From Fusobacterium sp. JB019 (GTDB lineage: Bacteria > Fusobacteriota > Fusobacteriia > Fusobacteriales > Fusobacteriaceae), in assembly GCA_030673965.1 (NCBI GenBank), contig JAUTCN010000002.1, forward strand, positions 372,001-436,000: a stretch of 64,000 bases of DNA. Reading direction: 5' to 3'. A model generated the notes under the pieces. The model was not told the origin of the DNA, ran no database searches, and worked only from the letters and a program-made list of their open reading frames with translations. Numbering within the stretch: position 1 is the stretch's first letter; every line of letters begins with the position of its first letter. Shown one piece after another: positions 1 through 64,000 of this stretch. The translations under genes were made by a program, and so were the position numbers.

Positions 1-1859
1 TCAAAAACCATTTGTAATTTATCTATCATATTTATATTTTTATTTGAGTACATAACTAAATTTTTACATTTGCATATTTTTTTACTATTTTTTATAATAT
101 TACTAATAAAATCTTCTGATTTTATTCCTATTTTTTCAAATTCTTGTTTAAATTTATCAAAAGTTATTACTTTTTCTTCTATTCCTTTTAAATTTTCATA
201 TATATCTTTTTCTTTTATTAAGCTATAATAATTTTCGAAATAAATATTAACTACTTCTTCTTTAAAAAGTTCATATATTCTAATAATCTCTATTATTTTT
301 AATTTATCAAAAGCTTTATATTTTCTTATTTCTTTTTCTAATTCATTTTTTGTTAAAACTTTATTTTCATTAAAAATATTATCTAAAATATCAAGATAAC
401 TATTTATACTTTTTTTCTTATGTAATTCTAATTTCCCTTTTACTTTAATTTCTATTTGGCGAACTCTTTCTCTTGTTACCCCAACATGCTTTGCTGCTTC
501 TTCTAAAGTCATCCTTTTAAGCAATCTAAGTTTAAATACTTTCTTTTGAGGATCAGTAAAAGTTTTCATTATATCTATAATTTCTAAAACTAAACTATTT
601 TTAAATTCAGAATATTTTAAACTTTTTCTATTAACATAACGATAAAAATCTACACATTTAAACTTTAAAGAATTATTTAAAATTTCTTTTATTACTATTT
701 TAGATATTTTTTCCTTATATAACCATAATTTTTCTTCTATTTCTTCTACACTTAAAGGTTCATTTCTTAATAATACCAACAAAATTTTCTCTACCTGATT
801 AATGTTAAATGCTACAGGAGCTTCTTCTTCTATTATTTTCATTGCTTCTATTATTTTTGCCAATTCATCTTCTAAAGTTGTTTCTTCTATTTTTTTATAA
901 ATTTTATTATCTATCACTTTATATTTTTTTCTTATACTTTGAAGATATTCTTCTAAAGTACATAATATTTCTATAAAATTTTTATCTGCTCTAAAAAATT
1001 TATTGTTTTCTCTTAAATATCTATCTAATTCTTTTCTATTTATAGACTTTGATTTTAATTTATCTACTAAAAGATTTTCTATTACTTTATAAGGCAATTT
1101 TTTTATATCTCTATCTATTATTAAAGCTCCTAAAAGAGGTTTGAAAAAAATATTTTTATTACTAGCAATGTAAAATAACTTATTATTTTTGACTAATTTT
1201 TTTGATAAAATATAAGGCATACACTTTAATATTTCTTCTACTTCTTTTCCAGCCTTTGATCTATTTTCCGCTATATGATTAAATCTTAATGAAACTCCTG
1301 TTTTCAATATAAAGTCTATTACATATTTTTCTATATCTTCTACTTCATAATTTATTTTATTTGTTCCTAAATTTTCATAAGCAGTAAATATTTTTGTTTC
1401 TTCTTCTTTTTCTATTTTTTGTTTTATTTCTTGCCTTGTTTCTTTTTCTATTTTTTTATTTTCATGTCTATTTTTATCCCTATTATATATTTCTTTGTAA
1501 ATATTAAATATTTTTTCTTTCTTTTCTTGATCCGATTTATATTTATCAAATAAATTTTTTATTTCTAAATCTGATAATCTTATAAAATAATGACGATTTA
1601 TTCTACTTATAATGTTATCCTTATCTTTTATACTTTTATAAAAATTCATAAAATGAGTTTTACAAACAAAAGAATTTTTTTGAATCTCAAAAATTTCTTT
1701 TTTTTCTAATAACCATTCTTTAACTTTTTCTTTAGTATATTCAATACAAAAACTAGCATGAATTCTTTGTTGAACTTCATCAACAGTTATTAACTTATTA
1801 TTTCCTATTACATCATTTTTTATTATCGTTTCTAAATACTCCCTACATTCCTGTTTCAT
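1..1859 (-). CDS. Large protein with embedded sigma-70 region 4-like HTH (C-terminus beyond window)
   Basis: An open frame of at least 619 codons starts with ATG at 1859 and runs off the left edge without a stop. Around residues 425-478 it carries a clear sigma-70 region 4 helix-turn-helix: TLEEAAKHVGVTRERVRQIE, with the GVTRERVRQIE core at about 460-470. It is not a normal sigma factor, because no region 2 is visible. The N-terminal part (about 10-60) and the stretches on both sides of the sigma-4 motif look like winged-helix repeats, a resemblance to HARE-HTH or RNA polymerase delta type modules that is only inferred. A lysine/glutamate-rich, probably coiled region lies near 105-155. It starts 34 bases after the aminotransferase gene, so the two are probably co-transcribed. 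Function unknown; a DNA-binding or transcription-modulating role is likely. Confidence 0.75.
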   Translation of the reverse strand, partial: MKQECREYLETIIKNDVIGNNKLITVDEVQQRIHASFCIEYTKEKVKEWLLEKKEIFEIQKNSFVCKTHFMNFYKSIKDKDNIISRINRHYFIRLSDLEIKNLFDKYKSDQEKKEKIFNIYKEIYNRDKNRHENKKIEKETRQEIKQKIEKEEETKIFTAYENLGTNKINYEVEDIEKYVIDFILKTGVSLRFNHIAENRSKAGKEVEEILKCMPYILSKKLVKNNKLFYIASNKNIFFKPLLGALIIDRDIKKLPYKVIENLLVDKLKSKSINRKELDRYLRENNKFFRADKNFIEILCTLEEYLQSIRKKYKVIDNKIYKKIEETTLEDELAKIIEAMKIIEEEAPVAFNINQVEKILLVLLRNEPLSVEEIEEKLWLYKEKISKIVIKEILNNSLKFKCVDFYRYVNRKSLKYSEFKNSLVLEIIDIMKTFTDPQKKVFKLRLLKRMTLEEAAKHVGVTRERVRQIEIKVKGKLELHKKKSINSYLDILDNIFNENKVLTKNELEKEIRKYKAFDKLKIIEIIRIYELFKEEVVNIYFENYYSLIKEKDIYENLKGIEEKVITFDKFKQEFEKIGIKSEDFISNIIKNSKKICKCKNLVMYSNKNINMIDKLQMVF

Positions 1860-1893
1860 TTATTTCCCCTTAACTTATTATATTTTTAACTTT

Positions 1894-3021
1894 TTATAAA
1901 ATTTCTTCTAATACTTCGATTAATTTTTTAAAATCTTTTTCTCTCGTAAAGTATGAAATTGAAAATCTAATAGTTCCATTTTCATCAGTTTTCATATGTT
2001 TGTGAGCCAAGGGGCTACAATGCATTCCTGTTCTTGTATATAAATTATATCCTTCTAAAATATTTCCAAATTCTTGTGGAGTATAATCATTTGTTGTTAT
2101 AGATATTACTCCTACACTTTTTTTTGATCTTTGAAAATGAACTTCATCTTCATATTCTTCAAAAATATTAACTAATTTTTCAAGATTTTCTTCTTCTTTT
2201 TTTCTTATATTTTCTAAACCTACTTCTAATAGCCAATCAGTAGATAATTTTAAACCTATTATTCCCATTAAATTAGGGCTTCCTGCCTCATATCTTTCTG
2301 GCATATCATCTGGCATGTTAACTTCTTCTGATTTAATTCCTGTTCCACCATATAATAAAGGATTTAATATAATATTCTTATTGTTATATAAATATCCACC
2401 TATTCCGCTAGGCCCATAAAGAGTTTTATGCCCTGCAAAAACTACAAAATCACATAGACTTGATATTTGTGAAAAATCTAGTAATCCTGATGTCTGAGCT
2501 CCATCTAATACTGTTATTGAATTATATTTTTTTCCTTCCTTAAATATTGACTCTATATCTAAAATATTTCCAAACACATTTGAAGCATGTGTAGATATTA
2601 TTAAATCTGGTTTTTGTGACATAAATTGTAATTCCATATCATTTATATCCAATTCAAATTTATTAAATTTTAAAATCTTTAATTGAAAGTTATATTTTTC
2701 TTGTAAATCTTTTATAGTTCTATATATTGCATTATGATCAAATGGTGAAATATAAACTGTCTTAATCTTTGAATAATCTAATCCTCTTAAAATTTCATTA
2801 ATTGAAAAAGTAGCAGAAGAATTAATTATTATATCTCCATTAGAAGAAAAAATATTTTTTAAATTTTCAACTAAATCTTTTTTTATATTATTTGCTTCAT
2901 TACTTTTAGTTGATTTATTTCTACTAAAATTTACTCCTAAATCTTTATAAATTTCCATTGTTTTATTATACACAGCTTCTGCTTTTGGAAAAGTTGTGGA
3001 TGCATTATCAAAATAGTACAT
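1894..3021 (-). CDS. Class V aminotransferase, cysteine-desulfurase-like (TIGR01977-type)
   Basis: 375 residues with the fold-type I PLP pattern of the NifS/SufS branch. The cofactor aspartate lies in VLDGAQTSG (Asp173) and the Schiff-base lysine in AGHKTLYGP (Lys199). The candidate persulfide cysteine is in RTGMHCSPLAHK (Cys335). The GGTG and ERYEAGSPN segments and the short, ordered HCSPLAHK loop match the family annotated as cysteine desulfurase family protein TIGR01977 rather than housekeeping IscS. It likely removes sulfur or selenium from cysteine or selenocysteine; the acceptor is unknown. It lies between an XRE regulator/small-peptide unit (separated by a terminator) and the sigma-4 fusion gene, not beside iscU, sufB or thiI. 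DndA-like use in DNA phosphorothioation is possible, but no dnd genes are visible. Confidence 0.8.
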   Translation of the reverse strand: MYYFDNASTTFPKAEAVYNKTMEIYKDLGVNFSRNKSTKSNEANNIKKDLVENLKNIFSSNGDIIINSSATFSINEILRGLDYSKIKTVYISPFDHNAIYRTIKDLQEKYNFQLKILKFNKFELDINDMELQFMSQKPDLIISTHASNVFGNILDIESIFKEGKKYNSITVLDGAQTSGLLDFSQISSLCDFVVFAGHKTLYGPSGIGGYLYNNKNIILNPLLYGGTGIKSEEVNMPDDMPERYEAGSPNLMGIIGLKLSTDWLLEVGLENIRKKEEENLEKLVNIFEEYEDEVHFQRSKKSVGVISITTNDYTPQEFGNILEGYNLYTRTGMHCSPLAHKHMKTDENGTIRFSISYFTREKDFKKLIEVLEEIL

Positions 3022-3045
3022 AAATTTACTCCTTAAATTTTTGAC

Positions 3046-3079
3046 AAAAAAAATCTCCCTTTAATTTCATTAAAGAGAG
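3046..3079 (-). terminator. Intrinsic terminator after the XRE/small-peptide unit
   Basis: On the minus strand an 11-bp stem (one G-U pair) with a GAA loop is followed by a run of eight T. It begins just after the stop codon of the 46-residue ORF and ends 24 bases before the aminotransferase start. Confidence 0.75.
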
Positions 3080-3085
3080 TTCTGC

Positions 3086-3226
3086 TTAACTTATTATTTT
3101 TGAATGACGACTAACAAAAAATATAAAAATAGTAGATATAACTGACAAAAAGCTCCAATTTTTCTCTAATTCTGGAACTTGATTCTTTGAATAACTATTC
3201 TCATTTCTCCTGTAGTCCTTTTTCAT
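3086..3226 (-). CDS. Small predicted membrane peptide (46 aa)
   Basis: A short ORF starts with ATG at 3226 after a good ribosome binding site (AAAGGTG, six bases ahead). The N-terminal 25 residues are polar and charged (MKKDYRRNENSYSKN...). They are followed by one hydrophobic segment (WSFLSVISTIFIFFVS) and a short basic tail, as in a single-pass membrane peptide. It lies 26 bases downstream of the XRE gene and is followed directly by a terminator, so the two form a small operon. No family is recognised. It could be a membrane toxin, a transporter accessory or a structural peptide. The ribosome binding site and the downstream terminator are the main reasons to accept it as real. Confidence 0.55.
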   Translation of the reverse strand: MKKDYRRNENSYSKNQVPELEKNWSFLSVISTIFIFFVSRHSKIIS

Positions 3227-3252
3227 ATTAACACCTTTGTAATTTTTATTTT

Positions 3253-3633
3253 CTATTTTCTTTTAATTAAAAGAAAATCTATATATTCTTCAAGCTTATT
3301 TAATTCTTCAACATCTAACTTTTTTAATTTCTCTGTTAAATGTTCTGCTCTATTTTTAAGTATTTCCAAAGGAATACTTTTATACTCGTTTAATTCTTTT
3401 TTTATAGTTTCTGGAGTTTTCTCATAATCTCTTAAATAGTAAAATTTCATCTTTTGTTCTTCAGTTGCTCCTAGAGCATTTAAAATTTTTTCTATTTTTT
3501 CAACTGTTCCAAAATTAATTCCTTTTTCTAAGTCAGCTATTTGAGTATGTGAAACTCCTGATTTGATGCTTAGACTTCTCAATGAGAATTTTTTATTATT
3601 TCTTAATTCTCTCAAATAAAAACCTGATTCCAT
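3253..3633 (-). CDS. XRE-family helix-turn-helix regulator
   Basis: 126 residues. The N-terminal Cro/C1-type HTH (about 5-60) reads LRELRNNKKFSLRSLSIKSGVSHTQIADLEKG, with the typical S-x-x-x-I-x-x-L-E-x-G recognition helix. The C-terminal half is charged and helical (EELNKLEEYIDFLLIKRK) and probably mediates dimerisation. The start is supported by AGGAGG seven to eight bases ahead. Upstream a promoter can be read (-35 at 3686-3691, -10 TATAAT at 3663-3668, 17-base spacer). An inverted repeat AAATTGTA/TACAATTT overlaps the -35, consistent with autoregulation. It may control the small peptide and possibly the aminotransferase/sigma-4 genes. Confidence 0.8.
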   Translation of the reverse strand: MESGFYLRELRNNKKFSLRSLSIKSGVSHTQIADLEKGINFGTVEKIEKILNALGATEEQKMKFYYLRDYEKTPETIKKELNEYKSIPLEILKNRAEHLTEKLKKLDVEELNKLEEYIDFLLIKRK

Positions 3634-3662
3634 AATGATGTCCTCCTTAGCTACTTATTGCT

Positions 3663-3717
3663 ATTATAAACCATTAGGAAACAAATTGTAAGTAATTTTG
3701 TTAATATAATACAATTT
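3663..3717 (-). promoter_or_regulatory. Promoter and candidate operator of the XRE gene
   Basis: On the minus strand TTACAA (3686-3691) and TATAAT (3663-3668) are separated by 17 bases. Arms AAATTGTA (3683-3690) and TACAATTT (3710-3717) form an inverted repeat with a 19-base spacer that includes the -35 element. Binding by the adjacent XRE protein is inference. Confidence 0.5.
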
Positions 3718-3743
3718 CTGGAAATGATTTTATTTACAAAAAT

Positions 3744-3804
3744 AAAAAAAAGAGGTTTATCTTTAGTAAGTAAATGATATCACTTACTAAAAACATCTCC
3801 TCTT
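3744..3804 (-). terminator. Terminator downstream of rlmD
   Basis: A long minus-strand hairpin has a perfect inner stem TTAGTAAGT/ACTTACTAA and an outer AGAGG/CCTCT pairing, followed by eight T. It ends the rlmD transcript. A separate 18-base perfect palindrome (GTAAATAATATTATTTAC) lies at 3855-3872, between the rlmD stop and this hairpin. Confidence 0.7.
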
Positions 3805-3894
3805 AATTATTAAAAATTGAAGCTTTATAATATATACCTCTATCTAGTTTTTTAAAGTAAATAATATTATTTACCTCTATAATAGTAAAGAATC

Positions 3895-5241
3895 TTATTT
3901 TTCCAAAGTAAACTTACCTACTACCTCAATATGCGAGGTTTGTGGGAAAAGGTCAACAGGTTGTATTCTTTCTAATTTATAACCTTCCTCTATCAATATT
4001 TTACTATCTCTAGCAAATGTAGATGGATTACAAGAAATATATACAAGTTCTTCTATCTTATGGTTAGATAACCCTCTTAAAGTTGGCTCTTCTACCCCTT
4101 TTCTAGGAGGATCGAATATTATTGAATCTATTTTCTTTCCTTCCTCTATTACTTCTTTTATCTTCTTATTAACATCTCCACATATAAATTCTACATTTTC
4201 AATGTTATTTTCTTTAGCTGTTTTTATTCCATCTAATACAGCATTTTCAACTATCTCTATAGAATAAATTTGTTTTGCCTTTCTAGAAAGAATCATTCCA
4301 ATAGTTCCTGTTCCAGAAAAAGCATCAACAATATATTTGTTTTCAATATTATCAAAATAGCTTATTCCTATTTCATATAGTTTTTTAGTTTGTTCTAAAT
4401 TTATTTGGAAAAAAGAATCTGGAGAAATATTAAAATCTATTCCTTCAATAGTTTCCTTTATAAATTTTTGTCCAAATAAATGTTTTATACTTTTACCTAA
4501 AGCAAAGTTCGTTCTTTTATTATTTAAAGAAACATAGATAGATTTTATTTCCCCCATCTCATCATATACTTCCTTTAAAGTATTAAATACTTCAACTGGT
4601 ATTTTCTTAGAATTAATTATTAAAACTAGCATAGCTTCATTTTTAGAATTTGTTCTAGTCATAATATGTCTAAGTATTCCCTTATGAGTTTTTTCATCAT
4701 ATACAGATACATTCTTGTTTTTATTTAAGATTTCTTTAACTCTGTTTATAATCTTATTGCTCAAATGTGAACTTAACATATTCTCTTTAATTTGGAAAAT
4801 CTCATGAGATTTTCTTTTAAACATTCCTGTTATTATTTCACCATTTTCACCATAAGCAAATGGTTCAATCACTTTATTTCTATAGTTAGTTTCTTTAGAA
4901 GATCCTATAATAGGTAAAACAGGAACATCAGAAACTCCCCCTATTTTTCTCATAACATCTTCCACTAATATAGTTTTATATTTTAATTGAGCTTCATAAT
5001 TAAGCATTGCAAAATTACATCCATGAAAATCCTCTTCTGTGAATTTAGGAAAATCTATTCTTTCTTCACCTGGCTTTATTATTTTTTTAATTATACCTCT
5101 ACCATAGGATTTTTTCTTTGAGATTATTTTTATTTCTAATTCATCCCCTGGAACTGACATAGGAACAAAAATAGGAAAGCCATCAACATATCCTAGTCCT
5201 TCTCCCCCGTTAATAATCTTCTCAATATTAATCTTCGTCAC
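3895..5241 (-). CDS. rlmD: 23S rRNA (uracil-C5)-methyltransferase, RlmD/RlmCD type
   Basis: 448 residues of the TrmA/RlmD SAM-dependent m5U methyltransferase family. An N-terminal TRAM-like beta barrel (about 1-58) is followed by an RNA-binding insert. The Rossmann domain shows VDAFSGTGTIGMIL (SAM motif I), FDPPRKG (motif IV) and the catalytic cysteine in YISCNPSTFARDS near residue 400. The iron-sulfur cluster cysteines of E. coli RlmD are missing: the region before LNYEAQLKYK keeps a single Cys (HGCNFAML). The clusterless state resembles some Gram-positive RlmCD enzymes, so the exact target uridine is not certain. Its first bases overlap the end of the DivIC/FtsL-like gene by 14 bases. Confidence 0.85.
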   Translation of the reverse strand: MTKINIEKIINGGEGLGYVDGFPIFVPMSVPGDELEIKIISKKKSYGRGIIKKIIKPGEERIDFPKFTEEDFHGCNFAMLNYEAQLKYKTILVEDVMRKIGGVSDVPVLPIIGSSKETNYRNKVIEPFAYGENGEIITGMFKRKSHEIFQIKENMLSSHLSNKIINRVKEILNKNKNVSVYDEKTHKGILRHIMTRTNSKNEAMLVLIINSKKIPVEVFNTLKEVYDEMGEIKSIYVSLNNKRTNFALGKSIKHLFGQKFIKETIEGIDFNISPDSFFQINLEQTKKLYEIGISYFDNIENKYIVDAFSGTGTIGMILSRKAKQIYSIEIVENAVLDGIKTAKENNIENVEFICGDVNKKIKEVIEEGKKIDSIIFDPPRKGVEEPTLRGLSNHKIEELVYISCNPSTFARDSKILIEEGYKLERIQPVDLFPQTSHIEVVGKFTLEK

Positions 5242-5509
5242 TTACTTTCTCCTCACCTTCTAATTTAAAATATACTATTTCTTCTGAGTGTTGCATATCT
5301 TCTCTAGCCATCATTTCAAGCTCTATCTTTTTTAAATCAGATTTACTATTATATTTCGCTATACTTTTTCTAAGCTCTTTTCTGCAAATTTCAACTTGTT
5401 TTTTTTCAAATCTTATTTGTTGTTCTAATTTTTCTATTCTTGATAAATAATATTTATTTACCCCAAACACACTAAGCGTAACAATAATTCCAATAATAAA
5501 AGATTTCAT
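5228..5509 (-). CDS. DivIC/FtsB/FtsL-like septum formation initiator
   Basis: 93 residues: a short cytoplasmic N-terminus, one transmembrane helix (FIIGIIVTLSVFGV, about 4-18), a coiled coil (LSRIEKLEQQIRFEKKQVE, about 22-55) and a C-terminal segment ELEMMAREDMQHSEEIVYF. The last part matches the DivIC/FtsB pattern (I-E-x-x-A-R-E-x-L-x-x-x-x-P-x-E-x-V-Y). Position agrees: it directly follows rsmH (mraW), where ftsL sits in the dcw cluster of many bacteria. It should act in the division complex on the outer face of the inner membrane. Which of FtsL, FtsB or DivIC it represents cannot be told from so short a sequence. Confidence 0.7.
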   Translation of the reverse strand: MKSFIIGIIVTLSVFGVNKYYLSRIEKLEQQIRFEKKQVEICRKELRKSIAKYNSKSDLKKIELEMMAREDMQHSEEIVYFKLEGEEKVSDED

Positions 5510-5524
5510 CTTACCACCTTGTTA

Positions 5525-6475
5525 TTAAATTTTTTCGATAACTCTTAGTTTAGCAGAATGTGCTCTATTGTTATATTCTAACTCTTCCCCTGTTGCACAA
5601 ATTGGCTTCCTTGTTATCAGTTTAACTTGAGGTTTCTTTCCACACACACAAATTGGTATTTCTGGAGGACAAGTACAACCTTTAGCAAGTTCTCTAAATT
5701 TGTTTTTAACTATTCTATCTTCTAAAGAATGGAAAGTTATTATTGCTAATCTTCCACCTTTTTTTAAACATTTAACAGCTTTTTCTATCGCTACTTCTAA
5801 AACTTCTAATTCTCTATTAACTTCTATTCTTATTGCTTGGAAAGTTTTTTTAGCAGGATGCTTTTTACTTCTTCCAGGATAAGCTCTTCTTATTATAGAA
5901 ACTAATTCTCCTGTTGTTTCAATTGGCTTTTCTTCTCTAGCTTGACAAATATATCTTGCTATTTTTCTAGCAAATCTGTCTTCTCCAAATTCATAGATAA
6001 TTTTAGAAAGTCTTTCTTCCTCATAATTATTAACTACTTCATAAGCTGAAAGAGGACTTGATTTATCCATTCTCATATCTAATTTAGTATCAAATCTATA
6101 TGAAAATCCTCTGTCTTCATCATCTAATTGTGTTGAAGAAACTCCTATATCCATTAATATTCCATCAATCTCAGTTTCACCAGCCATATAGACAACTGTT
6201 TCTAAGTTTTCAAAGTTATCTTTAAAAACTTGCCATCTATCTTTATATGGTTCTAGTCTCTTAGAAGCAAACTTAATAGCTTGTTCATCTTGATCCATTG
6301 AAATTAATTTTCCATTTTGTGAAAGATGTTTTAATATTCCTTCTGAATGTCCTCCTCCACCAAGAGTACAGTCAAGATAAACTCCATCCTCATCTGTTAT
6401 TAATTTTTCTATAGTTTCATAAAATAAAACTGGAATATGATAATCACTAAAAGTGTTATCTAAATTTTCACTCAT
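5525..6475 (-). CDS. rsmH: 16S rRNA (cytosine1402-N4)-methyltransferase RsmH
   Basis: 316 residues from the preferred ATG at 6475, which has GGAGGG six bases ahead; an in-frame start 11 codons upstream lacks such a site and lies within a terminator stem. The SAM-binding motif LDCTLGGGGHSEGIL is near residue 35. HIPVLFYETIEKL, MDIGVSSTQLDD and the C-terminal FHSLEDRIVKNKF segment are RsmH/MraW signatures. The enzyme N4-methylates C1402 in the decoding centre. A hairpin terminator overlaps the leader, so expression may depend on read-through from yggT or be attenuated. The downstream partners are the DivIC-like gene (15-base gap) and rlmD. Confidence 0.95.
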   Translation of the reverse strand: MSENLDNTFSDYHIPVLFYETIEKLITDEDGVYLDCTLGGGGHSEGILKHLSQNGKLISMDQDEQAIKFASKRLEPYKDRWQVFKDNFENLETVVYMAGETEIDGILMDIGVSSTQLDDEDRGFSYRFDTKLDMRMDKSSPLSAYEVVNNYEEERLSKIIYEFGEDRFARKIARYICQAREEKPIETTGELVSIIRRAYPGRSKKHPAKKTFQAIRIEVNRELEVLEVAIEKAVKCLKKGGRLAIITFHSLEDRIVKNKFRELAKGCTCPPEIPICVCGKKPQVKLITRKPICATGEELEYNNRAHSAKLRVIEKI

Positions 6476-6489
6476 TTTTTCCCTCCATT

Positions 6490-6519
6490 GAAAAAAATAG
6501 AGAAGCAAGCTTCTCTATT
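6490..6519 (-). terminator. Terminator between yggT and rsmH, overlapping the rsmH leader
   Basis: A perfect 10-bp minus-strand stem AATAGAGAAG/CTTCTCTATT with a 4-base loop is followed by seven T. The T-run ends three bases before the rsmH ribosome binding site, so it lies inside the rsmH 5' untranslated region. Confidence 0.8.
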
Positions 6520-6522
6520 TAA

Positions 6523-6783
6523 TTAAAACATTATGTAAAGTATTATTCTTCTTAAAACATTTAAAGCAATATATGCAAGAGCTGGAGATAAATCAATTCT
6601 CATAGACCCCATTGGAATTAACGTTCTAAATGGTGCTAAAACAGGCTCAGTTATTGCATAAACTACTTCAGTAAATTCATTTCTTTTGTAAGGTACTAAC
6701 CAAGAAAGAACTACTCTAATTAAAATAATTAAATTAAGTATAGTTATTGCATAGTTAACAATATTCCATATCAGTATTTTCAT
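6523..6783 (-). CDS. YggT-family membrane protein
   Basis: 86 residues with two hydrophobic helices (about 5-30 and 65-84) around the family signature VLSWLVPYKRNEF...ITEPVLAPFRTLIP. YggT/YlmG proteins are small inner-membrane proteins often located beside division or lipid genes; their molecular role is not defined. Here the gene lies 16 bases after pgsA and ends at a terminator, closing the pnp-rimO-pgsA-yggT transcript. Confidence 0.85.
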   Translation of the reverse strand: MKILIWNIVNYAITILNLIILIRVVLSWLVPYKRNEFTEVVYAITEPVLAPFRTLIPMGSMRIDLSPALAYIALNVLRRIILYIMF

Positions 6784-6799
6784 ATTCTCACCTCTCTAT

Positions 6800-7345
6800 T
6801 TAATTTTCTTCTAAAAAGTGATGCTTTGTAATTTTTATATACTCTAATCCTGACCATATTGTTAAGATAACTGGTATTAGCATTAAAGCGTTATTAAAAT
6901 TTAAAATAGTGTCATACTCTTTACCAAAAACAATTAATATCATTATAACTATCATTTGGGAAGTTGTCTTATATTTCCCTAATTTTATAGCTGCTATAAC
7001 TTCACCCTTTGCTGCTACAACCATTCTTATTCCACTTATTAAAAACTCTCTGAAAATAACAATAATTGACATCCAAGAAGGTATATAATCTATTGCAACC
7101 ATTACAACTAAAGCTGATATAACTAATATTTTATCCGCCAGAGGATCCATAATCTTTCCAAAATCCGTTATTAAATTATGTTTTCTCGCAAGATATCCAT
7201 CGAAAAAATCTGTAATAGAAGCTACTGCAAATATAGCTAAAGCAATAATTCTAAAAGGCATACTTTCTGGTGAATTCTCTAAAAAATAAATAAAAGGTAC
7301 TGCTAGTAATAATCTTGTGATTGTTAACTTATTAGGTAAATTCAT
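6800..7345 (-). CDS. pgsA: CDP-diacylglycerol-glycerol-3-phosphate 3-phosphatidyltransferase
   Basis: 181 residues, the normal PgsA size. The CDP-alcohol phosphotransferase motif D-x2-D-G-x2-A-R-x8-G-x3-D-x3-D is complete, from DFFDGYLAR to GKIMDPLADK near residues 43-70. Several hydrophobic helices surround it. It makes phosphatidylglycerol phosphate from CDP-diacylglycerol and glycerol-3-phosphate in the inner membrane, supplying phosphatidylglycerol, which the cardiolipin synthase at 19.5-21 kb can use. It lies 20 bases downstream of rimO. Confidence 0.93.
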   Translation of the reverse strand: MNLPNKLTITRLLLAVPFIYFLENSPESMPFRIIALAIFAVASITDFFDGYLARKHNLITDFGKIMDPLADKILVISALVVMVAIDYIPSWMSIIVIFREFLISGIRMVVAAKGEVIAAIKLGKYKTTSQMIVIMILIVFGKEYDTILNFNNALMLIPVILTIWSGLEYIKITKHHFLEEN

Positions 7346-7365
7346 ATTGTCCCTCCCATATATAT

Positions 7366-8700
7366 TTAATTATCTTCTAATATAGGACCTATAAAATCAT
7401 ACTGGAATTTTTGTTCAATTTTAACCTTTACAATATCACCTTGTTTTGCAGTTCCATCAGTAGTTAAAACTTTCCCATCAATATCTAGTGCTTGACTTCT
7501 CATTCTTCCTTCTAACATATATTCACTTTCAGAAGAAATTCCATCAATAATAACTTCAACTTCTTTTCCTATATATTTTTCATTTATATTTTCTGCTATT
7601 TCACCTTGAACATTTAAAAGATCTGCCCATCTTCTGTCCTTTATCTTTTCATCCACTTGATCTGGAAGAGAGTATGCAACTGTATCTTCCTCTCTTGAGT
7701 ATTTAAAAACTCCAACATAATCAAATCTGAATTCTTTTATAAATTCTTTTAATTCTTCATAGTTTTCTTCAGTTTCTCCAGGGAATCCAACTATTACAGT
7801 TGTTCTTATAGTAGCATCAGGAATTGCAGTTCTGATTCTTCCTAAAATATCCCTTACATATTGACCAGATTTTGCTCTAGCCATACTTTGTAACATATTA
7901 TCTGAAATATGTTGAATAGGTACATCAAAATATTTACAAATCTTTGGTTCTTCTTTCATAACTTGAATTAATTCATCAGTTATTGAATTTGGATACATAT
8001 AGTAAAGTCTAATCCACTCTATTCCTTCTACTTTAACTAATTCTTTTAAAAGTTTCGCTAAAGCAAGTTCTCCGTAAATATCCTTTCCATATTCTGTTGT
8101 TTCTTGAGCTAGAATATTTAATTCTTTAACTCCTTGAGCAGCTAACATCTTAGCTTCCTCTACTACATCCTCTATATATCTACTTCTTAAATCTCCTCTT
8201 AAAGATGGAATTATACAATAAGTACAATGTTTGTCGCATCCTTCAGAAATCTTGATATATGCTGAATGAGGATTATTTATAAGAACTCTTTTAGTACCAG
8301 AAGTTGGTAGGAAGTCTAAACTTCCTACAACTACTTCTTTATTTCCATTCATTACATTTGTGATAATTTCACAAATCTTATCTATATCTCCAGTTCCAAC
8401 AACTGCATCTATTCCTGGAATTTCTCCTATAAGTTCTTCTTTATATCTTTCAGATAAACAACCTGCTACTATTAACTTTTTTAAGTTATAGTCTTTCTTA
8501 TAAGTTGCCATCTCAAGAATAGTTTCTATAGACTCCATTTTAGCATCATTTATAAATGCACAAGTGTTAACAATAACAACATCCGCTTCTTTCAAATCTT
8601 CTACTAATTGGACTTTTCCTTCACTTATAAGCATACCTAGCATGTTTTCACTATCCACCGTATTTTTACTACAACCTAAACTTATTAATCCTAATTTCAT
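7366..8700 (-). CDS. rimO: Ribosomal protein uS12 methylthiotransferase RimO
   Basis: 444 residues with the three-domain methylthiotransferase layout. The N-terminal UPF0004 domain starts MKLGLISLGCSKNTVDSE, with cluster cysteines at CSKN, NTCAF and AGCLSE. The radical SAM domain carries CDKHCTYC (CX3CX2C, about 155-162), and a C-terminal TRAM domain follows (about 375-442). It adds a methylthio group to the conserved aspartate of ribosomal protein S12. The gene lies between pnp (15-base gap) and pgsA; rimO next to pgsA is a common arrangement in Firmicutes and Fusobacteria. Confidence 0.95.
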   Translation of the reverse strand: MKLGLISLGCSKNTVDSENMLGMLISEGKVQLVEDLKEADVVIVNTCAFINDAKMESIETILEMATYKKDYNLKKLIVAGCLSERYKEELIGEIPGIDAVVGTGDIDKICEIITNVMNGNKEVVVGSLDFLPTSGTKRVLINNPHSAYIKISEGCDKHCTYCIIPSLRGDLRSRYIEDVVEEAKMLAAQGVKELNILAQETTEYGKDIYGELALAKLLKELVKVEGIEWIRLYYMYPNSITDELIQVMKEEPKICKYFDVPIQHISDNMLQSMARAKSGQYVRDILGRIRTAIPDATIRTTVIVGFPGETEENYEELKEFIKEFRFDYVGVFKYSREEDTVAYSLPDQVDEKIKDRRWADLLNVQGEIAENINEKYIGKEVEVIIDGISSESEYMLEGRMRSQALDIDGKVLTTDGTAKQGDIVKVKIEQKFQYDFIGPILEDN

Positions 8701-8715
8701 TTATCTTTCCCTCTT

Positions 8716-10827
8716 TTATTCTGTGATTATTCTTTTTTTACTAAGACTGATTTTTCCGTTATCAGTAGAAATTACTTTAACATCAAATTCGTCTCCTTCT
8801 TTTAATACATCTTCAACTTTCTCTACTCTTTCTTTTGAAATTTCAGATACATGTAATAATCCTTCTTTTCCAGGAAGTATTTGCATGAATGCTCCAAATT
8901 TCATAACTTTTACTACTTTACCTTTGTAGATTTCTCCAACTTCAACATCTTTAACTTGATCAGTTATTCTCTTAACTGTTATATTTAATCCTTCTAAATC
9001 TGAACAGAATATAGAAACTTTACCGTCATCAGTTATGTCTATTAAAGCTCCAGTATCTTCAACTATTTTCTTGATATTTTTTCCACCAGGTCCAATTAAT
9101 GCTCCTATTTTATCAGTATCTATTTGTAATTGGTGAATTCTTGGTGCGTTTGGTGCTAATTCTTCTCTTGGTTCAGGTATAGCTGCATTCATTACTTCAA
9201 GAATTTGAATTCTTGCTTTATGAGCTTGGTGTAATGCTATTCTCATAATTTCTTCAGTAATTCCTGTAATTTTTATATCCATTTGAAGAGCTGTAATTCC
9301 AGATTTTGTTCCTGCAACTTTAAAGTCCATATCTCCTAAGTGATCTTCAAGTCCCATGATGTCTGTAAGTACTGTAAATTCTTCTCCTTCTTTTACAAGT
9401 CCCATAGCGATTCCAGCTACGTGTTCTTTAATAGGAACTCCAGCATCCATAAGTGCTAATGATCCTCCACAAATTGAAGCTTGAGAAGATGATCCGTTTG
9501 ATTCTGTAATATCAGAAACAACTCTTACTGTGTAAGGGAATTTTTCTTCATTTGGCATTACATAAGATAATGCTCTTTCTGCTAGAGAACCATGTCCTAA
9601 TTCTCTTCTTCCTGGTGCTCCATTTCTTCCAGTTTCTCCAACTGAGTAAGCAGGGAAGTTATAGTGTAAGTAGAATTTTTTATAATATTCTTGATTTAAG
9701 TTATCTACTAATTGCTCATTTGCTTTTGAACCTAAAGTTGTAGTTACTAAAGCTTGAGTTTCTCCTCTTGTGAACATTGCTGAACCATGAGGTATTGGTA
9801 AAGATCCAACTTCTGCATATAAGTCTCTTATTTCATCAGTTTTTCTTCCATCAACTCTATGTTTGTGATAAAGAATAGAATCTCTTACTAATTTTTTCAT
9901 TAATTTATCATAATACATGTTGAATTCATCCATTATTTCTTTTGGAATTTCTTCTTCTTCAACATCTGCAAAGTTTTCTGCTACGAATTTTTCTGTTAAT
10001 TCAGCTTTTAAAGCGTCTACTGCTTCTTGTCTATCTTGTTTTCCAACTTTTAATACAGCTTCTAATAATTTCTTTTCTCCATTTTCATCAATGAATGTTT
10101 TTACTACTGGATTAGTTTCTGGTTTAACAAATTCAATTTTTTCTTTTCCAGCTAATTTAACAAAAGCTTCTTGGAATTCACATAATTTTTTAATATTTTC
10201 ATGCCCAAACATAATAGCTTGAAGCATAGTTTCTTCGTCCATTTCTTGAGATCCAGACTCAACCATGTTAATTGCATCTTTTGTACCTGCAACTTTTAAG
10301 TCAAGTTCACTTTCTTCTAATTGTTCAGGAGTTGGGTTAAGAACGAATTCTCCATTTATTCTACCAACACAAACTGAAGCAACTGGTCCTAAGAAAGGAA
10401 TGTCAGATATCATTATTGCTGCAGAAGCACCAACGATACTTAAACAATCAGTTGTATTTACTCCATCATAAGAGAATACTGTATTTACTATTTGAACCTC
10501 ATAAGTGAACCCTTCTGGGAACATTGGTCTTAGTGGTCTATCTGTTAATCTAGCTAAAAGAGTTGCATCAGTAGATGGTCTTGCTTCTCTTTTGTTGAAT
10601 CCTCCTGGGAATTTTCCAGCAGCATAATATTTTTCAATATAATCTATTGTTAATGGGAAAAAGTCAATTCCTACTCTTGGCTCTTTTCCACGGTTAACAG
10701 TACTTAGCATTACAGTATCACCGTATTGAACCATAACCGCTCCATTAGATTGTCTTGCAAATTTACCAGTTGAAAGTGATAACTTTCTTCCTGCAAATTC
10801 TATTTCTAGTTTTTTTTCATCAAACAT
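8716..10827 (-). CDS. pnp: Polyribonucleotide nucleotidyltransferase (PNPase)
   Basis: 703 residues with two RNase PH cores (about 10-230 and 310-540), a linking helical domain, a KH domain with [13 protein letters not shown] (about 555) and an S1 domain (about 620-690, [20 protein letters not shown]). [16 protein letters not shown] and the [10 protein letters not shown] segment mark the catalytic second core. It degrades RNA 3'-to-5' phosphorolytically in the cytoplasm and degradosome. A promoter (TTGATT at 11001-11006, TATACT at 10978-10983) leaves a leader of about 145 bases, where autoregulation is common in this family. It heads the pnp-rimO-pgsA-yggT operon. Confidence 0.97.
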
Positions 10828-10977
10828 TTATTTCCTCCTAAATATTTTATAAATTATCATAGAGGAACTAGCAAATAATAAGGGAAAATATATGTATTTT
10901 AAAATTTAGTACTTTACATAATTTTTCTCTTACTACTTACTTATCAATTCACTCTACAATAATTTTATCATCTCTAA

Positions 10978-11006
10978 AGTATACCATTTTTAAGGACAAA
11001 AATCAA
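10978..11006 (-). promoter_or_regulatory. Promoter of the pnp operon
   Basis: On the minus strand TTGATT (11001-11006) and TATACT (10978-10983) have a 17-base spacer. The start site would lie about 145 bases before the pnp ATG, leaving a long AT-rich leader. Confidence 0.55.
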
Positions 11007-11023
11007 AGATAATTATAGTTAAT

Positions 11024-11052
11024 AAAAAAAAGTAAGACCAAAAAATCCTACT
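11024..11052 (-). terminator. Terminator of the queL-yhhQ-TPR transcript
   Basis: A minus-strand stem AGTAGGA/TCTTACT (one G-U pair) is followed by eight T. It overlaps the stop codon of the TPR gene. Confidence 0.6.
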
Positions 11053-11959
11053 CTTTTTTATTATTATCATGTCCATTTTTTTCTTCTTCTATTTTCTTTT
11101 TAACTATTTCCATTTGTTTTGCTAACCACTCATCATCACCATTGATTTCTTTAGCTTTTTCCATAAATTCAATAGCCTTATCATATTGTTTTAACATAGA
11201 ATAATTCCAAGAATACTCACATAATATCCAAAAATCATCTCTTCCTTGATCTCCAGCTTTATCAAGTGCAGCAATAGCTTTATCATGTTCCATTTTTTTG
11301 CTATAGCACCAAGCTAATTGTGAATAAAGCCATACATCTTCTCTTCCTAACCCCTTGATATATTTTAATAATTCTAAAGCATCATCTACTAAACCAAGTC
11401 TTTCTAAACACCAAGCTAAATGAGAATTTACCCAAATATCATCTTCCTTATGAGATTTTGCTCCATTATAGTAATTTACAGCTTCTTTAAAATCTTCTTT
11501 TTGCTCGTAAATTAATCCCATCTCAGCATTAAGCCAGTAATCATCTCTTCCTAAATAAAAGCTTTGAATAAAATATCTAATTGCTTTATCAAATTCTTTT
11601 AGTTTAGAATAATTCCAACCAATTTCACTTGCTATCCAGATATCATCTCTTCCATAAGCTTGTGCCCTCTTTAAATAATATAAAGCTGTCTTATGTTTCC
11701 CAAGAGCCCCGTAATTCCAAGCTATTTCACTATGTAACCACCCATTTTTATCGTACTGATTTTTAAGTTCAGCCTTTAGTAAAGACTCTATAGCCTCTTT
11801 TCTTCTATCTAATTTTCCTAGAGCAGCCCCTAAATTACAGTGAAGCCAATAAGAATCTTCTCCTAGTTTTTCAAGTTCCCTGTATGCTTGCACTTCTTCT
11901 TCCAGTTTTTGTTTTTCTGTAAGCTCTTTTTTTTCTTTTTCTATAAGTTCTTTAGACAT
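11048..11959 (-). CDS. TPR-repeat protein with W-rich repeats
   Basis: 303 residues. After a charged N-terminal helix the protein is built of about seven 34-36-residue tetratricopeptide-like repeats. Each follows the pattern GRDDxWLxxxxGWxYxKLxxFDKAIxYF, with conserved Trp at two sites (for example GRDDIWIASEIGWNYSKL and GREDVWLYSQLAWCYSKK). The absence of a signal peptide suggests a cytoplasmic protein-interaction scaffold. It is the third gene behind the preQ1-I-like riboswitch, 14 bases after yhhQ, so it may be co-regulated with queuosine salvage, although nothing in it points to tRNA modification. Partner unknown. Confidence 0.8.
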   Translation of the reverse strand: MSKELIEKEKKELTEKQKLEEEVQAYRELEKLGEDSYWLHCNLGAALGKLDRRKEAIESLLKAELKNQYDKNGWLHSEIAWNYGALGKHKTALYYLKRAQAYGRDDIWIASEIGWNYSKLKEFDKAIRYFIQSFYLGRDDYWLNAEMGLIYEQKEDFKEAVNYYNGAKSHKEDDIWVNSHLAWCLERLGLVDDALELLKYIKGLGREDVWLYSQLAWCYSKKMEHDKAIAALDKAGDQGRDDFWILCEYSWNYSMLKQYDKAIEFMEKAKEINGDDEWLAKQMEIVKKKIEEEKNGHDNNKKE

Positions 11960-11973
11960 AGTATCTCCTTTAC

Positions 11974-12678
11974 TTATTCAACTTCTTGTATTTTTCCTTT
12001 TCTTTGTAAATAACTAGCTAAATATACAAATGGAGTATCTGAAATCGCTACCATAACTTTCAAGATATAAGTTGTTATAAATATTTCCATTAAAACTTCT
12101 TTAGGATAAACTCCGTAAAAGGCAACTAACGTAAAGATAGTATTATCAATAAATTGACTCACAAGAGTACTTGCATTATTTCTTATCCATATATGCTTAG
12201 TTTCTCCGTATCTTTTTTTCCAAAATTCATAGGCCCATATATCATGAGTTTGAGAAGTTAAATAAGCAAGTAATGAAGCGCATATAAGTCTTGGCATAAA
12301 ATCAAATATTCTTTTCACACCTTCAAACATCATAACTGCTTCTTCCACATCACTTGGAACAAATGATACTGCTATTTTCATAATTAAACTCATAACTATT
12401 AAAGAGAAAAATCCTATATATACTGCTCTTTGTGCATGCTTTCTTCCATAGTTTTCAGCTAATATATCTGTAACTAAAAATCCACCTGCATATAGAATAT
12501 TTCCTAAAGTAGTTCCTATCCCAAATAAATCAACTAGTAACACAACTTGTATATTTGCAAGTATTGTAGAAATTGGTATCCATATGTATAACCCTATTTT
12601 ACCATACTTTTTGTAAATAAATAAAATACTTAAGAAATTTACTAGTAACATAACTAACCACATTAATTCATTTTTCAT
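11974..12678 (-). CDS. yhhQ: Queuosine precursor transporter YhhQ (VUT/DUF165 family)
   Basis: 234 residues with about six membrane helices. Family signatures are visible: ILYAGGFLVTDILAENYGRKHAQRAV near residue 65-90, FMPRLICASLLAYLTSQTHDIWAYEFWK and NNASTLVSQFIDNTIFTLVAF. YhhQ proteins import queuosine precursors (preQ0, preQ1 or queuine) across the inner membrane. The start ATG overlaps the stop of the upstream radical SAM gene in ATGA, indicating translational coupling. The riboswitch at 13455-13493 supports a queuosine-pathway role: low preQ1 should allow transcription of both genes. Confidence 0.9.
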   Translation of the reverse strand: MKNELMWLVMLLVNFLSILFIYKKYGKIGLYIWIPISTILANIQVVLLVDLFGIGTTLGNILYAGGFLVTDILAENYGRKHAQRAVYIGFFSLIVMSLIMKIAVSFVPSDVEEAVMMFEGVKRIFDFMPRLICASLLAYLTSQTHDIWAYEFWKKRYGETKHIWIRNNASTLVSQFIDNTIFTLVAFYGVYPKEVLMEIFITTYILKVMVAISDTPFVYLASYLQRKGKIQEVE

Positions 12679-13379
12679 TGTTCGAACACTCCTAAATCTT
12701 TATTGTCGATAAGAAGTTCCACCCTGTCATCATCTTGAAGATAACTATATTTTTCTATAAACCATTTCACTAGATCATTGTCTCTTTTTACTATTGTACC
12801 ATTATCTATGAAGATATTTAAAGTTATATTTTTAAAATATTTAAGTCCTAATTCTATATCCTTGTCTATCATATCTCTCGTTTGCCCTTTTGTACACACT
12901 AGCAAACAAACTGAATACAACTCACGGCTTAATAATTTTAAAACATCTTCATTTAATTTAAAGTTTTTATTATAGCAATTTATTCTAAAATCATCATCAA
13001 AAGTTTCAAGTCCCATTCTAATTCTAACTTCAACTTCAGGAAATAATTTTCTAATTTCATCTAGTCTTTTAATATATCCATAATATATTTCAAAATAAAT
13101 AACCTTTATATTTTTTTCACAGACAACCTTTTGTATCATTTTCATTGTATTTTTAGTTAATTCAAATACAGAACCTGAATTTATAACTTCTAACACTCCA
13201 TATTCTCCAGTGATATTTTTTATAGTTTCTTTATTAACTCTATCTATTTCTTCTTCATCTAGAGAATTATCTTCTATATAGTTACAAAAACTACATTTTC
13301 CATATCCACAAGGAAAACTTTTTAAAAGGACAATTTCACGTCTATGTTTATCTTGAATTTTATTATATCTAATTCCCAT
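12675..13379 (-). CDS. Radical SAM protein, candidate queuine lyase (QueL)
   Basis: 234 residues. Near the N-terminus FPCGYGKCSFCNY provides CX4CX2C, a variant of the usual CX3CX2C cluster motif. The rest looks like a short beta/alpha radical SAM barrel, with YFEIYYGYIKRLDEI and IRMGLETFDDDFR strands. It is much shorter than typical radical SAM methylthiotransferases. The promoter, preQ1-I-like riboswitch and terminator in front of it, plus the 4-base overlap with yhhQ, tie it to queuosine metabolism. QueL, the radical SAM enzyme described in clostridia that converts salvaged queuine to preQ1, is the best candidate. This assignment rests on context and cysteine spacing. Alternative: an unrelated QueE-like or uncharacterised radical SAM enzyme. 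Confidence 0.65.
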   Translation of the reverse strand: MGIRYNKIQDKHRREIVLLKSFPCGYGKCSFCNYIEDNSLDEEEIDRVNKETIKNITGEYGVLEVINSGSVFELTKNTMKMIQKVVCEKNIKVIYFEIYYGYIKRLDEIRKLFPEVEVRIRMGLETFDDDFRINCYNKNFKLNEDVLKLLSRELYSVCLLVCTKGQTRDMIDKDIELGLKYFKNITLNIFIDNGTIVKRDNDLVKWFIEKYSYLQDDDRVELLIDNKDLGVFEQ

Positions 13380-13401
13380 TTAACCTCCTTTTTTTAGAAA
13401 T

Positions 13402-13427
13402 AAAAAAGGGCAGAATACATCTGCCCT
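13402..13427 (-). terminator. Regulatory terminator of the preQ1-I-like riboswitch
   Basis: A minus-strand stem GGGCAG/CTGCCC with an 8-base loop is followed by six T, 22 bases before the radical SAM start. The rising arm and loop contain AGATG (13418-13422), a second copy of the aptamer P1 5' strand, so CATCT of P1 could pair with either copy. Confidence 0.8.
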
Positions 13428-13454
13428 AATAATCTAAATAATGTTAAATTTAGA

Positions 13455-13493
13455 CCTAGTTTTTTATAGATGGTTTAACTGTGCAGAACATCT
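13455..13493 (-). ncRNA. preQ1-I-type riboswitch
   Basis: Minus-strand stem P1 is AGATG (13489-13493) with CATCT (13468-13472). It closes a loop with TTCTGCAC...TTAAAC and is followed directly by an A-rich tail ATAAAAAACTAGG. This matches the small preQ1-I layout: short hairpin, C-containing loop and A-rich tail folding back as an H-type pseudoknot. The aptamer begins only a few bases after the predicted transcription start and precedes a terminator and two queuosine-related genes. The pseudoknot pairing is less canonical than in the B. subtilis queC element. Expected action: preQ1 binding stabilises P1 and leaves the terminator free, switching the genes off. Confidence 0.8.
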
Positions 13494-13503
13494 TTCAAGG
13501 TAA

Positions 13504-13532
13504 AGTATAATGATATTTTCAAATTTTGTCAA
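13504..13532 (-). promoter_or_regulatory. Promoter of the riboswitch-queL-yhhQ operon
   Basis: Perfect -35 TTGACA (13527-13532), a 17-base spacer and -10 TATACT (13504-13509) on the minus strand. The start site should fall near 13497, immediately before the aptamer. Confidence 0.85.
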
Positions 13533-13539
13533 TGTTTTT

Positions 13540-14139
13540 TTATATTACATTTTTCTTTGCAAGTTCATCATACAACATGTGAGGTTTTTCTAAATGTATG
13601 GCGTCCATTCCTAACTTTTTAGACGTATTTACATTTACTAAAGTATCATCAATAAACAAACATTCCTTTGGATCTAATTTATATTTTTCAAATAGCATAT
13701 TATAAATTTTTTCCTCAGGTTTTAAAAGTTTAACATGTCCTGAAATTATTTTCCCTGTAAAAAGTTTGAAAAAATCCCATTTTCCGTATATATTATCAAA
13801 AGCTGGATAATGAAAATTAGAAATAATATATAGCTTATACTTTTTTTGTAATTTCCTTAAAATATTAATATTTTTTTCAATTGGATTAAGACAATCTATA
13901 ATATAGTTTTCAAATAATTTATCAATAGCTTCTTTGCAATAAGGTAATTTTTCTTTAAAATAATTTATAGCATTACTATATTCTAAAGTCCCTCTATCTA
14001 ATTCTTGCCACTCTTTTCCTAAAAAAACTATTTTAAAAAATTCTTCCTTATATTTGTCTTCCACATTTTCATTTACAAATTTTTGAGGATTAAATTCTAT
14101 CAGAACATTTCCTAAATCAAATACAATATTTTTTAACAT
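13540..14139 (-). CDS. HAD-superfamily hydrolase (HAD-IA)
   Basis: 199 residues from the ATG at 14139, seven bases after AAAGGAG; the ATG two codons earlier is only one base from it. HAD motifs are present: I FDLGNVLI near the N-terminus, II IISNFH, III K in LLKPEEKIY and IV FIDDT. The helical cap between motifs I and II is that of YihX-like subfamily IA phosphatases acting on small phosphorylated metabolites. In motif I the second Asp of DxD is replaced by asparagine (DLGN), as in some YihX-type members. Third gene behind TM1266-like and hydG (12-base gap); whether it serves hydrogenase maturation is unknown. Confidence 0.85.
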   Translation of the reverse strand: MLKNIVFDLGNVLIEFNPQKFVNENVEDKYKEEFFKIVFLGKEWQELDRGTLEYSNAINYFKEKLPYCKEAIDKLFENYIIDCLNPIEKNINILRKLQKKYKLYIISNFHYPAFDNIYGKWDFFKLFTGKIISGHVKLLKPEEKIYNMLFEKYKLDPKECLFIDDTLVNVNTSKKLGMDAIHLEKPHMLYDELAKKNVI

Positions 14140-14151
14140 ATTCATTCTCCT

Positions 14152-15603
14152 TTAGAATTTAACGTCTCTTTCTCCTGCTTCAATACGTTTAAGTCCATCT
14201 GCAACTTCTTTATAATATTCTTTATCTTTTAATTTTTCTAAATGTTTTTCAATTACAGAATTTGCAATTTTAACTGTTTCTTCACTTGCATAATCTAATA
14301 CATATTCTTTTAACGTAAACATTGCATTTGGAATACAGTAGTTATGAACAAATTTAGATTTTGCAACCTTCATAAATTCTTCCCCTGTTCTTCCTGCTCT
14401 ATAACACGCTGTACAAAAAGATGGAATTTCTCCTGTTTCACAAACTGTTTTAACAACATCATCTAAAGAGTTGTCATCATGAATTGTAAATTGTTCAGCA
14501 TCATTTAATTGATTTGCTTTTTTAGATTTTGCATAAGCTCCTACTCCAATTCTAGTTCCTGCATCTATTTGAGATACTCCTAAAGGAATAACTTGGTCAC
14601 GAACTTCTTTTGGTTCTCTAGCTGTACAAATCATTCCTGTATAAGGAACTGATAATCTAATTATTGCAACTAATTTTTTAAAGTCTTCATCTGATACTTT
14701 ATATTCTAATTCTCTACTAAGAGGTGTTGCATTTGCAAATGTTACTCTTGGGAAAGATATTGTATGTGGTCCTACACCATTGAACTTTTCTTCCAAATGA
14801 ATAGTATGATATAAAAGTCCCATAACTTCAAATCTCCAATCATAAAGTCCAAATAAAACACCTAGACCCATGTCATCTATTCCACCTTCCATGGCTCTAT
14901 CCATAGAATATAATCTCCAACGATAATGCCCCTTCATTGTATCTTCAGGATGCATATATTTATAAGTTTCATGATGATAAGTTTCTTGGAAAACTTGAAC
15001 TGTTCCAATTCCTATATCTTTTAATTTTGCAAACTCATCTTTTCTTAATGGAGCACAGTTTATATTTGCACGACGTATTTCTCCATGCTCTGTTTTTGTA
15101 TCATATACAGTTTTTACTGTATCTACCATGTAATCAACTTGTGTATTTGGTGATTCACCATAAACAAGTATTGTTCTTTTTTGTCCTTCTTCAATCATTA
15201 CCTTAGTTTCTTCAGCTACTTCTTCTAAAGAAAGAGTTTTACGTTTCATAACTCCATTATCACATCTAAAACCACAATATCTACATCTATTTACACATTC
15301 ATCACTACAGTATAATGGAGCAAAAAATACTAGTCTGTCTCCATATACTTCATGTTTTAATTTATAAGCTAATTGATACATTTCCTCAATAGTTTCTGGA
15401 TCTTTATTTTGAATTAATATAGCTGTCTCTTCTGGTTCTAATCTTACACATTGTTCAGCTTTTTTTAAAACTTTTCTTACTTCTTCCTTTGAAGGTGCTT
15501 TTGCTTCATTTAATTTTTTCCAAATCAAATCATCATCGATAAAGTCCTTCTCCATTTTATCGTATTCTGCCATTTCTTTAGCATACTTTTGTGTGAAATT
15601 CAT
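14152..15603 (-). CDS. hydG: [FeFe]-hydrogenase maturase HydG (tyrosine lyase)
   Basis: 483 residues. The radical SAM motif CVNRCRYC (Cys103, 107, 110) lies in a ThiH/HydG-like barrel. The C-terminal accessory-cluster motif CTACYRAGRTG...HNYC (CX2CX22C, about 396-422) separates HydG from ThiH. HydG cleaves tyrosine with SAM and delivers the CO and CN- ligands of the H-cluster, acting with HydE and HydF, which are not in the window. The gene follows the TM1266-type regulator by 14 bases, a pairing seen in many anaerobes with Fe-only hydrogenase. An unidentified structured leader with a terminator precedes the operon. Confidence 0.95.
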   Translation of the reverse strand: MNFTQKYAKEMAEYDKMEKDFIDDDLIWKKLNEAKAPSKEEVRKVLKKAEQCVRLEPEETAILIQNKDPETIEEMYQLAYKLKHEVYGDRLVFFAPLYCSDECVNRCRYCGFRCDNGVMKRKTLSLEEVAEETKVMIEEGQKRTILVYGESPNTQVDYMVDTVKTVYDTKTEHGEIRRANINCAPLRKDEFAKLKDIGIGTVQVFQETYHHETYKYMHPEDTMKGHYRWRLYSMDRAMEGGIDDMGLGVLFGLYDWRFEVMGLLYHTIHLEEKFNGVGPHTISFPRVTFANATPLSRELEYKVSDEDFKKLVAIIRLSVPYTGMICTAREPKEVRDQVIPLGVSQIDAGTRIGVGAYAKSKKANQLNDAEQFTIHDDNSLDDVVKTVCETGEIPSFCTACYRAGRTGEEFMKVAKSKFVHNYCIPNAMFTLKEYVLDYASEETVKIANSVIEKHLEKLKDKEYYKEVADGLKRIEAGERDVKF

Positions 15604-15617
15604 TTTATGAATCCTCC

Positions 15618-15881
15618 CTAATCTTTTAATTTAGTTAACATTGATTTGACAGTTACCCCTTGAATTCTTCCAAGTTTGCCTGTCATTGCACATATTTCGT
15701 CATTTGTACCTTCAGCAATTAACGTAATTACAGAGATTCCATGTTTTTTATAAGGAATACCCATTCTTCCTACTATAAAATCAGAATATTCGTGTAAAAC
15801 AGCATTCACCAAATAAAATTTATCTAAATTTTCTACTACGATTCCTATTGTTGCTATTCTATATTCATTTTCTATGCACAT
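15618..15881 (-). CDS. TM1266-type iron-only hydrogenase system regulator
   Basis: 87 residues from the ATG at 15881. GAAGGAG stands six bases ahead, and longer in-frame starts would run through this site and the leader terminator. The small ferredoxin-like alpha/beta fold (RIATIGIVVENLDKFYLVNAVLHEYSDFIVGRMGIPY, then GISVITLIAEGTNDEICAMTGKLGRIQGVTVKSM) matches the TM1266/NikR C-terminal-like family linked with hydEFG. The predicted role is ligand- or metal-sensing regulation of hydrogenase maturation; it has no DNA-binding domain of its own. First gene of the TM1266-hydG-HAD operon. Confidence 0.85.
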   Translation of the reverse strand: MCIENEYRIATIGIVVENLDKFYLVNAVLHEYSDFIVGRMGIPYKKHGISVITLIAEGTNDEICAMTGKLGRIQGVTVKSMLTKLKD

Positions 15882-16057
15882 AAACATCTCCTTCCCTAAC
15901 CTAATTAACCTTAAAGATAAAAAAAACTCCCTTGTAGACACAAAGGAGGCCCTTGAATTTATTAATAAGCCTTTCTCTACGGAAATACCGACGAGTCAGA
16001 TATCTTCAAAGCCCTGCACTCCCAAGTAAAATTTTACAAGCAAATACATTGCATCCT
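15882..16057 (-). ncRNA. Unidentified structured leader RNA of the hydG operon
   Basis: About 175 transcribed bases lie between a consensus promoter and the first gene. Visible pairings (minus strand) include GCAA/TTGC (TGTAT loop), the palindrome GTAAAATTTTAC, CGG/CCG (TATTT loop) and CTTTGAA/TTCAAGG enclosing the GC-richest part. A terminator (15919-15949) follows; its rising arm CTCCT could instead pair with the upstream GGGAG. This is the architecture of a riboswitch or other attenuator. I could not match it to TPP, SAM, FMN, cobalamin, NiCo, Moco, lysine or T-box consensus elements. Confidence 0.5.
15919..15949 (-). terminator. Attenuation terminator in the hydG leader
   Basis: A 9-bp minus-strand stem CTCCTTTGT/ACAAGGGAG (one G-U pair) with a 4-base loop is followed by eight T. 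It lies about 38 bases before the TM1266-like start, in the leader rather than after a gene. Confidence 0.8.
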
Positions 16058-16063
16058 TACTAA

Positions 16064-16092
16064 ATTATATTCCATGGTTAATAAATTGTCAA
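16064..16092 (-). promoter_or_regulatory. Promoter of the TM1266-hydG-HAD operon
   Basis: Full consensus TTGACA (16087-16092), a 17-base spacer and TATAAT (16064-16069) on the minus strand; start site near 16057. Confidence 0.85.
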
Positions 16093-16116
16093 CATCTAAA
16101 GATGTCTTTTAAATAT

Positions 16117-17223
16117 TTATTTTTTTTGTATTTCTATTTTATTTCTTCCGCTATTTTTAACTCTATATAGAGCAATATCTGCTCCTTTGGCTAGTTCAGA
16201 TAAATTTTTATCATATGTTTTTAAGAAACTTATCCCAACACTCACAGTTATGTTTATATTTTTATCATTCACAACAAAGACATATTCATTAATCTTTTTC
16301 TGCAAATCAGACATGAGTTTTTTAGCTTCCTCAACATTTGTATTAGGAAGAACATAAGCAAATTCCTCTCCCCCTAATCTTCCTAATAAATATTCATTCC
16401 TTACAAATCCTTTCATTATTGAAGATAATTCTTTTAAAACTATATCCCCTGCATCATGACCATATTCATCATTAATACTTTTAAAATAATCAACATCCAC
16501 CATTGCAAAGGAAAAATCTTTTCCCTCTTCCTTACTTTTCTTAAAAGCTAACCTTGCCTTTTCTATAAAAGCTCTTCTATTCATAAGTCCAGTTAAAGCA
16601 TCAGATCTAGCAAGCAAATATAATTTTTCTTCTTGGTAATGTTCCCTTGTAATATCAGCTGAAACTCCTCTAAAACCTTTAAATTTATTTTCTTCATTAT
16701 AAATAGCTACTCCACTCATCTGCAACCAAACTTCATAACCATTTTTATGAACGACAACATATCTTCTTTTGTAAAGTTTTTCTTTCCTATCTACACTTTT
16801 ATAAAGATCATTTTCAAATCTTTTTTTATTATCCTCTTTTAAAATATCATATACAGACATATTCAGAAGTTCTTCTTGAGAATAACCTATAACTTTTTCA
16901 GCTTTTTTAGATACATAATTAAATTTACTATCTTTTCCTATTTCCCAAACTATTTCTTCAGCAGCCTCAGTTACATCTAAAAACCTTTGCCTACTTTCAT
17001 GTAGCTTTTCTTTAGCCATATTAAGTTGATAGTTTAAAGAAATTAAAACCATCAAGAAAAAACTTAAAATTACTATTCCAACTGCTCCAAAAAAAGCATA
17101 TTCCTTTGGAGTAAAATTACCTCGAGTATAAACATTATGTGCATAAATAAATTGATAATTAAGTGGAATTAATATCATCGTAAAAAACACTTGTGATTTA
17201 TTTTTTAATAACAATATTTTCAT
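16117..17223 (-). CDS. Membrane-anchored PAS-GGDEF diguanylate cyclase
   Basis: Up to 368 residues. Two N-terminal hydrophobic segments (about 12-30 and 45-65) are followed by a PAS domain (about 80-200, ending in the PAC motif FRGVSADITREHY) and a GGDEF domain (about 205-366). The active loop is GGEEF (near 290), with DALTGLMNRRAF at its start and DVDYFKSINDEYGHDAGD for metal binding. No RxxD inhibitory site is present five residues ahead of the loop (RNEY instead), so product inhibition may be lost. It should make cyclic di-GMP in response to a signal sensed by the PAS domain. The ATG abuts GGAG directly; a TTG three codons later has better spacing and may be the true start. Confidence 0.88.
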   Translation of the reverse strand: MKILLLKNKSQVFFTMILIPLNYQFIYAHNVYTRGNFTPKEYAFFGAVGIVILSFFLMVLISLNYQLNMAKEKLHESRQRFLDVTEAAEEIVWEIGKDSKFNYVSKKAEKVIGYSQEELLNMSVYDILKEDNKKRFENDLYKSVDRKEKLYKRRYVVVHKNGYEVWLQMSGVAIYNEENKFKGFRGVSADITREHYQEEKLYLLARSDALTGLMNRRAFIEKARLAFKKSKEEGKDFSFAMVDVDYFKSINDEYGHDAGDIVLKELSSIMKGFVRNEYLLGRLGGEEFAYVLPNTNVEEAKKLMSDLQKKINEYVFVVNDKNINITVSVGISFLKTYDKNLSELAKGADIALYRVKNSGRNKIEIQKK

Positions 17224-17317
17224 CTCCTTTTAAATCCTATTTATAATAACACACCACACTTACATATTATACCACTTTAAAAGGAAAACTTAAACTATAT
17301 TACAAAATAACATCTTT

Positions 17318-18601
17318 TTATACAAACATAGCAACTAACATAACTGATAATTCCGCCATTATCATTCCACCCCAAACAAAGCTTTTTCCTAAAACTAGAG
17401 GTACTGCAAAGATAAAGATACTATTTAAAACAAAACTTCTAAGCCCTGAAATAATTAAAGCATAATTTGTATTTTTAGTAGCTAAATAATAAACTGTATA
17501 TACAATATTAACTGAAGCAAAAATGAAAGAAATTCCATAAACACTCATACATTTATAAGCTATTGATATAAGATCCTCGTCTGAATTAAATATGGAGATA
17601 ATACTTTTTCCAAACACTAACATGATTCCATATATAATTACAGAAAGTAAAATATTTAATTTAATTCCTTTTTTAAAGAAATAGTTAGCTTTTTCCTTTT
17701 TATTTTGTCCAATACTTTGACTAATAAGAGGCTGAATTCCTTGACCTAAACCTGTAAACACACAAATCACTATTACTAGTATATATGAAATTACAGAAAA
17801 TGCAGAAACTCCAATATCCCCAAATATTTTCATAGCAAGATAATTATAACATAATATTGTAACTGGTTGACTCATTTGAGTAATAAACTCAGGCCTTCCT
17901 ATTTTTATAATATCTAAAAGATTCTTTTTATTTATTTTAGGCATTGATATTTTTAAAGTTCCTTTTCCACTTACAAAATGAAATAAAAGAACTATACAAG
18001 CTAATATCTGACCTAATCCTGATGCTATTGCAGCTCCTTTTAATCCCATGTTTAATGGAAAAATTAATAACCAATCTAGAAAAACATTTGTAACTGCTCC
18101 TGTTATCATTCCCCACAAAGCAAGTTCAGGATTATTATCATTTCTAACAAATACAGATAAAATAGAACTTCCACAAAAGAAAATTCCAAAAATAACATAG
18201 TATTTTAAATAAGTAGCAGTTCCTTCCTCTAAAACTTTACTAGCTCCTAAAAATCTTGCTAGTTGAACTGGAAATAAAACACTTATCAAGGTCATAAACA
18301 AAGAAAAAGAAAAAACAATCATCAAACTTAAATTAAAATAATTATTCGCTTTTTTATAATCTTTTTTTCCAAATTCTATTGAAGTTAAAGTTGCTCCACC
18401 CATGGCAACCATCATTGTAACTGCTGTTAACAAAGAAATGAAAGGTATTGCTATATTAACTGCTGCAAGTCCAGTTGTCCCTACTCCTCTTCCAACAAAA
18501 ATTCCATCCACTACAAAATATAAACCTGTAACTAACATTGCCCCAATTGACGGTATTACAAATTTATAAAACTTTTTATCATCTGATAAATTTTCTAACA
18601 T
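17318..18601 (-). CDS. MATE-family multidrug efflux transporter
   Basis: 427 residues with about twelve membrane helices. The N-terminal half has the MATE/NorM-type pattern FVIPSIGAMLVTGLYFVVDGIFVGRGVGTTGLAAVNIAIP, and TQMSQPVTILCYNYLAMKIFG lies in the second half. It ends shortly after the last helix (MLVAMFV), slightly short of the usual 445-460. It likely exports cationic drugs in exchange for Na+ or H+. The divergent MerR gene (70-base gap) and the 19-base-spacer promoter ahead of it indicate drug-induced activation. Confidence 0.9.
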   Translation of the reverse strand: MLENLSDDKKFYKFVIPSIGAMLVTGLYFVVDGIFVGRGVGTTGLAAVNIAIPFISLLTAVTMMVAMGGATLTSIEFGKKDYKKANNYFNLSLMIVFSFSLFMTLISVLFPVQLARFLGASKVLEEGTATYLKYYVIFGIFFCGSSILSVFVRNDNNPELALWGMITGAVTNVFLDWLLIFPLNMGLKGAAIASGLGQILACIVLLFHFVSGKGTLKISMPKINKKNLLDIIKIGRPEFITQMSQPVTILCYNYLAMKIFGDIGVSAFSVISYILVIVICVFTGLGQGIQPLISQSIGQNKKEKANYFFKKGIKLNILLSVIIYGIMLVFGKSIISIFNSDEDLISIAYKCMSVYGISFIFASVNIVYTVYYLATKNTNYALIISGLRSFVLNSIFIFAVPLVLGKSFVWGGMIMAELSVMLVAMFV

Positions 18602-18641
18602 GTATCCCCCTTATATTTTTTCTACTTTATGATATAATGAA

Positions 18642-18672
18642 AGTATAAACTATACCATAATAGGAGAGTCAA
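18642..18672 (-). promoter_or_regulatory. MerR-type promoter (19-base spacer) of the MATE gene
   Basis: On the minus strand TTGACT (18667-18672) and TATACT (18642-18647) are 19 bases apart, the over-long spacing characteristic of promoters activated by MerR-family regulators. The spacer contains CTAT/ATAG half-sites. The -35 element touches the first base of the divergent merR start codon. A plus-strand -10 TATAAT for merR lies at 18633-18638. Confidence 0.7.
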
Positions 18673-19487
18673 TGAAAATGAATGAAAATAAAGAAAAATT
18701 TTTATCAATAGGACAAGTGGCTAATTTAAAAGGTGTTAGTGTTAAATCTTTAAGATATTATGAAAGATTAGGAATATTAATACCTGCATACATAAATGAA
18801 GAAACAGGATATCGATATTATAAAATTGAACAAATGATTATAATTGATTTGATAATTAATTGCATTAACTTAGATATTCCTCTTAAAAACTTTCATAATT
18901 ATTATGCAAAGGATAAACTTTTAAATGTAAAAAAACTTCTAGAAGATGGAATTAAGATTGCCAATGAAAAAAAAGCTAAAATAGATAAAACTTTAAAAAA
19001 TTTAAATTATATTTCAAATCATTTAAAAACAACTGAAGAAATAAAAAAACATAAAGGAACATACGAAATTTCCTGTAAAGAACGTTTTTTTATAACTTGT
19101 AAGTGGAGTGGAGATGTAAATAATTTAAAAGAATTTATAAAAAAAATAACTGACCTTTATAATCAATGTGAAGATCTTGATTTAGAAAGTAAGTTTAATC
19201 AAGGAATAATAATTATAAATGAAAATAGCACCATAAAAAAAATGGTATTCCTAGAAATATCTAAGAATACCAAATATATTGAAAATTTAATTGTCATCCC
19301 CAAAGGGGAATTCACCTGTGAGATTTTTGATTATGATGAAATCTCAATCATTGAAAATAAATATTTAGAAAAACTAATTCCTTCAAAGGAAGGGATTTAT
19401 ATATTTAGAGAATTATATGACAACTATGCCAGCTACAATCCTACTCCTCTTGAAGTACAAGTTTACATCAAAGGAGCAAATAAATAA
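18672..19487 (+). CDS. MerR-family multidrug-responsive regulator (BmrR/BltR-like)
   Basis: 271 residues. The N-terminal MerR winged HTH (about 10-80) reads LSIGQVANLKGVSVKSLRYYERLGILIPAYINEETGYRYY. A dimerisation coiled coil follows (about 85-125). The C-terminal domain (about 135-268) has the GyrI-like effector layout ending in PTPLEVQVYIKG. Such regulators bind cationic drugs and twist 19-base-spacer promoters to switch on efflux genes; the divergent MATE gene has exactly that promoter. The ATG at 18672 follows AGGAG by five bases. Its last 25 bases overlap the convergent cls gene. Confidence 0.9.
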   Translation: MKMNENKEKFLSIGQVANLKGVSVKSLRYYERLGILIPAYINEETGYRYYKIEQMIIIDLIINCINLDIPLKNFHNYYAKDKLLNVKKLLEDGIKIANEKKAKIDKTLKNLNYISNHLKTTEEIKKHKGTYEISCKERFFITCKWSGDVNNLKEFIKKITDLYNQCEDLDLESKFNQGIIIINENSTIKKMVFLEISKNTKYIENLIVIPKGEFTCEIFDYDEISIIENKYLEKLIPSKEGIYIFRELYDNYASYNPTPLEVQVYIKGANK

Positions 19488-20956
19488 AGTACATCTATGA
19501 AGAAATTATATATGAAGCTTTTATTATAGTCTTCTTGTGTAATTTCTTCACTCACCCTTAATGTATTTATAAAATCATCCCTAACTTCTTTTACTGAATT
19601 AGTCTCATACATCCAAGTACCACATTCAAAATGATGAAATAAAGATCTATAATCTAAATTAATAGATCCAACTATAGCTAATTTATCATCTGATACCAAT
19701 GTTTTTCCATGAATAAATCCTGGAGTATATTCATATATTTCTATTCCATAATCACAAAGTCTTTTATAATTTGAACGAGTAAGCATATGAACTGCTTTCT
19801 TATCCCAAATACGAGGTGTTATAATTTTTATTTTAACACCTGATTTAACTGCATTAATCAAAGCATTTTGCATCATATCATCTATGATTAGATATGGTGT
19901 AGTTATATAAATATATTTTTTTGCATTACTTATAATATTTAAAAGTAGATCTACTGCTAAGTTATCCTCATCAATAGGACTACTTGAAAATGGAATACAA
20001 AGTCCATTAGCTTTATTAGAATTTTCTATATTACCCTTATATTTTTCCACATCTACACTTACATCTCTAGTAAAGCTCCATGTTTCTAAAAATATTTTTG
20101 CAAATTCAAAAGCTGAATCACCTGTAACTTTAATTCCCATGTCCTTCCAGTGTCCATATTTTACAATAGCATTAATATATTCATCTGCAATATTAATCCC
20201 CCCATTAAAAGCTACCTCCCCATCAATAACTATAATCTTCCTATGGTCACGATTATTTACATTTGTATTAATCACTGGTTTAACAGGATTGAATATCTCA
20301 GTTTCTATCCCCTTACTTTCTAAAAACTTAGGATATTTAGGATCCAAAGTAGCAAAACAACCTATATCATCATACATAACCTTAACTTCAACACCAGCTT
20401 TCGCCTTTTCAATTAAAATTTCTAAAATACTACCCCACATTTCTCCTGTATTAATAATAAAACTCTGAATGAAAATATATCTCTTTGCTTTTTCAAGCTC
20501 TATTAAAACTTCTTTAAAAAATTTCTCCCCAATTTCAAGATATTTAGTTTCATTATTTATACATACATTATAATGAGCATGATGATTAAGTAATTGGACT
20601 TGTCTTTTAGGATAATCTAACTGACAAGTATCATATAATGTATATTTCCTTTGATATTTATGAGTATTTTTCATAATGCTTTTCTTTAATTTTTTTCTAT
20701 CTCTTTGTAATAGGAAGATTAATATTACTGCAAAAACAGGAAAAACAAAGATTAATATTATCCAAGCTATTTTAAAATTCCCTATTAATTCAGATCTAAT
20801 AATAGTTAACCCAATTAATAAAGACACAAATGCTAAGATTCCTTCAATATGTGCAATACTACCAAACAAGTCTGTAAATAAAAATGAAAATAACATTATT
20901 TGTAAAATAGCTGCTAATAAAATAATTATACTTCTTTTCAAAATCGAACTTTTCAT
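19463..20956 (-). CDS. cls: Cardiolipin synthase (phospholipase D family)
   Basis: 497 residues from the ATG at 20956, six bases after AAAGGAG. Two N-terminal membrane helices (about 8-55) precede two phospholipase D domains. The HxK motifs are HRKIIVIDGEVAFNGGIN (near 225) and HGKTLVSDDKLAIVGSIN (near 405). The enzyme condenses two phosphatidylglycerols (or phosphatidylglycerol with CDP-diacylglycerol) into cardiolipin at the inner membrane, downstream of PgsA. The gene converges on merR and the two overlap by 25 bases, so neither has room for its own terminator there. Confidence 0.93.
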   Translation of the reverse strand: MKSSILKRSIIILLAAILQIMLFSFLFTDLFGSIAHIEGILAFVSLLIGLTIIRSELIGNFKIAWIILIFVFPVFAVILIFLLQRDRKKLKKSIMKNTHKYQRKYTLYDTCQLDYPKRQVQLLNHHAHYNVCINNETKYLEIGEKFFKEVLIELEKAKRYIFIQSFIINTGEMWGSILEILIEKAKAGVEVKVMYDDIGCFATLDPKYPKFLESKGIETEIFNPVKPVINTNVNNRDHRKIIVIDGEVAFNGGINIADEYINAIVKYGHWKDMGIKVTGDSAFEFAKIFLETWSFTRDVSVDVEKYKGNIENSNKANGLCIPFSSSPIDEDNLAVDLLLNIISNAKKYIYITTPYLIIDDMMQNALINAVKSGVKIKIITPRIWDKKAVHMLTRSNYKRLCDYGIEIYEYTPGFIHGKTLVSDDKLAIVGSINLDYRSLFHHFECGTWMYETNSVKEVRDDFINTLRVSEEITQEDYNKSFIYNFFIDVLYLFAPLM

Positions 20957-21008
20957 AGGCAACTCCTTTTAACTCTCATACTCTAGCTTTTATTGTGTAA
21001 TTCAAATT

Positions 21009-21872
21009 TTATTTCACTTTTTTATAAACATATAATTCATGAATTTCTTTATCATAACCTTCATAGAAACCAACTGGCATTCCTCTATCAACCTTTGTTC
21101 CACGATTTGATAAAACAACTAACTCATTTGTTTCAGGATCTATTGATAGTCCTTCTATTTCTCCAGCTCTTCTAAAGTCCTTCATTTCACGGAATAATCT
21201 TGTATATGTAGCTGTTTTGTTTAAATCAGATACATCACAAATATAAATGTTATCACTTTCATCATAGTCAGCGTCTCCATCATCAGCAGAGATTAACACT
21301 TTACCATCAACACAGAATATTCCTTGTGTGTATTGTGGGTCAGGACGTAAATGAACTTTTCCATCATATTTTTTAGTTTCTAAATTATAACGATAGATAT
21401 ATCTCCCCTTTGTCCAATCTGCCATCCAAACCATGTTTCTCTCACGATCAACAGCTAAACCACAAACTTCAACTTGCCCTGAAGTTTCATCCCAAGGAAT
21501 TGAATATTTATATTCTAAAGTTTTTGCATCATAAACTGCAACTTGAATATTTTTACTTACACCAAATTGAAATATTTCTATTCCAGTGTAAATCTCTCCA
21601 TTCCATACATCGATGTCTCCTAAATGGTTTGCTTCTTTTTCTAATTTTGTGAAAGGATTTTCATTTTTAGCAACAAGTTCACCATCTTTAGTATACTTAT
21701 ATAAAGCTTTACTATTAGACACATAATAATAATCTTTATCAATAGCTATCCCTTGTCTTCCTTTAACTTCAATCACTTTCTCTAATTTGTATTCCTCACC
21801 TAATTTTGCTGCTCCTAATAAATTAGTACTCAATGTAACTACTGCAAAAAACATCATGATTCTTTTTAACAT
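21009..21872 (-). CDS. Secreted beta-propeller-like protein
   Basis: 287 residues. A cleavable signal peptide (MLKRIMMFFAVVTLSTNLLGAA) precedes repeated short beta-strand units with Asp/Gly turns, such as GIAIDKDYYYVSNSKALYKYTKDGELV, LAVDRERNMVWMADWTKGRYIYRYN and LSIDPETNELVVLSNRGTKV. These resemble SMP-30/NHL or YncE-like propellers that bind small molecules or proteins in the periplasm or on the surface. No catalytic signature is visible and I do not recognise the family. It is transcribed separately from cls. The leader is unusually GT-rich (minus strand, about 21895-21960). Confidence 0.7.
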   Translation of the reverse strand: MLKRIMMFFAVVTLSTNLLGAAKLGEEYKLEKVIEVKGRQGIAIDKDYYYVSNSKALYKYTKDGELVAKNENPFTKLEKEANHLGDIDVWNGEIYTGIEIFQFGVSKNIQVAVYDAKTLEYKYSIPWDETSGQVEVCGLAVDRERNMVWMADWTKGRYIYRYNLETKKYDGKVHLRPDPQYTQGIFCVDGKVLISADDGDADYDESDNIYICDVSDLNKTATYTRLFREMKDFRRAGEIEGLSIDPETNELVVLSNRGTKVDRGMPVGFYEGYDKEIHELYVYKKVK

Positions 21873-21993
21873 TTACATCACTCCATAAATTAAATAACAC
21901 AACACACAATTGATACAAAACACACAAAACACACACAATAAATTTGTTTAACTTACACAATAAAGCCACCTATGTATTATATCCTATTTTTTA

Positions 21994-22755
21994 TTAATTT
22001 AAAAGTTTTTTTATGTAATTTTTAACTTCCTCATAGTCTCCATTAGTCTCATTTATCTTCTTAACTATTGCTGTTCCTACAATAACATTGTCAACATACT
22101 CATATATTTTTTTTACATCTTCAGAGCTACTAATCCCAAAACCAACTGCTACGGGGATATCTGAGTATTTTTTAACTTCCTCAATATACTTTTCAAAGTC
22201 CTTATAAAAATCAGATTCTCTACCAGTTACGCCTAAAGATGAAACTGTATATACAAAGCCACTTCCTCTAGAAAGAGTCTTTGCCATTCTGTTATTTGAT
22301 GTAGGAGTTGCAAAGGGAATTAAAGCAACTTTTTCTTGATCTAAATATTCTAACATTTCATCTTGTTCTTCGTATGGCAAGTCAGGTATTATCAATCCAT
22401 CTATTCCAACTTCTTCACATCTTTTTATAAACTCTTTTACTCCATAATTATATATAGAATTATAATATATAAGAAAAACTAAAGGTATATTTATTTCATC
22501 TCTAAATTTACTAATTTCGTCAAAGATAGATCTTAGATTAACTCCTTTTTCTATAGCTCTTTGTCCTGCACTTTGAATAACTGGTCCATCTGCCAAAGGA
22601 TCTGAGAAAGGAACTCCTATTTCTATAACATCACAGCCTCCATCTTCTAAAGCTCTAACCATAAGTCCTAATTTCTCCAAACTAGGATCCCCCCCTGTTA
22701 AAAATCCTATAAAATTTTTCTTCTTTTCTCTTAATTTTTTTTCTAATCTATTCAT
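21994..22755 (-). CDS. trpA: Tryptophan synthase alpha chain
   Basis: 253 residues from the second of two in-frame ATGs: 22755 lies eight bases after AAGGAG, the first ATG (22761) only two. The TIM barrel carries the catalytic glutamate and aspartate in IEIGVPFSDPLADGP. FLTGGDPS, GLIIPDLPYEE and the phosphate-binding GVTGRES and VGFGISS loops are all present. It splits indole-3-glycerol phosphate into indole and glyceraldehyde-3-phosphate, channelling indole to TrpB. Last gene of the trp operon. Confidence 0.96.
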   Translation of the reverse strand: MNRLEKKLREKKKNFIGFLTGGDPSLEKLGLMVRALEDGGCDVIEIGVPFSDPLADGPVIQSAGQRAIEKGVNLRSIFDEISKFRDEINIPLVFLIYYNSIYNYGVKEFIKRCEEVGIDGLIIPDLPYEEQDEMLEYLDQEKVALIPFATPTSNNRMAKTLSRGSGFVYTVSSLGVTGRESDFYKDFEKYIEEVKKYSDIPVAVGFGISSSEDVKKIYEYVDNVIVGTAIVKKINETNGDYEEVKNYIKKLLN

Positions 22756-22767
22756 AGTCATAACTCC

Positions 22768-23967
22768 TTATTTATTTAATTTGTGAATGTCGTTGTTTTC
22801 ATAATAGTCCATTATTGTATTCATATCCTTATCCCCTCTTCCAGAGATATTTATAATTATAATGTCATCTTCTGTAGTTTCATCAATTTCTCTTAGAGCA
22901 AGAGCAACTGCGTGAGAACTTTCAATTGCTGGAATAATTCCCTCAACACTTGATAATTCTTTTAATGCAACTAAAGCTTCCTCATCATTTACAACTTCAT
23001 AACGAGCTCTATCTACACTTTTCAAATAAGTATGCTCAGGACCTACACCAGGATAATCAAGACCTGCTGATATTGAATGAGCTGGACAAATATTTCCATT
23101 TTCATCTGTAAATAATGCTGATTTCATTCCTTGGAAAACTCCTATATTAAGTTTTACTTCATCTGATAAAACTACAGCATGTTTCCCTGATTTTACTCCT
23201 AGTCCACCAGCTTCAGCTCCTATTAATTTAACATTTTCATCTTTAACAAAGGAATGAAATATTCCCATTGCATTACTTCCCCCACCAATACAAGCATATA
23301 TCCTATTTGGTAGTCTTCCCTCTTTTTCTAAAATTTGAGCTCTAGCCTCTTCTCCTATAACTTTTTGAAACTCTCTAACCATATAAGGATAAGGATGAGG
23401 ACCTACAACTGAACCTATAACATAGAAAGTATCTTCAACACTACGAACCCATTCTTTTATAGCCTCATTAGTGGCATCTTTCAAAGTACTTGTTCCACTT
23501 GTAACTGATACAACTTCAGCATTTAATAATTTCATTTTAAATACATTCAAAGATTGTCTTTCAACATCTTCTTTCCCCATGAAAACTCTACATTCCATTC
23601 CCATTAATGTAGCTACAGTTGCAACTGCCACACCATGTTGTCCAGCTCCTGTTTCTGCAATAACTTTTGTTTTCCCCATTCTTTTAGCTAATAAAACTTG
23701 CCCTAGAACATTATTTATTTTATGAGCTCCTGTATGATTTAGATCTTCTCTTTTTAAATATATTTTTGCTTTCCCGTATTTCTCACTAAGAGCCTTTGCA
23801 TAATATAAAGGGTTTGCTCTTCCCACATATTCCTTTAAATAATAATTATATTCATCCATAAACTCCTTATCATTTAAAGCCTCTTTCAATTCTTTATCTA
23901 AGTCTAATAATGGATTCATTAAACTTTCTGGAACATATTGTCCTCCGAATTCTCCAAATTTTGTCAT
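22768..23967 (-). CDS. trpB: Tryptophan synthase beta chain
   Basis: 399 residues of the PLP-dependent TrpB1 type. The Schiff-base lysine is in [16 protein letters not shown] (near residue 84) and the phosphate-binding loop GGGSNAMG near 230. [11 protein letters not shown] contains the catalytic glutamate. It condenses indole with serine to tryptophan in the alpha2-beta2 complex. It lies 12 bases before trpA and 18 bases after trpF. Confidence 0.97.
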
Positions 23968-23985
23968 AACATAACCTTCCTTTCA

Positions 23986-24606
23986 TTAATTAATGTTTTC
24001 AAATAATAATTTTATTTTTTCTCTATCCTTTATTAAATTTGTCTCAACTCCTGAATTAACATCTATAACATCAGCCTTTGAAATATTTATTGCATTTTTT
24101 ATATTCTCACTATTTATTCCCCCTGCAAGAATTTTCTTTTGATCTAATTTTATGTTTTTTATTAATCCCCAATCAAAACTTTCTCCAGTACCTCCGAACT
24201 TTCCTTTTTTGAAGGTTTCAAATAATATCCCATCAACCATTTTATATTTTTTTAATTCTAGAATATCTAACTCTTCCTTAACATGTACAACTTTCCATAT
24301 TTTTATATTTCTTGACTTTAAATTTCTTTTTAATTCTCTTATATATTTTATACTCTCATTTCCATGAAGCTGAATAATTTTAAGCCCACATATTTCAATT
24401 GCTTTTATAACAAAAGAAATATCTTCATTTACAAAAACTCCAACTGGTAAAATACCCTTCCTTAAATTTCTAATTAAAATCATTCCCTTAGCCAAAGGAA
24501 TCTTTCTTTTAGAATTAGAAAAAATAAAGCCAGCATATTTTAAATTAAACTCATTTATTATTTCTATCTCTTCTAGTTCTTTAATTCCACATATTTTTAT
24601 TTCCAT
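23986..24606 (-). CDS. trpF: Phosphoribosylanthranilate isomerase
   Basis: 206 residues, a single TIM barrel. The N-terminal KICGIKELEE carries the catalytic cysteine and later strands LAGGINSENI and IDVNSGVE bind phosphate. It performs the Amadori rearrangement of phosphoribosylanthranilate, step 3 of the pathway. The sequence is lysine- and isoleucine-rich compared with its neighbours, but the active-site motifs are intact. It is a separate gene, not fused to trpC as in enterobacteria. Confidence 0.94.
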   Translation of the reverse strand: MEIKICGIKELEEIEIINEFNLKYAGFIFSNSKRKIPLAKGMILIRNLRKGILPVGVFVNEDISFVIKAIEICGLKIIQLHGNESIKYIRELKRNLKSRNIKIWKVVHVKEELDILELKKYKMVDGILFETFKKGKFGGTGESFDWGLIKNIKLDQKKILAGGINSENIKNAINISKADVIDVNSGVETNLIKDREKIKLLFENIN

Positions 24607-24618
24607 AATTTTTCCTTT

Positions 24619-25365
24619 TTAATTAGAATAATTTTCTTTAAATTCCCTTGCCAAATTTTTCATAGAAGGAGCTCTCATAAAACTTTCACCAACTAAAATA
24701 CCGTCAATTTTTACCTTTGATAGCTTTTTAATATCCTCTTCATTTTTTATACCTGATTCACTAACAACTAAAATATTTTTAGGAATATATCTTCTTAAAT
24801 CTATTGTATTTTTTACATCAGTGGTAAAACTTTTAAGATCTCTATTGTTTATACCTATAATATCTGCTCCAATATCTAAAGCTATATCTATCTCTTCCTT
24901 TGTGTGAACTTCCACCAAGACATCTAAATCTATTAACTTTGCTGTGTCGTAAAGTTCCTTTAATTTCTTTTTATGTAAAATATTTACAATTAATAATATC
25001 GCACTTGCACCTAGAGCCTTTGCATTATAAATTTGAATCTTATCCAAAATAAAATCTTTACAAAGAACAGGAATTTCAACTTCTTTTGCTACATTTTGCA
25101 AATATTCATCCCTTCCTAAGAAAAATTCTTCCTCTGTTAACACTGAGATAGCATCTACACAGATATTATATTTTCTTCCTAATTTGCAAGGATTAAAATC
25201 TTCTTTTATCAATCCCTTGGAAGGAGAAGCTTTTTTTATTTCACCAATTATACTTAACCCTTCTTTTTTTAAAGCTTCATAAAAAGTCATCTTCCTTTTA
25301 GTTTTATATTTTTTTTCTATAAATTTTAATTTTGCATCTACAATTTTTTTCAAATATTCTTCCAT
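24619..25365 (-). CDS. trpC: Indole-3-glycerol phosphate synthase
   Basis: 248 residues with an N-terminal helical extension and a TIM barrel. The motifs IIGEIKKASPSKG (catalytic lysines), LCKDFILDKIQIYNA, VLVEVHTKEE and IGINNRDLKSF are diagnostic of TrpC, and VVSESGI closes the phosphate site. It converts carboxyphenylamino-deoxyribulose phosphate to indole-3-glycerol phosphate. Only two bases separate it from trpD, so the two are probably translationally coupled. Confidence 0.96.
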   Translation of the reverse strand: MEEYLKKIVDAKLKFIEKKYKTKRKMTFYEALKKEGLSIIGEIKKASPSKGLIKEDFNPCKLGRKYNICVDAISVLTEEEFFLGRDEYLQNVAKEVEIPVLCKDFILDKIQIYNAKALGASAILLIVNILHKKKLKELYDTAKLIDLDVLVEVHTKEEIDIALDIGADIIGINNRDLKSFTTDVKNTIDLRRYIPKNILVVSESGIKNEEDIKKLSKVKIDGILVGESFMRAPSMKNLAREFKENYSN

Positions 25366-25367
25366 AC

Positions 25368-26378
25368 CTACACCTCATTACTAACTATTATAAATTCTTC
25401 TAATTTTTTTAAAGCTAGTTTCTCATCTATTATTTTTTTAGCTCTTAAAATCCCCTCTTCTATGGAAGAAACTAAGTTAGAAGCATACATTGCAGCAGCT
25501 GAATTTAATATAACAATATCTCTTTTGGGTCCTTTTTCTCCTGCAAAAATATCTCTTATTATTTTCTTATTAAAACTAGCATCTTTTCCCTTAAGATCTT
25601 CCTTTGTACATTTATTCATCCCAAAGTCTTCAGGATTCAAAGTATATTTTTTTATATCTTTTTCATTTAACTCTAAGATTTTAGTATTACTTGTTAAAGT
25701 TATTTCATCTAATCCATCTTCTCCGTGAACTATAAGAGCTTTTTTTACACCTAAATTCTTTAAAACTTTCCCGTAAATATCCATTAGTCTTTCTTCATAA
25801 ACTCCAACTAGCATATGATTTGCAGATCCTGGATTTATAAGAGGTCCCATTATATTAAAAATTGTTCTAAATCCTAAATTTTTTCTAACCTTTCCAACAT
25901 TTTTCATTGCTTTATGAAACAAAGGAGCATACAAGAAACTTATATTGCATTTTTCAACGCATCTTTTTGCTTTATCAGGATCTAAATTTATATTAACTCC
26001 TAATCCTTCCAAAACATCTGCACTACCGCAATTACTAGAAACTGAACGGTTACCATGTTTTATAACACAAAGACCACTTGCAGCAAGAACTATAGAAGTT
26101 GCAGTGCTGATATTAAAAGTATTAGAAGCATCTCCTCCAGTTCCAACTACATCAACCATAACTTTATTATCCACATGAACTTTTGTAGCTAGATTTTTAA
26201 GAACCTTCGCTCCAGCAGTAACTTCAACAGGAGTTTCTTTTTTTATTAAAAGAGCTGTTAAAAAACTACTAATAAGAATATCATCACTTTCTTCATTCAT
26301 AATATAGTTCATTGCATATTCCATTTCTTTTGCATCTAAATCTTGCATATTAACTAGTTTTTTTATTATTTCTTTCAT
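25368..26378 (-). CDS. trpD: Anthranilate phosphoribosyltransferase
   Basis: 336 residues, the normal length of a stand-alone TrpD. The PRPP loop VGTGGDASNTFNIST (near 84) and the anthranilate and Mg2+ segments KHGNRSVSSNCGSADVLEGLG and HHxN-like FLYAPLFHKAMK are present. GEDGLDE marks the C-terminal domain. It transfers phosphoribose from PRPP to anthranilate. It is not fused to the TrpG amidotransferase, which is encoded just upstream. Confidence 0.96.
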   Translation of the reverse strand: MKEIIKKLVNMQDLDAKEMEYAMNYIMNEESDDILISSFLTALLIKKETPVEVTAGAKVLKNLATKVHVDNKVMVDVVGTGGDASNTFNISTATSIVLAASGLCVIKHGNRSVSSNCGSADVLEGLGVNINLDPDKAKRCVEKCNISFLYAPLFHKAMKNVGKVRKNLGFRTIFNIMGPLINPGSANHMLVGVYEERLMDIYGKVLKNLGVKKALIVHGEDGLDEITLTSNTKILELNEKDIKKYTLNPEDFGMNKCTKEDLKGKDASFNKKIIRDIFAGEKGPKRDIVILNSAAAMYASNLVSSIEEGILRAKKIIDEKLALKKLEEFIIVSNEV

Positions 26379-26387
26379 AAATTCCTC

Positions 26388-26948
26388 CTATCTACATAAA
26401 TTCACAAAATTTGCTATTATTCTGTCACCACTTTCTGTAAGTATTGATTCTGGATGAAACTGAAGACCATAAACATCATAATCTTTATGTTTTATCCCCA
26501 TTATTTCATCACCAGCAGAAGTTAAAATCTCCAAATCTTCTGGTAAATCTTCCACTATTAAAGAATGATATCTTGCTACTTTTATCTTACTTGGCATATT
26601 TGCAAATAATTTATCATCATTTAAATCTATCTTACTTGTTTTACCATGCATTATTTTTTTGCTGTGAGCTAGCTTCCCACCAAAGACAACTCCTATAGCT
26701 TCATGCCCTAAACATATTCCAAGTATAGGAATTTTATTATAGTATTTTTCTATTACTGGAATTGTTATTCCTGCTTCATAGGGAGTTTTGGGACCTGGAC
26801 TTATAATTATTCCCTTTATGTCTAGCTTATCTAATTCCTCTAAAGTTATTTCATCATTTCTATACACAACTATATCTTTATTGTATTTCCCAACATATTG
26901 ATATAGGTTATAAGTAAATGAATCATAGTTATCTATCATTACTATCAT
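26388..26948 (-). CDS. trpG: Anthranilate synthase component II (glutamine amidotransferase)
   Basis: 186 residues of class I glutamine amidotransferase. The nucleophile is Cys79 in ILGICLGHEAIG and the His/Glu pair lies in LQFHPESILTE near the C-terminus; IDNYDSFTYNL opens the protein. It releases ammonia from glutamine for TrpE. In organisms lacking pabA it may also serve folate synthesis. Its start overlaps the end of trpE by four bases (translational coupling). Confidence 0.95.
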   Translation of the reverse strand: MIVMIDNYDSFTYNLYQYVGKYNKDIVVYRNDEITLEELDKLDIKGIIISPGPKTPYEAGITIPVIEKYYNKIPILGICLGHEAIGVVFGGKLAHSKKIMHGKTSKIDLNDDKLFANMPSKIKVARYHSLIVEDLPEDLEILTSAGDEIMGIKHKDYDVYGLQFHPESILTESGDRIIANFVNLCR

Positions 26949-28345
26949 AATATCTCCTTTCCTGTTATAGCTTTAACACAAGCTCTTAATTTATTTATAG
27001 TTTCTTCATACTCAGCTTCAGGATCTGAATCATATACTATCCCTGCTCCAGCTTGTATATTTATAACATCATCTTTTTTCACAATTGTTCTTATTGCTAT
27101 ACAAGTATCCATTGTATTATTAAATCCAAAATATCCAACTGCTCCTCCGTAAACTCCACGTTTTAAGTTTTCTAATTCATCAATTATTTCCATAGCTCTA
27201 ATTTTAGGAGCACCACTTAATGTCCCTGCTGGAAAGAAACTTTTAAAAGCATCAAATATACTTTTATCTTCCCTAAGTTCTCCTTCTACTAAGGATGTTA
27301 TATGCATTACATGAGAACAATCTTTTACATTTAAATAATTTGGAACCTTTACAGAGCCTATCTTTGCAATTCTTCCCATATCATTTCTCCCTAAATCAAC
27401 TAACATATTATGTTCAGATATTTCCTTTTCATCCTTTAAAAGTTCTTCTTTAATTCTTTTATTTTCTCCTTCATCCTTTGATATTTTTCTTGTTCCTGCT
27501 ATCGGACAATTTTTAACTATATTATTATTTACTTCAACTAACATCTCTGGACTAGAACCTATAACTTCATAATTATTCATTTTAAGATAATACATGTAGG
27601 CAGAAGGATTAACTTGAGTTAATTTTCTATATAAATCCAATGAATCAACATCTTTTTTTATTCCACTAAACCTTTGACTTAAAACAACTTGGAATATATC
27701 CCCTGCATATATATAATCTTTAGCCTTTTTCACATTATTTATAAACTCTTCCTTTGTAACATTACTTTTAAAATCAATATGGAAATCTTCAAGTTCATAA
27801 TTTAATTTCACATCTTTATTTATAAGGCTTTCAATTTCTTCAATCCTTTCCTCTGCCTTCTCTTCCCCCTCCTTAGTAGGTTCTTCTAAAACAACAATAT
27901 GTATTTTTTGATATAAATGATCATAAGCTAAAAATTCCTTTGTGAACAACAAATCTACAACTGGAGTATTTATCTCATCTTTATTTTCATTTGGTATTCT
28001 TTCGTAAAATCTTATACTGTCATAGGAAATAGCTCCTACTGCTCCTCCTACAAAATCAAGTCTTGTTGTATTTTCAACATCTATTTCATCTAAATATTTT
28101 TTTATTATGTCAAATGGATTTCCCTTAAGAATTTTTAAGCTATGATCCTTTTGAACTCTAATAGATTTTTCATCTCCTTTTAGGAACATATAAGGTTTTC
28201 CAAGAAATGAATACCTTCCCTTTGGATGAAATTTTTCACCACTTTCTAGTAAAAAGCCAACTTCATCTTTGATGTATTTTTTAAATAAGGTGATCGGTGT
28301 TTCTATATCACCTGAAATAATTTTTTCGTAAGTTTTTAATTTCAT
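26945..28345 (-). CDS. trpE: Anthranilate synthase component I
   Basis: 466 residues of the chorismate-binding family. The C-terminal catalytic half contains DIFQVVLSQRF, GSSPEMLVEV, CPIAGTRKISKDEGEN, LVDLGRNDMGRI and FPAGTLSGAPKIRAMEI. The N-terminal part should carry the tryptophan feedback site, with LLESGEKFHPKGRYSFLG as the LLES-type motif. First structural gene of the trp operon, placed behind the T-box leader. It makes anthranilate from chorismate using ammonia from TrpG. Confidence 0.96.
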   Translation of the reverse strand: MKLKTYEKIISGDIETPITLFKKYIKDEVGFLLESGEKFHPKGRYSFLGKPYMFLKGDEKSIRVQKDHSLKILKGNPFDIIKKYLDEIDVENTTRLDFVGGAVGAISYDSIRFYERIPNENKDEINTPVVDLLFTKEFLAYDHLYQKIHIVVLEEPTKEGEEKAEERIEEIESLINKDVKLNYELEDFHIDFKSNVTKEEFINNVKKAKDYIYAGDIFQVVLSQRFSGIKKDVDSLDLYRKLTQVNPSAYMYYLKMNNYEVIGSSPEMLVEVNNNIVKNCPIAGTRKISKDEGENKRIKEELLKDEKEISEHNMLVDLGRNDMGRIAKIGSVKVPNYLNVKDCSHVMHITSLVEGELREDKSIFDAFKSFFPAGTLSGAPKIRAMEIIDELENLKRGVYGGAVGYFGFNNTMDTCIAIRTIVKKDDVINIQAGAGIVYDSDPEAEYEETINKLRACVKAITGKEIL

Positions 28346-28371
28346 TTTGCCCCTCCAGTATAAAAAAGTAT

Positions 28372-28403
28372 AAAAAAAATCGTCCCAAAAAACTGGGACG
28401 ATT
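28372..28403 (-). terminator. T-box-controlled terminator of the trp operon
   Basis: A perfect 9-bp minus-strand stem AATCGTCCC/GGGACGATT is followed by eight T, 27 bases before trpE. The rising arm adjoins the T-box sequence, as required for the alternative antiterminator. Confidence 0.92.
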
Positions 28404-28672
28404 AACTCGCTATGCCACCCATAAGTTATTATAAAAAAAACGTCTATAAAAAGACGTAATAATAACCATAATAGTTTTTAATACGGAATTTTCTAATTCG
28501 ATATCTTATCTCTGTAACGGGAGAACCCGGCTGCAGCTACTATATTTCACCTCGCTCCTCATAGATCCATTCATCATCAACATTTGTACCGTCCTTTCCA
28601 CCAACCGACGACTCGCTAAAACAAACAATTTAATGATTACTACTTCTAATCATTGGATTTCTTTATTTAATT
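28404..28672 (-). ncRNA. T-box leader (tRNA-Trp sensing) of trpEGDCFBA
   Basis: The minus-strand T-box core GGGTGGCATAGCGAG (about 28406-28420) has the TGGC bulge complementary to a GCCA acceptor end, fitting the G73 discriminator of bacterial tRNA-Trp. In stem I the specifier region reads GAATGGATC, with codon UGG (28567-28569) followed by the conserved A. Further upstream TTTAGCGAGTCGTCGGTTGG belongs to the distal part of stem I. Uncharged tRNA-Trp should stabilise the antiterminator and turn on the operon. Confidence 0.92.
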
Positions 28673-28678
28673 TTGCAT

Positions 28679-28707
28679 ATACTATCATACATTTTTTCTT
28701 TTGTAAA
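28679..28707 (-). promoter_or_regulatory. Promoter of the trp operon
   Basis: TTTACA (28702-28707), a 17-base spacer and TAGTAT (28679-28684) on the minus strand, just ahead of the T-box leader. The remaining bases up to the preceding gene (28708-28782) are AT-rich with nothing else recognised. Confidence 0.65.
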
Positions 28708-28782
28708 GCTTTTTTTTAAAAAATTTATATTTTCAATTTATAAAATCAAATACTGCCTCTTTATTTACACTAAAAATAAATA

Positions 28783-29601
28783 TTATTCGTTTTCATCGGC
28801 ATATTTTACAAGAGCTCTAAAGAAAACTATAAACTCTTCATCTCCATCATGAACATGCCATTCTGGATGGAATTGTAGAGCTTCTACAAAAGTTGCACCT
28901 TTATATTCTACAGCTTCAATAATTCCATCTGGAGCTGTTGCTACAACTTCTAGATTTTTCCCTAAATCTTTTATACATTGATGATGCCAAGAATTAACTG
29001 TTATATCTTCTGGTCCCATAATAGCACTTAAGTGAGTTCCTCTTTTTATATTAATTTTATGATATACAAAATTTTCTTTTCTAGGATCTCTATGAACTAT
29101 ATTTGTTTTGTATTGTGTTGGAATATCTTGATATAATGTTCCACCACATACTACGTTTAACATTTGTAATCCACGACAAGTTGCTAACATAGGCATATCA
29201 TCTTTTAATGCTGCTGTTATCATCCAGAAATCAGAAGTATCTCTAGCTGAATTTGTTTTTTCTAGGTTTCTATGAGGTTTTTCCCCGTAATAAGAAGGGT
29301 TAACATCCTCTCCTCCTGTCATAATTAATCCATCTACAGTTGCTAAAGCAGCTTTAGCTTCTTCTTCTCCAGTAACTTTTGGTAATACAACTGCTATACC
29401 TCCAGCTTTTTCAACACCATCTATATACACTTGAAGACTTTCTGAATAGTCCTCATTTTTAAAATCTTTTCTCCAAGCAATACCTATTTTTGGCTTATCT
29501 TTTTTGTTTCTTATGGAAAAATTATTACAACCTACACAAAGAACTGCAAAAAGCATAATAACAAGGTTTAACATCAAAGTCTTAAATTTAATTCTTTTCA
29601 T
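28783..29601 (-). CDS. Lipoprotein class I glutamine amidotransferase-like hydrolase (peptidase C26, PuuD-like)
   Basis: 272 residues. The N-terminus has a lipoprotein-type signal with Cys25 (FAVLCVGC). The C26 hydrolase domain follows: nucleophile Cys142 in LATCRGLQMLNV, oxyanion segment LIMTGGEDVNPSYYGE, and the catalytic His/Glu in LQFHPEWH. PuuD-type enzymes hydrolyse gamma-glutamyl-GABA; homologues act on other gamma-glutamyl amides. An exported, lipid-anchored version is unusual because most are cytoplasmic. Its promoter is nearly identical to those of the three methionine-rich repeat genes nearby, suggesting one regulon. Confidence 0.85.
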   Translation of the reverse strand: MKRIKFKTLMLNLVIMLFAVLCVGCNNFSIRNKKDKPKIGIAWRKDFKNEDYSESLQVYIDGVEKAGGIAVVLPKVTGEEEAKAALATVDGLIMTGGEDVNPSYYGEKPHRNLEKTNSARDTSDFWMITAALKDDMPMLATCRGLQMLNVVCGGTLYQDIPTQYKTNIVHRDPRKENFVYHKINIKRGTHLSAIMGPEDITVNSWHHQCIKDLGKNLEVVATAPDGIIEAVEYKGATFVEALQFHPEWHVHDGDEEFIVFFRALVKYADENE

Positions 29602-29689
29602 CTTTACCCCCCAAAAAATTTATTAAGAGGCAGTAGTTAATTTGCTAATATTTAATTGAAAAGTCCAGTAAAGATAACACTATACCTTG

Positions 29690-29718
29690 AGTATACTATC
29701 CACCTATCCATTTGTCAA
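29690..29718 (-). promoter_or_regulatory. Shared-type promoter A (C26 lipoprotein gene)
   Basis: TTGACA (29713-29718), a 17-base spacer and TATACT (29690-29695) on the minus strand. CAAGGTATAGTGTTA follows directly, the same downstream block as in the three Met-rich genes, here with a degenerate dyad. Confidence 0.8.
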
Positions 29719-29748
29719 ACGCAAAGTTAGAAACTAGTCATCAAAAAC

Positions 29749-29773
29749 AAAAAAACACCCCTCAGGGTGTTTT
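29749..29773 (-). terminator. Terminator of the 101-aa Met-rich lipoprotein gene
   Basis: The stem AAAACACCC/GGGTGTTTT with a 4-base loop is followed by seven T on the minus strand. Confidence 0.85.
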
Positions 29774-29805
29774 AAAGAATTATTACCACTATCTTCCGAT
29801 TTTTT

Positions 29806-30111
29806 TTAATATCCAACTTTATAAACTTTTCCATCTTTCATCATTATTTCACACATTTGACCATCCCTATTTATCATCATTTTTCCATCTTTCATCATTA
29901 CTTTATGCATCATTCCATCTTTGTCTTTAACTAACATCATCTGACCATCTTTCATCATCATTTGATTGTCTTCTACCATCATCATTTTCCCGCTTTTATC
30001 TCTCATCATCATTGTTCCTAATTCTTCTTTTTTATTGTTATACATATTAGAACAACCAACTAGAAGAAAAGCTGCAAATATACCCAAACCTAACATTTTA
30101 AATTTTTTCAT
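29806..30111 (-). CDS. Methionine-rich MMxxDG-repeat lipoprotein (101 aa)
   Basis: 101 residues. A lipoprotein signal (FAAFLLVGC, lipobox Cys20) precedes a mature part made of short tandem units like DGKMMM, DGQMM and DKDGMMHKVMM, rich in Met with alternating Asp/Gly/Lys and few other residue types. It is a paralogue of the proteins at 32.2-32.8 and 33.0-33.5 kb. The Met and His clusters suggest binding of soft metals such as Cu(I) or Ag(I), or a methionine-oxidation sink, but neither is shown. Promoter and terminator are its own. No named family recognised. Confidence 0.75.
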   Translation of the reverse strand: MKKFKMLGLGIFAAFLLVGCSNMYNNKKEELGTMMMRDKSGKMMMVEDNQMMMKDGQMMLVKDKDGMMHKVMMKDGKMMINRDGQMCEIMMKDGKVYKVGY

Positions 30112-30154
30112 ATTTCGCCTCCAATTAAAACAGATATTAATTAATAATTAAACG

Positions 30155-30211
30155 GAGTGTAATGTTAACGCTCTTCACCTCGAGTATATAACTAGTATAA
30201 TGTTTTGTCAA
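30155..30211 (-). promoter_or_regulatory. Shared-type promoter B with downstream dyad (101-aa Met-rich gene)
   Basis: TTGACA (30206-30211), a 17-base spacer and TATACT (30183-30188). The imperfect dyad GAGCGT/ACACTC (30155-30173) lies at about +3 to +21 and could be an operator or a 5'-terminal mRNA hairpin. Confidence 0.8.
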
Positions 30212-30229
30212 ATGACTTCTAAATGTTTT

Positions 30230-30883
30230 TTATATTCTTTCTATTATTGTTTCTTTTGCTAATCTTGATTTAGGTAATTTAGCATTAAAGTCATCTTCTG
30301 AATGATACCCTATAGATACAACTACACACGAAGTAAATCCTTTTTCTCTTAATTTAAATTCTTCGTCTAATACGTTAAAATCAAAACCTTCCATAGGAAT
30401 AGCATCCAAACCTAAAATAGCTACTCCTAACAAAAATTGCCCTAAATTTAAAAACACTTGTTTTTCTGCCCAATGTTCTATATCTTTAAGCTCATATCTA
30501 TGTTTATTCACAAAAAAACTTCTCCCTGAATGTTGATCTAACTTTATTTGTTTTTCTGAAAATCTTCCATCTTTATCTTCTTTTTCTAAAACTTCTAGCA
30601 AATACTTTTCATCTACATCATGCCTTCCACAAAATACAACTACTGCACTTGCATCTAAAACTTTTTCTTCATTAAATTTATAAAAACCTGCTGCTGATTT
30701 TGCAATTTTTTCTTTTCCTTCTTTAGTTGAAGCTAATATAAAATGCCATGGTTGTGCATTAGTAGAAGAAGGTGATAATTGCAATAAATTTTCTACCATT
30801 TCTATTTGTTCTTTTGATAATTCCTTATTTGGAATAAATTTCTTAGTAGAAAATCTTTTGTTTAAAATATTTAATAGTTCCAT
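30230..30883 (-). CDS. NfsB-like nitroreductase (FMN-dependent NAD(P)H oxidoreductase)
   Basis: 217 residues of the nitroreductase fold. The N-terminal NKRFSTKKFIPNKELS and LQLSPSSTNAQPWHFILAS bind FMN, and the central GRHDVDEKYL and C-terminal GLDAIPMEGFDF match the NfsB/FRase I group. It reduces nitroaromatics, quinones or flavins with NAD(P)H in the cytoplasm. Its promoter region carries a striking set of GTTGTAAC/GTTACAAC inverted repeats. The adjacent upstream Rrf2-type regulator is a candidate controller. AAAGGAG lies seven bases before the ATG. Confidence 0.9.
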   Translation of the reverse strand: MELLNILNKRFSTKKFIPNKELSKEQIEMVENLLQLSPSSTNAQPWHFILASTKEGKEKIAKSAAGFYKFNEEKVLDASAVVVFCGRHDVDEKYLLEVLEKEDKDGRFSEKQIKLDQHSGRSFFVNKHRYELKDIEHWAEKQVFLNLGQFLLGVAILGLDAIPMEGFDFNVLDEEFKLREKGFTSCVVVSIGYHSEDDFNAKLPKSRLAKETIIERI

Positions 30884-30921
30884 ATATTTCTCCTTTTAGT
30901 TAATAAAAAATAAAAAATACC

Positions 30922-30986
30922 AGTTGTAACTTTTCTTGTTACATCAGTGTACCACACAAGAGTTGTAATGTCAATTGTTACAACTC
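30922..30986 (-). promoter_or_regulatory. Nitroreductase promoter with paired GTTGTAAC operators
   Basis: Minus-strand TTGACA (30969-30974), a 17-base spacer and TACACT (30946-30951). A perfect 9-bp inverted repeat GAGTTGTAA/TTACAACTC (30960-30986) encloses the -35. A second pair TGTAAC/GTTACA lies at 30925-30943, downstream of the -10. Such double dyads over a promoter indicate a dimeric repressor; the Rrf2 protein encoded next door is the candidate. Confidence 0.75.
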
Positions 30987-30996
30987 AAAAAAATAT

Positions 30997-31025
30997 AAAA
31001 AAAATGCAGATATCAATCCGCATTC
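30997..31025 (-). terminator. Terminator of the Rrf2 gene
   Basis: A minus-strand stem AATGCGGAT/ATCTGCATT (one G-U pair) with a 4-base loop is followed by eight T. Confidence 0.75.
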
Positions 31026-31026
31026 T

Positions 31027-31452
31027 TTATATATATTGTTTTGTCTCATCAAATAACATTTGTAAAGTTTTACTTTTCATCTTATCGGTCATCGCTTCTT
31101 GAATTTCATTTAAATGAGAATCAAGAATTGTATGAATATTTTTACCCAATGGACAATCGCAATTAGGGTTCATGTGAAAATTAAAAAAATTTTCTTCAAC
31201 TGCTTGAATTGCATTAAATATATCTAGTAAAGTTATATCTGATAAATCTTTTTTTATTTTCGTTCCTCCAACTCCTGCTTTAACCTCAACTAAACCTGCT
31301 TCTTTTAATTGACCTATTAATCTTCTTATTATTACAGGATTAACATTTGTACTCCCTGCAATAAAATTAGATGTTACTTTTCTATCCTTTGAAAATGCTG
31401 CTATACACAGCATAGTTTGTATTGCTATTGTAAATCTTGATGTTATTTTCAT
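31027..31452 (-). CDS. Rrf2-family transcriptional regulator (YwnA-like)
   Basis: 141 residues from the ATG at 31452, seven bases after GGAGG; a longer in-frame start lacks such a site. The winged HTH (about 1-80) contains SRFTIAIQTMLCIA and GSTNVNPVIIRRLIGQLKEAGLVEVKAGVGG, typical of Rrf2. The C-terminal part carries a short NCDCPLG cysteine motif, unlike the CX5-6CX5-7C triad of IscR, so it is more like YwnA/CymR-type members that sense thiols or redox state. Located upstream of the nitroreductase and likely regulating it. Confidence 0.85.
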   Translation of the reverse strand: MKITSRFTIAIQTMLCIAAFSKDRKVTSNFIAGSTNVNPVIIRRLIGQLKEAGLVEVKAGVGGTKIKKDLSDITLLDIFNAIQAVEENFFNFHMNPNCDCPLGKNIHTILDSHLNEIQEAMTDKMKSKTLQMLFDETKQYI

Positions 31453-31535
31453 ATATATTCCTCCCATAACTAATGTTATCAGACACAATATATAATGTCA
31501 AGTTTAAGACTTCTATCTTAATAATCAATTTAATT

Positions 31536-32021
31536 TTACACTTCTTTTTTATTAGCTGCTCTTTCTCTTAAAAAATATTCATCTACATCCAATAAAAATT
31601 TAATTATAGTCTCAATTTCTTTTTCACCATATTTATCTAAAAGTTCTTTAATTTTATCATATATATCCGAGTGATAAACTTCATGACTATCAAAGGCTTT
31701 TTTCCCTTTTTCAGATAACACTAACACTATTTCTTTTTTATTAACTGGATTATTTTCTTTAATTATATATCCTTTTTTATGCATCTTATTTACAAATTTA
31801 GATGCAGCCGCTTTAGAAATTTCCATAAAATTTGATAATTCTGTTAAATTTACCCCTTTGTTAACTCCTATATAATAAATTGTATGTATTTCACTAGAAA
31901 ACAATTCCTCCCCTGTACCAAACTCTCTAGGAATCTTAGATGCTGCAACTGCCTTCCCATGAACTTTCATAAATAAATCAGTAATAACTTTCTCTTTTCT
32001 TTCTTTACTCAATTGGCTCAT
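31536..32021 (-). CDS. MarR-family transcriptional regulator
   Basis: 161 residues. The MarR winged HTH shows IHTIYYIGVNKGVNLTELSNFMEISKAAASKFVNKMHKKGYI (about 45-90), followed by the wing NKKEIVLVLSEKGKKAF. N- and C-terminal helices form the dimer interface. It should repress target promoters until a phenolic or oxidative signal binds; the target is not evident. It sits between the Rrf2 gene and the Met-rich gene, so it could control the shared Met-rich promoters, but this is speculative. GGGGG precedes the ATG. Confidence 0.88.
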   Translation of the reverse strand: MSQLSKERKEKVITDLFMKVHGKAVAASKIPREFGTGEELFSSEIHTIYYIGVNKGVNLTELSNFMEISKAAASKFVNKMHKKGYIIKENNPVNKKEIVLVLSEKGKKAFDSHEVYHSDIYDKIKELLDKYGEKEIETIIKFLLDVDEYFLRERAANKKEV

Positions 32022-32126
32022 CTCTTCCCCCTACTTTATATAAAATACATTTCGTTTACTTTCTTAAGTTGTTTAATCCTAACCCTTACTAACTATAAAG
32101 TCAAGTTTTTTTTGTTTTAAAACAAC

Positions 32127-32156
32127 AAAAAAAAGCATCATAGGATGCTTTTTTTT
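32127..32156. terminator. Bidirectional-looking terminator after the 201-aa Met-rich gene
   Basis: The stem AAAAAAGCATC/GATGCTTTTTT with loop ATAG is flanked by A- and T-runs on both sides; on the minus strand it follows the gene at 32179-32784. Confidence 0.85.
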
Positions 32157-32178
32157 ATTATCAATATTATCTCTTATT

Positions 32179-32784
32179 TTATTTCATTACTTTATACATA
32201 TGACCATCTTCACCACGTATCATCATATACATTTTTCCATCTTCGCCTCTCATCATCATTTGACCATCTTTAGTTTTTATTGGTTTAACTTTTCCATCTC
32301 TACCTTGCATCATCATCTTACCATCTTGTTCTTCTAACTTATAAATATTCCCATGTCTATCCTGCATCATTCTATGCATTCTTCCATCTTTATCCTGCAT
32401 TAACATTTGACCATTTTTACTCTTCATCATATACATATGACCGTCTCTACCTTGCATCATCATTTGACCTTCTTGCTTCATCATTTTGTACATTCTTCCG
32501 TCTTGTTCTTGCATCATCATATGCATTCTTCCATCTTTATCTTGCATCATCATTTGACCATTTTTATTTTTTAACATGTGCATATGCCCATCTCTATCTT
32601 GCATCATCATATGCCCATCTTGTTTCATCATTCTATACATTGTTCCATCTTTACTATCCTGCATCATCATCTTACCATCTTGTTTCATTACTTTATATTG
32701 AGAATGTGATTGGGCAAAACTAGCAGAACACAAAGCTACAAAAACACCTAACATTAAAATTTTAAAATTCAATTTTCTTTCCAT
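32179..32784 (-). CDS. Exported methionine-rich MMxxDG-repeat protein (201 aa)
   Basis: 201 residues. A signal peptide (LMLGVFVALCSASFAQ) ends in A-x-A-like SFA. The mature protein is almost entirely about 20-residue repeats of the form DGxMYxMMKQDGxMMMQDxDG. I count about 46 Met in 201 residues, with Met triplets alternating with Asp-Gly turns and scattered His (HMHML). There is no Cys in the mature part. The regular spacing suggests a beta-rich, solenoid-like fold. Related to 101- and 177-residue proteins alongside. Metal binding or oxidant scavenging in the periplasm are possible roles; I know no characterised homologue. The DNA is itself repetitive (CATCATCATTTGACCAT blocks), so copy number may vary. 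Confidence 0.78.
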   Translation of the reverse strand: MERKLNFKILMLGVFVALCSASFAQSHSQYKVMKQDGKMMMQDSKDGTMYRMMKQDGHMMMQDRDGHMHMLKNKNGQMMMQDKDGRMHMMMQEQDGRMYKMMKQEGQMMMQGRDGHMYMMKSKNGQMLMQDKDGRMHRMMQDRHGNIYKLEEQDGKMMMQGRDGKVKPIKTKDGQMMMRGEDGKMYMMIRGEDGHMYKVMK

Positions 32785-32823
32785 AGTTTATAACCTCCAC
32801 TTTAAATAAATAATGATTAAATA

Positions 32824-32880
32824 GAGCGTAATATTAACACTCCTTACTTCGAGTATATAACTAGTATAAAGCTTTGTCAA
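32824..32880 (-). promoter_or_regulatory. Shared-type promoter C with downstream dyad (201-aa Met-rich gene)
   Basis: TTGACA (32875-32880), a 17-base spacer and TATACT (32852-32857). The dyad GAGTGT/ACGCTC (32824-32842) follows at the transcript start. The spacer shares TTATACTAGTTA with promoter B. Confidence 0.82.
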
Positions 32881-32903
32881 ATAACTTATCTTTGTTTTTT
32901 AAA

Positions 32904-32939
32904 TAAAAAAACAAAGAAAGCACCCTTATGGGCGCTTTC
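32904..32939 (-). terminator. Terminator of the 177-aa Met-rich gene
   Basis: A minus-strand 10-bp stem GAAAGCGCCC/GGGTGCTTTC (one G-U pair) with loop ATAA is followed by a T-rich run. Confidence 0.85.
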
Positions 32940-32977
32940 AACATTTTGTTAATTACTATCTAATTTTAAATTATTAA

Positions 32978-33511
32978 TTAATAACCTTTTTTCATCATTT
33001 TTTTACCTTTTCTTTTTGCCATTTCATTTGCTTCATCTTTCATGTTTTCTTGCATTTGTTTATTGTTTCCTCTTATAACTTCATATATTTTACCATCTTT
33101 TTCAGCCATTTCATACATTTTTCCATCTTTATCTTGTATCATCATTTTTCCATCATCGCTCATCATTTTATGCATTTTACCTTTTTTATCTCTCATCATC
33201 ATTTGACCATTTTGCTCTATCAAAATCATATGTCCATCTTTTTCGATTTTTTCATACATTCTACCATTTCTTTCAACTAGCTGATACATTTTCCCATTTT
33301 TGTCTTGTATCATCATTTTTCCGTCTTCTATCATCATTTTATGCATTTGGCCTTTTTTATCTTGCATCATCATTTGGCCTTCTTGTTTAACCATAACATA
33401 AGCTTCACTATCTTTATATTTTGGTTTTGCTTGAGCTCCTAACCCAACAGAAAACATAGCTACAAAAACACCTAACATCAAAATCTTAAAATTATATCCT
33501 TTTTTATCCAT
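32978..33511 (-). CDS. Exported methionine-rich MMxxDG-repeat protein (177 aa)
   Basis: 177 residues from the ATG at 33511, six bases after GGAGG. The signal peptide (ILMLGVFVAMFSVGLGAQA) is close in sequence to that of the 201-residue paralogue. Repeats such as QMMMQDKKGQMHKMM, DGKMMIQDKNGKMYQLV and GQMMMRDKKGKMHKMM follow, so here the unit is a mixed Met/Lys/Asp pattern. The last 35 residues are a lysine-rich helical tail ending KKMMKKGY. About 30 Met. It has its own promoter of the shared type and its own terminator, so the three family members are independent transcription units. Confidence 0.78.
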   Translation of the reverse strand: MDKKGYNFKILMLGVFVAMFSVGLGAQAKPKYKDSEAYVMVKQEGQMMMQDKKGQMHKMMIEDGKMMIQDKNGKMYQLVERNGRMYEKIEKDGHMILIEQNGQMMMRDKKGKMHKMMSDDGKMMIQDKDGKMYEMAEKDGKIYEVIRGNNKQMQENMKDEANEMAKRKGKKMMKKGY

Positions 33512-33563
33512 CGGCAACCTCCAACTTTAAAATAGATAGCAACTAACCTTTTTTAATTAGGGT

Positions 33564-33618
33564 GAGCGTCCAATAACACTCTTAACTTGAGTATATAACC
33601 ACTTTTCTCCTTTGTCAA
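33564..33618 (-). promoter_or_regulatory. Shared-type promoter D with downstream dyad (177-aa Met-rich gene)
   Basis: TTGACA (33613-33618), a 17-base spacer and TATACT (33590-33595). CAAGTTAAGAGTGTTA and the dyad GAGTGT/ACGCTC (33564-33581) follow directly. Confidence 0.82.
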
Positions 33619-33637
33619 CTCAAAAAAATATTTGAAG

Positions 33638-34189
33638 TTATATTAAACTTTCTATAAAAACGGGAATCGCTGTAGCCTCCCTTGATTGAGACCATCTCAA
33701 CTTTAAATTTAAAATTTCAGAAACTTTATCTAAGTTATTCATATTCTCCACTATAAAAGTTCCTTTGCTTTCTGCATACTTATCAATTTTTATATGATTT
33801 TCTCCTAATTGAATAGAATGGAAATCTATTCCTATTAATTTCACTCCTATTCCTATTAATTTATCAACCAATTCATCTGTTAAATAAGGAGCTTTTTCAA
33901 TAGAAAAATAGCTATCACTCCCGTAACCAAATTTTTCCATGTATCCAGTTCTAAAGATAACAAAATCATCCTTCCTTATGGCTTTATCCTTTAAAATTTC
34001 TATTCCTATTTTTTCAATATTTCTAACATCCAAAACTATTCCTCTACACTCTTTTAGAGAATCATCTAATTTAGTTTTATAATAAACATCTATATGTGTA
34101 CCAACATGTTTTGCCTGCTGCTCTTCTTGCTTTTCTGCCCATTCTCTTAATTTTTTTGGCATTTCTATAACTTTTAAATGTAAATTCAT
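33638..34189 (-). CDS. Cyclase-family (kynurenine formamidase-like) metal hydrolase
   Basis: 183 residues. The metal site HVGTHIDVY corresponds to the HxGTHxDxPxH motif, but the following Pro and His are not conserved (DVYYKT). Further motifs are VLDVRNIEK, DFVIFRTGYMEKFG, and LIGIGVKLIGIDFHSI near residue 120. The family includes kynurenine formamidase, isatin hydrolase and related amide or ester hydrolases. The length is slightly below the usual 205-215, mostly missing the N-terminal strand. Substrate unknown; a link to tryptophan metabolism is tempting but unsupported. Divergent from the MATE-like gene. Confidence 0.78.
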   Translation of the reverse strand: MNLHLKVIEMPKKLREWAEKQEEQQAKHVGTHIDVYYKTKLDDSLKECRGIVLDVRNIEKIGIEILKDKAIRKDDFVIFRTGYMEKFGYGSDSYFSIEKAPYLTDELVDKLIGIGVKLIGIDFHSIQLGENHIKIDKYAESKGTFIVENMNNLDKVSEILNLKLRWSQSREATAIPVFIESLI

Positions 34190-34350
34190 TTATCCTCCTT
34201 TTTATTTTCCCCATATAATTATATCAAGTAAAATAATAAAATTAAAGCAAAACCTAGTCATATCTTTACAAAAATAGTATAATGTTTATGTTTTGACCAA
34301 CAAAACATTCAACAACTAAATAATTATTTCACTGTTAAGAAAGGACTACT

Positions 34351-35658
34351 ATGAAAATTTTAAAAAATGAAAGACTCAGAATGTATTTTGTATTATTGTT
34401 AACATTATTTTTACCAACATTATATTCAACCTTTAGAATTTTTTGGCTAGGAAATATACCTAGTGATTCAGGCATAAATATAGCATCTCAAATAAGTTGG
34501 ATTAATTTAATTTTTGAATCTGTTAGTGAAATGTTATTATTGCCTTTATTTTATATTATTGGCAAATCTAAATCTAATTTAAAAGATTTAGAAAATAAAA
34601 TAACTACTGGTATAATTTTCTCTTTAACTATATACCTATTTATTATTATTATAATTAATCTTAACTTAGAATCTCTTCTCAATTTTATGTCCCAAAGAAA
34701 AAATTTAATTTCTCAAAGCATGATTTATATCAGACTAGAACTAATATCTATCTTGTTTGATGTTATTTATAATTTTATGATGATTTTTTTAATCAGCTTA
34801 AACAGCATCAAAAGAATATTTAAATTATTAATCTTAAAGACAGGTTTAAATATTTTATTCGATATATTGTTTATCAGTAATCTAAATCTATCTTTTAATA
34901 TAGGAGTAAACGGAATTGCTATTAGTAATATTTTAAACAATTTTATTTTGTTGATAATTATAATTATTATGCTTAAAAATATGAATATCAATATTCTTAA
35001 ATTTAAAAAAATTGAATTTAAATGGATTTTAGAATGGATTAAAGTAGGTAGTTTTTCAGGAATAGAATCTGCAATTAGAAATTTAACATTTATATTCATT
35101 ATCTTAAAAATGATGAATATGATTTCAAATCAAGGAAATTTTTGGATAGCTAATAATTTTATTTGGGGTTGGCTATTAGTACCTATTTTAGCTTTAGGAA
35201 ATTTAATTAAAAAAGAAATTTCAGAAAATTATAATGATCTAAATAAAAGATTAAAAGACTATTTTAAAACAACGTCTTTTATTATCTTCTTTTGGATAAT
35301 CACCATACCTTTTTGGAAATTATTTTTAGAAAAAATGATGAATGTACAAGACAGTGAAAATGTTATTAAAATTATTTTCACATTATTAATTTTTATGATA
35401 GTTTTCTCTTATAATAATATAATCGATAGTGTCTTCTATGCTTTAGGTAGAACAGACTTAATGCTAATTCAATCTTTATTTGTTAATATTGTTTATTATA
35501 GTTTTATTTTAATTTTATATAAATATGGAACTATAAAATTATCAGTTATAAATATTTCTTTAATATTTGGTACCGGAATTTTAATAGATAGTCTTTTAAC
35601 TTTTTATTTATTTTTATACTCCATTAAAAGTAGATCTTTATTAAAAAATTATAATTAA
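34351..35658 (+). CDS. MATE-like multidrug/lipid flippase-family membrane protein
   Basis: 435 residues with twelve predicted membrane helices in an extremely Ile/Leu/Asn/Lys-rich sequence. The paired-half layout and motifs such as GIAISNILNNFILL (compare GAAIAT in MATE) and FYALGRTDLMLIQSLFVN point to the MATE/MOP superfamily. Similarity to the MATE at 17.3-18.6 kb is weak, so this is a distinct subfamily with unknown substrate. AAAGGA lies five bases before the ATG. A strong hairpin terminator follows the stop. One of only three plus-strand genes in the window. Confidence 0.75.
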   Translation: MKILKNERLRMYFVLLLTLFLPTLYSTFRIFWLGNIPSDSGINIASQISWINLIFESVSEMLLLPLFYIIGKSKSNLKDLENKITTGIIFSLTIYLFIIIIINLNLESLLNFMSQRKNLISQSMIYIRLELISILFDVIYNFMMIFLISLNSIKRIFKLLILKTGLNILFDILFISNLNLSFNIGVNGIAISNILNNFILLIIIIIMLKNMNINILKFKKIEFKWILEWIKVGSFSGIESAIRNLTFIFIILKMMNMISNQGNFWIANNFIWGWLLVPILALGNLIKKEISENYNDLNKRLKDYFKTTSFIIFFWIITIPFWKLFLEKMMNVQDSENVIKIIFTLLIFMIVFSYNNIIDSVFYALGRTDLMLIQSLFVNIVYYSFILILYKYGTIKLSVINISLIFGTGILIDSLLTFYLFLYSIKSRSLLKNYN

Positions 35659-35663
35659 TTAAA

Positions 35664-35700
35664 ATATAGAATCCTCTTTTTATAAGAGGATTCTATTTAT
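35664..35700. terminator. Bidirectional terminator between MATE-like and TIR genes
   Basis: A 13-bp stem ATAGAATCCTCTT/AAGAGGATTCTAT serves the plus-strand MATE-like gene; it also faces the convergent TIR gene. Confidence 0.9.
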
Positions 35701-35714
35701 TCTAAATCTTTTTA

Positions 35715-36194
35715 TTAATCTAAATCTTCTAAAGTATAATTTTTATTATCTCCTTTTTCACTATAAGCTTCATGATATGATGGCCATTTTTCTAAAGCTG
35801 TTCTCAACTCTTTTTCTCCAAAAGCTATATGAAGAGAAAGAGCTTTATCTATCATAATAGGGCATCTTTCCTCATCTATTTTATCTTTACCATTTAAATT
35901 AACTGCTATAATAGGAAGATCCGCATCAATTGCCAACTGAATTTCATATTTAATATATTTGTGTAGATATTTCGTCTTTTCCCCAATTAAAACAACCAAA
36001 ACTTTTGCATCAATCATTTTTTTGCTTACCATTCTTTCCATTTCTTCTGCATCTTCAGAACAACTTTCATCAGAATAACAAGCATCATAAAAATTAAAAT
36101 CAAAATTATCATTTTCGTTCCATGTTTGCATTAATTCATACATAGGTATATCCTCTGCGTCAAAACAAACATATGTTTTATTTCTACCTTCCAT
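35715..36194 (-). CDS. TIR-like (ThsB/MTH538-type) domain protein
   Basis: 159 residues from the ATG at 36194, eight bases after GGAGG; an upstream in-frame extension would run through the promoter. The fold pattern of the MTH538/ThsB TIR-like family is clear: TYVCFDAEDIPMYELMQTW, FDFNFYDACYSDES, VSKKMIDAKVLVVLIGEKTKY, then YIKYEIQLAIDADLPIIAVNLNG. ThsB proteins make a cyclic ADP-ribose-type signal in Thoeris phage defence. Here no ThsA-like effector is adjacent; neighbours are a MATE-like gene and GlpQ. The acidic tail (residues about 140-159) is extra. It could be an orphan defence sensor or serve another nucleotide-related role. Confidence 0.8.
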   Translation of the reverse strand: MEGRNKTYVCFDAEDIPMYELMQTWNENDNFDFNFYDACYSDESCSEDAEEMERMVSKKMIDAKVLVVLIGEKTKYLHKYIKYEIQLAIDADLPIIAVNLNGKDKIDEERCPIMIDKALSLHIAFGEKELRTALEKWPSYHEAYSEKGDNKNYTLEDLD

Positions 36195-36231
36195 ATCTAT
36201 TTCCTCCTTTATTAAATATTGATATAATTTT

Positions 36232-36306
36232 ATCCTACTCCCCCTATTAACAAATGTCAATGTTTTTGAATAAATAACTTGACTTAATTAAATATAGGTA
36301 TATAAT
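36232..36306. promoter_or_regulatory. Divergent promoters of the TIR gene and the small secreted protein
   Basis: Minus strand (TIR): TTGACA (36255-36260), 17-base spacer, TAGGAT (36232-36237). Plus strand (small secreted protein): TTGACT (36279-36284), 16-base spacer, TATAAT (36301-36306). Confidence 0.6.
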
Positions 36307-36341
36307 TAACAGCGAAATTATATATAAAGGATGTGAATTAA

Positions 36342-36659
36342 ATGCAAAAAATATTAATATTTATATTTATTTTATCATTAAATTCTTTTTCAATAAATAT
36401 TCCAGAAAATATTGAAAAAAACATTGGAGAATGGATAGAAAAAACCTATCCCACTACTTCTCCTATAGATACTCAGGGTCTTTCAAATAAAAATTTAATG
36501 TATTCTAAAGAAATAGAATCTTATAACTGGCTTGAAGAAAATGTTAATTCTATAGAAGATAAAAACATCTACAAAAAGATAAAACATTTATATAATCCTA
36601 ATATCTATGGGTATACAGCTCTAAAAATAATATACTCCCAAGAAAAAAAGAACCTCTAA
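36342..36659 (+). CDS. Small secreted protein of unknown function
   Basis: 105 residues: a cleavable signal peptide (MQKILIFIFILSLNSFS) and a mature domain of about 87 residues with many Asn, Ile and Tyr (IGEWIEKTYPTTSPIDTQGLSNKNL, YNWLEENVNSIEDKN). No Cys, no lipobox and no recognised family. It is divergent from the TIR gene and has its own promoter and terminator. The stop codon lies within the terminator stem. Confidence 0.65.
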   Translation: MQKILIFIFILSLNSFSINIPENIEKNIGEWIEKTYPTTSPIDTQGLSNKNLMYSKEIESYNWLEENVNSIEDKNIYKKIKHLYNPNIYGYTALKIIYSQEKKNL

Positions 36660-36683
36660 AATAATTTTAGAGGTTCTTTATAA
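36643..36683. terminator. Shared terminator between small secreted protein and glpQ
   Basis: A perfect 15-bp stem (36647-36661 with 36665-36679) with a TAA loop is flanked by A- and T-runs, so it can end both convergent transcripts. Confidence 0.92.
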
Positions 36684-36697
36684 ATTAATATCTATAT

Positions 36698-37783
36698 TTA
36701 TTTGCTTTGAACGTATTTAACACCTAAATCAGGAAAATCTGTAAATAATCCTGTTGCATTTGCTTTATAAAGTAATGTTTCATACATTTCATTTACATTA
36801 TCAAAATAATTTGGTAACGCATCTTTTCTTACTGTATAAGGATGACATTCCATTCCTGAAGTTTTAATATATCCTGCCATTGGAGTTAATTTCACATGAC
36901 CTTTAGTTGAATTTTTGTCATCTATCATCATATACCATCCTGGACCAATTCCATCTGCATATTTAGATATTTCTTTCATAGCACCTTTTTCAAACATCCA
37001 GCTATAATCATAATTTACCCATTCACCCTTTGAATTTTTTTCTTCTGTTTCATGCCAATCAGTATAAGCAACTAATTGAACTAGTTTTAAATTCATTCCC
37101 ATTTCAGGTAATAATTTTGTCTTTACACGTTTTAGTTCATTATAGTCAAATGTTTGGAAATAAACAGGACTATCTTTAGTTGTATAACCATATTTTTTTA
37201 ATACTTCTAAAGTTGCTTTTGCAATATCCTTTCCATTTTGATGATGGAACCAAGGAGCTTTTATTTCAGGATAAATACCAACTGTTCTTCCTGTTGATTT
37301 TTCTAATCCTTGAATAAATTCTAATTCTTGTTCAAAAGTATGAATTTCAAAATGAGATTTCCACATTGGGAATCTATCTGGATACACTTGTACTTGTTTA
37401 CCATCAACAGTTTTAAAATTTTCTGTCATTGATAATGTTTGAATTTCTGCTAAAGTAAAATCTACAACATAATAACGACCATCTTTTCTTGCTCTATTTG
37501 GAAATTTTTTAGCTACATCTGTTAAACCATCTAAAAAATGATCATGAATAACAACTAGTTTATCATCCTTTGTCATAGCTAAATCTTGCTCTAAATAATC
37601 TGCTCCTTCAGCAAATGCTAAAGCTTTTGCTTCCAAAGTATGTTCTGGCAAATATCCTGAAGCACCTCTATGAGCTATGATAACTCTATCATATTCTTTT
37701 CCACTAGATGCTGTCACTGCATTTGCAACTGTTCCAATACTACCAAGTAACGTTAAAACTAATAATGTTTTTTTCATTTCCAT
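36698..37783 (-). CDS. glpQ: Periplasmic glycerophosphodiester phosphodiesterase
   Basis: 361 residues. A signal peptide (LLVLTLLGSIGTVANA) is followed by a GDPD TIM barrel with VIIAHRGASGYLPEHTLEAKALA, GADYLEQDLAMTKDDKLVVIHDH (metal and catalytic residues), IYPEIKAP and GLFTDFPDLG. It matches the GlpQ/protein D type and releases glycerol-3-phosphate from lipid head groups in the periplasm. Glycerol dehydrogenase (58 kb) may use the glycerol that results after dephosphorylation. Convergent with the small secreted gene. Confidence 0.93.
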   Translation of the reverse strand: MEMKKTLLVLTLLGSIGTVANAVTASSGKEYDRVIIAHRGASGYLPEHTLEAKALAFAEGADYLEQDLAMTKDDKLVVIHDHFLDGLTDVAKKFPNRARKDGRYYVVDFTLAEIQTLSMTENFKTVDGKQVQVYPDRFPMWKSHFEIHTFEQELEFIQGLEKSTGRTVGIYPEIKAPWFHHQNGKDIAKATLEVLKKYGYTTKDSPVYFQTFDYNELKRVKTKLLPEMGMNLKLVQLVAYTDWHETEEKNSKGEWVNYDYSWMFEKGAMKEISKYADGIGPGWYMMIDDKNSTKGHVKLTPMAGYIKTSGMECHPYTVRKDALPNYFDNVNEMYETLLYKANATGLFTDFPDLGVKYVQSK

Positions 37784-37928
37784 ATCTCCCCTCCTATTTT
37801 TGTAAGCCCATTTTTAATTTTACTCCTTTCTTTGCAAAATTTCAAGTATTTTAGGCCTTTTTATACTAAAATAAAAGTAAAGGTCTCATTAAAGGACAGA
37901 AACTTAAAATAACATTTATTTTGAAAAT

Positions 37929-37970
37929 AAAAAAAAAGACCATATAATCTTTATAACTATATAATCTTTT
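37929..37970 (-). terminator. Terminator of yccF
   Basis: A minus-strand AT-rich 13-bp stem AAAAGATTATATA/TATATGGTCTTTT (two G-U pairs) is followed by T-rich sequence. Confidence 0.6.
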
Positions 37971-37980
37971 CTTAATTTAA

Positions 37981-38358
37981 TTATCTTCCTTCTACCAAAG
38001 CATACTTATATGGATTAAAAGCTACTCTCACAAGCTTAAAATTTTGTAATCCCATAGGAATTCCAACTATAGTCAAACATAAAGATATTCCTGATATAAT
38101 ATGTCCTACAGCTAACCATATACCAAATAATATTATCCAAAAAAATGCTGATATTGGTCTTAACTCACTTCCTAAATGCCTTTTCAATGTAACATCCTTT
38201 CCAAAAGGACTTAATGTTGCTCTTGCCATTTCAAAACATCCGCTGGCAAATGGAATAGTTACTATAAATATGAAGCTTAGTATCCCTGCTATAACCCAGC
38301 TTAATGATAAAACTAAGCCTCCTAAAAATAACCATATAATATTTAATAATGTACTCAT
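37981..38358 (-). CDS. YccF-domain inner membrane protein
   Basis: 125 residues containing two YccF domains. Each has a membrane segment followed by a conserved polar block: IPFASGCFEMARATLSPFGKDV and IPMGLQNFKLVRVAFNPYKY. Predicted to have about four membrane segments in the inner membrane. The function of YccF proteins is unknown. Monocistronic between glpQ and the mac operon. Confidence 0.85.
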   Translation of the reverse strand: MSTLLNIIWLFLGGLVLSLSWVIAGILSFIFIVTIPFASGCFEMARATLSPFGKDVTLKRHLGSELRPISAFFWIILFGIWLAVGHIISGISLCLTIVGIPMGLQNFKLVRVAFNPYKYALVEGR

Positions 38359-38432
38359 TTATTTTCCTTTCTTTTTTTATTTGCATTCTATCTTACAACT
38401 TTTTGTTATTTTTTTCAAGAAATTTTTTAATA

Positions 38433-38468
38433 TAAAAAGATCCTGCTAGAAAACTAACAGAATCTTTT
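38433..38468 (-). terminator. Terminator of the mac/tolC efflux operon
   Basis: A 15-bp minus-strand stem (two G-U pairs) AAAAGATTCTGTTAG/CTAGCAGGATCTTTT with loop TTTT is followed by T-rich sequence. Confidence 0.85.
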
Positions 38469-38475
38469 ATTTTAT

Positions 38476-39846
38476 TTATTTAGAAGAAACAGTTAGTTTT
38501 CCTCCCATACTTTGATAAATTTTATTCTCTGCTTCTATTATTTCATATTTTCCCTTTATAATATCTAACTGAGAAGATAATTTAGTATTTAAAGAAGTAA
38601 GCCAGTCATCAATTCCAAGGCTTCCATTTTTATATTTATTCTCATAATTTTTAGCTATCGTCTCATTAACCTTTCCTATTTTTAAGGCATTATTATAATT
38701 TTCTAATTCACTTATATATGCAAAATAATTATAATCTATAGAGTTTAAAGCTTTTGTTATTCCTTGTTCAAAGTTTTCCTTAGCTTCTAAATAAGAGGCC
38801 TTATCTGTTTCTATTCCCCATTTTACTTCATTCCAGTTTAAGAATGGAAGGCTTATACTTATCCCCCCTAATCCCACTGGAGATTTTAAAGTATTTTTTA
38901 TCTTTTCACTGCTAGAAGTTAGACTAGAACTTAAAGTTATATTGGGATATATTTGTTTTTCACTTGATCTTGCATTTTTAAACATACTTTTTAATCTGTA
39001 TTCATAAGCTTTTATGTCAGGACGATTCCCTATTGCTTTAATAGGAACATTTAAATCCACACCTATATTTTTTATTTTATCCATTTTCTTAGGAGTAATT
39101 TTTAATTTCTTATCTGGTTTTAAATTCAAAAGATTTCTCATTAAGCTCTCTTGTTCTTTCTTTTCCTTTTCATAACTTAATAAACTATTTTTACTTTCTA
39201 AGATTTTTCTTTTAGCTTCTTCCTTATCAGAACCATCTAAAACTCCGTACTTATATTTATCAGATACCATTTTTTCTATCTTCTCATAATTTTTGATCAT
39301 ATCCTTGCTCACAAGAATGTAATTTTCAAAATAAATTATTGAAAAATAAGAATTAATTATATTGTTTATTAATACTAATTTTATTTCTTCATAATCTTGA
39401 ATAGTCGCTTTATATTCCCATTCCTTTGAATCCTTCATATCAGAGAGTCTTCTCCATAAATCTATTTCATAATCTATTCCTATTTTTCCAGTGTGACTTA
39501 AAACTGAACTTTCTCCATTTTTTATATTTTTAGATGCTGATGAACTAAGGGTTCCACTAAATTCAGGAACTAAATCACTTCCAATTATATTTGCCTTATA
39601 TAGAGCCTTATTTATACCTATAGCTCCTTTTAATAAATCTTTATTATTTTTCAAACCTAATTCTATTAAATAATTTAGATTTTCATCCTTGTATTCCTTC
39701 CACCACTCACTATTAATTTCATTATTTTTTGATATTTTAGTATACATCTCTACTTTATTACTTGTATTTTCGTAATCTTTTTTCAAATTATTACATCCAT
39801 TAAAAAAAATTGAGGTCATTAATAAAATAATTATTTTTTTATTCAT
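38476..39846 (-). CDS. Outer-membrane efflux lipoprotein (TolC/NodT family)
   Basis: 456 residues from the ATG at 39846, four bases after AAAGGAG. The signal carries a lipobox (SIFFNGC), typical of NodT-type factors. The sequence has two long helical TolC repeats: DLLKGAIGINKALYKANI and IIGSDLVPEFSGTLSSS in the first half, and YPNITLSSSLTSS with FLNWNEVKWGIETDKASYLEAKENFEQG in the second. It would form the outer-membrane exit duct for the MacAB pump encoded just upstream (13-base gap). Evidence that the cell has an outer membrane. Confidence 0.9.
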   Translation of the reverse strand: MNKKIIILLMTSIFFNGCNNLKKDYENTSNKVEMYTKISKNNEINSEWWKEYKDENLNYLIELGLKNNKDLLKGAIGINKALYKANIIGSDLVPEFSGTLSSSASKNIKNGESSVLSHTGKIGIDYEIDLWRRLSDMKDSKEWEYKATIQDYEEIKLVLINNIINSYFSIIYFENYILVSKDMIKNYEKIEKMVSDKYKYGVLDGSDKEEAKRKILESKNSLLSYEKEKKEQESLMRNLLNLKPDKKLKITPKKMDKIKNIGVDLNVPIKAIGNRPDIKAYEYRLKSMFKNARSSEKQIYPNITLSSSLTSSSEKIKNTLKSPVGLGGISISLPFLNWNEVKWGIETDKASYLEAKENFEQGITKALNSIDYNYFAYISELENYNNALKIGKVNETIAKNYENKYKNGSLGIDDWLTSLNTKLSSQLDIIKGKYEIIEAENKIYQSMGGKLTVSSK

Positions 39847-39859
39847 ATTTCTCCTTTTA

Positions 39860-41812
39860 TTATTCTCTAGAAAGGGCATTTATAGGATCTAATTCAGATG
39901 CATTTTTTGCTGGTAAGTATCCAAATAATATCCCTATTATTGTTGAACATAAAACTGATATAATTATTGAAGCATAAGAGAATATCATTGTAAATCTATC
40001 TGTTAACATATTGAATAAATTTCCAAACCCTACTGATAACAAGACTCCAATAGCCCCTCCAATAAAGCAAAGTAAAATTGCTTCAATTAAAAATTGTTGA
40101 AGAATATCTCTTTGTTTTGCTCCTATGGCCATTCTAATACCAATTTCCTTAGTTCTTTCTGTAACTGAAACTAGCATTATATTCATAACTCCTATTCCCC
40201 CAACAACTAATGATATACAAGCTATACAAGCAATCAAAAGTCTCATTGCATTAGTTGTGCTTTCAACTGTCTTTTTCAAAGTATCTATATTCATTATAAA
40301 GAAATCTTTCTTCCCATGTCTTATTTTTAAAATATTAGTTACATTTTTTTCTGCTATTTGCATATCAACTTCATTTTTTATCTTTAAAGTTATGGAATTT
40401 ATACGATTATCCCCTGTTATTTTATTCATAACAGTTGTATAAGGAGCATATAGAACCAAACTACTTGAGTTCATTGAAATATTACTATTTGCTATGGCTG
40501 TACCCACTATTTTTAAAGGTTTTTTATTATAAATTATTATTTTCCCAACTGGATTTTCATCTTTAAAAAGTTCTTCCTTTGTATTTTCATCAATTAATAC
40601 CACTTGAGCATTTTTTTCAACATCCTCTTCAGCAAATTTACTTCCTTCACCTATACTAAGCCCTTTTATTTGAAAATAACCTTGTCCAACTCCTCTCAAA
40701 GTTGCATCAAGAGCTTTATTTTTATATGTTAAGATTCCAGTGTCAGCTGTATTTGGTGTGATACTTTCTATATAAAATTGTTTCTCCAAATACTCAGCGT
40801 CCTTTATTGTTAAATTTTTTTTAGCATATCTATCCCCTCTTCCAACTCCGTTATATACATCAAGGGTATTTGTTCCTAAGGAATTAATATTTTCAAGAAT
40901 CTTTTGTTGAGATCCATTTCCAAGAGCAACAACACAGATTATAGAAGCTATCCCAATAATTATTCCTAACATAGTCAGTAAAGAACGCATTTTATGAGTC
41001 ACTATGGCATTTATTGACATTTTTAAAGATTCAGATATTTGACTTTTATAAAAATTTATCTTATCTTTTCTAGTTTTCTCATGTTCTACTTTTTCAGCTA
41101 ACTCTTCACAATGATCTATTTCTAATTTTTTATTTGTAGAATCTTTATATATTTCTCCATCTTTTATTTCTATTATTCTATTTGCATAATTTGCAATATT
41201 TTTATCATGGGTAACTAATATAATAGTATGTCCTTCCTTATGAAGATTTGTTAAAATTTCCATTACCATCTCTCCACTTTTAGAATCCAAAGCTCCTGTG
41301 GGTTCATCTGCTAATATTATTTCTCCACCATTCATAAGAGCTCTTCCTATTGAAACCCTTTGTTGTTGTCCACCTGAAAGTTCATTTGGTTTATTCTTAG
41401 TTTTATTTCCTAAATCTAATTTTTCAAGAAGTTCAATAGCATTTTCAGTTCTTTCTTTTTCACCTAAACCAGCATAAATTGAAGGTAGAGCTACGTTTTC
41501 AACAGCAGTTAAACTTGCTATTAAATTATATCTTTGAAAAATAAATCCAAACTTTTGCTGCCTTAAAAATGAAAGTTCATTCTTTGAAAGTTTTATAGTC
41601 TCTCTTCCATCTATTATATAAGATCCATCTGTAGGTTTATCTAAGCAACCTATAATATTCATAAGTGTAGATTTCCCAGAACCTGACTGACCTATAATAG
41701 ATATAAATTCACCTTTTCTTATTTCTATTGAAACATCCTTTAAAACATGTACTTTATTTTCACCTTCACCAAAATATTTGTTTATATTTTTTAACTCTAT
41801 TAATTTAGACAT
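39860..41812 (-). CDS. macB: MacB-type ABC transporter (ATPase fused to permease)
   Basis: 650 residues. N-terminal ATPase: Walker A GQSGSGKST near residue 42, signature LSGGQQQRVSIGRAL near 145, Walker B IILADEPTGALD. A linker leads to a FtsX/MacB permease with one helix near 275, a large periplasmic domain (about 300-515) and three C-terminal helices. SVTERTKEIGIRMAIGAKQ is the typical coupling segment. It drives mechanotransmissive export of peptides, lipids or macrolides through MacA and the TolC-like protein. Its start lies 12 bases after macA. Confidence 0.95.
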   Translation of the reverse strand: MSKLIELKNINKYFGEGENKVHVLKDVSIEIRKGEFISIIGQSGSGKSTLMNIIGCLDKPTDGSYIIDGRETIKLSKNELSFLRQQKFGFIFQRYNLIASLTAVENVALPSIYAGLGEKERTENAIELLEKLDLGNKTKNKPNELSGGQQQRVSIGRALMNGGEIILADEPTGALDSKSGEMVMEILTNLHKEGHTIILVTHDKNIANYANRIIEIKDGEIYKDSTNKKLEIDHCEELAEKVEHEKTRKDKINFYKSQISESLKMSINAIVTHKMRSLLTMLGIIIGIASIICVVALGNGSQQKILENINSLGTNTLDVYNGVGRGDRYAKKNLTIKDAEYLEKQFYIESITPNTADTGILTYKNKALDATLRGVGQGYFQIKGLSIGEGSKFAEEDVEKNAQVVLIDENTKEELFKDENPVGKIIIYNKKPLKIVGTAIANSNISMNSSSLVLYAPYTTVMNKITGDNRINSITLKIKNEVDMQIAEKNVTNILKIRHGKKDFFIMNIDTLKKTVESTTNAMRLLIACIACISLVVGGIGVMNIMLVSVTERTKEIGIRMAIGAKQRDILQQFLIEAILLCFIGGAIGVLLSVGFGNLFNMLTDRFTMIFSYASIIISVLCSTIIGILFGYLPAKNASELDPINALSRE

Positions 41813-41824
41813 ATTTCATCCTCC

Positions 41825-43000
41825 TTAGAATCTTGGCGGACGAGCTAATTTACCTACTTCTCCAGCCTTTCCTTCAGCTACAATTACTTTTTCTCCCTTT
41901 TGAACTCCACTTTTTATTTCCACGTTTATGTCATCTTTTATTCCTATTTTCACTGATCTTTTAACTGCCTTTTCATCTTCTAATATTCTTACAAAATATT
42001 TTCCATTTTCTTTACTAAGAGCTATTGAAGGAATAATTAAAACATTTTTTACTTCCTTTATTTTTATAGTATTTGTAGTTGTCATTCCAATTCTTAAAAT
42101 ATTATCTTCATTATCAACAATTACATTTGCGTAATAATAAACTGCATCTGTATCACTTACTGATTCTTGATATTCGTCATCTGTTAAAGTTGTTGAAGCT
42201 GGATCTATTGAACTTATTTTACCCTTATATATTCTTCCTGGAACTGATAAAATTGTAAATTCAACATCTTGTCCAACTTTTAATTTTGTTATATCTCCTT
42301 CAGATATCTCTGGTTTTATAAGCATCTTATCCAAATCTGCAATTTGAACTATTGTTGGAGCTGTTTGACTACTATTTACTGTCTGTCCTTCTGATACAGG
42401 AATTGAAATTATAACCCCATCAATTGGAGAAAGAATTGTAGTATAAGAAAGATTTGTCTTTGCTGTTTCAACTTCTATTTTTGCTTGTTTTATTAGCTCT
42501 TCAATTTCCTTCAAATCACTCTTTGCCCCATAATATTTTTCCTTTGCACTTTCATAGTCATCTTGAGAAATTGATTTTAATTTATATAATTTTTTTGATC
42601 TCATATATTTTGAATCTGCAACTTCTAAAGCTATTTTTTTACTTTCAAGTTGTGATTCATATGAAATTAGTTGTGACTTTGATTTTTCAAGTTCATTTTC
42701 TTTTGTTGTGGAATCAATTATTGCTATTAAATCTCCTTTTTTAACTTTTTCTCCTAAGGTTACATTTAATTTTTTTATTTCACCACTAACTTGAGCTCCA
42801 ACATCTATTCTATTGTTGCTTCTAACTGTTCCTGTAGCAATTACACTCTCACTAACAGTTCCAACTTTTACAGGCTCTGTTAAAAATATAGATTTTTGTT
42901 CCTTATTTGAAAAAATACTAAAAGTAACAATCACCAAACCTAAAACAACTATCAAAATCGATATTTTCTTTTTACTCAGTTTAAATTTTTCAAATTTCAT
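41825..43000 (-). CDS. macA: MacA-type periplasmic adaptor (membrane fusion protein)
   Basis: 391 residues. An N-terminal membrane anchor (ISILIVVLGLVIVTF) is followed by a lipoyl-like half (VDVGAQVSGEIKKLNVTLGEKVKKGDLIAIID), a coiled-coil hairpin (about 95-185) and the second lipoyl half (SYTTILSPIDGVIISIPVSEGQTV), then beta-barrel and membrane-proximal domains. It bridges MacB and the TolC-like protein. Gene order macA-macB-tolC is classical for this tripartite pump. Confidence 0.93.
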   Translation of the reverse strand: MKFEKFKLSKKKISILIVVLGLVIVTFSIFSNKEQKSIFLTEPVKVGTVSESVIATGTVRSNNRIDVGAQVSGEIKKLNVTLGEKVKKGDLIAIIDSTTKENELEKSKSQLISYESQLESKKIALEVADSKYMRSKKLYKLKSISQDDYESAKEKYYGAKSDLKEIEELIKQAKIEVETAKTNLSYTTILSPIDGVIISIPVSEGQTVNSSQTAPTIVQIADLDKMLIKPEISEGDITKLKVGQDVEFTILSVPGRIYKGKISSIDPASTTLTDDEYQESVSDTDAVYYYANVIVDNEDNILRIGMTTTNTIKIKEVKNVLIIPSIALSKENGKYFVRILEDEKAVKRSVKIGIKDDINVEIKSGVQKGEKVIVAEGKAGEVGKLARPPRF

Positions 43001-43032
43001 GTTTTTCTCCTTTTAAATTTTTTTCAAATCTC

Positions 43033-44370
43033 CTAAAGTAAAATTTTAAATTCAACACCTTCTTTTAAATTATAAGCTTCAATAGTTCCATCATGAGATT
43101 TTATAATCTGTTTTACTATTGAAAGTCCTAGTCCAAACTTTCCTGATCTATCCTTGGTATAAGTTTCAAAAAGAATATTTGGATCTTGAACATGAAAATG
43201 AGGACCATCATTTGAAATAACAATTTCTTTATAATCTCCATTTTTCATTCTTATAGAAATTAAATTCTTTGCAAATCTCAACTGATTTTCAATAATATTT
43301 TCAAAGGCAATTAAAAATGCCTCTGAATCCCCTTGAAGCTCCATTTCATTTAAATAAATCTCCCATTTTAAATCTGATCTAATAATTTTAAATTTTGATA
43401 TTAGATTTTTTAAAATCCTATCTATTCTTATACATTCTTTATTTCTATTATATTCTAAAGAATGACTAAGGGTATTTAATTTTAATAACTGATTTATTTT
43501 TCTTTCTAAACGCTCTGCTTCCATTTTTATAACTTCTGCTCCTGTTTGCTGAGAATTTATTTTAATACCATCAATCATTGACTGAGCATACCCCTTTATA
43601 ACCATCACTGGAGTTTTTAAATCATGAGATGTGGACTGTAAAAATTGTCTGTCTCTTTCTTCATATAATCTTAAAGAATCTCTCATTTCTTCCAAAGCTT
43701 CTGTTAAAATTCCTATTTCATCATAATCTGTTTTAGGAACCTTAGCTTTCCAGTTTCTTTTGGATATTTCTTCAGCAAATAATGTTAGCTTTTGTACAGG
43801 ATCTGCAATTTTTTTTGAAATTGACCTAGAAATGAAAAAGCTCATTATAAACAAGAGACATATTCCTAAGAAAAATTCTATTTCAAGATTATTTCTTTTT
43901 GGTAAAACTGTAAAAAATACTGTTCCCTTCTTATGCCTGTCTCCTATTTCATTTTGTTCCCAGTCAACATAATAAAAAATTAATTTTCCCTCTTCTTTTA
44001 ATCTTCCCTTTTCCTCTTTATTTTTTTCTATATTACTTGTTATCTTTTGAAATATATTTATATTTCTATCTTTCTTTTTAGCAATTTCCATAATAAAAGG
44101 ATCAATTGATATATCATATCCATCTTCTTCCTGAATTATTTTAAAATTTAAAGCTTGAGGCAATCCTATATATTTATTTTCTATTGAGGAAATATTTTCA
44201 TAATCCTTTATAAGCCCAGATGTCTCTTTAAGCCTTTCTAATACAAAGGCACTTTTCATTGTTCTTATAACTGTATAGTTTATAGTTAAAATAGCTCCAA
44301 AAAATATTATTATAACTATAGCCATGATCCGCCAAACTTTAAAATTAATAGATCTAAATTTACCCTCCAT
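43033..44370 (-). CDS. Membrane sensor histidine kinase
   Basis: 445 residues. Two membrane helices (about 12-35 and 165-182) flank an extracytoplasmic sensor domain. HAMP (about 185-235), the HisKA box STSHDLKTPVMVIKGYAQS with the phospho-accepting His, and a HATPase_c domain (IENQLRFAKNLISI for the N-box region, and KFGLGLSIVKQI) follow. The N-box is slightly atypical. It should phosphorylate the adjacent response regulator (one-base gap) and control the efflux operon that follows directly. Confidence 0.92.
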   Translation of the reverse strand: MEGKFRSINFKVWRIMAIVIIIFFGAILTINYTVIRTMKSAFVLERLKETSGLIKDYENISSIENKYIGLPQALNFKIIQEEDGYDISIDPFIMEIAKKKDRNINIFQKITSNIEKNKEEKGRLKEEGKLIFYYVDWEQNEIGDRHKKGTVFFTVLPKRNNLEIEFFLGICLLFIMSFFISRSISKKIADPVQKLTLFAEEISKRNWKAKVPKTDYDEIGILTEALEEMRDSLRLYEERDRQFLQSTSHDLKTPVMVIKGYAQSMIDGIKINSQQTGAEVIKMEAERLERKINQLLKLNTLSHSLEYNRNKECIRIDRILKNLISKFKIIRSDLKWEIYLNEMELQGDSEAFLIAFENIIENQLRFAKNLISIRMKNGDYKEIVISNDGPHFHVQDPNILFETYTKDRSGKFGLGLSIVKQIIKSHDGTIEAYNLKEGVEFKILL

Positions 44371-44371
44371 A

Positions 44372-45040
44372 TTATAAATTCTCCTTTAGAATATATCCAT
44401 ATCCATAAACAGTTTCCAAGGGAAGATCTGGGATTTTTTTTCTAAGTCTTCTAAGTGTATCATCCACCACTCTTTCAGATCCAAAATAATTAATTCCCCA
44501 AACATTATCAATAATTGTTGTTCTTTCAATAGCTTTTCCTCTGTTATTTATTAAAAATTCTAAAAAATCATATTCCTTCACTGTTAGTGGAATTTCTTCT
44601 TTTTCTTCATTTAATACTACTCTTCTTTGTCTATCAAAAATAGAGCTCCCTATAAAAACTTTAGACTTTATTTTTACTTTATTATCAATTTTTAAAAGTC
44701 TATTTATTCTAAGTATTAGTTCCCTTGGAAGAAATGGCTTTGGAAGATAATCTTCACTTCCCATTTCAAGTCCTATAACTCTATCTAGCTCAGCACTTCT
44801 AGCTGACATAAATATTACAGGGGTTTCCAAATTATTTTTCTTTATTTCTTTAATAAGGGCATATCCATTCATTCCTGGAACCATAATATCGAGCACCCAT
44901 AAATCTGGATTTAAAGGTATTGCTTCCTTTGCACTGATCCCATCTTCAAAGGCAGTAACATCATAATCTTCATTAATTAAATATGATACTAATAAATCTC
45001 TCAGATTTTTCTCATCTTCAACTAAAAATATTTTTTTCAT
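44372..45040 (-). CDS. OmpR/PhoB-family response regulator
   Basis: 222 residues. The receiver domain has its phospho-acceptor Asp51 in LWVLDIMVPG, the acidic pair VEDE and Lys in YLPKPF. The C-terminal winged HTH (about 130-220) reads PLTVKEYDFLEFLINNRGKAIERTTIIDNVWG and RVVDDTLRRLRKKI. First gene of an operon with histidine kinase, macA, macB and the TolC-like gene, so probably an autoregulated efflux stress response. Confidence 0.94.
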   Translation of the reverse strand: MKKIFLVEDEKNLRDLLVSYLINEDYDVTAFEDGISAKEAIPLNPDLWVLDIMVPGMNGYALIKEIKKNNLETPVIFMSARSAELDRVIGLEMGSEDYLPKPFLPRELILRINRLLKIDNKVKIKSKVFIGSSIFDRQRRVVLNEEKEEIPLTVKEYDFLEFLINNRGKAIERTTIIDNVWGINYFGSERVVDDTLRRLRKKIPDLPLETVYGYGYILKENL

Positions 45041-45191
45041 AAATTTTCCTTTCCTTATATAGCTTTAACTCTCTAAATAATTTTATTCTTACATGTAATT
45101 CAAATTTTATCTTATAAAAACATTATAAATGAAAACAGCTCATAAATCTACAGCAAACAAATGTGAATATTATGTGAAATTTATGTGATTA

Positions 45192-45238
45192 AATAAAAAA
45201 AGACCTTGTAATTCTAAAATTTTAATTACAAAATCTTT
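45192..45238 (-). terminator. Second hairpin terminator after atoA; repeat also found at 60 kb
   Basis: A stem of about 15 bp AAAGATTTTGTAATT/AATTACAAGGTCTTT (two G-U pairs) is followed by T-rich sequence on the minus strand. The plus-strand 20-mer TAAAAAAAGACCTTGTAATT (45194-45213) recurs exactly at 60011-60030. Confidence 0.7.
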
Positions 45239-45260
45239 CTATAATTTATAATACTTTATA

Positions 45261-45303
45261 ATATAAAATAGAGCAGAAATTGAAAATCAACCTCCGCCCT
45301 ATT
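45261..45303 (-). terminator. First terminator after atoA
   Basis: A minus-strand 11-bp stem AATAGGGCGGA/TCTGCTCTATT (two G-U pairs) lies nine bases after the atoA stop. The rest of the 45041-45311 gap is AT-rich, without another recognised element. Confidence 0.65.
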
Positions 45304-45311
45304 TTTTAAAT

Positions 45312-45977
45312 TTACATAGTTAGCACTTTTACGTTTTTAGGTATTATTATATCTGCATCTGTAGATACTCTAATATCATCTATTGAAGAATATGGACTTA
45401 CTTCCTCTAACACAAGTCCTCTTTCAGTTACTCTTAATACACATTTTTCAGTAATTATAAGATTTACTTCCTTTGCTGCAGTCAAAGGTAGATTACATTT
45501 TTTAAGTATTTTCAACTTACCTCCTGCAGTATGCTCCATAGCTACAATTACTTCTTTTGCCCCTACAACTAAATCCATAGCTCCACCCATACCAGGAACT
45601 TTTTTTCCAGGAACCATCCAATTAGCAAGATTTCCTTCTTCGTCAACTTGTAAAGCTCCCAAAACTGTTGCATTTACATGTCCTCCTCTAATTATTCCAA
45701 AGGAAGTACAAGAATCAAAGAATTGAGCTCCCGGAAGAACAGTTACATAACCACCCCCAGCATTAATTAAATCTTTATCTATACCAGTATTATCAGGAGC
45801 AGGACCAACGCCAATTATTCCGTTTTCAGATTGAAAAACTATATCCATATCTTCTGGAATATAATTTACAACTGCTGTAGGTAATCCAATTCCTAAATTT
45901 ACCACATAGCCATCTTTTAATTCTTTTGCTACTCTTTTAGCAATATAATCTCTTGCTTCTTTTTTATTTATTTCCAT
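45312..45977 (-). CDS. atoA: CoA-transferase subunit B (AtoA-like)
   Basis: 221 residues of the family I CoA-transferase beta subunit. The catalytic glutamate is Glu51 in FQSENGIIGVG; GGGYVTVLPGAQFFDS and NWMVPGKKVPGMGGAMDLV are family signatures. With subunit A it moves CoA between acyl groups (acetate/acetoacetate/butyrate type). Substrate is not certain: AtoDA, ScoAB and ButCoA enzymes share these motifs. Third gene of an operon with a GPH symporter, adjacent to the inositol cluster. Confidence 0.88.
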   Translation of the reverse strand: MEINKKEARDYIAKRVAKELKDGYVVNLGIGLPTAVVNYIPEDMDIVFQSENGIIGVGPAPDNTGIDKDLINAGGGYVTVLPGAQFFDSCTSFGIIRGGHVNATVLGALQVDEEGNLANWMVPGKKVPGMGGAMDLVVGAKEVIVAMEHTAGGKLKILKKCNLPLTAAKEVNLIITEKCVLRVTERGLVLEEVSPYSSIDDIRVSTDADIIIPKNVKVLTM

Positions 45978-45988
45978 TTCACATCCTC

Positions 45989-46636
45989 CTATCTCACTAT
46001 ATAATCTACAAATATTCTAGATGTCATAACATGATCTGGATCTATTGTTCCAGGTTTTACAAGATTTTCTGCATAAACTATAACTTTATCGGCTGCTGTA
46101 GCCATCATAGGATTAAAATTTTTAGTAGTTTTAGAGTAAACAACATTTCCAACTTCATCCACTATAGATCCATTGATTAAAGCTATATCTGCTCTTAAAG
46201 GTTTTTCTAATATATATTTTTTCCCTTCTACGAACATAGTTTGTTTCCCCTCTTCTACAATTGTATTTACTCCTGTTGGAGTTAAGAAGCCTCCTAATCC
46301 GTTTCCACCAATTCTTATTCTCTCTGCTAAAGTACCTTGAGGACAAAGTTCAACTTCTAATTCTCCTGAATTCATTCTATTTCCTGTTTCAGGATTAGTT
46401 CCTATATGACTTGCAATAACTTTTGTAACTTGATTATTACAAATCAATCTTCCTATTCCCTTGTCAGGAAATCCTGTATCATTTCCTATAACTTTTAAAT
46501 TCTTTACATTTTTTTCTATCAAAGCATCTATTATTTTTTCAGGTGTTCCAACTCCTAAAAATCCTCCAATAAAAACTGTCATTCCATCTTTTATTTGAGA
46601 AACAGCTTCTTCCATAGTAACTATTTTTTTGCTCAT
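45989..46636 (-). CDS. atoD: CoA-transferase subunit A (AtoD-like)
   Basis: 215 residues. The CoA-binding signature is DGMTVFIGGFLGVGTPEKII near residue 20, and ELCPQGTLAERIRIGGNGLGGFLTPTGVNT plus YSKTTKNFNPMMATAADKVIVYAE follow. It pairs with the subunit B gene 11 bases downstream. In inositol fermenters a CoA-transferase can activate short-chain acids such as 3-hydroxypropionate or acetoacetate; here that link is inference from position. Confidence 0.88.
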   Translation of the reverse strand: MSKKIVTMEEAVSQIKDGMTVFIGGFLGVGTPEKIIDALIEKNVKNLKVIGNDTGFPDKGIGRLICNNQVTKVIASHIGTNPETGNRMNSGELEVELCPQGTLAERIRIGGNGLGGFLTPTGVNTIVEEGKQTMFVEGKKYILEKPLRADIALINGSIVDEVGNVVYSKTTKNFNPMMATAADKVIVYAENLVKPGTIDPDHVMTSRIFVDYIVR

Positions 46637-46660
46637 CTTAACCTCCTGTTTCGTTATATC

Positions 46661-48136
46661 TTATAATTCACCCTTTGCTTCTCTTGCTTTTAATTCAACC
46701 ATGATTTGTGGATATATCTTATCTAACTTATAATAGAATAATATTAAAGCTATTAATGCCCAAGATACAACTGGTCCCCATTTATATAATGTTAATATCA
46801 TTGCCTTTGCACTTTCTGGTTGTCTAACAACACTTCCTGCTGTTGAACTTACATAACCAGAAAAAGCTAATAATCCACCAATAAGTGCAGTCATTAATCC
46901 AGGTCCTACTTTTGATCCTAAAGAAGAACTTGAGAATATAAGACCCTCATAACGTGTATGAGTTTTCCATTGACCATACTCAACTGTATCTGCTAACATT
47001 CCAAATATTACTGCAAACATTGGAGCTTCTCCAACTGATCTTACTGCACTAGTTATTAACGCCCAGTTAAAACTATATGGATTGATAAAGAAAGCTAATT
47101 GTGCTACTACTGCAAGTAATGCTCCTGCTAAAGCCATATCTCTTTTTGATACTTTTCTAAGAAGCAAAGAACACAAGAAAGATCCTATCCCTAATACAAG
47201 AAATTCTGTAGTATATAACACACTATACATCCAATCATCATTTCCAAGAATATATTTACAATAGTAAGGTAAATTCATTCCAACTATTGTGTTATGAATA
47301 TTAATTAAAGCCCACAACATTAAACAATAAACCCAATATTTATTTTTAAACAAAGCTTTTATTCCACGTTTCAAATCTGGTTTACCTTTTCTATTGGCAG
47401 AGGCTTTAACACGCTCTTTACAGAAAAAGAAACATATTATTAGTAATATAAAAGCTACTGCTGACCACATAGAAATTGTTTTTATCCAAGCTGATTGGTC
47501 ATTACCGAAATATTTAACTATAGGCAATGTAAATGTAACTGCAAGTATTTTTCCAAGAGGTGACATTCCCATACGAACCATAGCAATAACTCCTCTTTCA
47601 TGTTGATTTCTAGTCATTAATGATCCAAGAACACTGTATGGTAAATTTAATGCTGTATAAATAACTGTAGTTACAAGATTATATGTAACAAATATATATA
47701 TAAATTGTATCGTTGCACTAGAATCTGCTGGCACAACAAACAAAGCTATTGTTGATAAAAAATAAGGTAGCGACATCCATAAAACCCAAGGACGAGCTTT
47801 TCCCCATTTTGAATTAACTTTTTCAGTTATAAACCCCATTGCCACATCTGAAAATCCATCAAAAACTCTAGATAATAACATAACCATACCAACTATTCCA
47901 ACTGATATTCCTGCATAATCAGTATAAAATAAAGTTAACAAAGAATTTACAACTCCCAAAGAAATATTACAAGCTGTATCTCCTCCACCATAAGCTACTT
48001 TTTCCCATAAGGAAACTTTAACATCGTCGTCAACTATATTTGCACCTGCATTTCCAACTCCTATATCTTTTCCAATACTTCCAATCCCTATTCCAGGACT
48101 TTCAATTCCTACACTTCCTACTTGCATATCTTCCAT
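46661..48136 (-). CDS. GPH-family (glycoside-pentoside-hexuronide) cation symporter
   Basis: 491 residues with about twelve membrane helices. Family motifs include WEKVAYGGGDTACNISLGVVNSLLTLFYTDYAGI, LLSRVFDGFSDVAMGFITEKVNSKWGKARPW and the central MFAVIFGMLADTVEYGQWKTHTRYEGL. It likely imports a sugar, polyol or related solute with H+ or Na+. The first 40 residues are an odd Gly/Ile/Val/Ser-rich tract (VGSVGIESPGIGIGSIGKDIG), not usual for the family. Co-transcribed with atoDA (24-base gap). Proximity to the iol operon makes inositol or a derivative a possible substrate. Confidence 0.9.
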   Translation of the reverse strand: MEDMQVGSVGIESPGIGIGSIGKDIGVGNAGANIVDDDVKVSLWEKVAYGGGDTACNISLGVVNSLLTLFYTDYAGISVGIVGMVMLLSRVFDGFSDVAMGFITEKVNSKWGKARPWVLWMSLPYFLSTIALFVVPADSSATIQFIYIFVTYNLVTTVIYTALNLPYSVLGSLMTRNQHERGVIAMVRMGMSPLGKILAVTFTLPIVKYFGNDQSAWIKTISMWSAVAFILLIICFFFCKERVKASANRKGKPDLKRGIKALFKNKYWVYCLMLWALINIHNTIVGMNLPYYCKYILGNDDWMYSVLYTTEFLVLGIGSFLCSLLLRKVSKRDMALAGALLAVVAQLAFFINPYSFNWALITSAVRSVGEAPMFAVIFGMLADTVEYGQWKTHTRYEGLIFSSSSLGSKVGPGLMTALIGGLLAFSGYVSSTAGSVVRQPESAKAMILTLYKWGPVVSWALIALILFYYKLDKIYPQIMVELKAREAKGEL

Positions 48137-48525
48137 ATTATTCTCCCTTTATTTTCTTTTATGATGATGCCCTAAATTTAAAAAATTCCAAAATATTTTC
48201 TAACTATGTAATTTCTTTTAATATATTTCATTTTAACTTTTAATTTAGTATTCCATGCTCTTCTTATGCTTTCTTATCTCTAAAAAATTGCATTACAAAA
48301 ACAATATTATGTTTCGATAATTGAAATATAATATTTGTAATTTAAATTTTTAATTAAATCATCTTTTTGAATTTTAGTAAGAAAGTATAATTTTGATAAA
48401 GGTTGAGCTATTGTTTCTTTTTTGTTTATAAACCGATAAGCCTTGGGAACTTACCGGTTTATATTGTTTTGTTTAATGTTGCTTCGTTTCTATTTACTGT
48501 TTTATTTATAATATAATAGGTCTAA
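48137..48525. other. Intergenic region between iol operon end and symporter gene, with a long hairpin
   Basis: 389 bases without a gene. A hairpin ATAAACCGATAAG/CTTACCGGTTTAT (one mismatch) lies at about 48429-48463. It is followed by T-rich sequence on the plus strand and A-rich on the minus, so it is not a classical terminator for the iol operon, although it may end it. The rest is AT-rich, and no convincing promoter for the symporter gene could be picked out by eye. Confidence 0.4.
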
Positions 48526-49698
48526 TTAATATTTAACCCATACACTACCATTGTCTGCTGATTCAACGCATTTTTCTACTAATTTAACACCTTGAACTCC
48601 GTCTTCTACATTTGGATACCATAAATTATTTTTAATTTCTTCATTGTTTTCATCGTAAGCATGCATTGCTTTTCCGAATCTGTAGTAAAGATTTGCCCAA
48701 GATTCAAATAAACCTTCTGCATGTCCTCCACCCATTCTGTCACAATTTATAGCTTCATTTTCATAAAGGTAACCCATACCTCTATCTAATATTCTAGCTG
48801 GTTCTCCTTGAACTTCATATTTTAATTGATTTGGATGTTCATCCCACCATTCAATACTTGCTTTTGATCCTACTACACGTATTTTTTGTTGATGCATAGA
48901 TCCTGCATTTACTGCACTTGCCCAAAGATTTCCTATAGCTCCGTTATTATATTTTAATAATACAACTGCGTTATCTTCTAGTGGAGCTCTACTTTTTATA
49001 AAACTTTGACGACTGCAAAGTAAACTTTCAACTTTTAATTCAGGAACTATAGTTTCAGCTAAGAAGAATGCATGAGTTCCTACATCTCCTAATACATATG
49101 CTGGTCCTGAAGTTTTAGGATTAACTCTCCATTTTGTTCCTGGATCATTAGATTCTACTTCTTGAGAATGGAAACCATGAGCAAATTGCATGTTTATAAT
49201 TCTAATTTCTCCTAAATCTCCGTTCTTAACCATTTCTCTTGCTTGATGAATCATTTGAGCACCTGTATATCCATAAGTTACTCCAAATACTCTATTTTTA
49301 GATTTTGCTAAATTTTCTAAAACTTCTCCTTCTTCTTCTGTGAAACAAAGAGGTTTTTCACAAATAACATGAAGATTTGCTTCTAAAGCTGCTTTAGCTA
49401 TTTCAAAATGTGTGAAGTTTGGAGTTGCAATTGAAACTGCTTGAATTCCATCTTCTCTTTTTGCTTCAGCTTCAAACATTTCTTTATAATTAGCATAGCA
49501 ACGATCTTTATCTAATCCTAAGTTTACTCCAAATTCTATTCCTCTTTCATGATTAATATCAAATGCTCCTGCTACTAATTTAAATATATTATCTCTTTGA
49601 GCACTTGAACGATGGATATATCCAATTTGACTTCCACGACCTCCACCAATCATTCCCCATCTAATAGGTTTACCAAAACGTAATTCTTCATTAAACAT
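48526..49698 (-). CDS. Gfo/Idh/MocA oxidoreductase, probable inositol dehydrogenase
   Basis: 390 residues from the ATG at 49698, seven bases after GGAGG. The N-terminal Rossmann motif is WGMIGGGRGSQIGYIHR; the catalytic lysine motif is CEKPLCF, and the second domain carries DVGTHAFFLAE. It is longer than B. subtilis IolG (about 340) and resembles the 385-390-residue branch often found in iol clusters. It probably oxidises myo- or scyllo-inositol or an inosose isomer with NAD+. No other inositol dehydrogenase lies in the cluster, so it may perform the first step. Last gene of the iol operon. Confidence 0.85.
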   Translation of the reverse strand: MFNEELRFGKPIRWGMIGGGRGSQIGYIHRSSAQRDNIFKLVAGAFDINHERGIEFGVNLGLDKDRCYANYKEMFEAEAKREDGIQAVSIATPNFTHFEIAKAALEANLHVICEKPLCFTEEEGEVLENLAKSKNRVFGVTYGYTGAQMIHQAREMVKNGDLGEIRIINMQFAHGFHSQEVESNDPGTKWRVNPKTSGPAYVLGDVGTHAFFLAETIVPELKVESLLCSRQSFIKSRAPLEDNAVVLLKYNNGAIGNLWASAVNAGSMHQQKIRVVGSKASIEWWDEHPNQLKYEVQGEPARILDRGMGYLYENEAINCDRMGGGHAEGLFESWANLYYRFGKAMHAYDENNEEIKNNLWYPNVEDGVQGVKLVEKCVESADNGSVWVKY

Positions 49699-49724
49699 TT
49701 TTCTTCCTCCTAAATTTAATTTAT

Positions 49725-50525
49725 TTAAATCTCTGGCCAATATTTAGCTCCAGGCTCCTCTACCCACAAATGCTGCTCTTCAAAATTTGGTTTCAAATAA
49801 GGATTTCCTTCTAAGTGACGAATAATCCATATGTAATACATTGCATATCCAGGTGCTGCAACTTGAGGATGAACTAAGTCAGGAGATATAGTAATTGTGT
49901 CATTATTCTCCATTAAAACTCCTTCATCTCCTAGTTTTAATAGACCAAATCCGTTTCCTGGATAAAATTTATAAAAATAAATTTCAGGTTGATTATGAGA
50001 GTGAGAAGGAAAACCTGACCATTTTCCTGGATAATGTACGTCTTCACCTATCATAATATTAGATTCAGGTGCTAATTTTTTATCCATCAATGTTTTTACT
50101 ATACGAGTTCCCGCTTCATTCATAGAACCTTTTCCTCTAGTTTCGATAACACAATTTTCTTTTGTTCTTACTGTTGGAGAAAATTCTCTTTTATTTTCTG
50201 TTCTTATTAATGCAACTTCACTATCATCAGAAATTCCTTTTATTTCAACTTCCATTCCTTCTGGTAAGTTTACTGCCCAAAAGTTATCATCTAGAAAACT
50301 TTCACGTTTTGCAATATACTTTTCACCATTGAACGAAACTTCAATTTCTCCATATATTAAATAAACTACTCTTTCTAATTGTTCTTTGTCATTATGTACA
50401 GTACCTTTTTCTAATTTCAATATTCCGTAATCCATAAGCATGTCTGAACATTTTCCATTTATTTCAGTAATACTGTTATACCCTGTTTTAAATCCTTCTT
50501 TATTTTGAATCTTCAAAAAGTTCAT
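49725..50525 (-). CDS. iolB: 5-deoxy-glucuronate isomerase IolB
   Basis: 266 residues, bicupin fold of the KduI/IolB family. The metal-binding histidines lie in FPSHSHNQPEIYFYKF and the glutamate is in the same motif; DLVHPQVAAPGYAMYYIWIIRHL provides the last His. It isomerises 5-deoxy-glucuronate to 5-keto-2-deoxygluconate. The ATG directly abuts GGAG, whereas an in-frame TTG three codons later has ideal spacing, so that may be the true start (same pattern as the diguanylate cyclase). Confidence 0.93.
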   Translation of the reverse strand: MNFLKIQNKEGFKTGYNSITEINGKCSDMLMDYGILKLEKGTVHNDKEQLERVVYLIYGEIEVSFNGEKYIAKRESFLDDNFWAVNLPEGMEVEIKGISDDSEVALIRTENKREFSPTVRTKENCVIETRGKGSMNEAGTRIVKTLMDKKLAPESNIMIGEDVHYPGKWSGFPSHSHNQPEIYFYKFYPGNGFGLLKLGDEGVLMENNDTITISPDLVHPQVAAPGYAMYYIWIIRHLEGNPYLKPNFEEQHLWVEEPGAKYWPEI

Positions 50526-50540
50526 CTCCTTTTAGTTTAA

Positions 50541-51431
50541 TTACATTCCGGCTTTCTCTTGCATGAATTTTCTTGCTTTTATTGCATATTCAAGAGGATC
50601 TGCTTTAGCTGGATCTTGTTCAGCTTCCACTACTATCCATCCTTCATAATCATTATCATTTAATATTTTAAATATTCCGTCCCAATCTACTTCAGTTCCA
50701 TCTCCAGGTACTGTAAACATTCCGTTTAAAACACCTTGTAAGAAACTTAAATTTTCTTCTCTTAATCTTTTTAAAACATCTCCTCTAACATCTTTAACAT
50801 GAACATGTCCTACACGTTTTATATGTTTTGATAATATTTCAACTGCATCTTCTCCTGCTACAGTACTATGTCCTGTATCAAAAGTTAAGAATACTAATTC
50901 AGGATCTGTATTTGCCATTAATCTATCTATTTCTTCTAAGCTTTCTATTCCTGTTCCAACATGTGGATGGAAACAAACTTTCATTCCTTTTGCTTTTGCT
51001 CTTCTTCCTAATTCATTTAAACCTTCACAAAGATTTTTGAATTGTTCATCTGTTAATATTGGTCTATTTTTAATAAGAGGTTGACTTATGTCTCCATGAA
51101 TAGTTACTCCACATTCTCCAACTCCTATAACTCTTGCACCTAAACCATATGTATAATCCATATGTTTATCAAAAGCTTCATATGTTTCTTCATTTTTAAA
51201 TGTAGTAAAGAAGCTACTAAACCACATATTACAAACTACTAATCCTCTTAAATCTAAAGCTTTTTTAATTACGTCAAATTCTTTTGGATATTTCCATCCA
51301 CCTTCACTACCTTTATAACCTGCTAGAGCCATTTCACTTAAACATTGTTGATAAGTTAATTCTCCCCCTAAAGATGGTAAATCATCATTTGACCAGTTAA
51401 TTGGTGCACATCCATATTGTACTTTCATCAT
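50541..51431 (-). CDS. iolE: Inosose dehydratase IolE
   Basis: 296 residues, xylose-isomerase-like TIM barrel. The opening YGCAPINWSNDDLPSLGGELTYQQCLSEMALAGYKGSEGGWKYP is typical of IolE. KVCFHPHVGTGIES, LTFDTGHSTVAGED and HVHVKDVR supply the metal-binding His, Asp and Glu. It dehydrates scyllo-inosose to 3D-trihydroxycyclohexane-1,2-dione. GGGAGG lies eight bases before the first ATG. A second TIM-barrel paralogue is encoded next door. Confidence 0.95.
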   Translation of the reverse strand: MMKVQYGCAPINWSNDDLPSLGGELTYQQCLSEMALAGYKGSEGGWKYPKEFDVIKKALDLRGLVVCNMWFSSFFTTFKNEETYEAFDKHMDYTYGLGARVIGVGECGVTIHGDISQPLIKNRPILTDEQFKNLCEGLNELGRRAKAKGMKVCFHPHVGTGIESLEEIDRLMANTDPELVFLTFDTGHSTVAGEDAVEILSKHIKRVGHVHVKDVRGDVLKRLREENLSFLQGVLNGMFTVPGDGTEVDWDGIFKILNDNDYEGWIVVEAEQDPAKADPLEYAIKARKFMQEKAGM

Positions 51432-51459
51432 TTTTACTTCCTCCCTATATATTTTTTAT

Positions 51460-52374
51460 TTAAAATCCTATTTTTTTCAAATAATCTATACTTTCTTTAA
51501 CATCTTGAAAACTTGTATCTGAATTTCTTGGATCTCTTTCTTGCTCAATTGTTATATATCCTTTATAGTTTTTTTCTTTTAAAAATTTATATATTTGGCT
51601 ATAAGATAAAATCCCTTTTCCTATAGGACACATAACTCCTAGTGCACATGATTCAAAAAATCCTGTATGTTTTTTAGTTTCTATATCATAAATTTCTTTA
51701 TTTATATCTTTGAAATGTATATAATCTAATCTTTCATAATATTTTTCAAGCCACTCTATTGGGTTCATTCCTGAATAATATAAATGACCTGTATCTAAGC
51801 AAAATCCTATTAATTCATTATTTAAATCCTTTGCTGCTCTATCTATTTCATCTGCAAATTCTATATGGCCTCCAGCATGGGGGTGCAATACCGCTCTCAC
51901 CCCGTAGCTATTAGCTATTTTAGAGATTTCAGAAATGTTATACATCATACGTTTCCATTTTTTATCATCAAGTCTTATTGCTTCATTAGATAATCCTGAA
52001 GTTTTGCTACGTGAAGGATTAACCTCGTCTATGACAACTAAATATGGTGGATTGTATTTTAATTCTTTTTTTATATTTTCTTTTTCTAATTTTGATAATA
52101 ATTTACATATCTTTTTTGTTTTTTCAATTAGATAATCAAAATTATCAAAGGAAGACAAATCATCATACATTGTTCCTGCCACTATTTTTAAATTTCTTTT
52201 TTTTAATTCTTCATCTAAAATATTTGCATCCAAAGGCATGTAGCCATATGGTCCTAATTCTAATCCTGAATATCCTGCTCTTGATGCTTCATTAAGTACT
52301 TTCTTCCAGTTAGGATTATATGGATTATTGCAATCTTCAACACCCCAACATCCAGGTGCTCCTGTTATTTCCAT
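51460..52374 (-). CDS. Sugar phosphate isomerase/epimerase-fold protein (IolE/IolI/IolH-like)
   Basis: 304 residues of the AP-endonuclease-2/xylose isomerase-like TIM barrel. The start reads ITGAPGCWGVEDCNNPYNPNWKKVL; metal ligands are in VLHPHAGGHIEFADEIDR, IGFCLDTGHLYYSG, DYIHFKDIN and YITIEQERDP. Related to IolE but distinct; candidates are inosose isomerase (IolI) or a second inosose dehydratase acting on another isomer. The sequence is more Lys/Asn-rich than the other iol genes. It lies between iolD and iolE (gaps of 25 and 28 bases). Confidence 0.8.
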   Translation of the reverse strand: MEITGAPGCWGVEDCNNPYNPNWKKVLNEASRAGYSGLELGPYGYMPLDANILDEELKKRNLKIVAGTMYDDLSSFDNFDYLIEKTKKICKLLSKLEKENIKKELKYNPPYLVVIDEVNPSRSKTSGLSNEAIRLDDKKWKRMMYNISEISKIANSYGVRAVLHPHAGGHIEFADEIDRAAKDLNNELIGFCLDTGHLYYSGMNPIEWLEKYYERLDYIHFKDINKEIYDIETKKHTGFFESCALGVMCPIGKGILSYSQIYKFLKEKNYKGYITIEQERDPRNSDTSFQDVKESIDYLKKIGF

Positions 52375-52399
52375 AAATTTACACCTCCAAATAATTAAT

Positions 52400-54259
52400 T
52401 TACCATTTTCTTAAAGTATCTACTTTTTCTTGTAAAACTTTATGACATTCTCTTACAGTTTCTTTTTCAGATACAGAAGCTAATCCAACTCTCCAGAATG
52501 CTTCATATCCATCTGTCATAGTTCCAGGTAAAACCATAATTTCTATTAAAGTTGATTTTTCGCTTTCTTTACTCTCTTTTAAAGCTTTTCTTAATTCTTC
52601 CATATTTGTAACTTTCCAAGAATTAGCTCCGTAAGCTTTTGCAACTCCAGCAAAATCTACATTTGTATATTCCCCTGTTAATCCACCTGTTTTTTCATCT
52701 CTATAACGGAACTCTGTTCCAAATGATCCTACACCTTGATTTCTTTGTAGGTTATGGATACATTGATGTCCCCAGTTATTAAATAATAATATATTTATTT
52801 TTTTATTTTCTTGTAAGCTTGTTACTAAATCTGAGTTAGCCATTAGGAAACTTCCATCTCCAACAAATGAATAAACTTCTCTTTCTGGATGAGCTAATTT
52901 CGCTCCTAAAGTTCCAGATATTTCATATCCCATACAAGAGAATCCATATTCCAAGTGATAAGTGTCTACACTTTTTGGTTTCCATAATCTTTCTAAATCA
53001 GAAGGAAGACTTCCTGCTGCTGCAACTACTACATCTGTATCATCAAATAATCTATTTAATTCTAATAATACTTTTCCTTGATTCATTCCCATACTGTCAT
53101 CACTGTTATTTATTTTATCTAACTCTACTTCCCATTTTTCTTTAGCATCAACTATTTCATTAGCATAAGCTGCTTTGTATCCTTCTTTTCTTAAAGCTTC
53201 TCCTAATTTAGTTATTCCGCATTTTGCATCTGATAAAACAGATACACTATTCATTTTCAAGCTATCCATTTTATTTGTATTTATTGAAACAATTGGAGAT
53301 TCCATATTAAACGCTGATTTTGAAGATGTTACAAAATCATTTAATTTTGTTCCAACAGCTATAATTGCATCTGCATCTTTAGCTATTAAATTAGCTGCTA
53401 ATGTTCCACAAACTCCAACACAACCTAGGTTATATGTTTCATCAAAACTATTTTCACCTTTTCCTGCTTGTGTTTCTGCAAACGGAATATTAAATTCTTT
53501 AGCAAATTCTAATATTTCTTTTCCTGCATCTGAATAACGAGCTCCTCCACCAGAAATTATAAGAGGTTTCTTCTTAGTTTTTAATAATTCTACAGCACGT
53601 TCAACTGCTGATAGAGATGGAGCCTGACGATCCATATGCCAAACACGTTTTTCTATAAATTCAACTGGATAATCATAAGATTCTCCTTGAACATCTTGAG
53701 GAAGACAAATTGCAACTGCCCCTGCTTGAGCTGGATCTGTTAAAACACGCATTGCATTTAAACATGCTGTCATTAACACTTCAGGTCTTACTACTCTATC
53801 CCAATATTTTGTAACAGGTTTAAAAGCATCATTTACTGAAACTGTACTATCTTTTTCACATTCCATTTGTTGTAAAACTGGATCTGGTTGTCTATCTGCA
53901 AAATAATCTCCTGGAAGCAATAATAATGGAATCTTATTAACAGTTGCTGTTCCTGCTGCTGTTACCATATTAAGTGCTCCTGGTCCTATCGAAGATGTGC
54001 ATGCACATATTTTTCTTCTTCTATTTTGTTTTGAAAAGGCAATACAAACATTTGCTATATCTTGTTCGTTTTTACCTTGAATATATTTTATTTCATCTTT
54101 GTATTGAGCTAAGGCTTCTCCTAACCCTACTACATTCCCATGACCAAATATTCCCATAATACCTTCAACAAATTTTATTTCTTCTCCGTCAACTTCTAAA
54201 TATTGATTATTAAGAAATTTAACTAATGCTTGTGCAACTGTAAGCTTAATTGTTTTCAT
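52400..54259 (-). CDS. iolD: 3D-trihydroxycyclohexane-1,2-dione hydrolase IolD
   Basis: 619 residues of the thiamine diphosphate enzyme family. Activating glutamate region EGIMGIFGHGNVVGLGEAL near residue 35; central NAD/FAD-like domain; ThDP/Mg motif VGDGSFLMANSDLVTSLQENKKINILLFNNWGH near residue 460-495. It hydrolyses the cyclic dione to 5-deoxy-glucuronate. The last bases of iolJ overlap its start by 14 bases, indicating coupled translation. Confidence 0.96.
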   Translation of the reverse strand: MKTIKLTVAQALVKFLNNQYLEVDGEEIKFVEGIMGIFGHGNVVGLGEALAQYKDEIKYIQGKNEQDIANVCIAFSKQNRRRKICACTSSIGPGALNMVTAAGTATVNKIPLLLLPGDYFADRQPDPVLQQMECEKDSTVSVNDAFKPVTKYWDRVVRPEVLMTACLNAMRVLTDPAQAGAVAICLPQDVQGESYDYPVEFIEKRVWHMDRQAPSLSAVERAVELLKTKKKPLIISGGGARYSDAGKEILEFAKEFNIPFAETQAGKGENSFDETYNLGCVGVCGTLAANLIAKDADAIIAVGTKLNDFVTSSKSAFNMESPIVSINTNKMDSLKMNSVSVLSDAKCGITKLGEALRKEGYKAAYANEIVDAKEKWEVELDKINNSDDSMGMNQGKVLLELNRLFDDTDVVVAAAGSLPSDLERLWKPKSVDTYHLEYGFSCMGYEISGTLGAKLAHPEREVYSFVGDGSFLMANSDLVTSLQENKKINILLFNNWGHQCIHNLQRNQGVGSFGTEFRYRDEKTGGLTGEYTNVDFAGVAKAYGANSWKVTNMEELRKALKESKESEKSTLIEIMVLPGTMTDGYEAFWRVGLASVSEKETVRECHKVLQEKVDTLRKW

Positions 54260-55103
54260 AATATAGTTTCTCCTTTGCTTTTAAATTATTTATTATTTCT
54301 TTTGCTGTTTCTTTTACTGCTAATTGTGAATTTTCAAATAAGATTAATCTATCGAATTCTTCTGGATTATCTTCAACACTTTTTTTCAAACTTTCTCCAA
54401 AAGCTACTCTTAGACCTGTACCATAATTCATTTTTGAAACTTTTCCACTTACAAGTTTTTTCAAATCAGTTTCATCTATTCCAGATCCACCGTGAATAAC
54501 CATAGGTATGTTTAAAGCTTCTTCTAATTCTTTAAGTCTTTCAAAATTAATTCTAGATTTAGAACCTCTCAATCTATGAACTTGACCAACTGCTACAGCA
54601 ACCCAGTCTATTCCTGATTCTTCTGCAAATCTTTTTGCTTCATATACTGATGTAGTCATATCCTTTGCTGCTCCAGGTATATCTGCATATGGAACTGATC
54701 CTATTTCCCCTTCAACTGAAACATTAAAACATTTTGCTATCTTAACTATTTCCTTTGTTAGTTTTATATTTTTTTCTAAAGGATATTGAGATCCATCAAA
54801 CATAACAGATGAGAAACCTGAATGTATTGCTTTTACTATTGTTTCAAAATCTTGGCAATGATCTAAATGTAGAGATACAGGTATTTTTGCATTTTTTACA
54901 AGAGGAAGTAACAATCCTGCCCAAGATTCTATTGGTAGATGTTTTGTAGCTAGTTTATTAAGCATTAGGGCTACTGGATATTCAAGTTCTTCCCCTGCTT
55001 CAATAACTGCCTTTGCATCTTCAAATCCAAAAATATTAAATCCAATGACGGTTCCAGGAACCTTGGAGGCTTTTAAAATCTCTTCTTTTAAATTACTTAT
55101 CAT
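54246..55103 (-). CDS. iolJ: 6-phospho-5-dehydro-2-deoxy-D-gluconate aldolase IolJ
   Basis: 285 residues, class II fructose-bisphosphate aldolase family. Zinc histidines in VSLHLDHCQDF and VIHGGSGIDE; GFSSVMFDGSQYPLE and VEGEIGSVPYAD are diagnostic. It splits the phosphorylated deoxyketogluconate into dihydroxyacetone phosphate and malonic semialdehyde. The gene for malonic semialdehyde dehydrogenase (iolA) is absent from the cluster, so this product must be handled otherwise. Confidence 0.94.
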   Translation of the reverse strand: MISNLKEEILKASKVPGTVIGFNIFGFEDAKAVIEAGEELEYPVALMLNKLATKHLPIESWAGLLLPLVKNAKIPVSLHLDHCQDFETIVKAIHSGFSSVMFDGSQYPLEKNIKLTKEIVKIAKCFNVSVEGEIGSVPYADIPGAAKDMTTSVYEAKRFAEESGIDWVAVAVGQVHRLRGSKSRINFERLKELEEALNIPMVIHGGSGIDETDLKKLVSGKVSKMNYGTGLRVAFGESLKKSVEDNPEEFDRLILFENSQLAVKETAKEIINNLKAKEKLYYENN

Positions 55104-55106
55104 TCA

Positions 55107-56099
55107 TTACTCCTTTTCTTCCACAGAATTATTTTTCAAATATTCTTCAAGTTCTTCCTTTGAAGGCATTGAATCTGTACAATCTGTTTTTGATATTACT
55201 ATTGAAGCTGTTCCACTTCCTTTTATTAATGAAGTTTTTATATCGTTTCCATTTACTAAAGAAGTTATAAATCCTGATGCAAAAGCATCTCCTGCTCCAA
55301 AAGTTTTTCTTATTTTTGTAGGAACAACTCCTACAGCTATTTTTTCTCCGTTATTCTTAAATGCTGTAGAACCATCGGCTCCTCTTTTAATAACTACTAA
55401 TTGAGTATTTCCTTTTAAGAATCTTTTTGCTGTAACATCATCATCTTGATTTTCTCTATCCCAAAGATATTCAACTGCGTCAAACTCTTCTCTAGTTCCA
55501 ATTATTACATCACATTTTTCACAAGCCATTGTGTAGCAAATTGAAGTTTCTGATGGAGTTTTCCAAGAATATGCACGGTAGTCAATATCCATAATAACTA
55601 TCACACCATTTCTTCTAGCATATTCCATTGCAAGAAATGCAGCTTCTCTAGAAGGACTAGAAGCAAATGCAGTTCCTGATATTACTAATATCTTTGAATT
55701 TTTAATATAATCCTCGTCAATATCTTCACAACATAAATGTAAATCTGCAACATTCTCTCTATAAAAAATTACTCCACATTCATTAGGACTTTTTACTTCT
55801 GTTAATGCAAGTCCATTTGTATATTCAGAATCTTTTATAATTCCCTTTGTATCTATATTTAGTTTCTCTAAACTTTTAGTTATATATCTACCAAAAGCAT
55901 CATCTGAGACTCTTCCTATAAATCCAACCTTCATATTTTGTTTTGAAAGCCCCACTGCTATATTTGCTGGAGAACCTCCTACACTTTTCATAAATCCTGA
56001 GACTTCCTCAATAGGCTTATTAAATTCTATTGGATTTAAATCCACCCCTGCACGCCCTAAACAAATAACATCAAGCTTTTTGTCAGCTAAAATTTGCAT
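55107..56099 (-). CDS. iolC: 5-dehydro-2-deoxygluconokinase IolC
   Basis: 330 residues, PfkB/ribokinase family. The N-terminal DVICLGRAGVDLNPIEF and SGFMKSVGGSPANIAVGLSKQ bind substrate; the anion hole and catalytic base lie in RKTFGAGDAFASGFI near residue 265. It phosphorylates 5-keto-2-deoxygluconate. It is the first gene of the operon, with a consensus promoter and an IolR-type site upstream, and is separated from iolJ by only three bases. Confidence 0.95.
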   Translation of the reverse strand: MQILADKKLDVICLGRAGVDLNPIEFNKPIEEVSGFMKSVGGSPANIAVGLSKQNMKVGFIGRVSDDAFGRYITKSLEKLNIDTKGIIKDSEYTNGLALTEVKSPNECGVIFYRENVADLHLCCEDIDEDYIKNSKILVISGTAFASSPSREAAFLAMEYARRNGVIVIMDIDYRAYSWKTPSETSICYTMACEKCDVIIGTREEFDAVEYLWDRENQDDDVTAKRFLKGNTQLVVIKRGADGSTAFKNNGEKIAVGVVPTKIRKTFGAGDAFASGFITSLVNGNDIKTSLIKGSGTASIVISKTDCTDSMPSKEELEEYLKNNSVEEKE

Positions 56100-56157
56100 A
56101 TCATCCTTCCTTTCTAAGTTTCCTCAACTCTTTTAGCTCCAGAGTTGTAACTTTGTT

Positions 56158-56235
56158 TCTTTTGGTTTCGTTTCATTTATATTTAATTACACTTTTATTT
56201 GATTAGATTATATTTCTTTTCCTTTAAATTGTCAA
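56158..56235 (-). promoter_or_regulatory. iol operon promoter with IolR-type operator
   Basis: Minus-strand TTGACA (56230-56235), a 17-base spacer and TATAAT (56207-56212). Downstream, AAACCAAAAGA (56158-56168) fits the WRAYCAADARD element known for B. subtilis IolR. Confidence 0.82.
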
Positions 56236-56427
56236 TGTTTTTTTGAAAAAATTTAGTATTTTTTGTTCTATTTAAATATTTTAGATTCTTTTTTAGTGCT
56301 AAACCACTACTATACAACTCTTTCACGGTCCAGTTATCCCTCAATAATTCAGCTATTAATAGTTGCTTTTCTTATTCTAAAATTTACTTTCACTTTCTTT
56401 TGGTTTCACTTTAATGAAACTGAAAAA
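56236..56427. promoter_or_regulatory. Spacer between iolC promoter and iolR with second IolR-type site
   Basis: A second exact AAACCAAAAGA (minus strand, 56396-56406) lies 238 bases upstream of the promoter-proximal one, so looping between bound repressors is possible. Otherwise AT-rich sequence without a gene. Confidence 0.6.
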
Positions 56428-56466
56428 TAAAAAAGCAACCTTTTTATTTTAAAGGTTGCTTTTTTA
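56428..56466 (-). terminator. Terminator of iolR
   Basis: A 13-bp minus-strand stem AAAAGCAACCTTT/AAAGGTTGCTTTT is followed by a short T-rich stretch; the gene ends 15 bases before. Confidence 0.9.
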
Positions 56467-56480
56467 CTATTTAGCTTTTA

Positions 56481-57263
56481 TTATTTATTTTCTTCTGTTA
56501 AATACTTTATTCCCTTTTCATTAAAATAATCACTGTAAACCTTTGGTATAGTATCAGATATAATGCAATCTATTTGATTTAGATCAGCAATTTTATATAT
56601 TCCCATACGTCCAAACTTTTCATTATCAACAAGCATATACCATCTACGATTAATATCTGATAAATTTCTATAAATATAAGTACTAATAATTGAATTTACA
56701 GTTATTCCAGCATTTAAATCAATTCCTGAACAACTTGTAAAAGCCTTTGAAACATATATGCTTTTCAAGTATTGTGAAGCATTTTCTATACTTGAAAAAT
56801 AAGTATTTGAATCAACTGTGGTAACCTCTCCACCAACTATATAAAGTTTACATTTAAATGAAATTAAATCCATCAATGCTGATATATTATTAGTCACAAC
56901 TGTTAAGTTTTTAAATCTATCTAACTTTTTTGCTAGTAAATTACAAGTTGATCCTGATCCTAAAAATATTGTATCTCCGTCTTCTATCTGAAGAAGTGCT
57001 AGCTCTACAACTTTTTCCTTTGTTTTATTTTCATCTAAATCCAAATTATTTTCATTAAATCCTACTTTGTTTTTAGAAAATTCATCATTAAGTAATGCTC
57101 CCCCATATATTTTCTTTATAATTCCTTCTTTATGAAGAATTTGTAGATCTTTTCTTATCGTCACACCACTTACACCATATTCTTTGCACAAATCGCTAAC
57201 AAGTACTTTTTTGTTTTTCATAACTTTTTTTCTTATTTCATTAATTCTTTCCTCTTGCAGCAT
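56481..57263 (-). CDS. iolR: DeoR-family repressor (IolR-type)
   Basis: 260 residues. N-terminal DeoR HTH (about 3-58): ERINEIRKKVMKNKKVLVSDLCKEYGVSGVTIRKDLQILHKEGIIKKIYGGALL. The C-terminal DeoR sensor domain shows IFLGSGSTCNLLAKKL and LTVVTNNISALMDL, the sugar-phosphate binding region. In B. subtilis the kinase product, 5-keto-2-deoxygluconate-6-phosphate, relieves repression; the same is expected here. It is divided from iolC by a terminator and the iol promoter, and matching operator sites lie there. Confidence 0.88.
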   Translation of the reverse strand: MLQEERINEIRKKVMKNKKVLVSDLCKEYGVSGVTIRKDLQILHKEGIIKKIYGGALLNDEFSKNKVGFNENNLDLDENKTKEKVVELALLQIEDGDTIFLGSGSTCNLLAKKLDRFKNLTVVTNNISALMDLISFKCKLYIVGGEVTTVDSNTYFSSIENASQYLKSIYVSKAFTSCSGIDLNAGITVNSIISTYIYRNLSDINRRWYMLVDNEKFGRMGIYKIADLNQIDCIISDTIPKVYSDYFNEKGIKYLTEENK

Positions 57264-57422
57264 AAGCTTCCCTCTCTTTCCTTATAATATTTATTTTAAT
57301 AATCATTTATAACATTCCTATTATATTAATAATAGCATATAATTAATAATATTACAACATAAAGAAACAAAACCTAAACAAAAGTAACAAAAGAAAAGCA
57401 AAGTTTAGCTCATAATTAAAAT

Positions 57423-57998
57423 TTATTTTATATTTTTAAAGCTTCCCCTAATGAAATTTCTTCCAAAAAAATATTTTAAATAAATTTTTTCAAAATTATT
57501 AATCTCAATAGTGTTAATAGTGTCTCTATTTAAATGACATCCCATTGCAAATACTTTCCACATAGGAGTAAGTATATTTTGTAAAAAGAATAAAAATTTA
57601 TTTTCATTTTTTATATGTTCTAAAATTAAAAGTTTTCCATTTGCCTTACACACTCTTTTCACTTCTTTTAAAGTTTTATCTGGATCTGGAATTGTACATA
57701 AACTTAAAGTTATTACCACTGTATCAAATATATTATCATTAAATGGTAAACTTTCTCCAGAGGCTAAAACTATCTCTATATTTTTCCCATTAATTTTTTT
57801 TCCTGCTTCTATAATCATTTTTTCATCTGGATCTATGGCTATTACATGATTTTTTGAATAAAATTCAAAATTAACTCCAGTACCAGCTCCAATTTCTAAA
57901 ACTTTTCCTTCAATATTTTTTAAAAGAGCATATCTTTCATTATGCAACATTTTTCTTTCTAATCTACTCATTAATTTATCATATAAAAGACCTTTCAT
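57423..57998 (-). CDS. Class I SAM-dependent methyltransferase (UbiE/METTL7-like)
   Basis: 191 residues. SAM motif I VLEIGAGTGVNFEFY near residue 33, acidic post-I IDPDEKM, and motif ASGESLPFNDNIFDTVV. VKRVCKANGKLLILEHIKNE is the late strand typical of the Methyltransf_11 family. The C-terminal LTPMWKVFAMGCHLNRDTINTIE recalls methyltransferase-like 7 and phospholipid N-methyltransferases. Substrate not determinable. It follows gldA by 33 bases, so the two are likely one transcript. Confidence 0.82.
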   Translation of the reverse strand: MKGLLYDKLMSRLERKMLHNERYALLKNIEGKVLEIGAGTGVNFEFYSKNHVIAIDPDEKMIIEAGKKINGKNIEIVLASGESLPFNDNIFDTVVITLSLCTIPDPDKTLKEVKRVCKANGKLLILEHIKNENKFLFFLQNILTPMWKVFAMGCHLNRDTINTIEINNFEKIYLKYFFGRNFIRGSFKNIK

Positions 57999-58031
57999 TA
58001 ATAATCCTCATTTCATAATTATTTCTATTCA

Positions 58032-59114
58032 TTATTCTGATCCTAATTTATCAGCTAAAAGTATAGCATTATAAACCATTTCTGGAACTATCTCATAAAG
58101 AAAATTATGAATTGTTTCCCCTTCATTACAAGATGCTGCTGCTACTTTTTTTATTTTTTCATTTACATTATCTTTTATTCCCATCTCTGCTAATGTTGTA
58201 GGCAAACCTACTTTTTTACAAAAATTAATAATTTCTTTTATGTCATCAAGTTCTCTGTTTTCAAGAACAAGTTGTGCTATAGTTCCAAAGGCTACTTTTT
58301 CTCCGTGATATAAATGATGACAATCTTCTATAACTGTAAATCCATTATGGATAGCATGTGCTGCTGCTAGACCTGAACTTTCAAAACCTATTCCACTTAA
58401 ATATGTATTAACCTCTACTATTTCTTCAAAAGCATCACTAGATATTTTTCTATCAGAAGAAAGTTTTGCTAAATAACCTTTTTCAAGTAATTTATCTCTA
58501 CAAAGTTTTGCAAGACTCAAAGCAGCTAGAGTAGATTTTCCTCCTGACATTGCAGTAGCCTTAGCATCATAACAAATTTTTGCTTCATAATAAGTTGCAA
58601 GTGCATCTCCCATACCAGAAACTAAAAGTCTAGTTGGAGCCTTTGAAATAAGACTTGTATCCATAAGTACAATCTCTGGATTCTTTGGTAGCATTAAATA
58701 TTTATCAAAAACTCCTGAGTCAGTATAAATAACTGACAGTGCACTTGTAGGTGCATCTGTTGAAGCAATTGTTGGTGAACTAATTACAGGTAGTTTAGAA
58801 TAATAGGCTATGGCTTTTGCAGTATCTAATGTTTTTCCTCCACCTACTCCTACAATTATTTGAATCCCTTTATTTTCATATTTTTCAATTATTCTTTTAA
58901 TCTCATTATCAGAACATTCTCCATTAAATAATTCAAATTCAACTTTTATATCTTCTTTAGTTACACCTTCTAGTATCATATCTTTAGTTAAAGTCATTAC
59001 AAATTCATCTGCAATTATCAAAAAATGTTTTCCATAAATTTCACCGTGTTTTATTAATTCTTTCAATGCATTCTTTCCTTGAATGTATTTTGATGGTGCG
59101 TTTATTATTTTCAT
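58032..59114 (-). CDS. gldA: Glycerol dehydrogenase
   Basis: 360 residues of the iron/zinc polyol dehydrogenase superfamily. NAD-binding GVGGGKTLDTAKAIAYY and SSPTIASTDAPTSALSVIY; zinc ligands Asp in GMGDALATYYEA (near 168) and His in AAHAIHNGF and YHGEKVAFGT. It oxidises glycerol to dihydroxyacetone with NAD+, the entry to anaerobic glycerol use; in the reverse direction it makes glycerol or 1,2-propanediol-type products. Confidence 0.93.
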   Translation of the reverse strand: MKIINAPSKYIQGKNALKELIKHGEIYGKHFLIIADEFVMTLTKDMILEGVTKEDIKVEFELFNGECSDNEIKRIIEKYENKGIQIIVGVGGGKTLDTAKAIAYYSKLPVISSPTIASTDAPTSALSVIYTDSGVFDKYLMLPKNPEIVLMDTSLISKAPTRLLVSGMGDALATYYEAKICYDAKATAMSGGKSTLAALSLAKLCRDKLLEKGYLAKLSSDRKISSDAFEEIVEVNTYLSGIGFESSGLAAAHAIHNGFTVIEDCHHLYHGEKVAFGTIAQLVLENRELDDIKEIINFCKKVGLPTTLAEMGIKDNVNEKIKKVAAASCNEGETIHNFLYEIVPEMVYNAILLADKLGSE

Positions 59115-59205
59115 TTCATTTCCTCCTTATAACATTAAAATATAATAACAATAAAGATAAATCCTACTGAAAACTTTTATTTTCCAAACACTATCCTCTA
59201 TATGT

Positions 59206-59781
59206 TTATACTAACACATTTTCATTCTTTTCTCTAGTTAAATAAAGTGTAAGTATTTTTTTTATAGTTCTAGCATTTCTAATTGTTACTTTTTTATTTA
59301 CTGAAGAACTTGCAATTTTATACCATCTTGTTTTAGATAAAGTTGCCCTTGGTGCAGACCAAAATATAACATTTTTATAATGCTGAACTTTTTCATATTC
59401 TGGTTTCTCTTCCCCTACAGCTTTATATACTTCTTTAATTGTTGTTGGAGGAATTAAAAAAATTACTTGATTAATTATTTCTTTATCAGAATTTATATCC
59501 CACCATTTTGGAGTATTCTCTAAAATATCAGATAATTCATTTAAAGATACAATAGTCACAGGAATGTTTAATAAAAATTTTTCAGAAATAATAAACTGAC
59601 ATAAATCTATAAGTTTAGTTCTATCATTTTCATTAGTCGAAAAAAGAATATTTCCACTATTAATATAAGTGCTCACATTTACAAATCCTATTTCTTCAAA
59701 AGCTAATTTTAATAATGGCATTGATACTTTATTTTTACCACTTATATTTACACCACGTAAAAGAGCAATATACTTTTCCAA
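59206..59781 (-). CDS. DUF1697 family protein
   Basis: 191 residues. The family opens with YIALLRGVNISGKNKVSMPLLK, followed by TYINSGNILFSTNEN and a C-terminal YKIASSSVNKKVTIRNARTIKKI, all DUF1697 signatures. These cytoplasmic alpha/beta proteins are widespread, and their biochemical function is unknown. The C-terminal RNARTIKKILTLY segment is basic and could contact nucleic acid. Monocistronic upstream of gldA. Confidence 0.9.
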   Translation of the reverse strand: MEKYIALLRGVNISGKNKVSMPLLKLAFEEIGFVNVSTYINSGNILFSTNENDRTKLIDLCQFIISEKFLLNIPVTIVSLNELSDILENTPKWWDINSDKEIINQVIFLIPPTTIKEVYKAVGEEKPEYEKVQHYKNVIFWSAPRATLSKTRWYKIASSSVNKKVTIRNARTIKKILTLYLTREKNENVLV

Positions 59782-60272
59782 ATAAAAACACCTCCAATTA
59801 TCTATCTAAATTTCTATTCTAAATTTCTACTTATAGTTTATCACTATAAAATATATATAACAATAACATTAACTAATTAATTCCTTCTAATTTTATTCCA
59901 GTACTTTTCCAGTACTTTTAACTTTTCCCCTCAACTCTTCTGTAAAAAATCCAGTTTTATAAAGATAGTAATTAAATTATGTTACAATAACAAAAACTGT
60001 AATTTTCAACTAAAAAAAGACCTTGTAATTTGGAAAATAAAGAGCGTTTTTACTCTCTTCCTTGTAATTACATAGGCCTTTTTTTGATGGCTAAAACACC
60101 CCTATAATGGCTCTAGAACCTATCTTCAATTTGTTTATTTTAAAGGTTTTAAGAGTGGATGCTTTGGAAATCGCCCTAAATAACAGTTGTAATTACTATA
60201 TCTCAGACATCTTTTCGTTTAACTAGTACAAAACAGGGTGTTTTTTTGCTTTATTTCATGTTTTTATCCCTC
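59782..60272. other. Structured gene-free region with nested inverted repeats
   Basis: 490 bases without an ORF worth calling. At 60011-60085 the outer arms AAAAAAAGACCTTGTAATT and AATTACATAGGCCTTTTTTT flank an inner hairpin (GAGCG/ACTCT region); on the minus strand this is a terminator after the STAND gene. At 60092-60247 longer-range arms AAAACACCC and GGGTGTTTT enclose about 137 bases; this could be a small mobile-element remnant or a non-coding RNA. The 59782-60000 part is plain AT-rich sequence. Confidence 0.5.
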
Positions 60273-63200
60273 TTATCTTTCCATCAATTTTTTGCTAATA
60301 ATACGTGTTGAGCCAAATTGATTTTTAAACATAATATCCCATAACTCCATACATTTACATGCTATCTCTTCTCTAGTTCCCTTAGACTCATCATAAAGCC
60401 TCGCAACCAAATTCGAAATTTCGTTATTCATCATATAATCATCATCTTTTTTCATAACTTTATCTCTACACAATTCTAAAATAATATTTGAAAATTCTAA
60501 TATTGATTTTAAAGTATTTTTTAAATATTCAACAAACAAATAAATTGTTCTATAATCTAACTTTGTTTTAAATAATCTTATTATAAATTTAGAATCCTCT
60601 TCTAGATCAACAACTCCATTTAAAAATATTTTATGGAGAAATTTATTAATATCTTTTCCCAACTCTAAAAAGTTATATACTATCTCTTTTATTTTTTTCT
60701 TATATTCTTTTTTATCAAAATAATTTGCTGCCATCTCTAAAATATAATCACTTTGTTTTTCACTCATATCTTTTAAACTTTCATTAAAAATTTCAGAAAA
60801 TTTTTCTTCGCATAAACTCATCTCTATAACACTATATGAACCTATTCTTAAAAGATCTTCGTCTTTTGAATTATAGCATTTTGAAATTATCTCTGTTATT
60901 CTTTCCTTATAATTATTATACATATTAAAAAATAATTTTCTTGATTCTCTAAAACTAGCATATCTTATATCCTCTTTAAATAATAAAACAAACTTATCAT
61001 ATGCCCATTCTTTGTCTATATTACAAACTGGAAAAAGACTTTCCATTGTTGCATATTTAACTTCAATATTTTTATCTTCTAATAACTTTTCTATGGTTGA
61101 CTTAAACACTTCATACAAAACCTTATTTCCCCATAATAAAACACCTATAGTTATTGCCGCTTCTCCTCTGCAACAGTTCCTTGAATTATCTAATATCATA
61201 TTGCAACTTGACATATCTTTATCATCAGAAGTAGTTACATTTATTTTCCCAAATTCTGGATCTTTATGATTTATCGCTATATTTTTTATTTGCTCTATTA
61301 CTTTATTTGACCAAATAATTTCTTTCTTCTTTTGAATTATAGTTAGAAAATTTCTTGCTCTTCCAGATTCCATATTACATGGAAATTTAATCATAAGTTC
61401 TTCCAAAATTTCTTTTGATAAATTTTCTAATTCAGATGAAAAGGCTACTCCATAAAATAAAGAATCAATAAAAACATCATCAATTTCTTCTTTGCTTTTT
61501 AAAACCATTTCTATTATCTTTTTAGAATCTTTTTTCACAGCTTCTGTAAAATCACTAGCAATCTGTTCTATTGAATTATCTATAAAGAAATCTTTTCTTT
61601 CTCTAATTCTGTACCTACTCTTTTCTTTTATTTTTTGACTTTTTATAATTTTCAACCATCTTTTTGCAGATAAAGCTTTTCCTGATAATGAAGACTTAAT
61701 AGCTGTAAAGCCACCATCTTCCCTATAGTAACTAGATATTCTTTCTGGATATTTTCTATTCAATACCTTTATCAAAGCTTTTCCTTCATTACTCAATCTT
61801 TTATAAGAAAGATGTGGCAACAATTCTTTTTGCAACAATCCCCAGAAATTCCACCCTGTTAATTCTTTTTTATTTTTCTTTTCCTTTGTTTTTCTTTTAT
61901 ATATTTCAATATCAAAACGATCTATATATTTTATAATCATTGTTTCTAGTTTTTTGAAATTTAAATCACTACAATATTCAGAATATTTACTTATAACCCT
62001 TTTGATTAGTCTCAAAGTATCTGAATTACCACTTGTCTCATCTACTATAAAATCTGAGTTGAAATTATTAATAATTATTTCTACAACTTTATCACTAAAA
62101 TTTTCAGGTATATAAAATAATCCATGTAATATAATTTCATTAAAAATATTATAATTTTTTCCTAAATATTCTTGATAATATTCAAAAAAATATTTAGGTG
62201 AACTCTTAATTAGTGAAATATTAGCTTTTTTTATAATTTCAACACAAATACGATTAATATTTTTTCTATTATGTCTATTCCTCCATTCAAAAAAAGCATT
62301 TTCTTTTGGAATATATTTCACTAATTTTTCTAGTACAAACTTTCCATCTTTTATCTCTATATTCTCTAGAGAATCTAAACATTTATCTTCATACCTATAT
62401 TCACTTCCTAAATTAACTTTACAATTCATCCAATATGATAATATTTTTATTGCCCTTTCTTCTTTTTTAAAAAATAAGCCTTTATCTATATAGACTATTT
62501 TTAAAAAATCAGAATCATACTCATAAAATTTTTCTCTTAATTCAAACATTTTATCAGTATCTTCAGATGGATAAGGAGATAAACATCTATAAAATTCCTT
62601 GCTGTCCTCTTTATTTTCAAATGCATGCTTAGAAATAAAATCAATATACTCTTCATCGTAATCTCTAGAAATACTATAAAGTAATTTAAACACTGTCTCT
62701 TTTTTAGAACTATCTCCAATCCATTTATCTAAAATTTTATTTTTTATTAAAACATTTATATATTTTTTATTTCCAGAAATAACATCTTTTAATATATAGT
62801 TTTCTATACTTTTATTTTCACAATTTTCTAAAATATATTTTTCTATAATGTAATTTGGATTTTTAATCTGATTTAAAAGTTCATAAAATAAAAATTTAAT
62901 ATAAAATCTAATGCTTTCAGATTCAAGCATCTTTTTTCCTATCTCTAAAAATTCTCTTTGATTATCTTCCAAAATATTTTGTAAAAGCATTTGCATTTGA
63001 TATCGCCTATTTGGTGTTTGTCTAGTTTTGCCTCCTATAATATTTTCAATATCTATTCCATTATCATAATCATCTAGCATATTTTTATAAATAAAATAAT
63101 CTAAAATTGATTGATGGACAAAAGAAATTTTATCATTTTTACTTACAACTAACATCCCATTTGAAACCAAAAGGTTTAAAACACTTTGGTTTGTATCCAA

Positions 63201-64000
63201 CCTTCTCTTAGAAATTTCTGAATATCCTTTTTCATCAAATTTTTCTGATATTTTTTTTATTTCTCCTCTTATTAATTCTTCTCCTATTTGACAAGAAGAA
63301 CCTTTTTTTATAATTTCTTCAAACCATCCATACATTAATTTACTAGTAGTTGAATAATCAGTATTTTCTTTTTTTAGATCAAATTGTTGCCATATGTACA
63401 AATTACTAGGTATACTTAATACTTTTTTTGTTTTCAATGATAATTTATTATAGCTACTCGTTCCCATAATATTTTTCAAAATTTCTTCTTTCAGTTCTTT
63501 TATTTCAATTTTTTTCCAACAATTATCATTTAAGTTAAAAAGCTTGTTTATTCCAGTATCTTTTTCTAAATCATAAGTTCTACATACAAAAATTAATATT
63601 ATTTTATGTTCTCTTTTTTTATTTATATTATTTAATTCTATAATAAATTCTTTACAAACTCTTAAAGACTCACTTGAATTAGCTTTCGTCCATCTAAAAG
63701 CATCTAATTGATCTAATATTACAATTCCTTTTTTGTCTTTCATTATTTTATCAGCACAATAAGATATTGGCCCTTCCAGTGATAACTCCTCTCCCCAATA
63801 AAATATATTTTTTTTAGGTATATATTTATCTAATTTTATTGCGACATAAGGTATCTCCTTTTTCTCACAATAATCTATTATTTCATAAGTACATCCACTT
63901 TTCCCAAACCCAGCTCTACCATGAATTATTATTGAGTTTTCTTTTTCTATCTCTTCTATACATTTTTGTGTTTCTTCTCTCTTAATAAAACCATCCTTCA
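60273..64000 (-). CDS. Large STAND/NACHT-like P-loop NTPase with helical-repeat C-terminus (N-terminus beyond window)
   Basis: At least 1241 codons; the frame continues to the right edge with no start in view (the first ATG, at 63743, lies after the P-loop and is not the start). The visible N-terminal part has Walker A GRAGFGKSG, about 50 bases-worth of codons from the edge, and Walker B GIVILDQLDAF. IILIFVCRTYDLEKD resembles the sensor-1 strand with Arg, and ISFVHQSILDYFIYKNML is the winged-helix-like segment closing a STAND module. The remaining 900 or so residues are Lys/Ile/Glu/Asn-rich helical repeats, HEAT- or TPR-like. This architecture is shared with Avs-type antiphage NTPases, which carry an N-terminal effector; that part is outside the window. 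Confidence 0.78.
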   Translation of the reverse strand, partial: KDGFIKREETQKCIEEIEKENSIIIHGRAGFGKSGCTYEIIDYCEKKEIPYVAIKLDKYIPKKNIFYWGEELSLEGPISYCADKIMKDKKGIVILDQLDAFRWTKANSSESLRVCKEFIIELNNINKKREHKIILIFVCRTYDLEKDTGINKLFNLNDNCWKKIEIKELKEEILKNIMGTSSYNKLSLKTKKVLSIPSNLYIWQQFDLKKENTDYSTTSKLMYGWFEEIIKKGSSCQIGEELIRGEIKKISEKFDEKGYSEISKRRLDTNQSVLNLLVSNGMLVVSKNDKISFVHQSILDYFIYKNMLDDYDNGIDIENIIGGKTRQTPNRRYQMQMLLQNILEDNQREFLEIGKKMLESESIRFYIKFLFYELLNQIKNPNYIIEKYILENCENKSIENYILKDVISGNKKYINVLIKNKILDKWIGDSSKKETVFKLLYSISRDYDEEYIDFISKHAFENKEDSKEFYRCLSPYPSEDTDKMFELREKFYEYDSDFLKIVYIDKGLFFKKEERAIKILSYWMNCKVNLGSEYRYEDKCLDSLENIEIKDGKFVLEKLVKYIPKENAFFEWRNRHNRKNINRICVEIIKKANISLIKSSPKYFFEYYQEYLGKNYNIFNEIILHGLFYIPENFSDKVVEIIINNFNSDFIVDETSGNSDTLRLIKRVISKYSEYCSDLNFKKLETMIIKYIDRFDIEIYKRKTKEKKNKKELTGWNFWGLLQKELLPHLSYKRLSNEGKALIKVLNRKYPERISSYYREDGGFTAIKSSLSGKALSAKRWLKIIKSQKIKEKSRYRIRERKDFFIDNSIEQIASDFTEAVKKDSKKIIEMVLKSKEEIDDVFIDSLFYGVAFSSELENLSKEILEELMIKFPCNMESGRARNFLTIIQKKKEIIWSNKVIEQIKNIAINHKDPEFGKINVTTSDDKDMSSCNMILDNSRNCCRGEAAITIGVLLWGNKVLYEVFKSTIEKLLEDKNIEVKYATMESLFPVCNIDKEWAYDKFVLLFKEDIRYASFRESRKLFFNMYNNYKERITEIISKCYNSKDEDLLRIGSYSVIEMSLCEEKFSEIFNESLKDMSEKQSDYILEMAANYFDKKEYKKKIKEIVYNFLELGKDINKFLHKIFLNGVVDLEEDSKFIIRLFKTKLDYRTIYLFVEYLKNTLKSILEFSNIILELCRDKVMKKDDDYMMNNEISNLVARLYDESKGTREEIACKCMELWDIMFKNQFGSTRIISKKLMER

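Follow-up and report, generated by a model that had tools for sequence, protein, structure and literature searches.

The window analysed here, a 64-kb stretch of the Fusobacterium sp. JB019 genome, carries on its minus strand three paralogous genes for methionine-rich proteins. Gene A (29806–30111) encodes a Met-rich lipoprotein of 101 amino acids with 23 Met and the lipobox LVGC. Gene B (32179–32784; 201 amino acids, 46 Met) and gene C (32978–33511; 177 amino acids, 30 Met) each encode a Met-rich repeat protein with a signal peptide. The lengths, strand and coordinates of these paralogues, and the count of 46 Met among the 201 residues of the largest, are as an earlier note on this DNA had given them, with an alternative upstream TTG start for C possible at 33517. 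The Met content of the three proteins (22.8% in A, 22.9% in B and 16.9% in C) ranks as the top three among the 62 ATG-started ORFs of at least 100 amino acids in the window, for which the next value is 5.0% and the median 2.5%. Gene B encodes 16 [D/N/E]G turns, and the C protein ends in a basic tail that is predicted to be helical. Read by eye, the lipobox of A is LVGC followed by SNM, and the putative signal peptides of B and C end in Ala-X-Ala-like sites. All three proteins therefore look exported, one as a lipoprotein and two through signal peptides, in agreement with the mixed export modes described previously.

The interval 29806–33511 also holds three unrelated genes, for a nitroreductase (NfsB-like), an Rrf2 regulator and a MarR regulator, which sit between A, B and C. 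Together with a C26 peptidase gene and trp genes they make up the local neighbourhood. The C26 peptidase (gamma-glutamyl hydrolase-like; 28783–29601, minus strand) has a lipoprotein signal and a consensus promoter. Elsewhere in the window, a ThsB-type TIR-like protein (35715–36200, minus strand; PF08937, 53 bits; PADLOC ThsB1, E=6e-49) is a possible Thoeris component. A 1,156-residue protein (60273–63743, minus strand) resembles by eye the C-terminal part of a STAND-like ATPase, with no match in Pfam or PADLOC.

Transcription units with a common promoter block

Genes A, B and C are separate, stand-alone transcription units, and the sigma-70 promoter of each is close to consensus. Of the four best sigma-70-like sites between 28700 and 34300 (TTGACA-17-TATACT, 11/12), three lie directly 5′ of these genes and one lies 5′ of the neighbouring gene for the C26-peptidase lipoprotein. 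The promoter block of A (30143–30211, minus strand) consists of TTGACA-17-TATACT and a conserved downstream GAGCGTTAACATTACACTC; the block of B (32812–32880, minus strand) has the same element, and that of C (33551–33618, minus strand) has it with two 1-base deletions. This block of ∼69 bp, which starts at the −35 box and takes in a GAGYGTTA...ACRCTC-like dyad, is common to the three genes and to an orthologue of A in another species (see below), and the nitroreductase, Rrf2 and MarR genes lack it. A scan for intrinsic terminators identified one after A (29752–29773, minus strand; AAAACACCCTGAGGGGTGTTTT followed by a T run) and one after C (32916–32939, minus strand), and a terminator-like AAAAGCATCCTATGATGCTTTTTTTT after B (32121–32155, minus strand), absent from the scan's list, was recognized by eye. 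That the genes have consensus promoters and terminators of their own suggests that they are strongly expressed.

A leader RNA hairpin or riboswitch was considered and rejected. The dyad that follows the −10 box can fold in two of the genes (B and C), fails to do so in A and in the orthologue, and gave no strong z-score; it is therefore taken as a possible DNA element. An Rfam search of the surroundings returned nothing except the trp T-box leader (28391–28662, minus strand; RF00230, 95.5 bits), which lies 5′ of a trpE-led tryptophan operon. A wider regulon in the genus was likewise rejected: a model of the promoter block scored strongly at the four known promoters only, and its next matches (E=0.02–0.8), which include the promoter of the C26 gene, are near chance level. 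The C26 promoter does resemble those of the Met-rich genes (E=0.08 with the same model). Control of the MerR type is not indicated, as all promoter spacers are 17 bp rather than 19–20 bp, and a link to hypochlorous acid through a likeness of the Rrf2 protein to HypR was discarded, its score of 49 bits falling short of the cut-off (180).

Strand repeats and predicted fold

The repeats of roughly 20 residues, with Met triplets and Asp-Gly turns, that the earlier note had pointed out are real: identity at a lag of 19 residues exceeds that of shuffled sequences in both B (z=8.3) and C (z=6.3). Higher-order internal duplications span 49 residues in B (z=14.9) and 57 residues in C (z=9.6), and A, the shortest of the three proteins, is less regular. 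When the sequences are cut after every turn of the type [D/N/E/K/S/H]G, the 19-residue repeat resolves into alternating strand units of 9 and 10 residues that close in Asp-Gly-type turns. The 9-residue unit is xMMMQDxDG (in its fuller pattern xMMMQ[D/G][K/R]DG) and the 10-residue unit is xM[Y/H]x[M/L/V/I]MxK[D/N]G (in its shorter form xM[YH]x[ML]MxKDG). Met occupies position 2 in 27 of the 29 units of 9–11 residues (11/11 of nine, 13/15 of ten and 3/3 of eleven residues), Met alternates with Tyr or His at position 3, and Ile, Leu or Val is tolerated at position 4 of the 9-residue and position 5 of the 10-residue unit. Because position 2 is near-invariant and positions 4 and 5 accept these other residues, some of the Met seem to be hydrophobic core residues, and others seem to have been selected specifically. 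A His with a nearby Met in the same strand (M-H-x-x-M) occurs in all four proteins, including the orthologue, and His is rare in A and C. At the DNA level, the motif ATGATGATGNNNGAYNNNVRNGGNNNNATG is present in 5 copies in the window and in none of 100 shuffles.

Searches of Pfam, NCBIfam and PHROG returned no family that fits all of A, B and C and no convincing assignment. A matches DUF6799 (PF20606) over 23 residues (E=0.058; 13.6 bits against a gathering cut-off of 26.8), a family with no match in B or C. Fascin (PF06268, a beta-trefoil) scores 30.2 bits with B against a cut-off of 23.1 and 13.2 bits with C, A not being listed, and the match, above the cut-off only in B, probably reflects the scoring of repeats against repeats. 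B also falls below the cut-offs of TIGR03300 (23.9 bits against 285) and PQQ_2 (11.5 against 27.6). A profile of the four family sequences matches the hairpins of BamB (1.2e-9), and C alone matches the designed propeller Cake10 (1e-12). As the reversed C sequence, used as a control, gives no match at all, this likeness is order-specific, and it supports antiparallel beta-hairpins rather than membership of the propellers. PQQ-like propellers such as BamB and Cake have a common DGxxxxxxxDGxxYxx hairpin pattern, which the DGxMMMQDxDGxMY unit resembles. However, the dominant lags of the Met-rich family (19, 49 and 57) are not a four-strand blade period, A and C are short for a propeller, Met replaces Val, Ile, Leu and Trp, and the scores lie under the family cut-offs. 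A relationship to same-genus MORN-variant lipoproteins (E=9e-4) was rejected, since the lipoprotein signal and the NG turns seem to account for it.

AlphaFold2 modelling, which the earlier note had proposed, gave all-beta hairpin ladders of low confidence for B (pLDDT 65, pTM 0.37) and C (pLDDT 53, pTM 0.34), with the strands falling exactly on the Met segments. Foldseek matches of these models are weak (TM∼0.2), comprising propellers, Rhs cores, the CPAP G-box and fascin (TM 0.15–0.19), with query TM-scores in the PDB of at most ∼0.25. The models thus suggest, with low confidence, an antiparallel beta-hairpin ladder, and a beta-solenoid, formerly put forward for these proteins, finds no specific support. 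An open ladder of this kind could be a structural or surface sheet that serves in scaffolding, adhesion or self-assembly, with Met merely an unbranched, flexible hydrophobic residue. The placement of the strands, the order-specific match to propeller hairpins and the replacement of Met by Leu, Ile or Val at strand positions 4 and 5 all favour such a sheet, as do the duplications, which amount to five and six strands and point to a sheet that can be extended, not to a closed propeller. Nevertheless, an A+T-rich genome predicts neutral hydrophobic strands rich in Ile, Phe and Leu rather than Met, the Met at unit position 2 is almost invariant, and the models and their structural matches are as weak as stated, so that we consider a purely structural role possible and yet somewhat doubtful.

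Distribution, selection and methionine sulfoxide repair

The genome of JB019 contains three family copies only. An orthologue of A with 80% amino acid identity is present in one of six congeners (G031) at a different locus, where it is flanked by carboxyltransferase (pxpC/kipA-like) and nadA/nadB-like genes. The whole unit from promoter to terminator (479 bp) is 84% identical in DNA sequence between the two species, and the similarity stops at the unit borders. None of the 96 further phylum genomes that were searched contains the family. A search for related loci gave nothing either, although low-complexity runs of Met may be masked in its tblastn step. Carriage by phages or plasmids was rejected as a means of spread, as tblastn found no match in their records and the 10 pattern hits on viral contigs are not relatives. 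A scan of ∼85,000 species genomes with an exact 30-bp motif contained in all four members returned the pattern in 94 genome stretches, the repeat in none of them and no relative. Together with the family searches, this bears out the earlier statement that no characterized family resembles these proteins. The best of the 94, a sphingomonad exported protein rich in Met and His (L074), was rejected as a distant relative, its E value of 0.004 applying within this small set. Three of the stretches (L050, L074 and L101) encode sphingomonad-type exported proteins with MMxDGKKMxGMMMKDxxGKMSCxMMDHSKMDHSKM, which are likely Cu-binding Met/His-rich proteins and analogous to the Met-rich family, homology not being implied.

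Between A and its orthologue dN is 0.106 and dS 0.361. The resulting dN/dS of ∼0.3 demonstrates that gene A is under purifying selection. Met columns are conserved in 22 of 24 cases and other columns in 58 of 76. In these searches the family is genus-restricted and lineage-specific, and it may be newly arisen. A separate observation concerns contig C5 of the JB019 assembly (204,898 bases), in which stretches mirrored about the centre (L174/L175 and L177/L183) are exact reverse complements. The contig appears to be an inverted dimer, probably an assembly artefact, which would inflate copy counts.

Neither carrier of the family, JB019 or G031, has a detectable MsrB (PF01641), MsrA (PF01625) or member of PF00174, the family that holds MsrP, in searches that had positive controls in other genomes. 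Methionine sulfoxide repair is patchy across the genus: an MsrAB fusion is present in three of seven species (G030, G032 and G033; loci L150–L155), all non-carriers, and absent from four. The fusion of G030, the one that was read, begins with a signal-peptide-like stretch. The Met-rich family is also missing from two further congeners without Msr, so the one does not simply substitute for the other. The absence of Msr enzymes argues strongly against an oxidant sink that is regenerated by a reductase, as in MrpX. Of the sacrificial oxidant shield that the earlier note had listed among candidate roles, the reversible form is accordingly weakened, and a one-way sink remains as a rival.

In such a one-way sink, surface Met would consume HOCl and H2O2 in the envelope and the oxidized protein would be discarded unrepaired. 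The high content of exported Met is as in MrpX and BcrX (PMC8315932), and a disposable shield could substitute for MsrAB, which the carriers lack. Against this, the carriers have none of the three enzyme families for recycling, the two other Msr-less congeners manage without the family, no msrPQ or ECF-sigma operon is linked to the genes, and the strict spacing of Met is unnecessary for a sink, all of which makes this explanation quite unlikely. MrpX and BcrX themselves repeat the pentapeptide MXKDX and occur in linkage with MsrPQ, with BcrX under an ECF sigma factor (PMC8315932, citing Melnyk 2015). They are exported, Met-rich and repetitive like A, B and C, which differ in having units of 9–10 residues with DG turns rather than MXKDX, no match to an NCBIfam model of that kind, no Msr enzyme in the carriers, and monocistronic genes with sigma-70-type promoters. 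Recycling by the MrpX mechanism, to which the likeness (small, exported, Met-rich) is superficial, is contradicted by the missing enzyme families and the different repeat and is very improbable.

A proposed role in soft-metal buffering

We propose that the proteins form an envelope buffer for Cu(I) and Ag(I) on a beta-hairpin scaffold. This reading ranks first, at a probability of roughly 0.35, ahead of the structural sheet and then the one-way oxidant sink. In this proposal, Met-Met-Met strands would pair with Met-[Tyr/His]-x-[Met/Leu]-Met strands through tight Asp-Gly turns, giving tandem beta-hairpins. One protein would be anchored to the membrane and two would be soluble in the envelope, where they would present dense, flexible thioethers and occasional His. 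Buffering of Cu(I) and Ag(I) would be of low affinity and high capacity, taking place before the metal reaches the cytoplasmic CsoR and CopA, and would be SilE-like on a different scaffold. SilE and PcoE act as a periplasmic ‘molecular sponge' for Ag and Cu, and SilE is disordered, becomes helical on binding Ag+ and uses the motifs MxxHx5HxxM and HxxMxxxHxxM (PMC5008109). The likeness lies in small, exported proteins with repeated Met and His motifs and a proposed high-capacity buffering of soft metals. By contrast, the repeat unit of A, B and C is not MxxH or HxxM, M-H-x-x-M occurring in some strands only; the units are strands of 9–10 residues with DG turns and few His, and there is no sil/cus-type operon and no Cu/Ag efflux gene beside them.

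Consistent with metal binding, Met occupies fixed unit positions rather than being spread, the Met columns of A and its orthologue are more conserved than the others, both lipoprotein and secreted forms exist, the Met-[His/Tyr] strands would suit Cu(I) or Ag(I), and the Msr-regenerated alternative is without its enzymes. The genome has a typical csoR-copA operon, and the organism therefore handles copper. However, this operon is on another contig than the Met-rich genes, the G/C-run palindrome found 5′ of csoR was not seen at their promoters, and CopA is present in all seven species of the genus and the Met-rich family in two. Metal binding is for these reasons chemically plausible and without genetic support. 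In addition, several Met are replaced by Leu, Ile or Val, as in a hydrophobic core rather than among ligands, and A, B and C match no metal-binding family in Pfam or NCBIfam.

To our knowledge, exported proteins rich in Met have been described in two roles, as Cu/Ag sponges and as oxidant sinks coupled to Msr. The A/B/C family is a lineage-restricted variant of this broad kind and has the genetic context of neither, yet purifying selection acts on proteins that keep Met at fixed strand positions, in organisms where no methionine sulfoxide reductase was detected. The most specific form of the soft-metal proposal, that a beta-hairpin scaffold has been rebuilt with Met into a continuous thioether face, a regular soft-metal-binding beta-sheet in the envelope, in hosts with no detectable methionine sulfoxide repair, is unlikely as it stands. 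If soft-metal binding is correct, the family would provide a regular beta-sheet thioether binder that would be useful for Ag and Cu biology and for protein design; if its role is structural, it would represent an unusual use of Met as a main residue of a beta-sheet.
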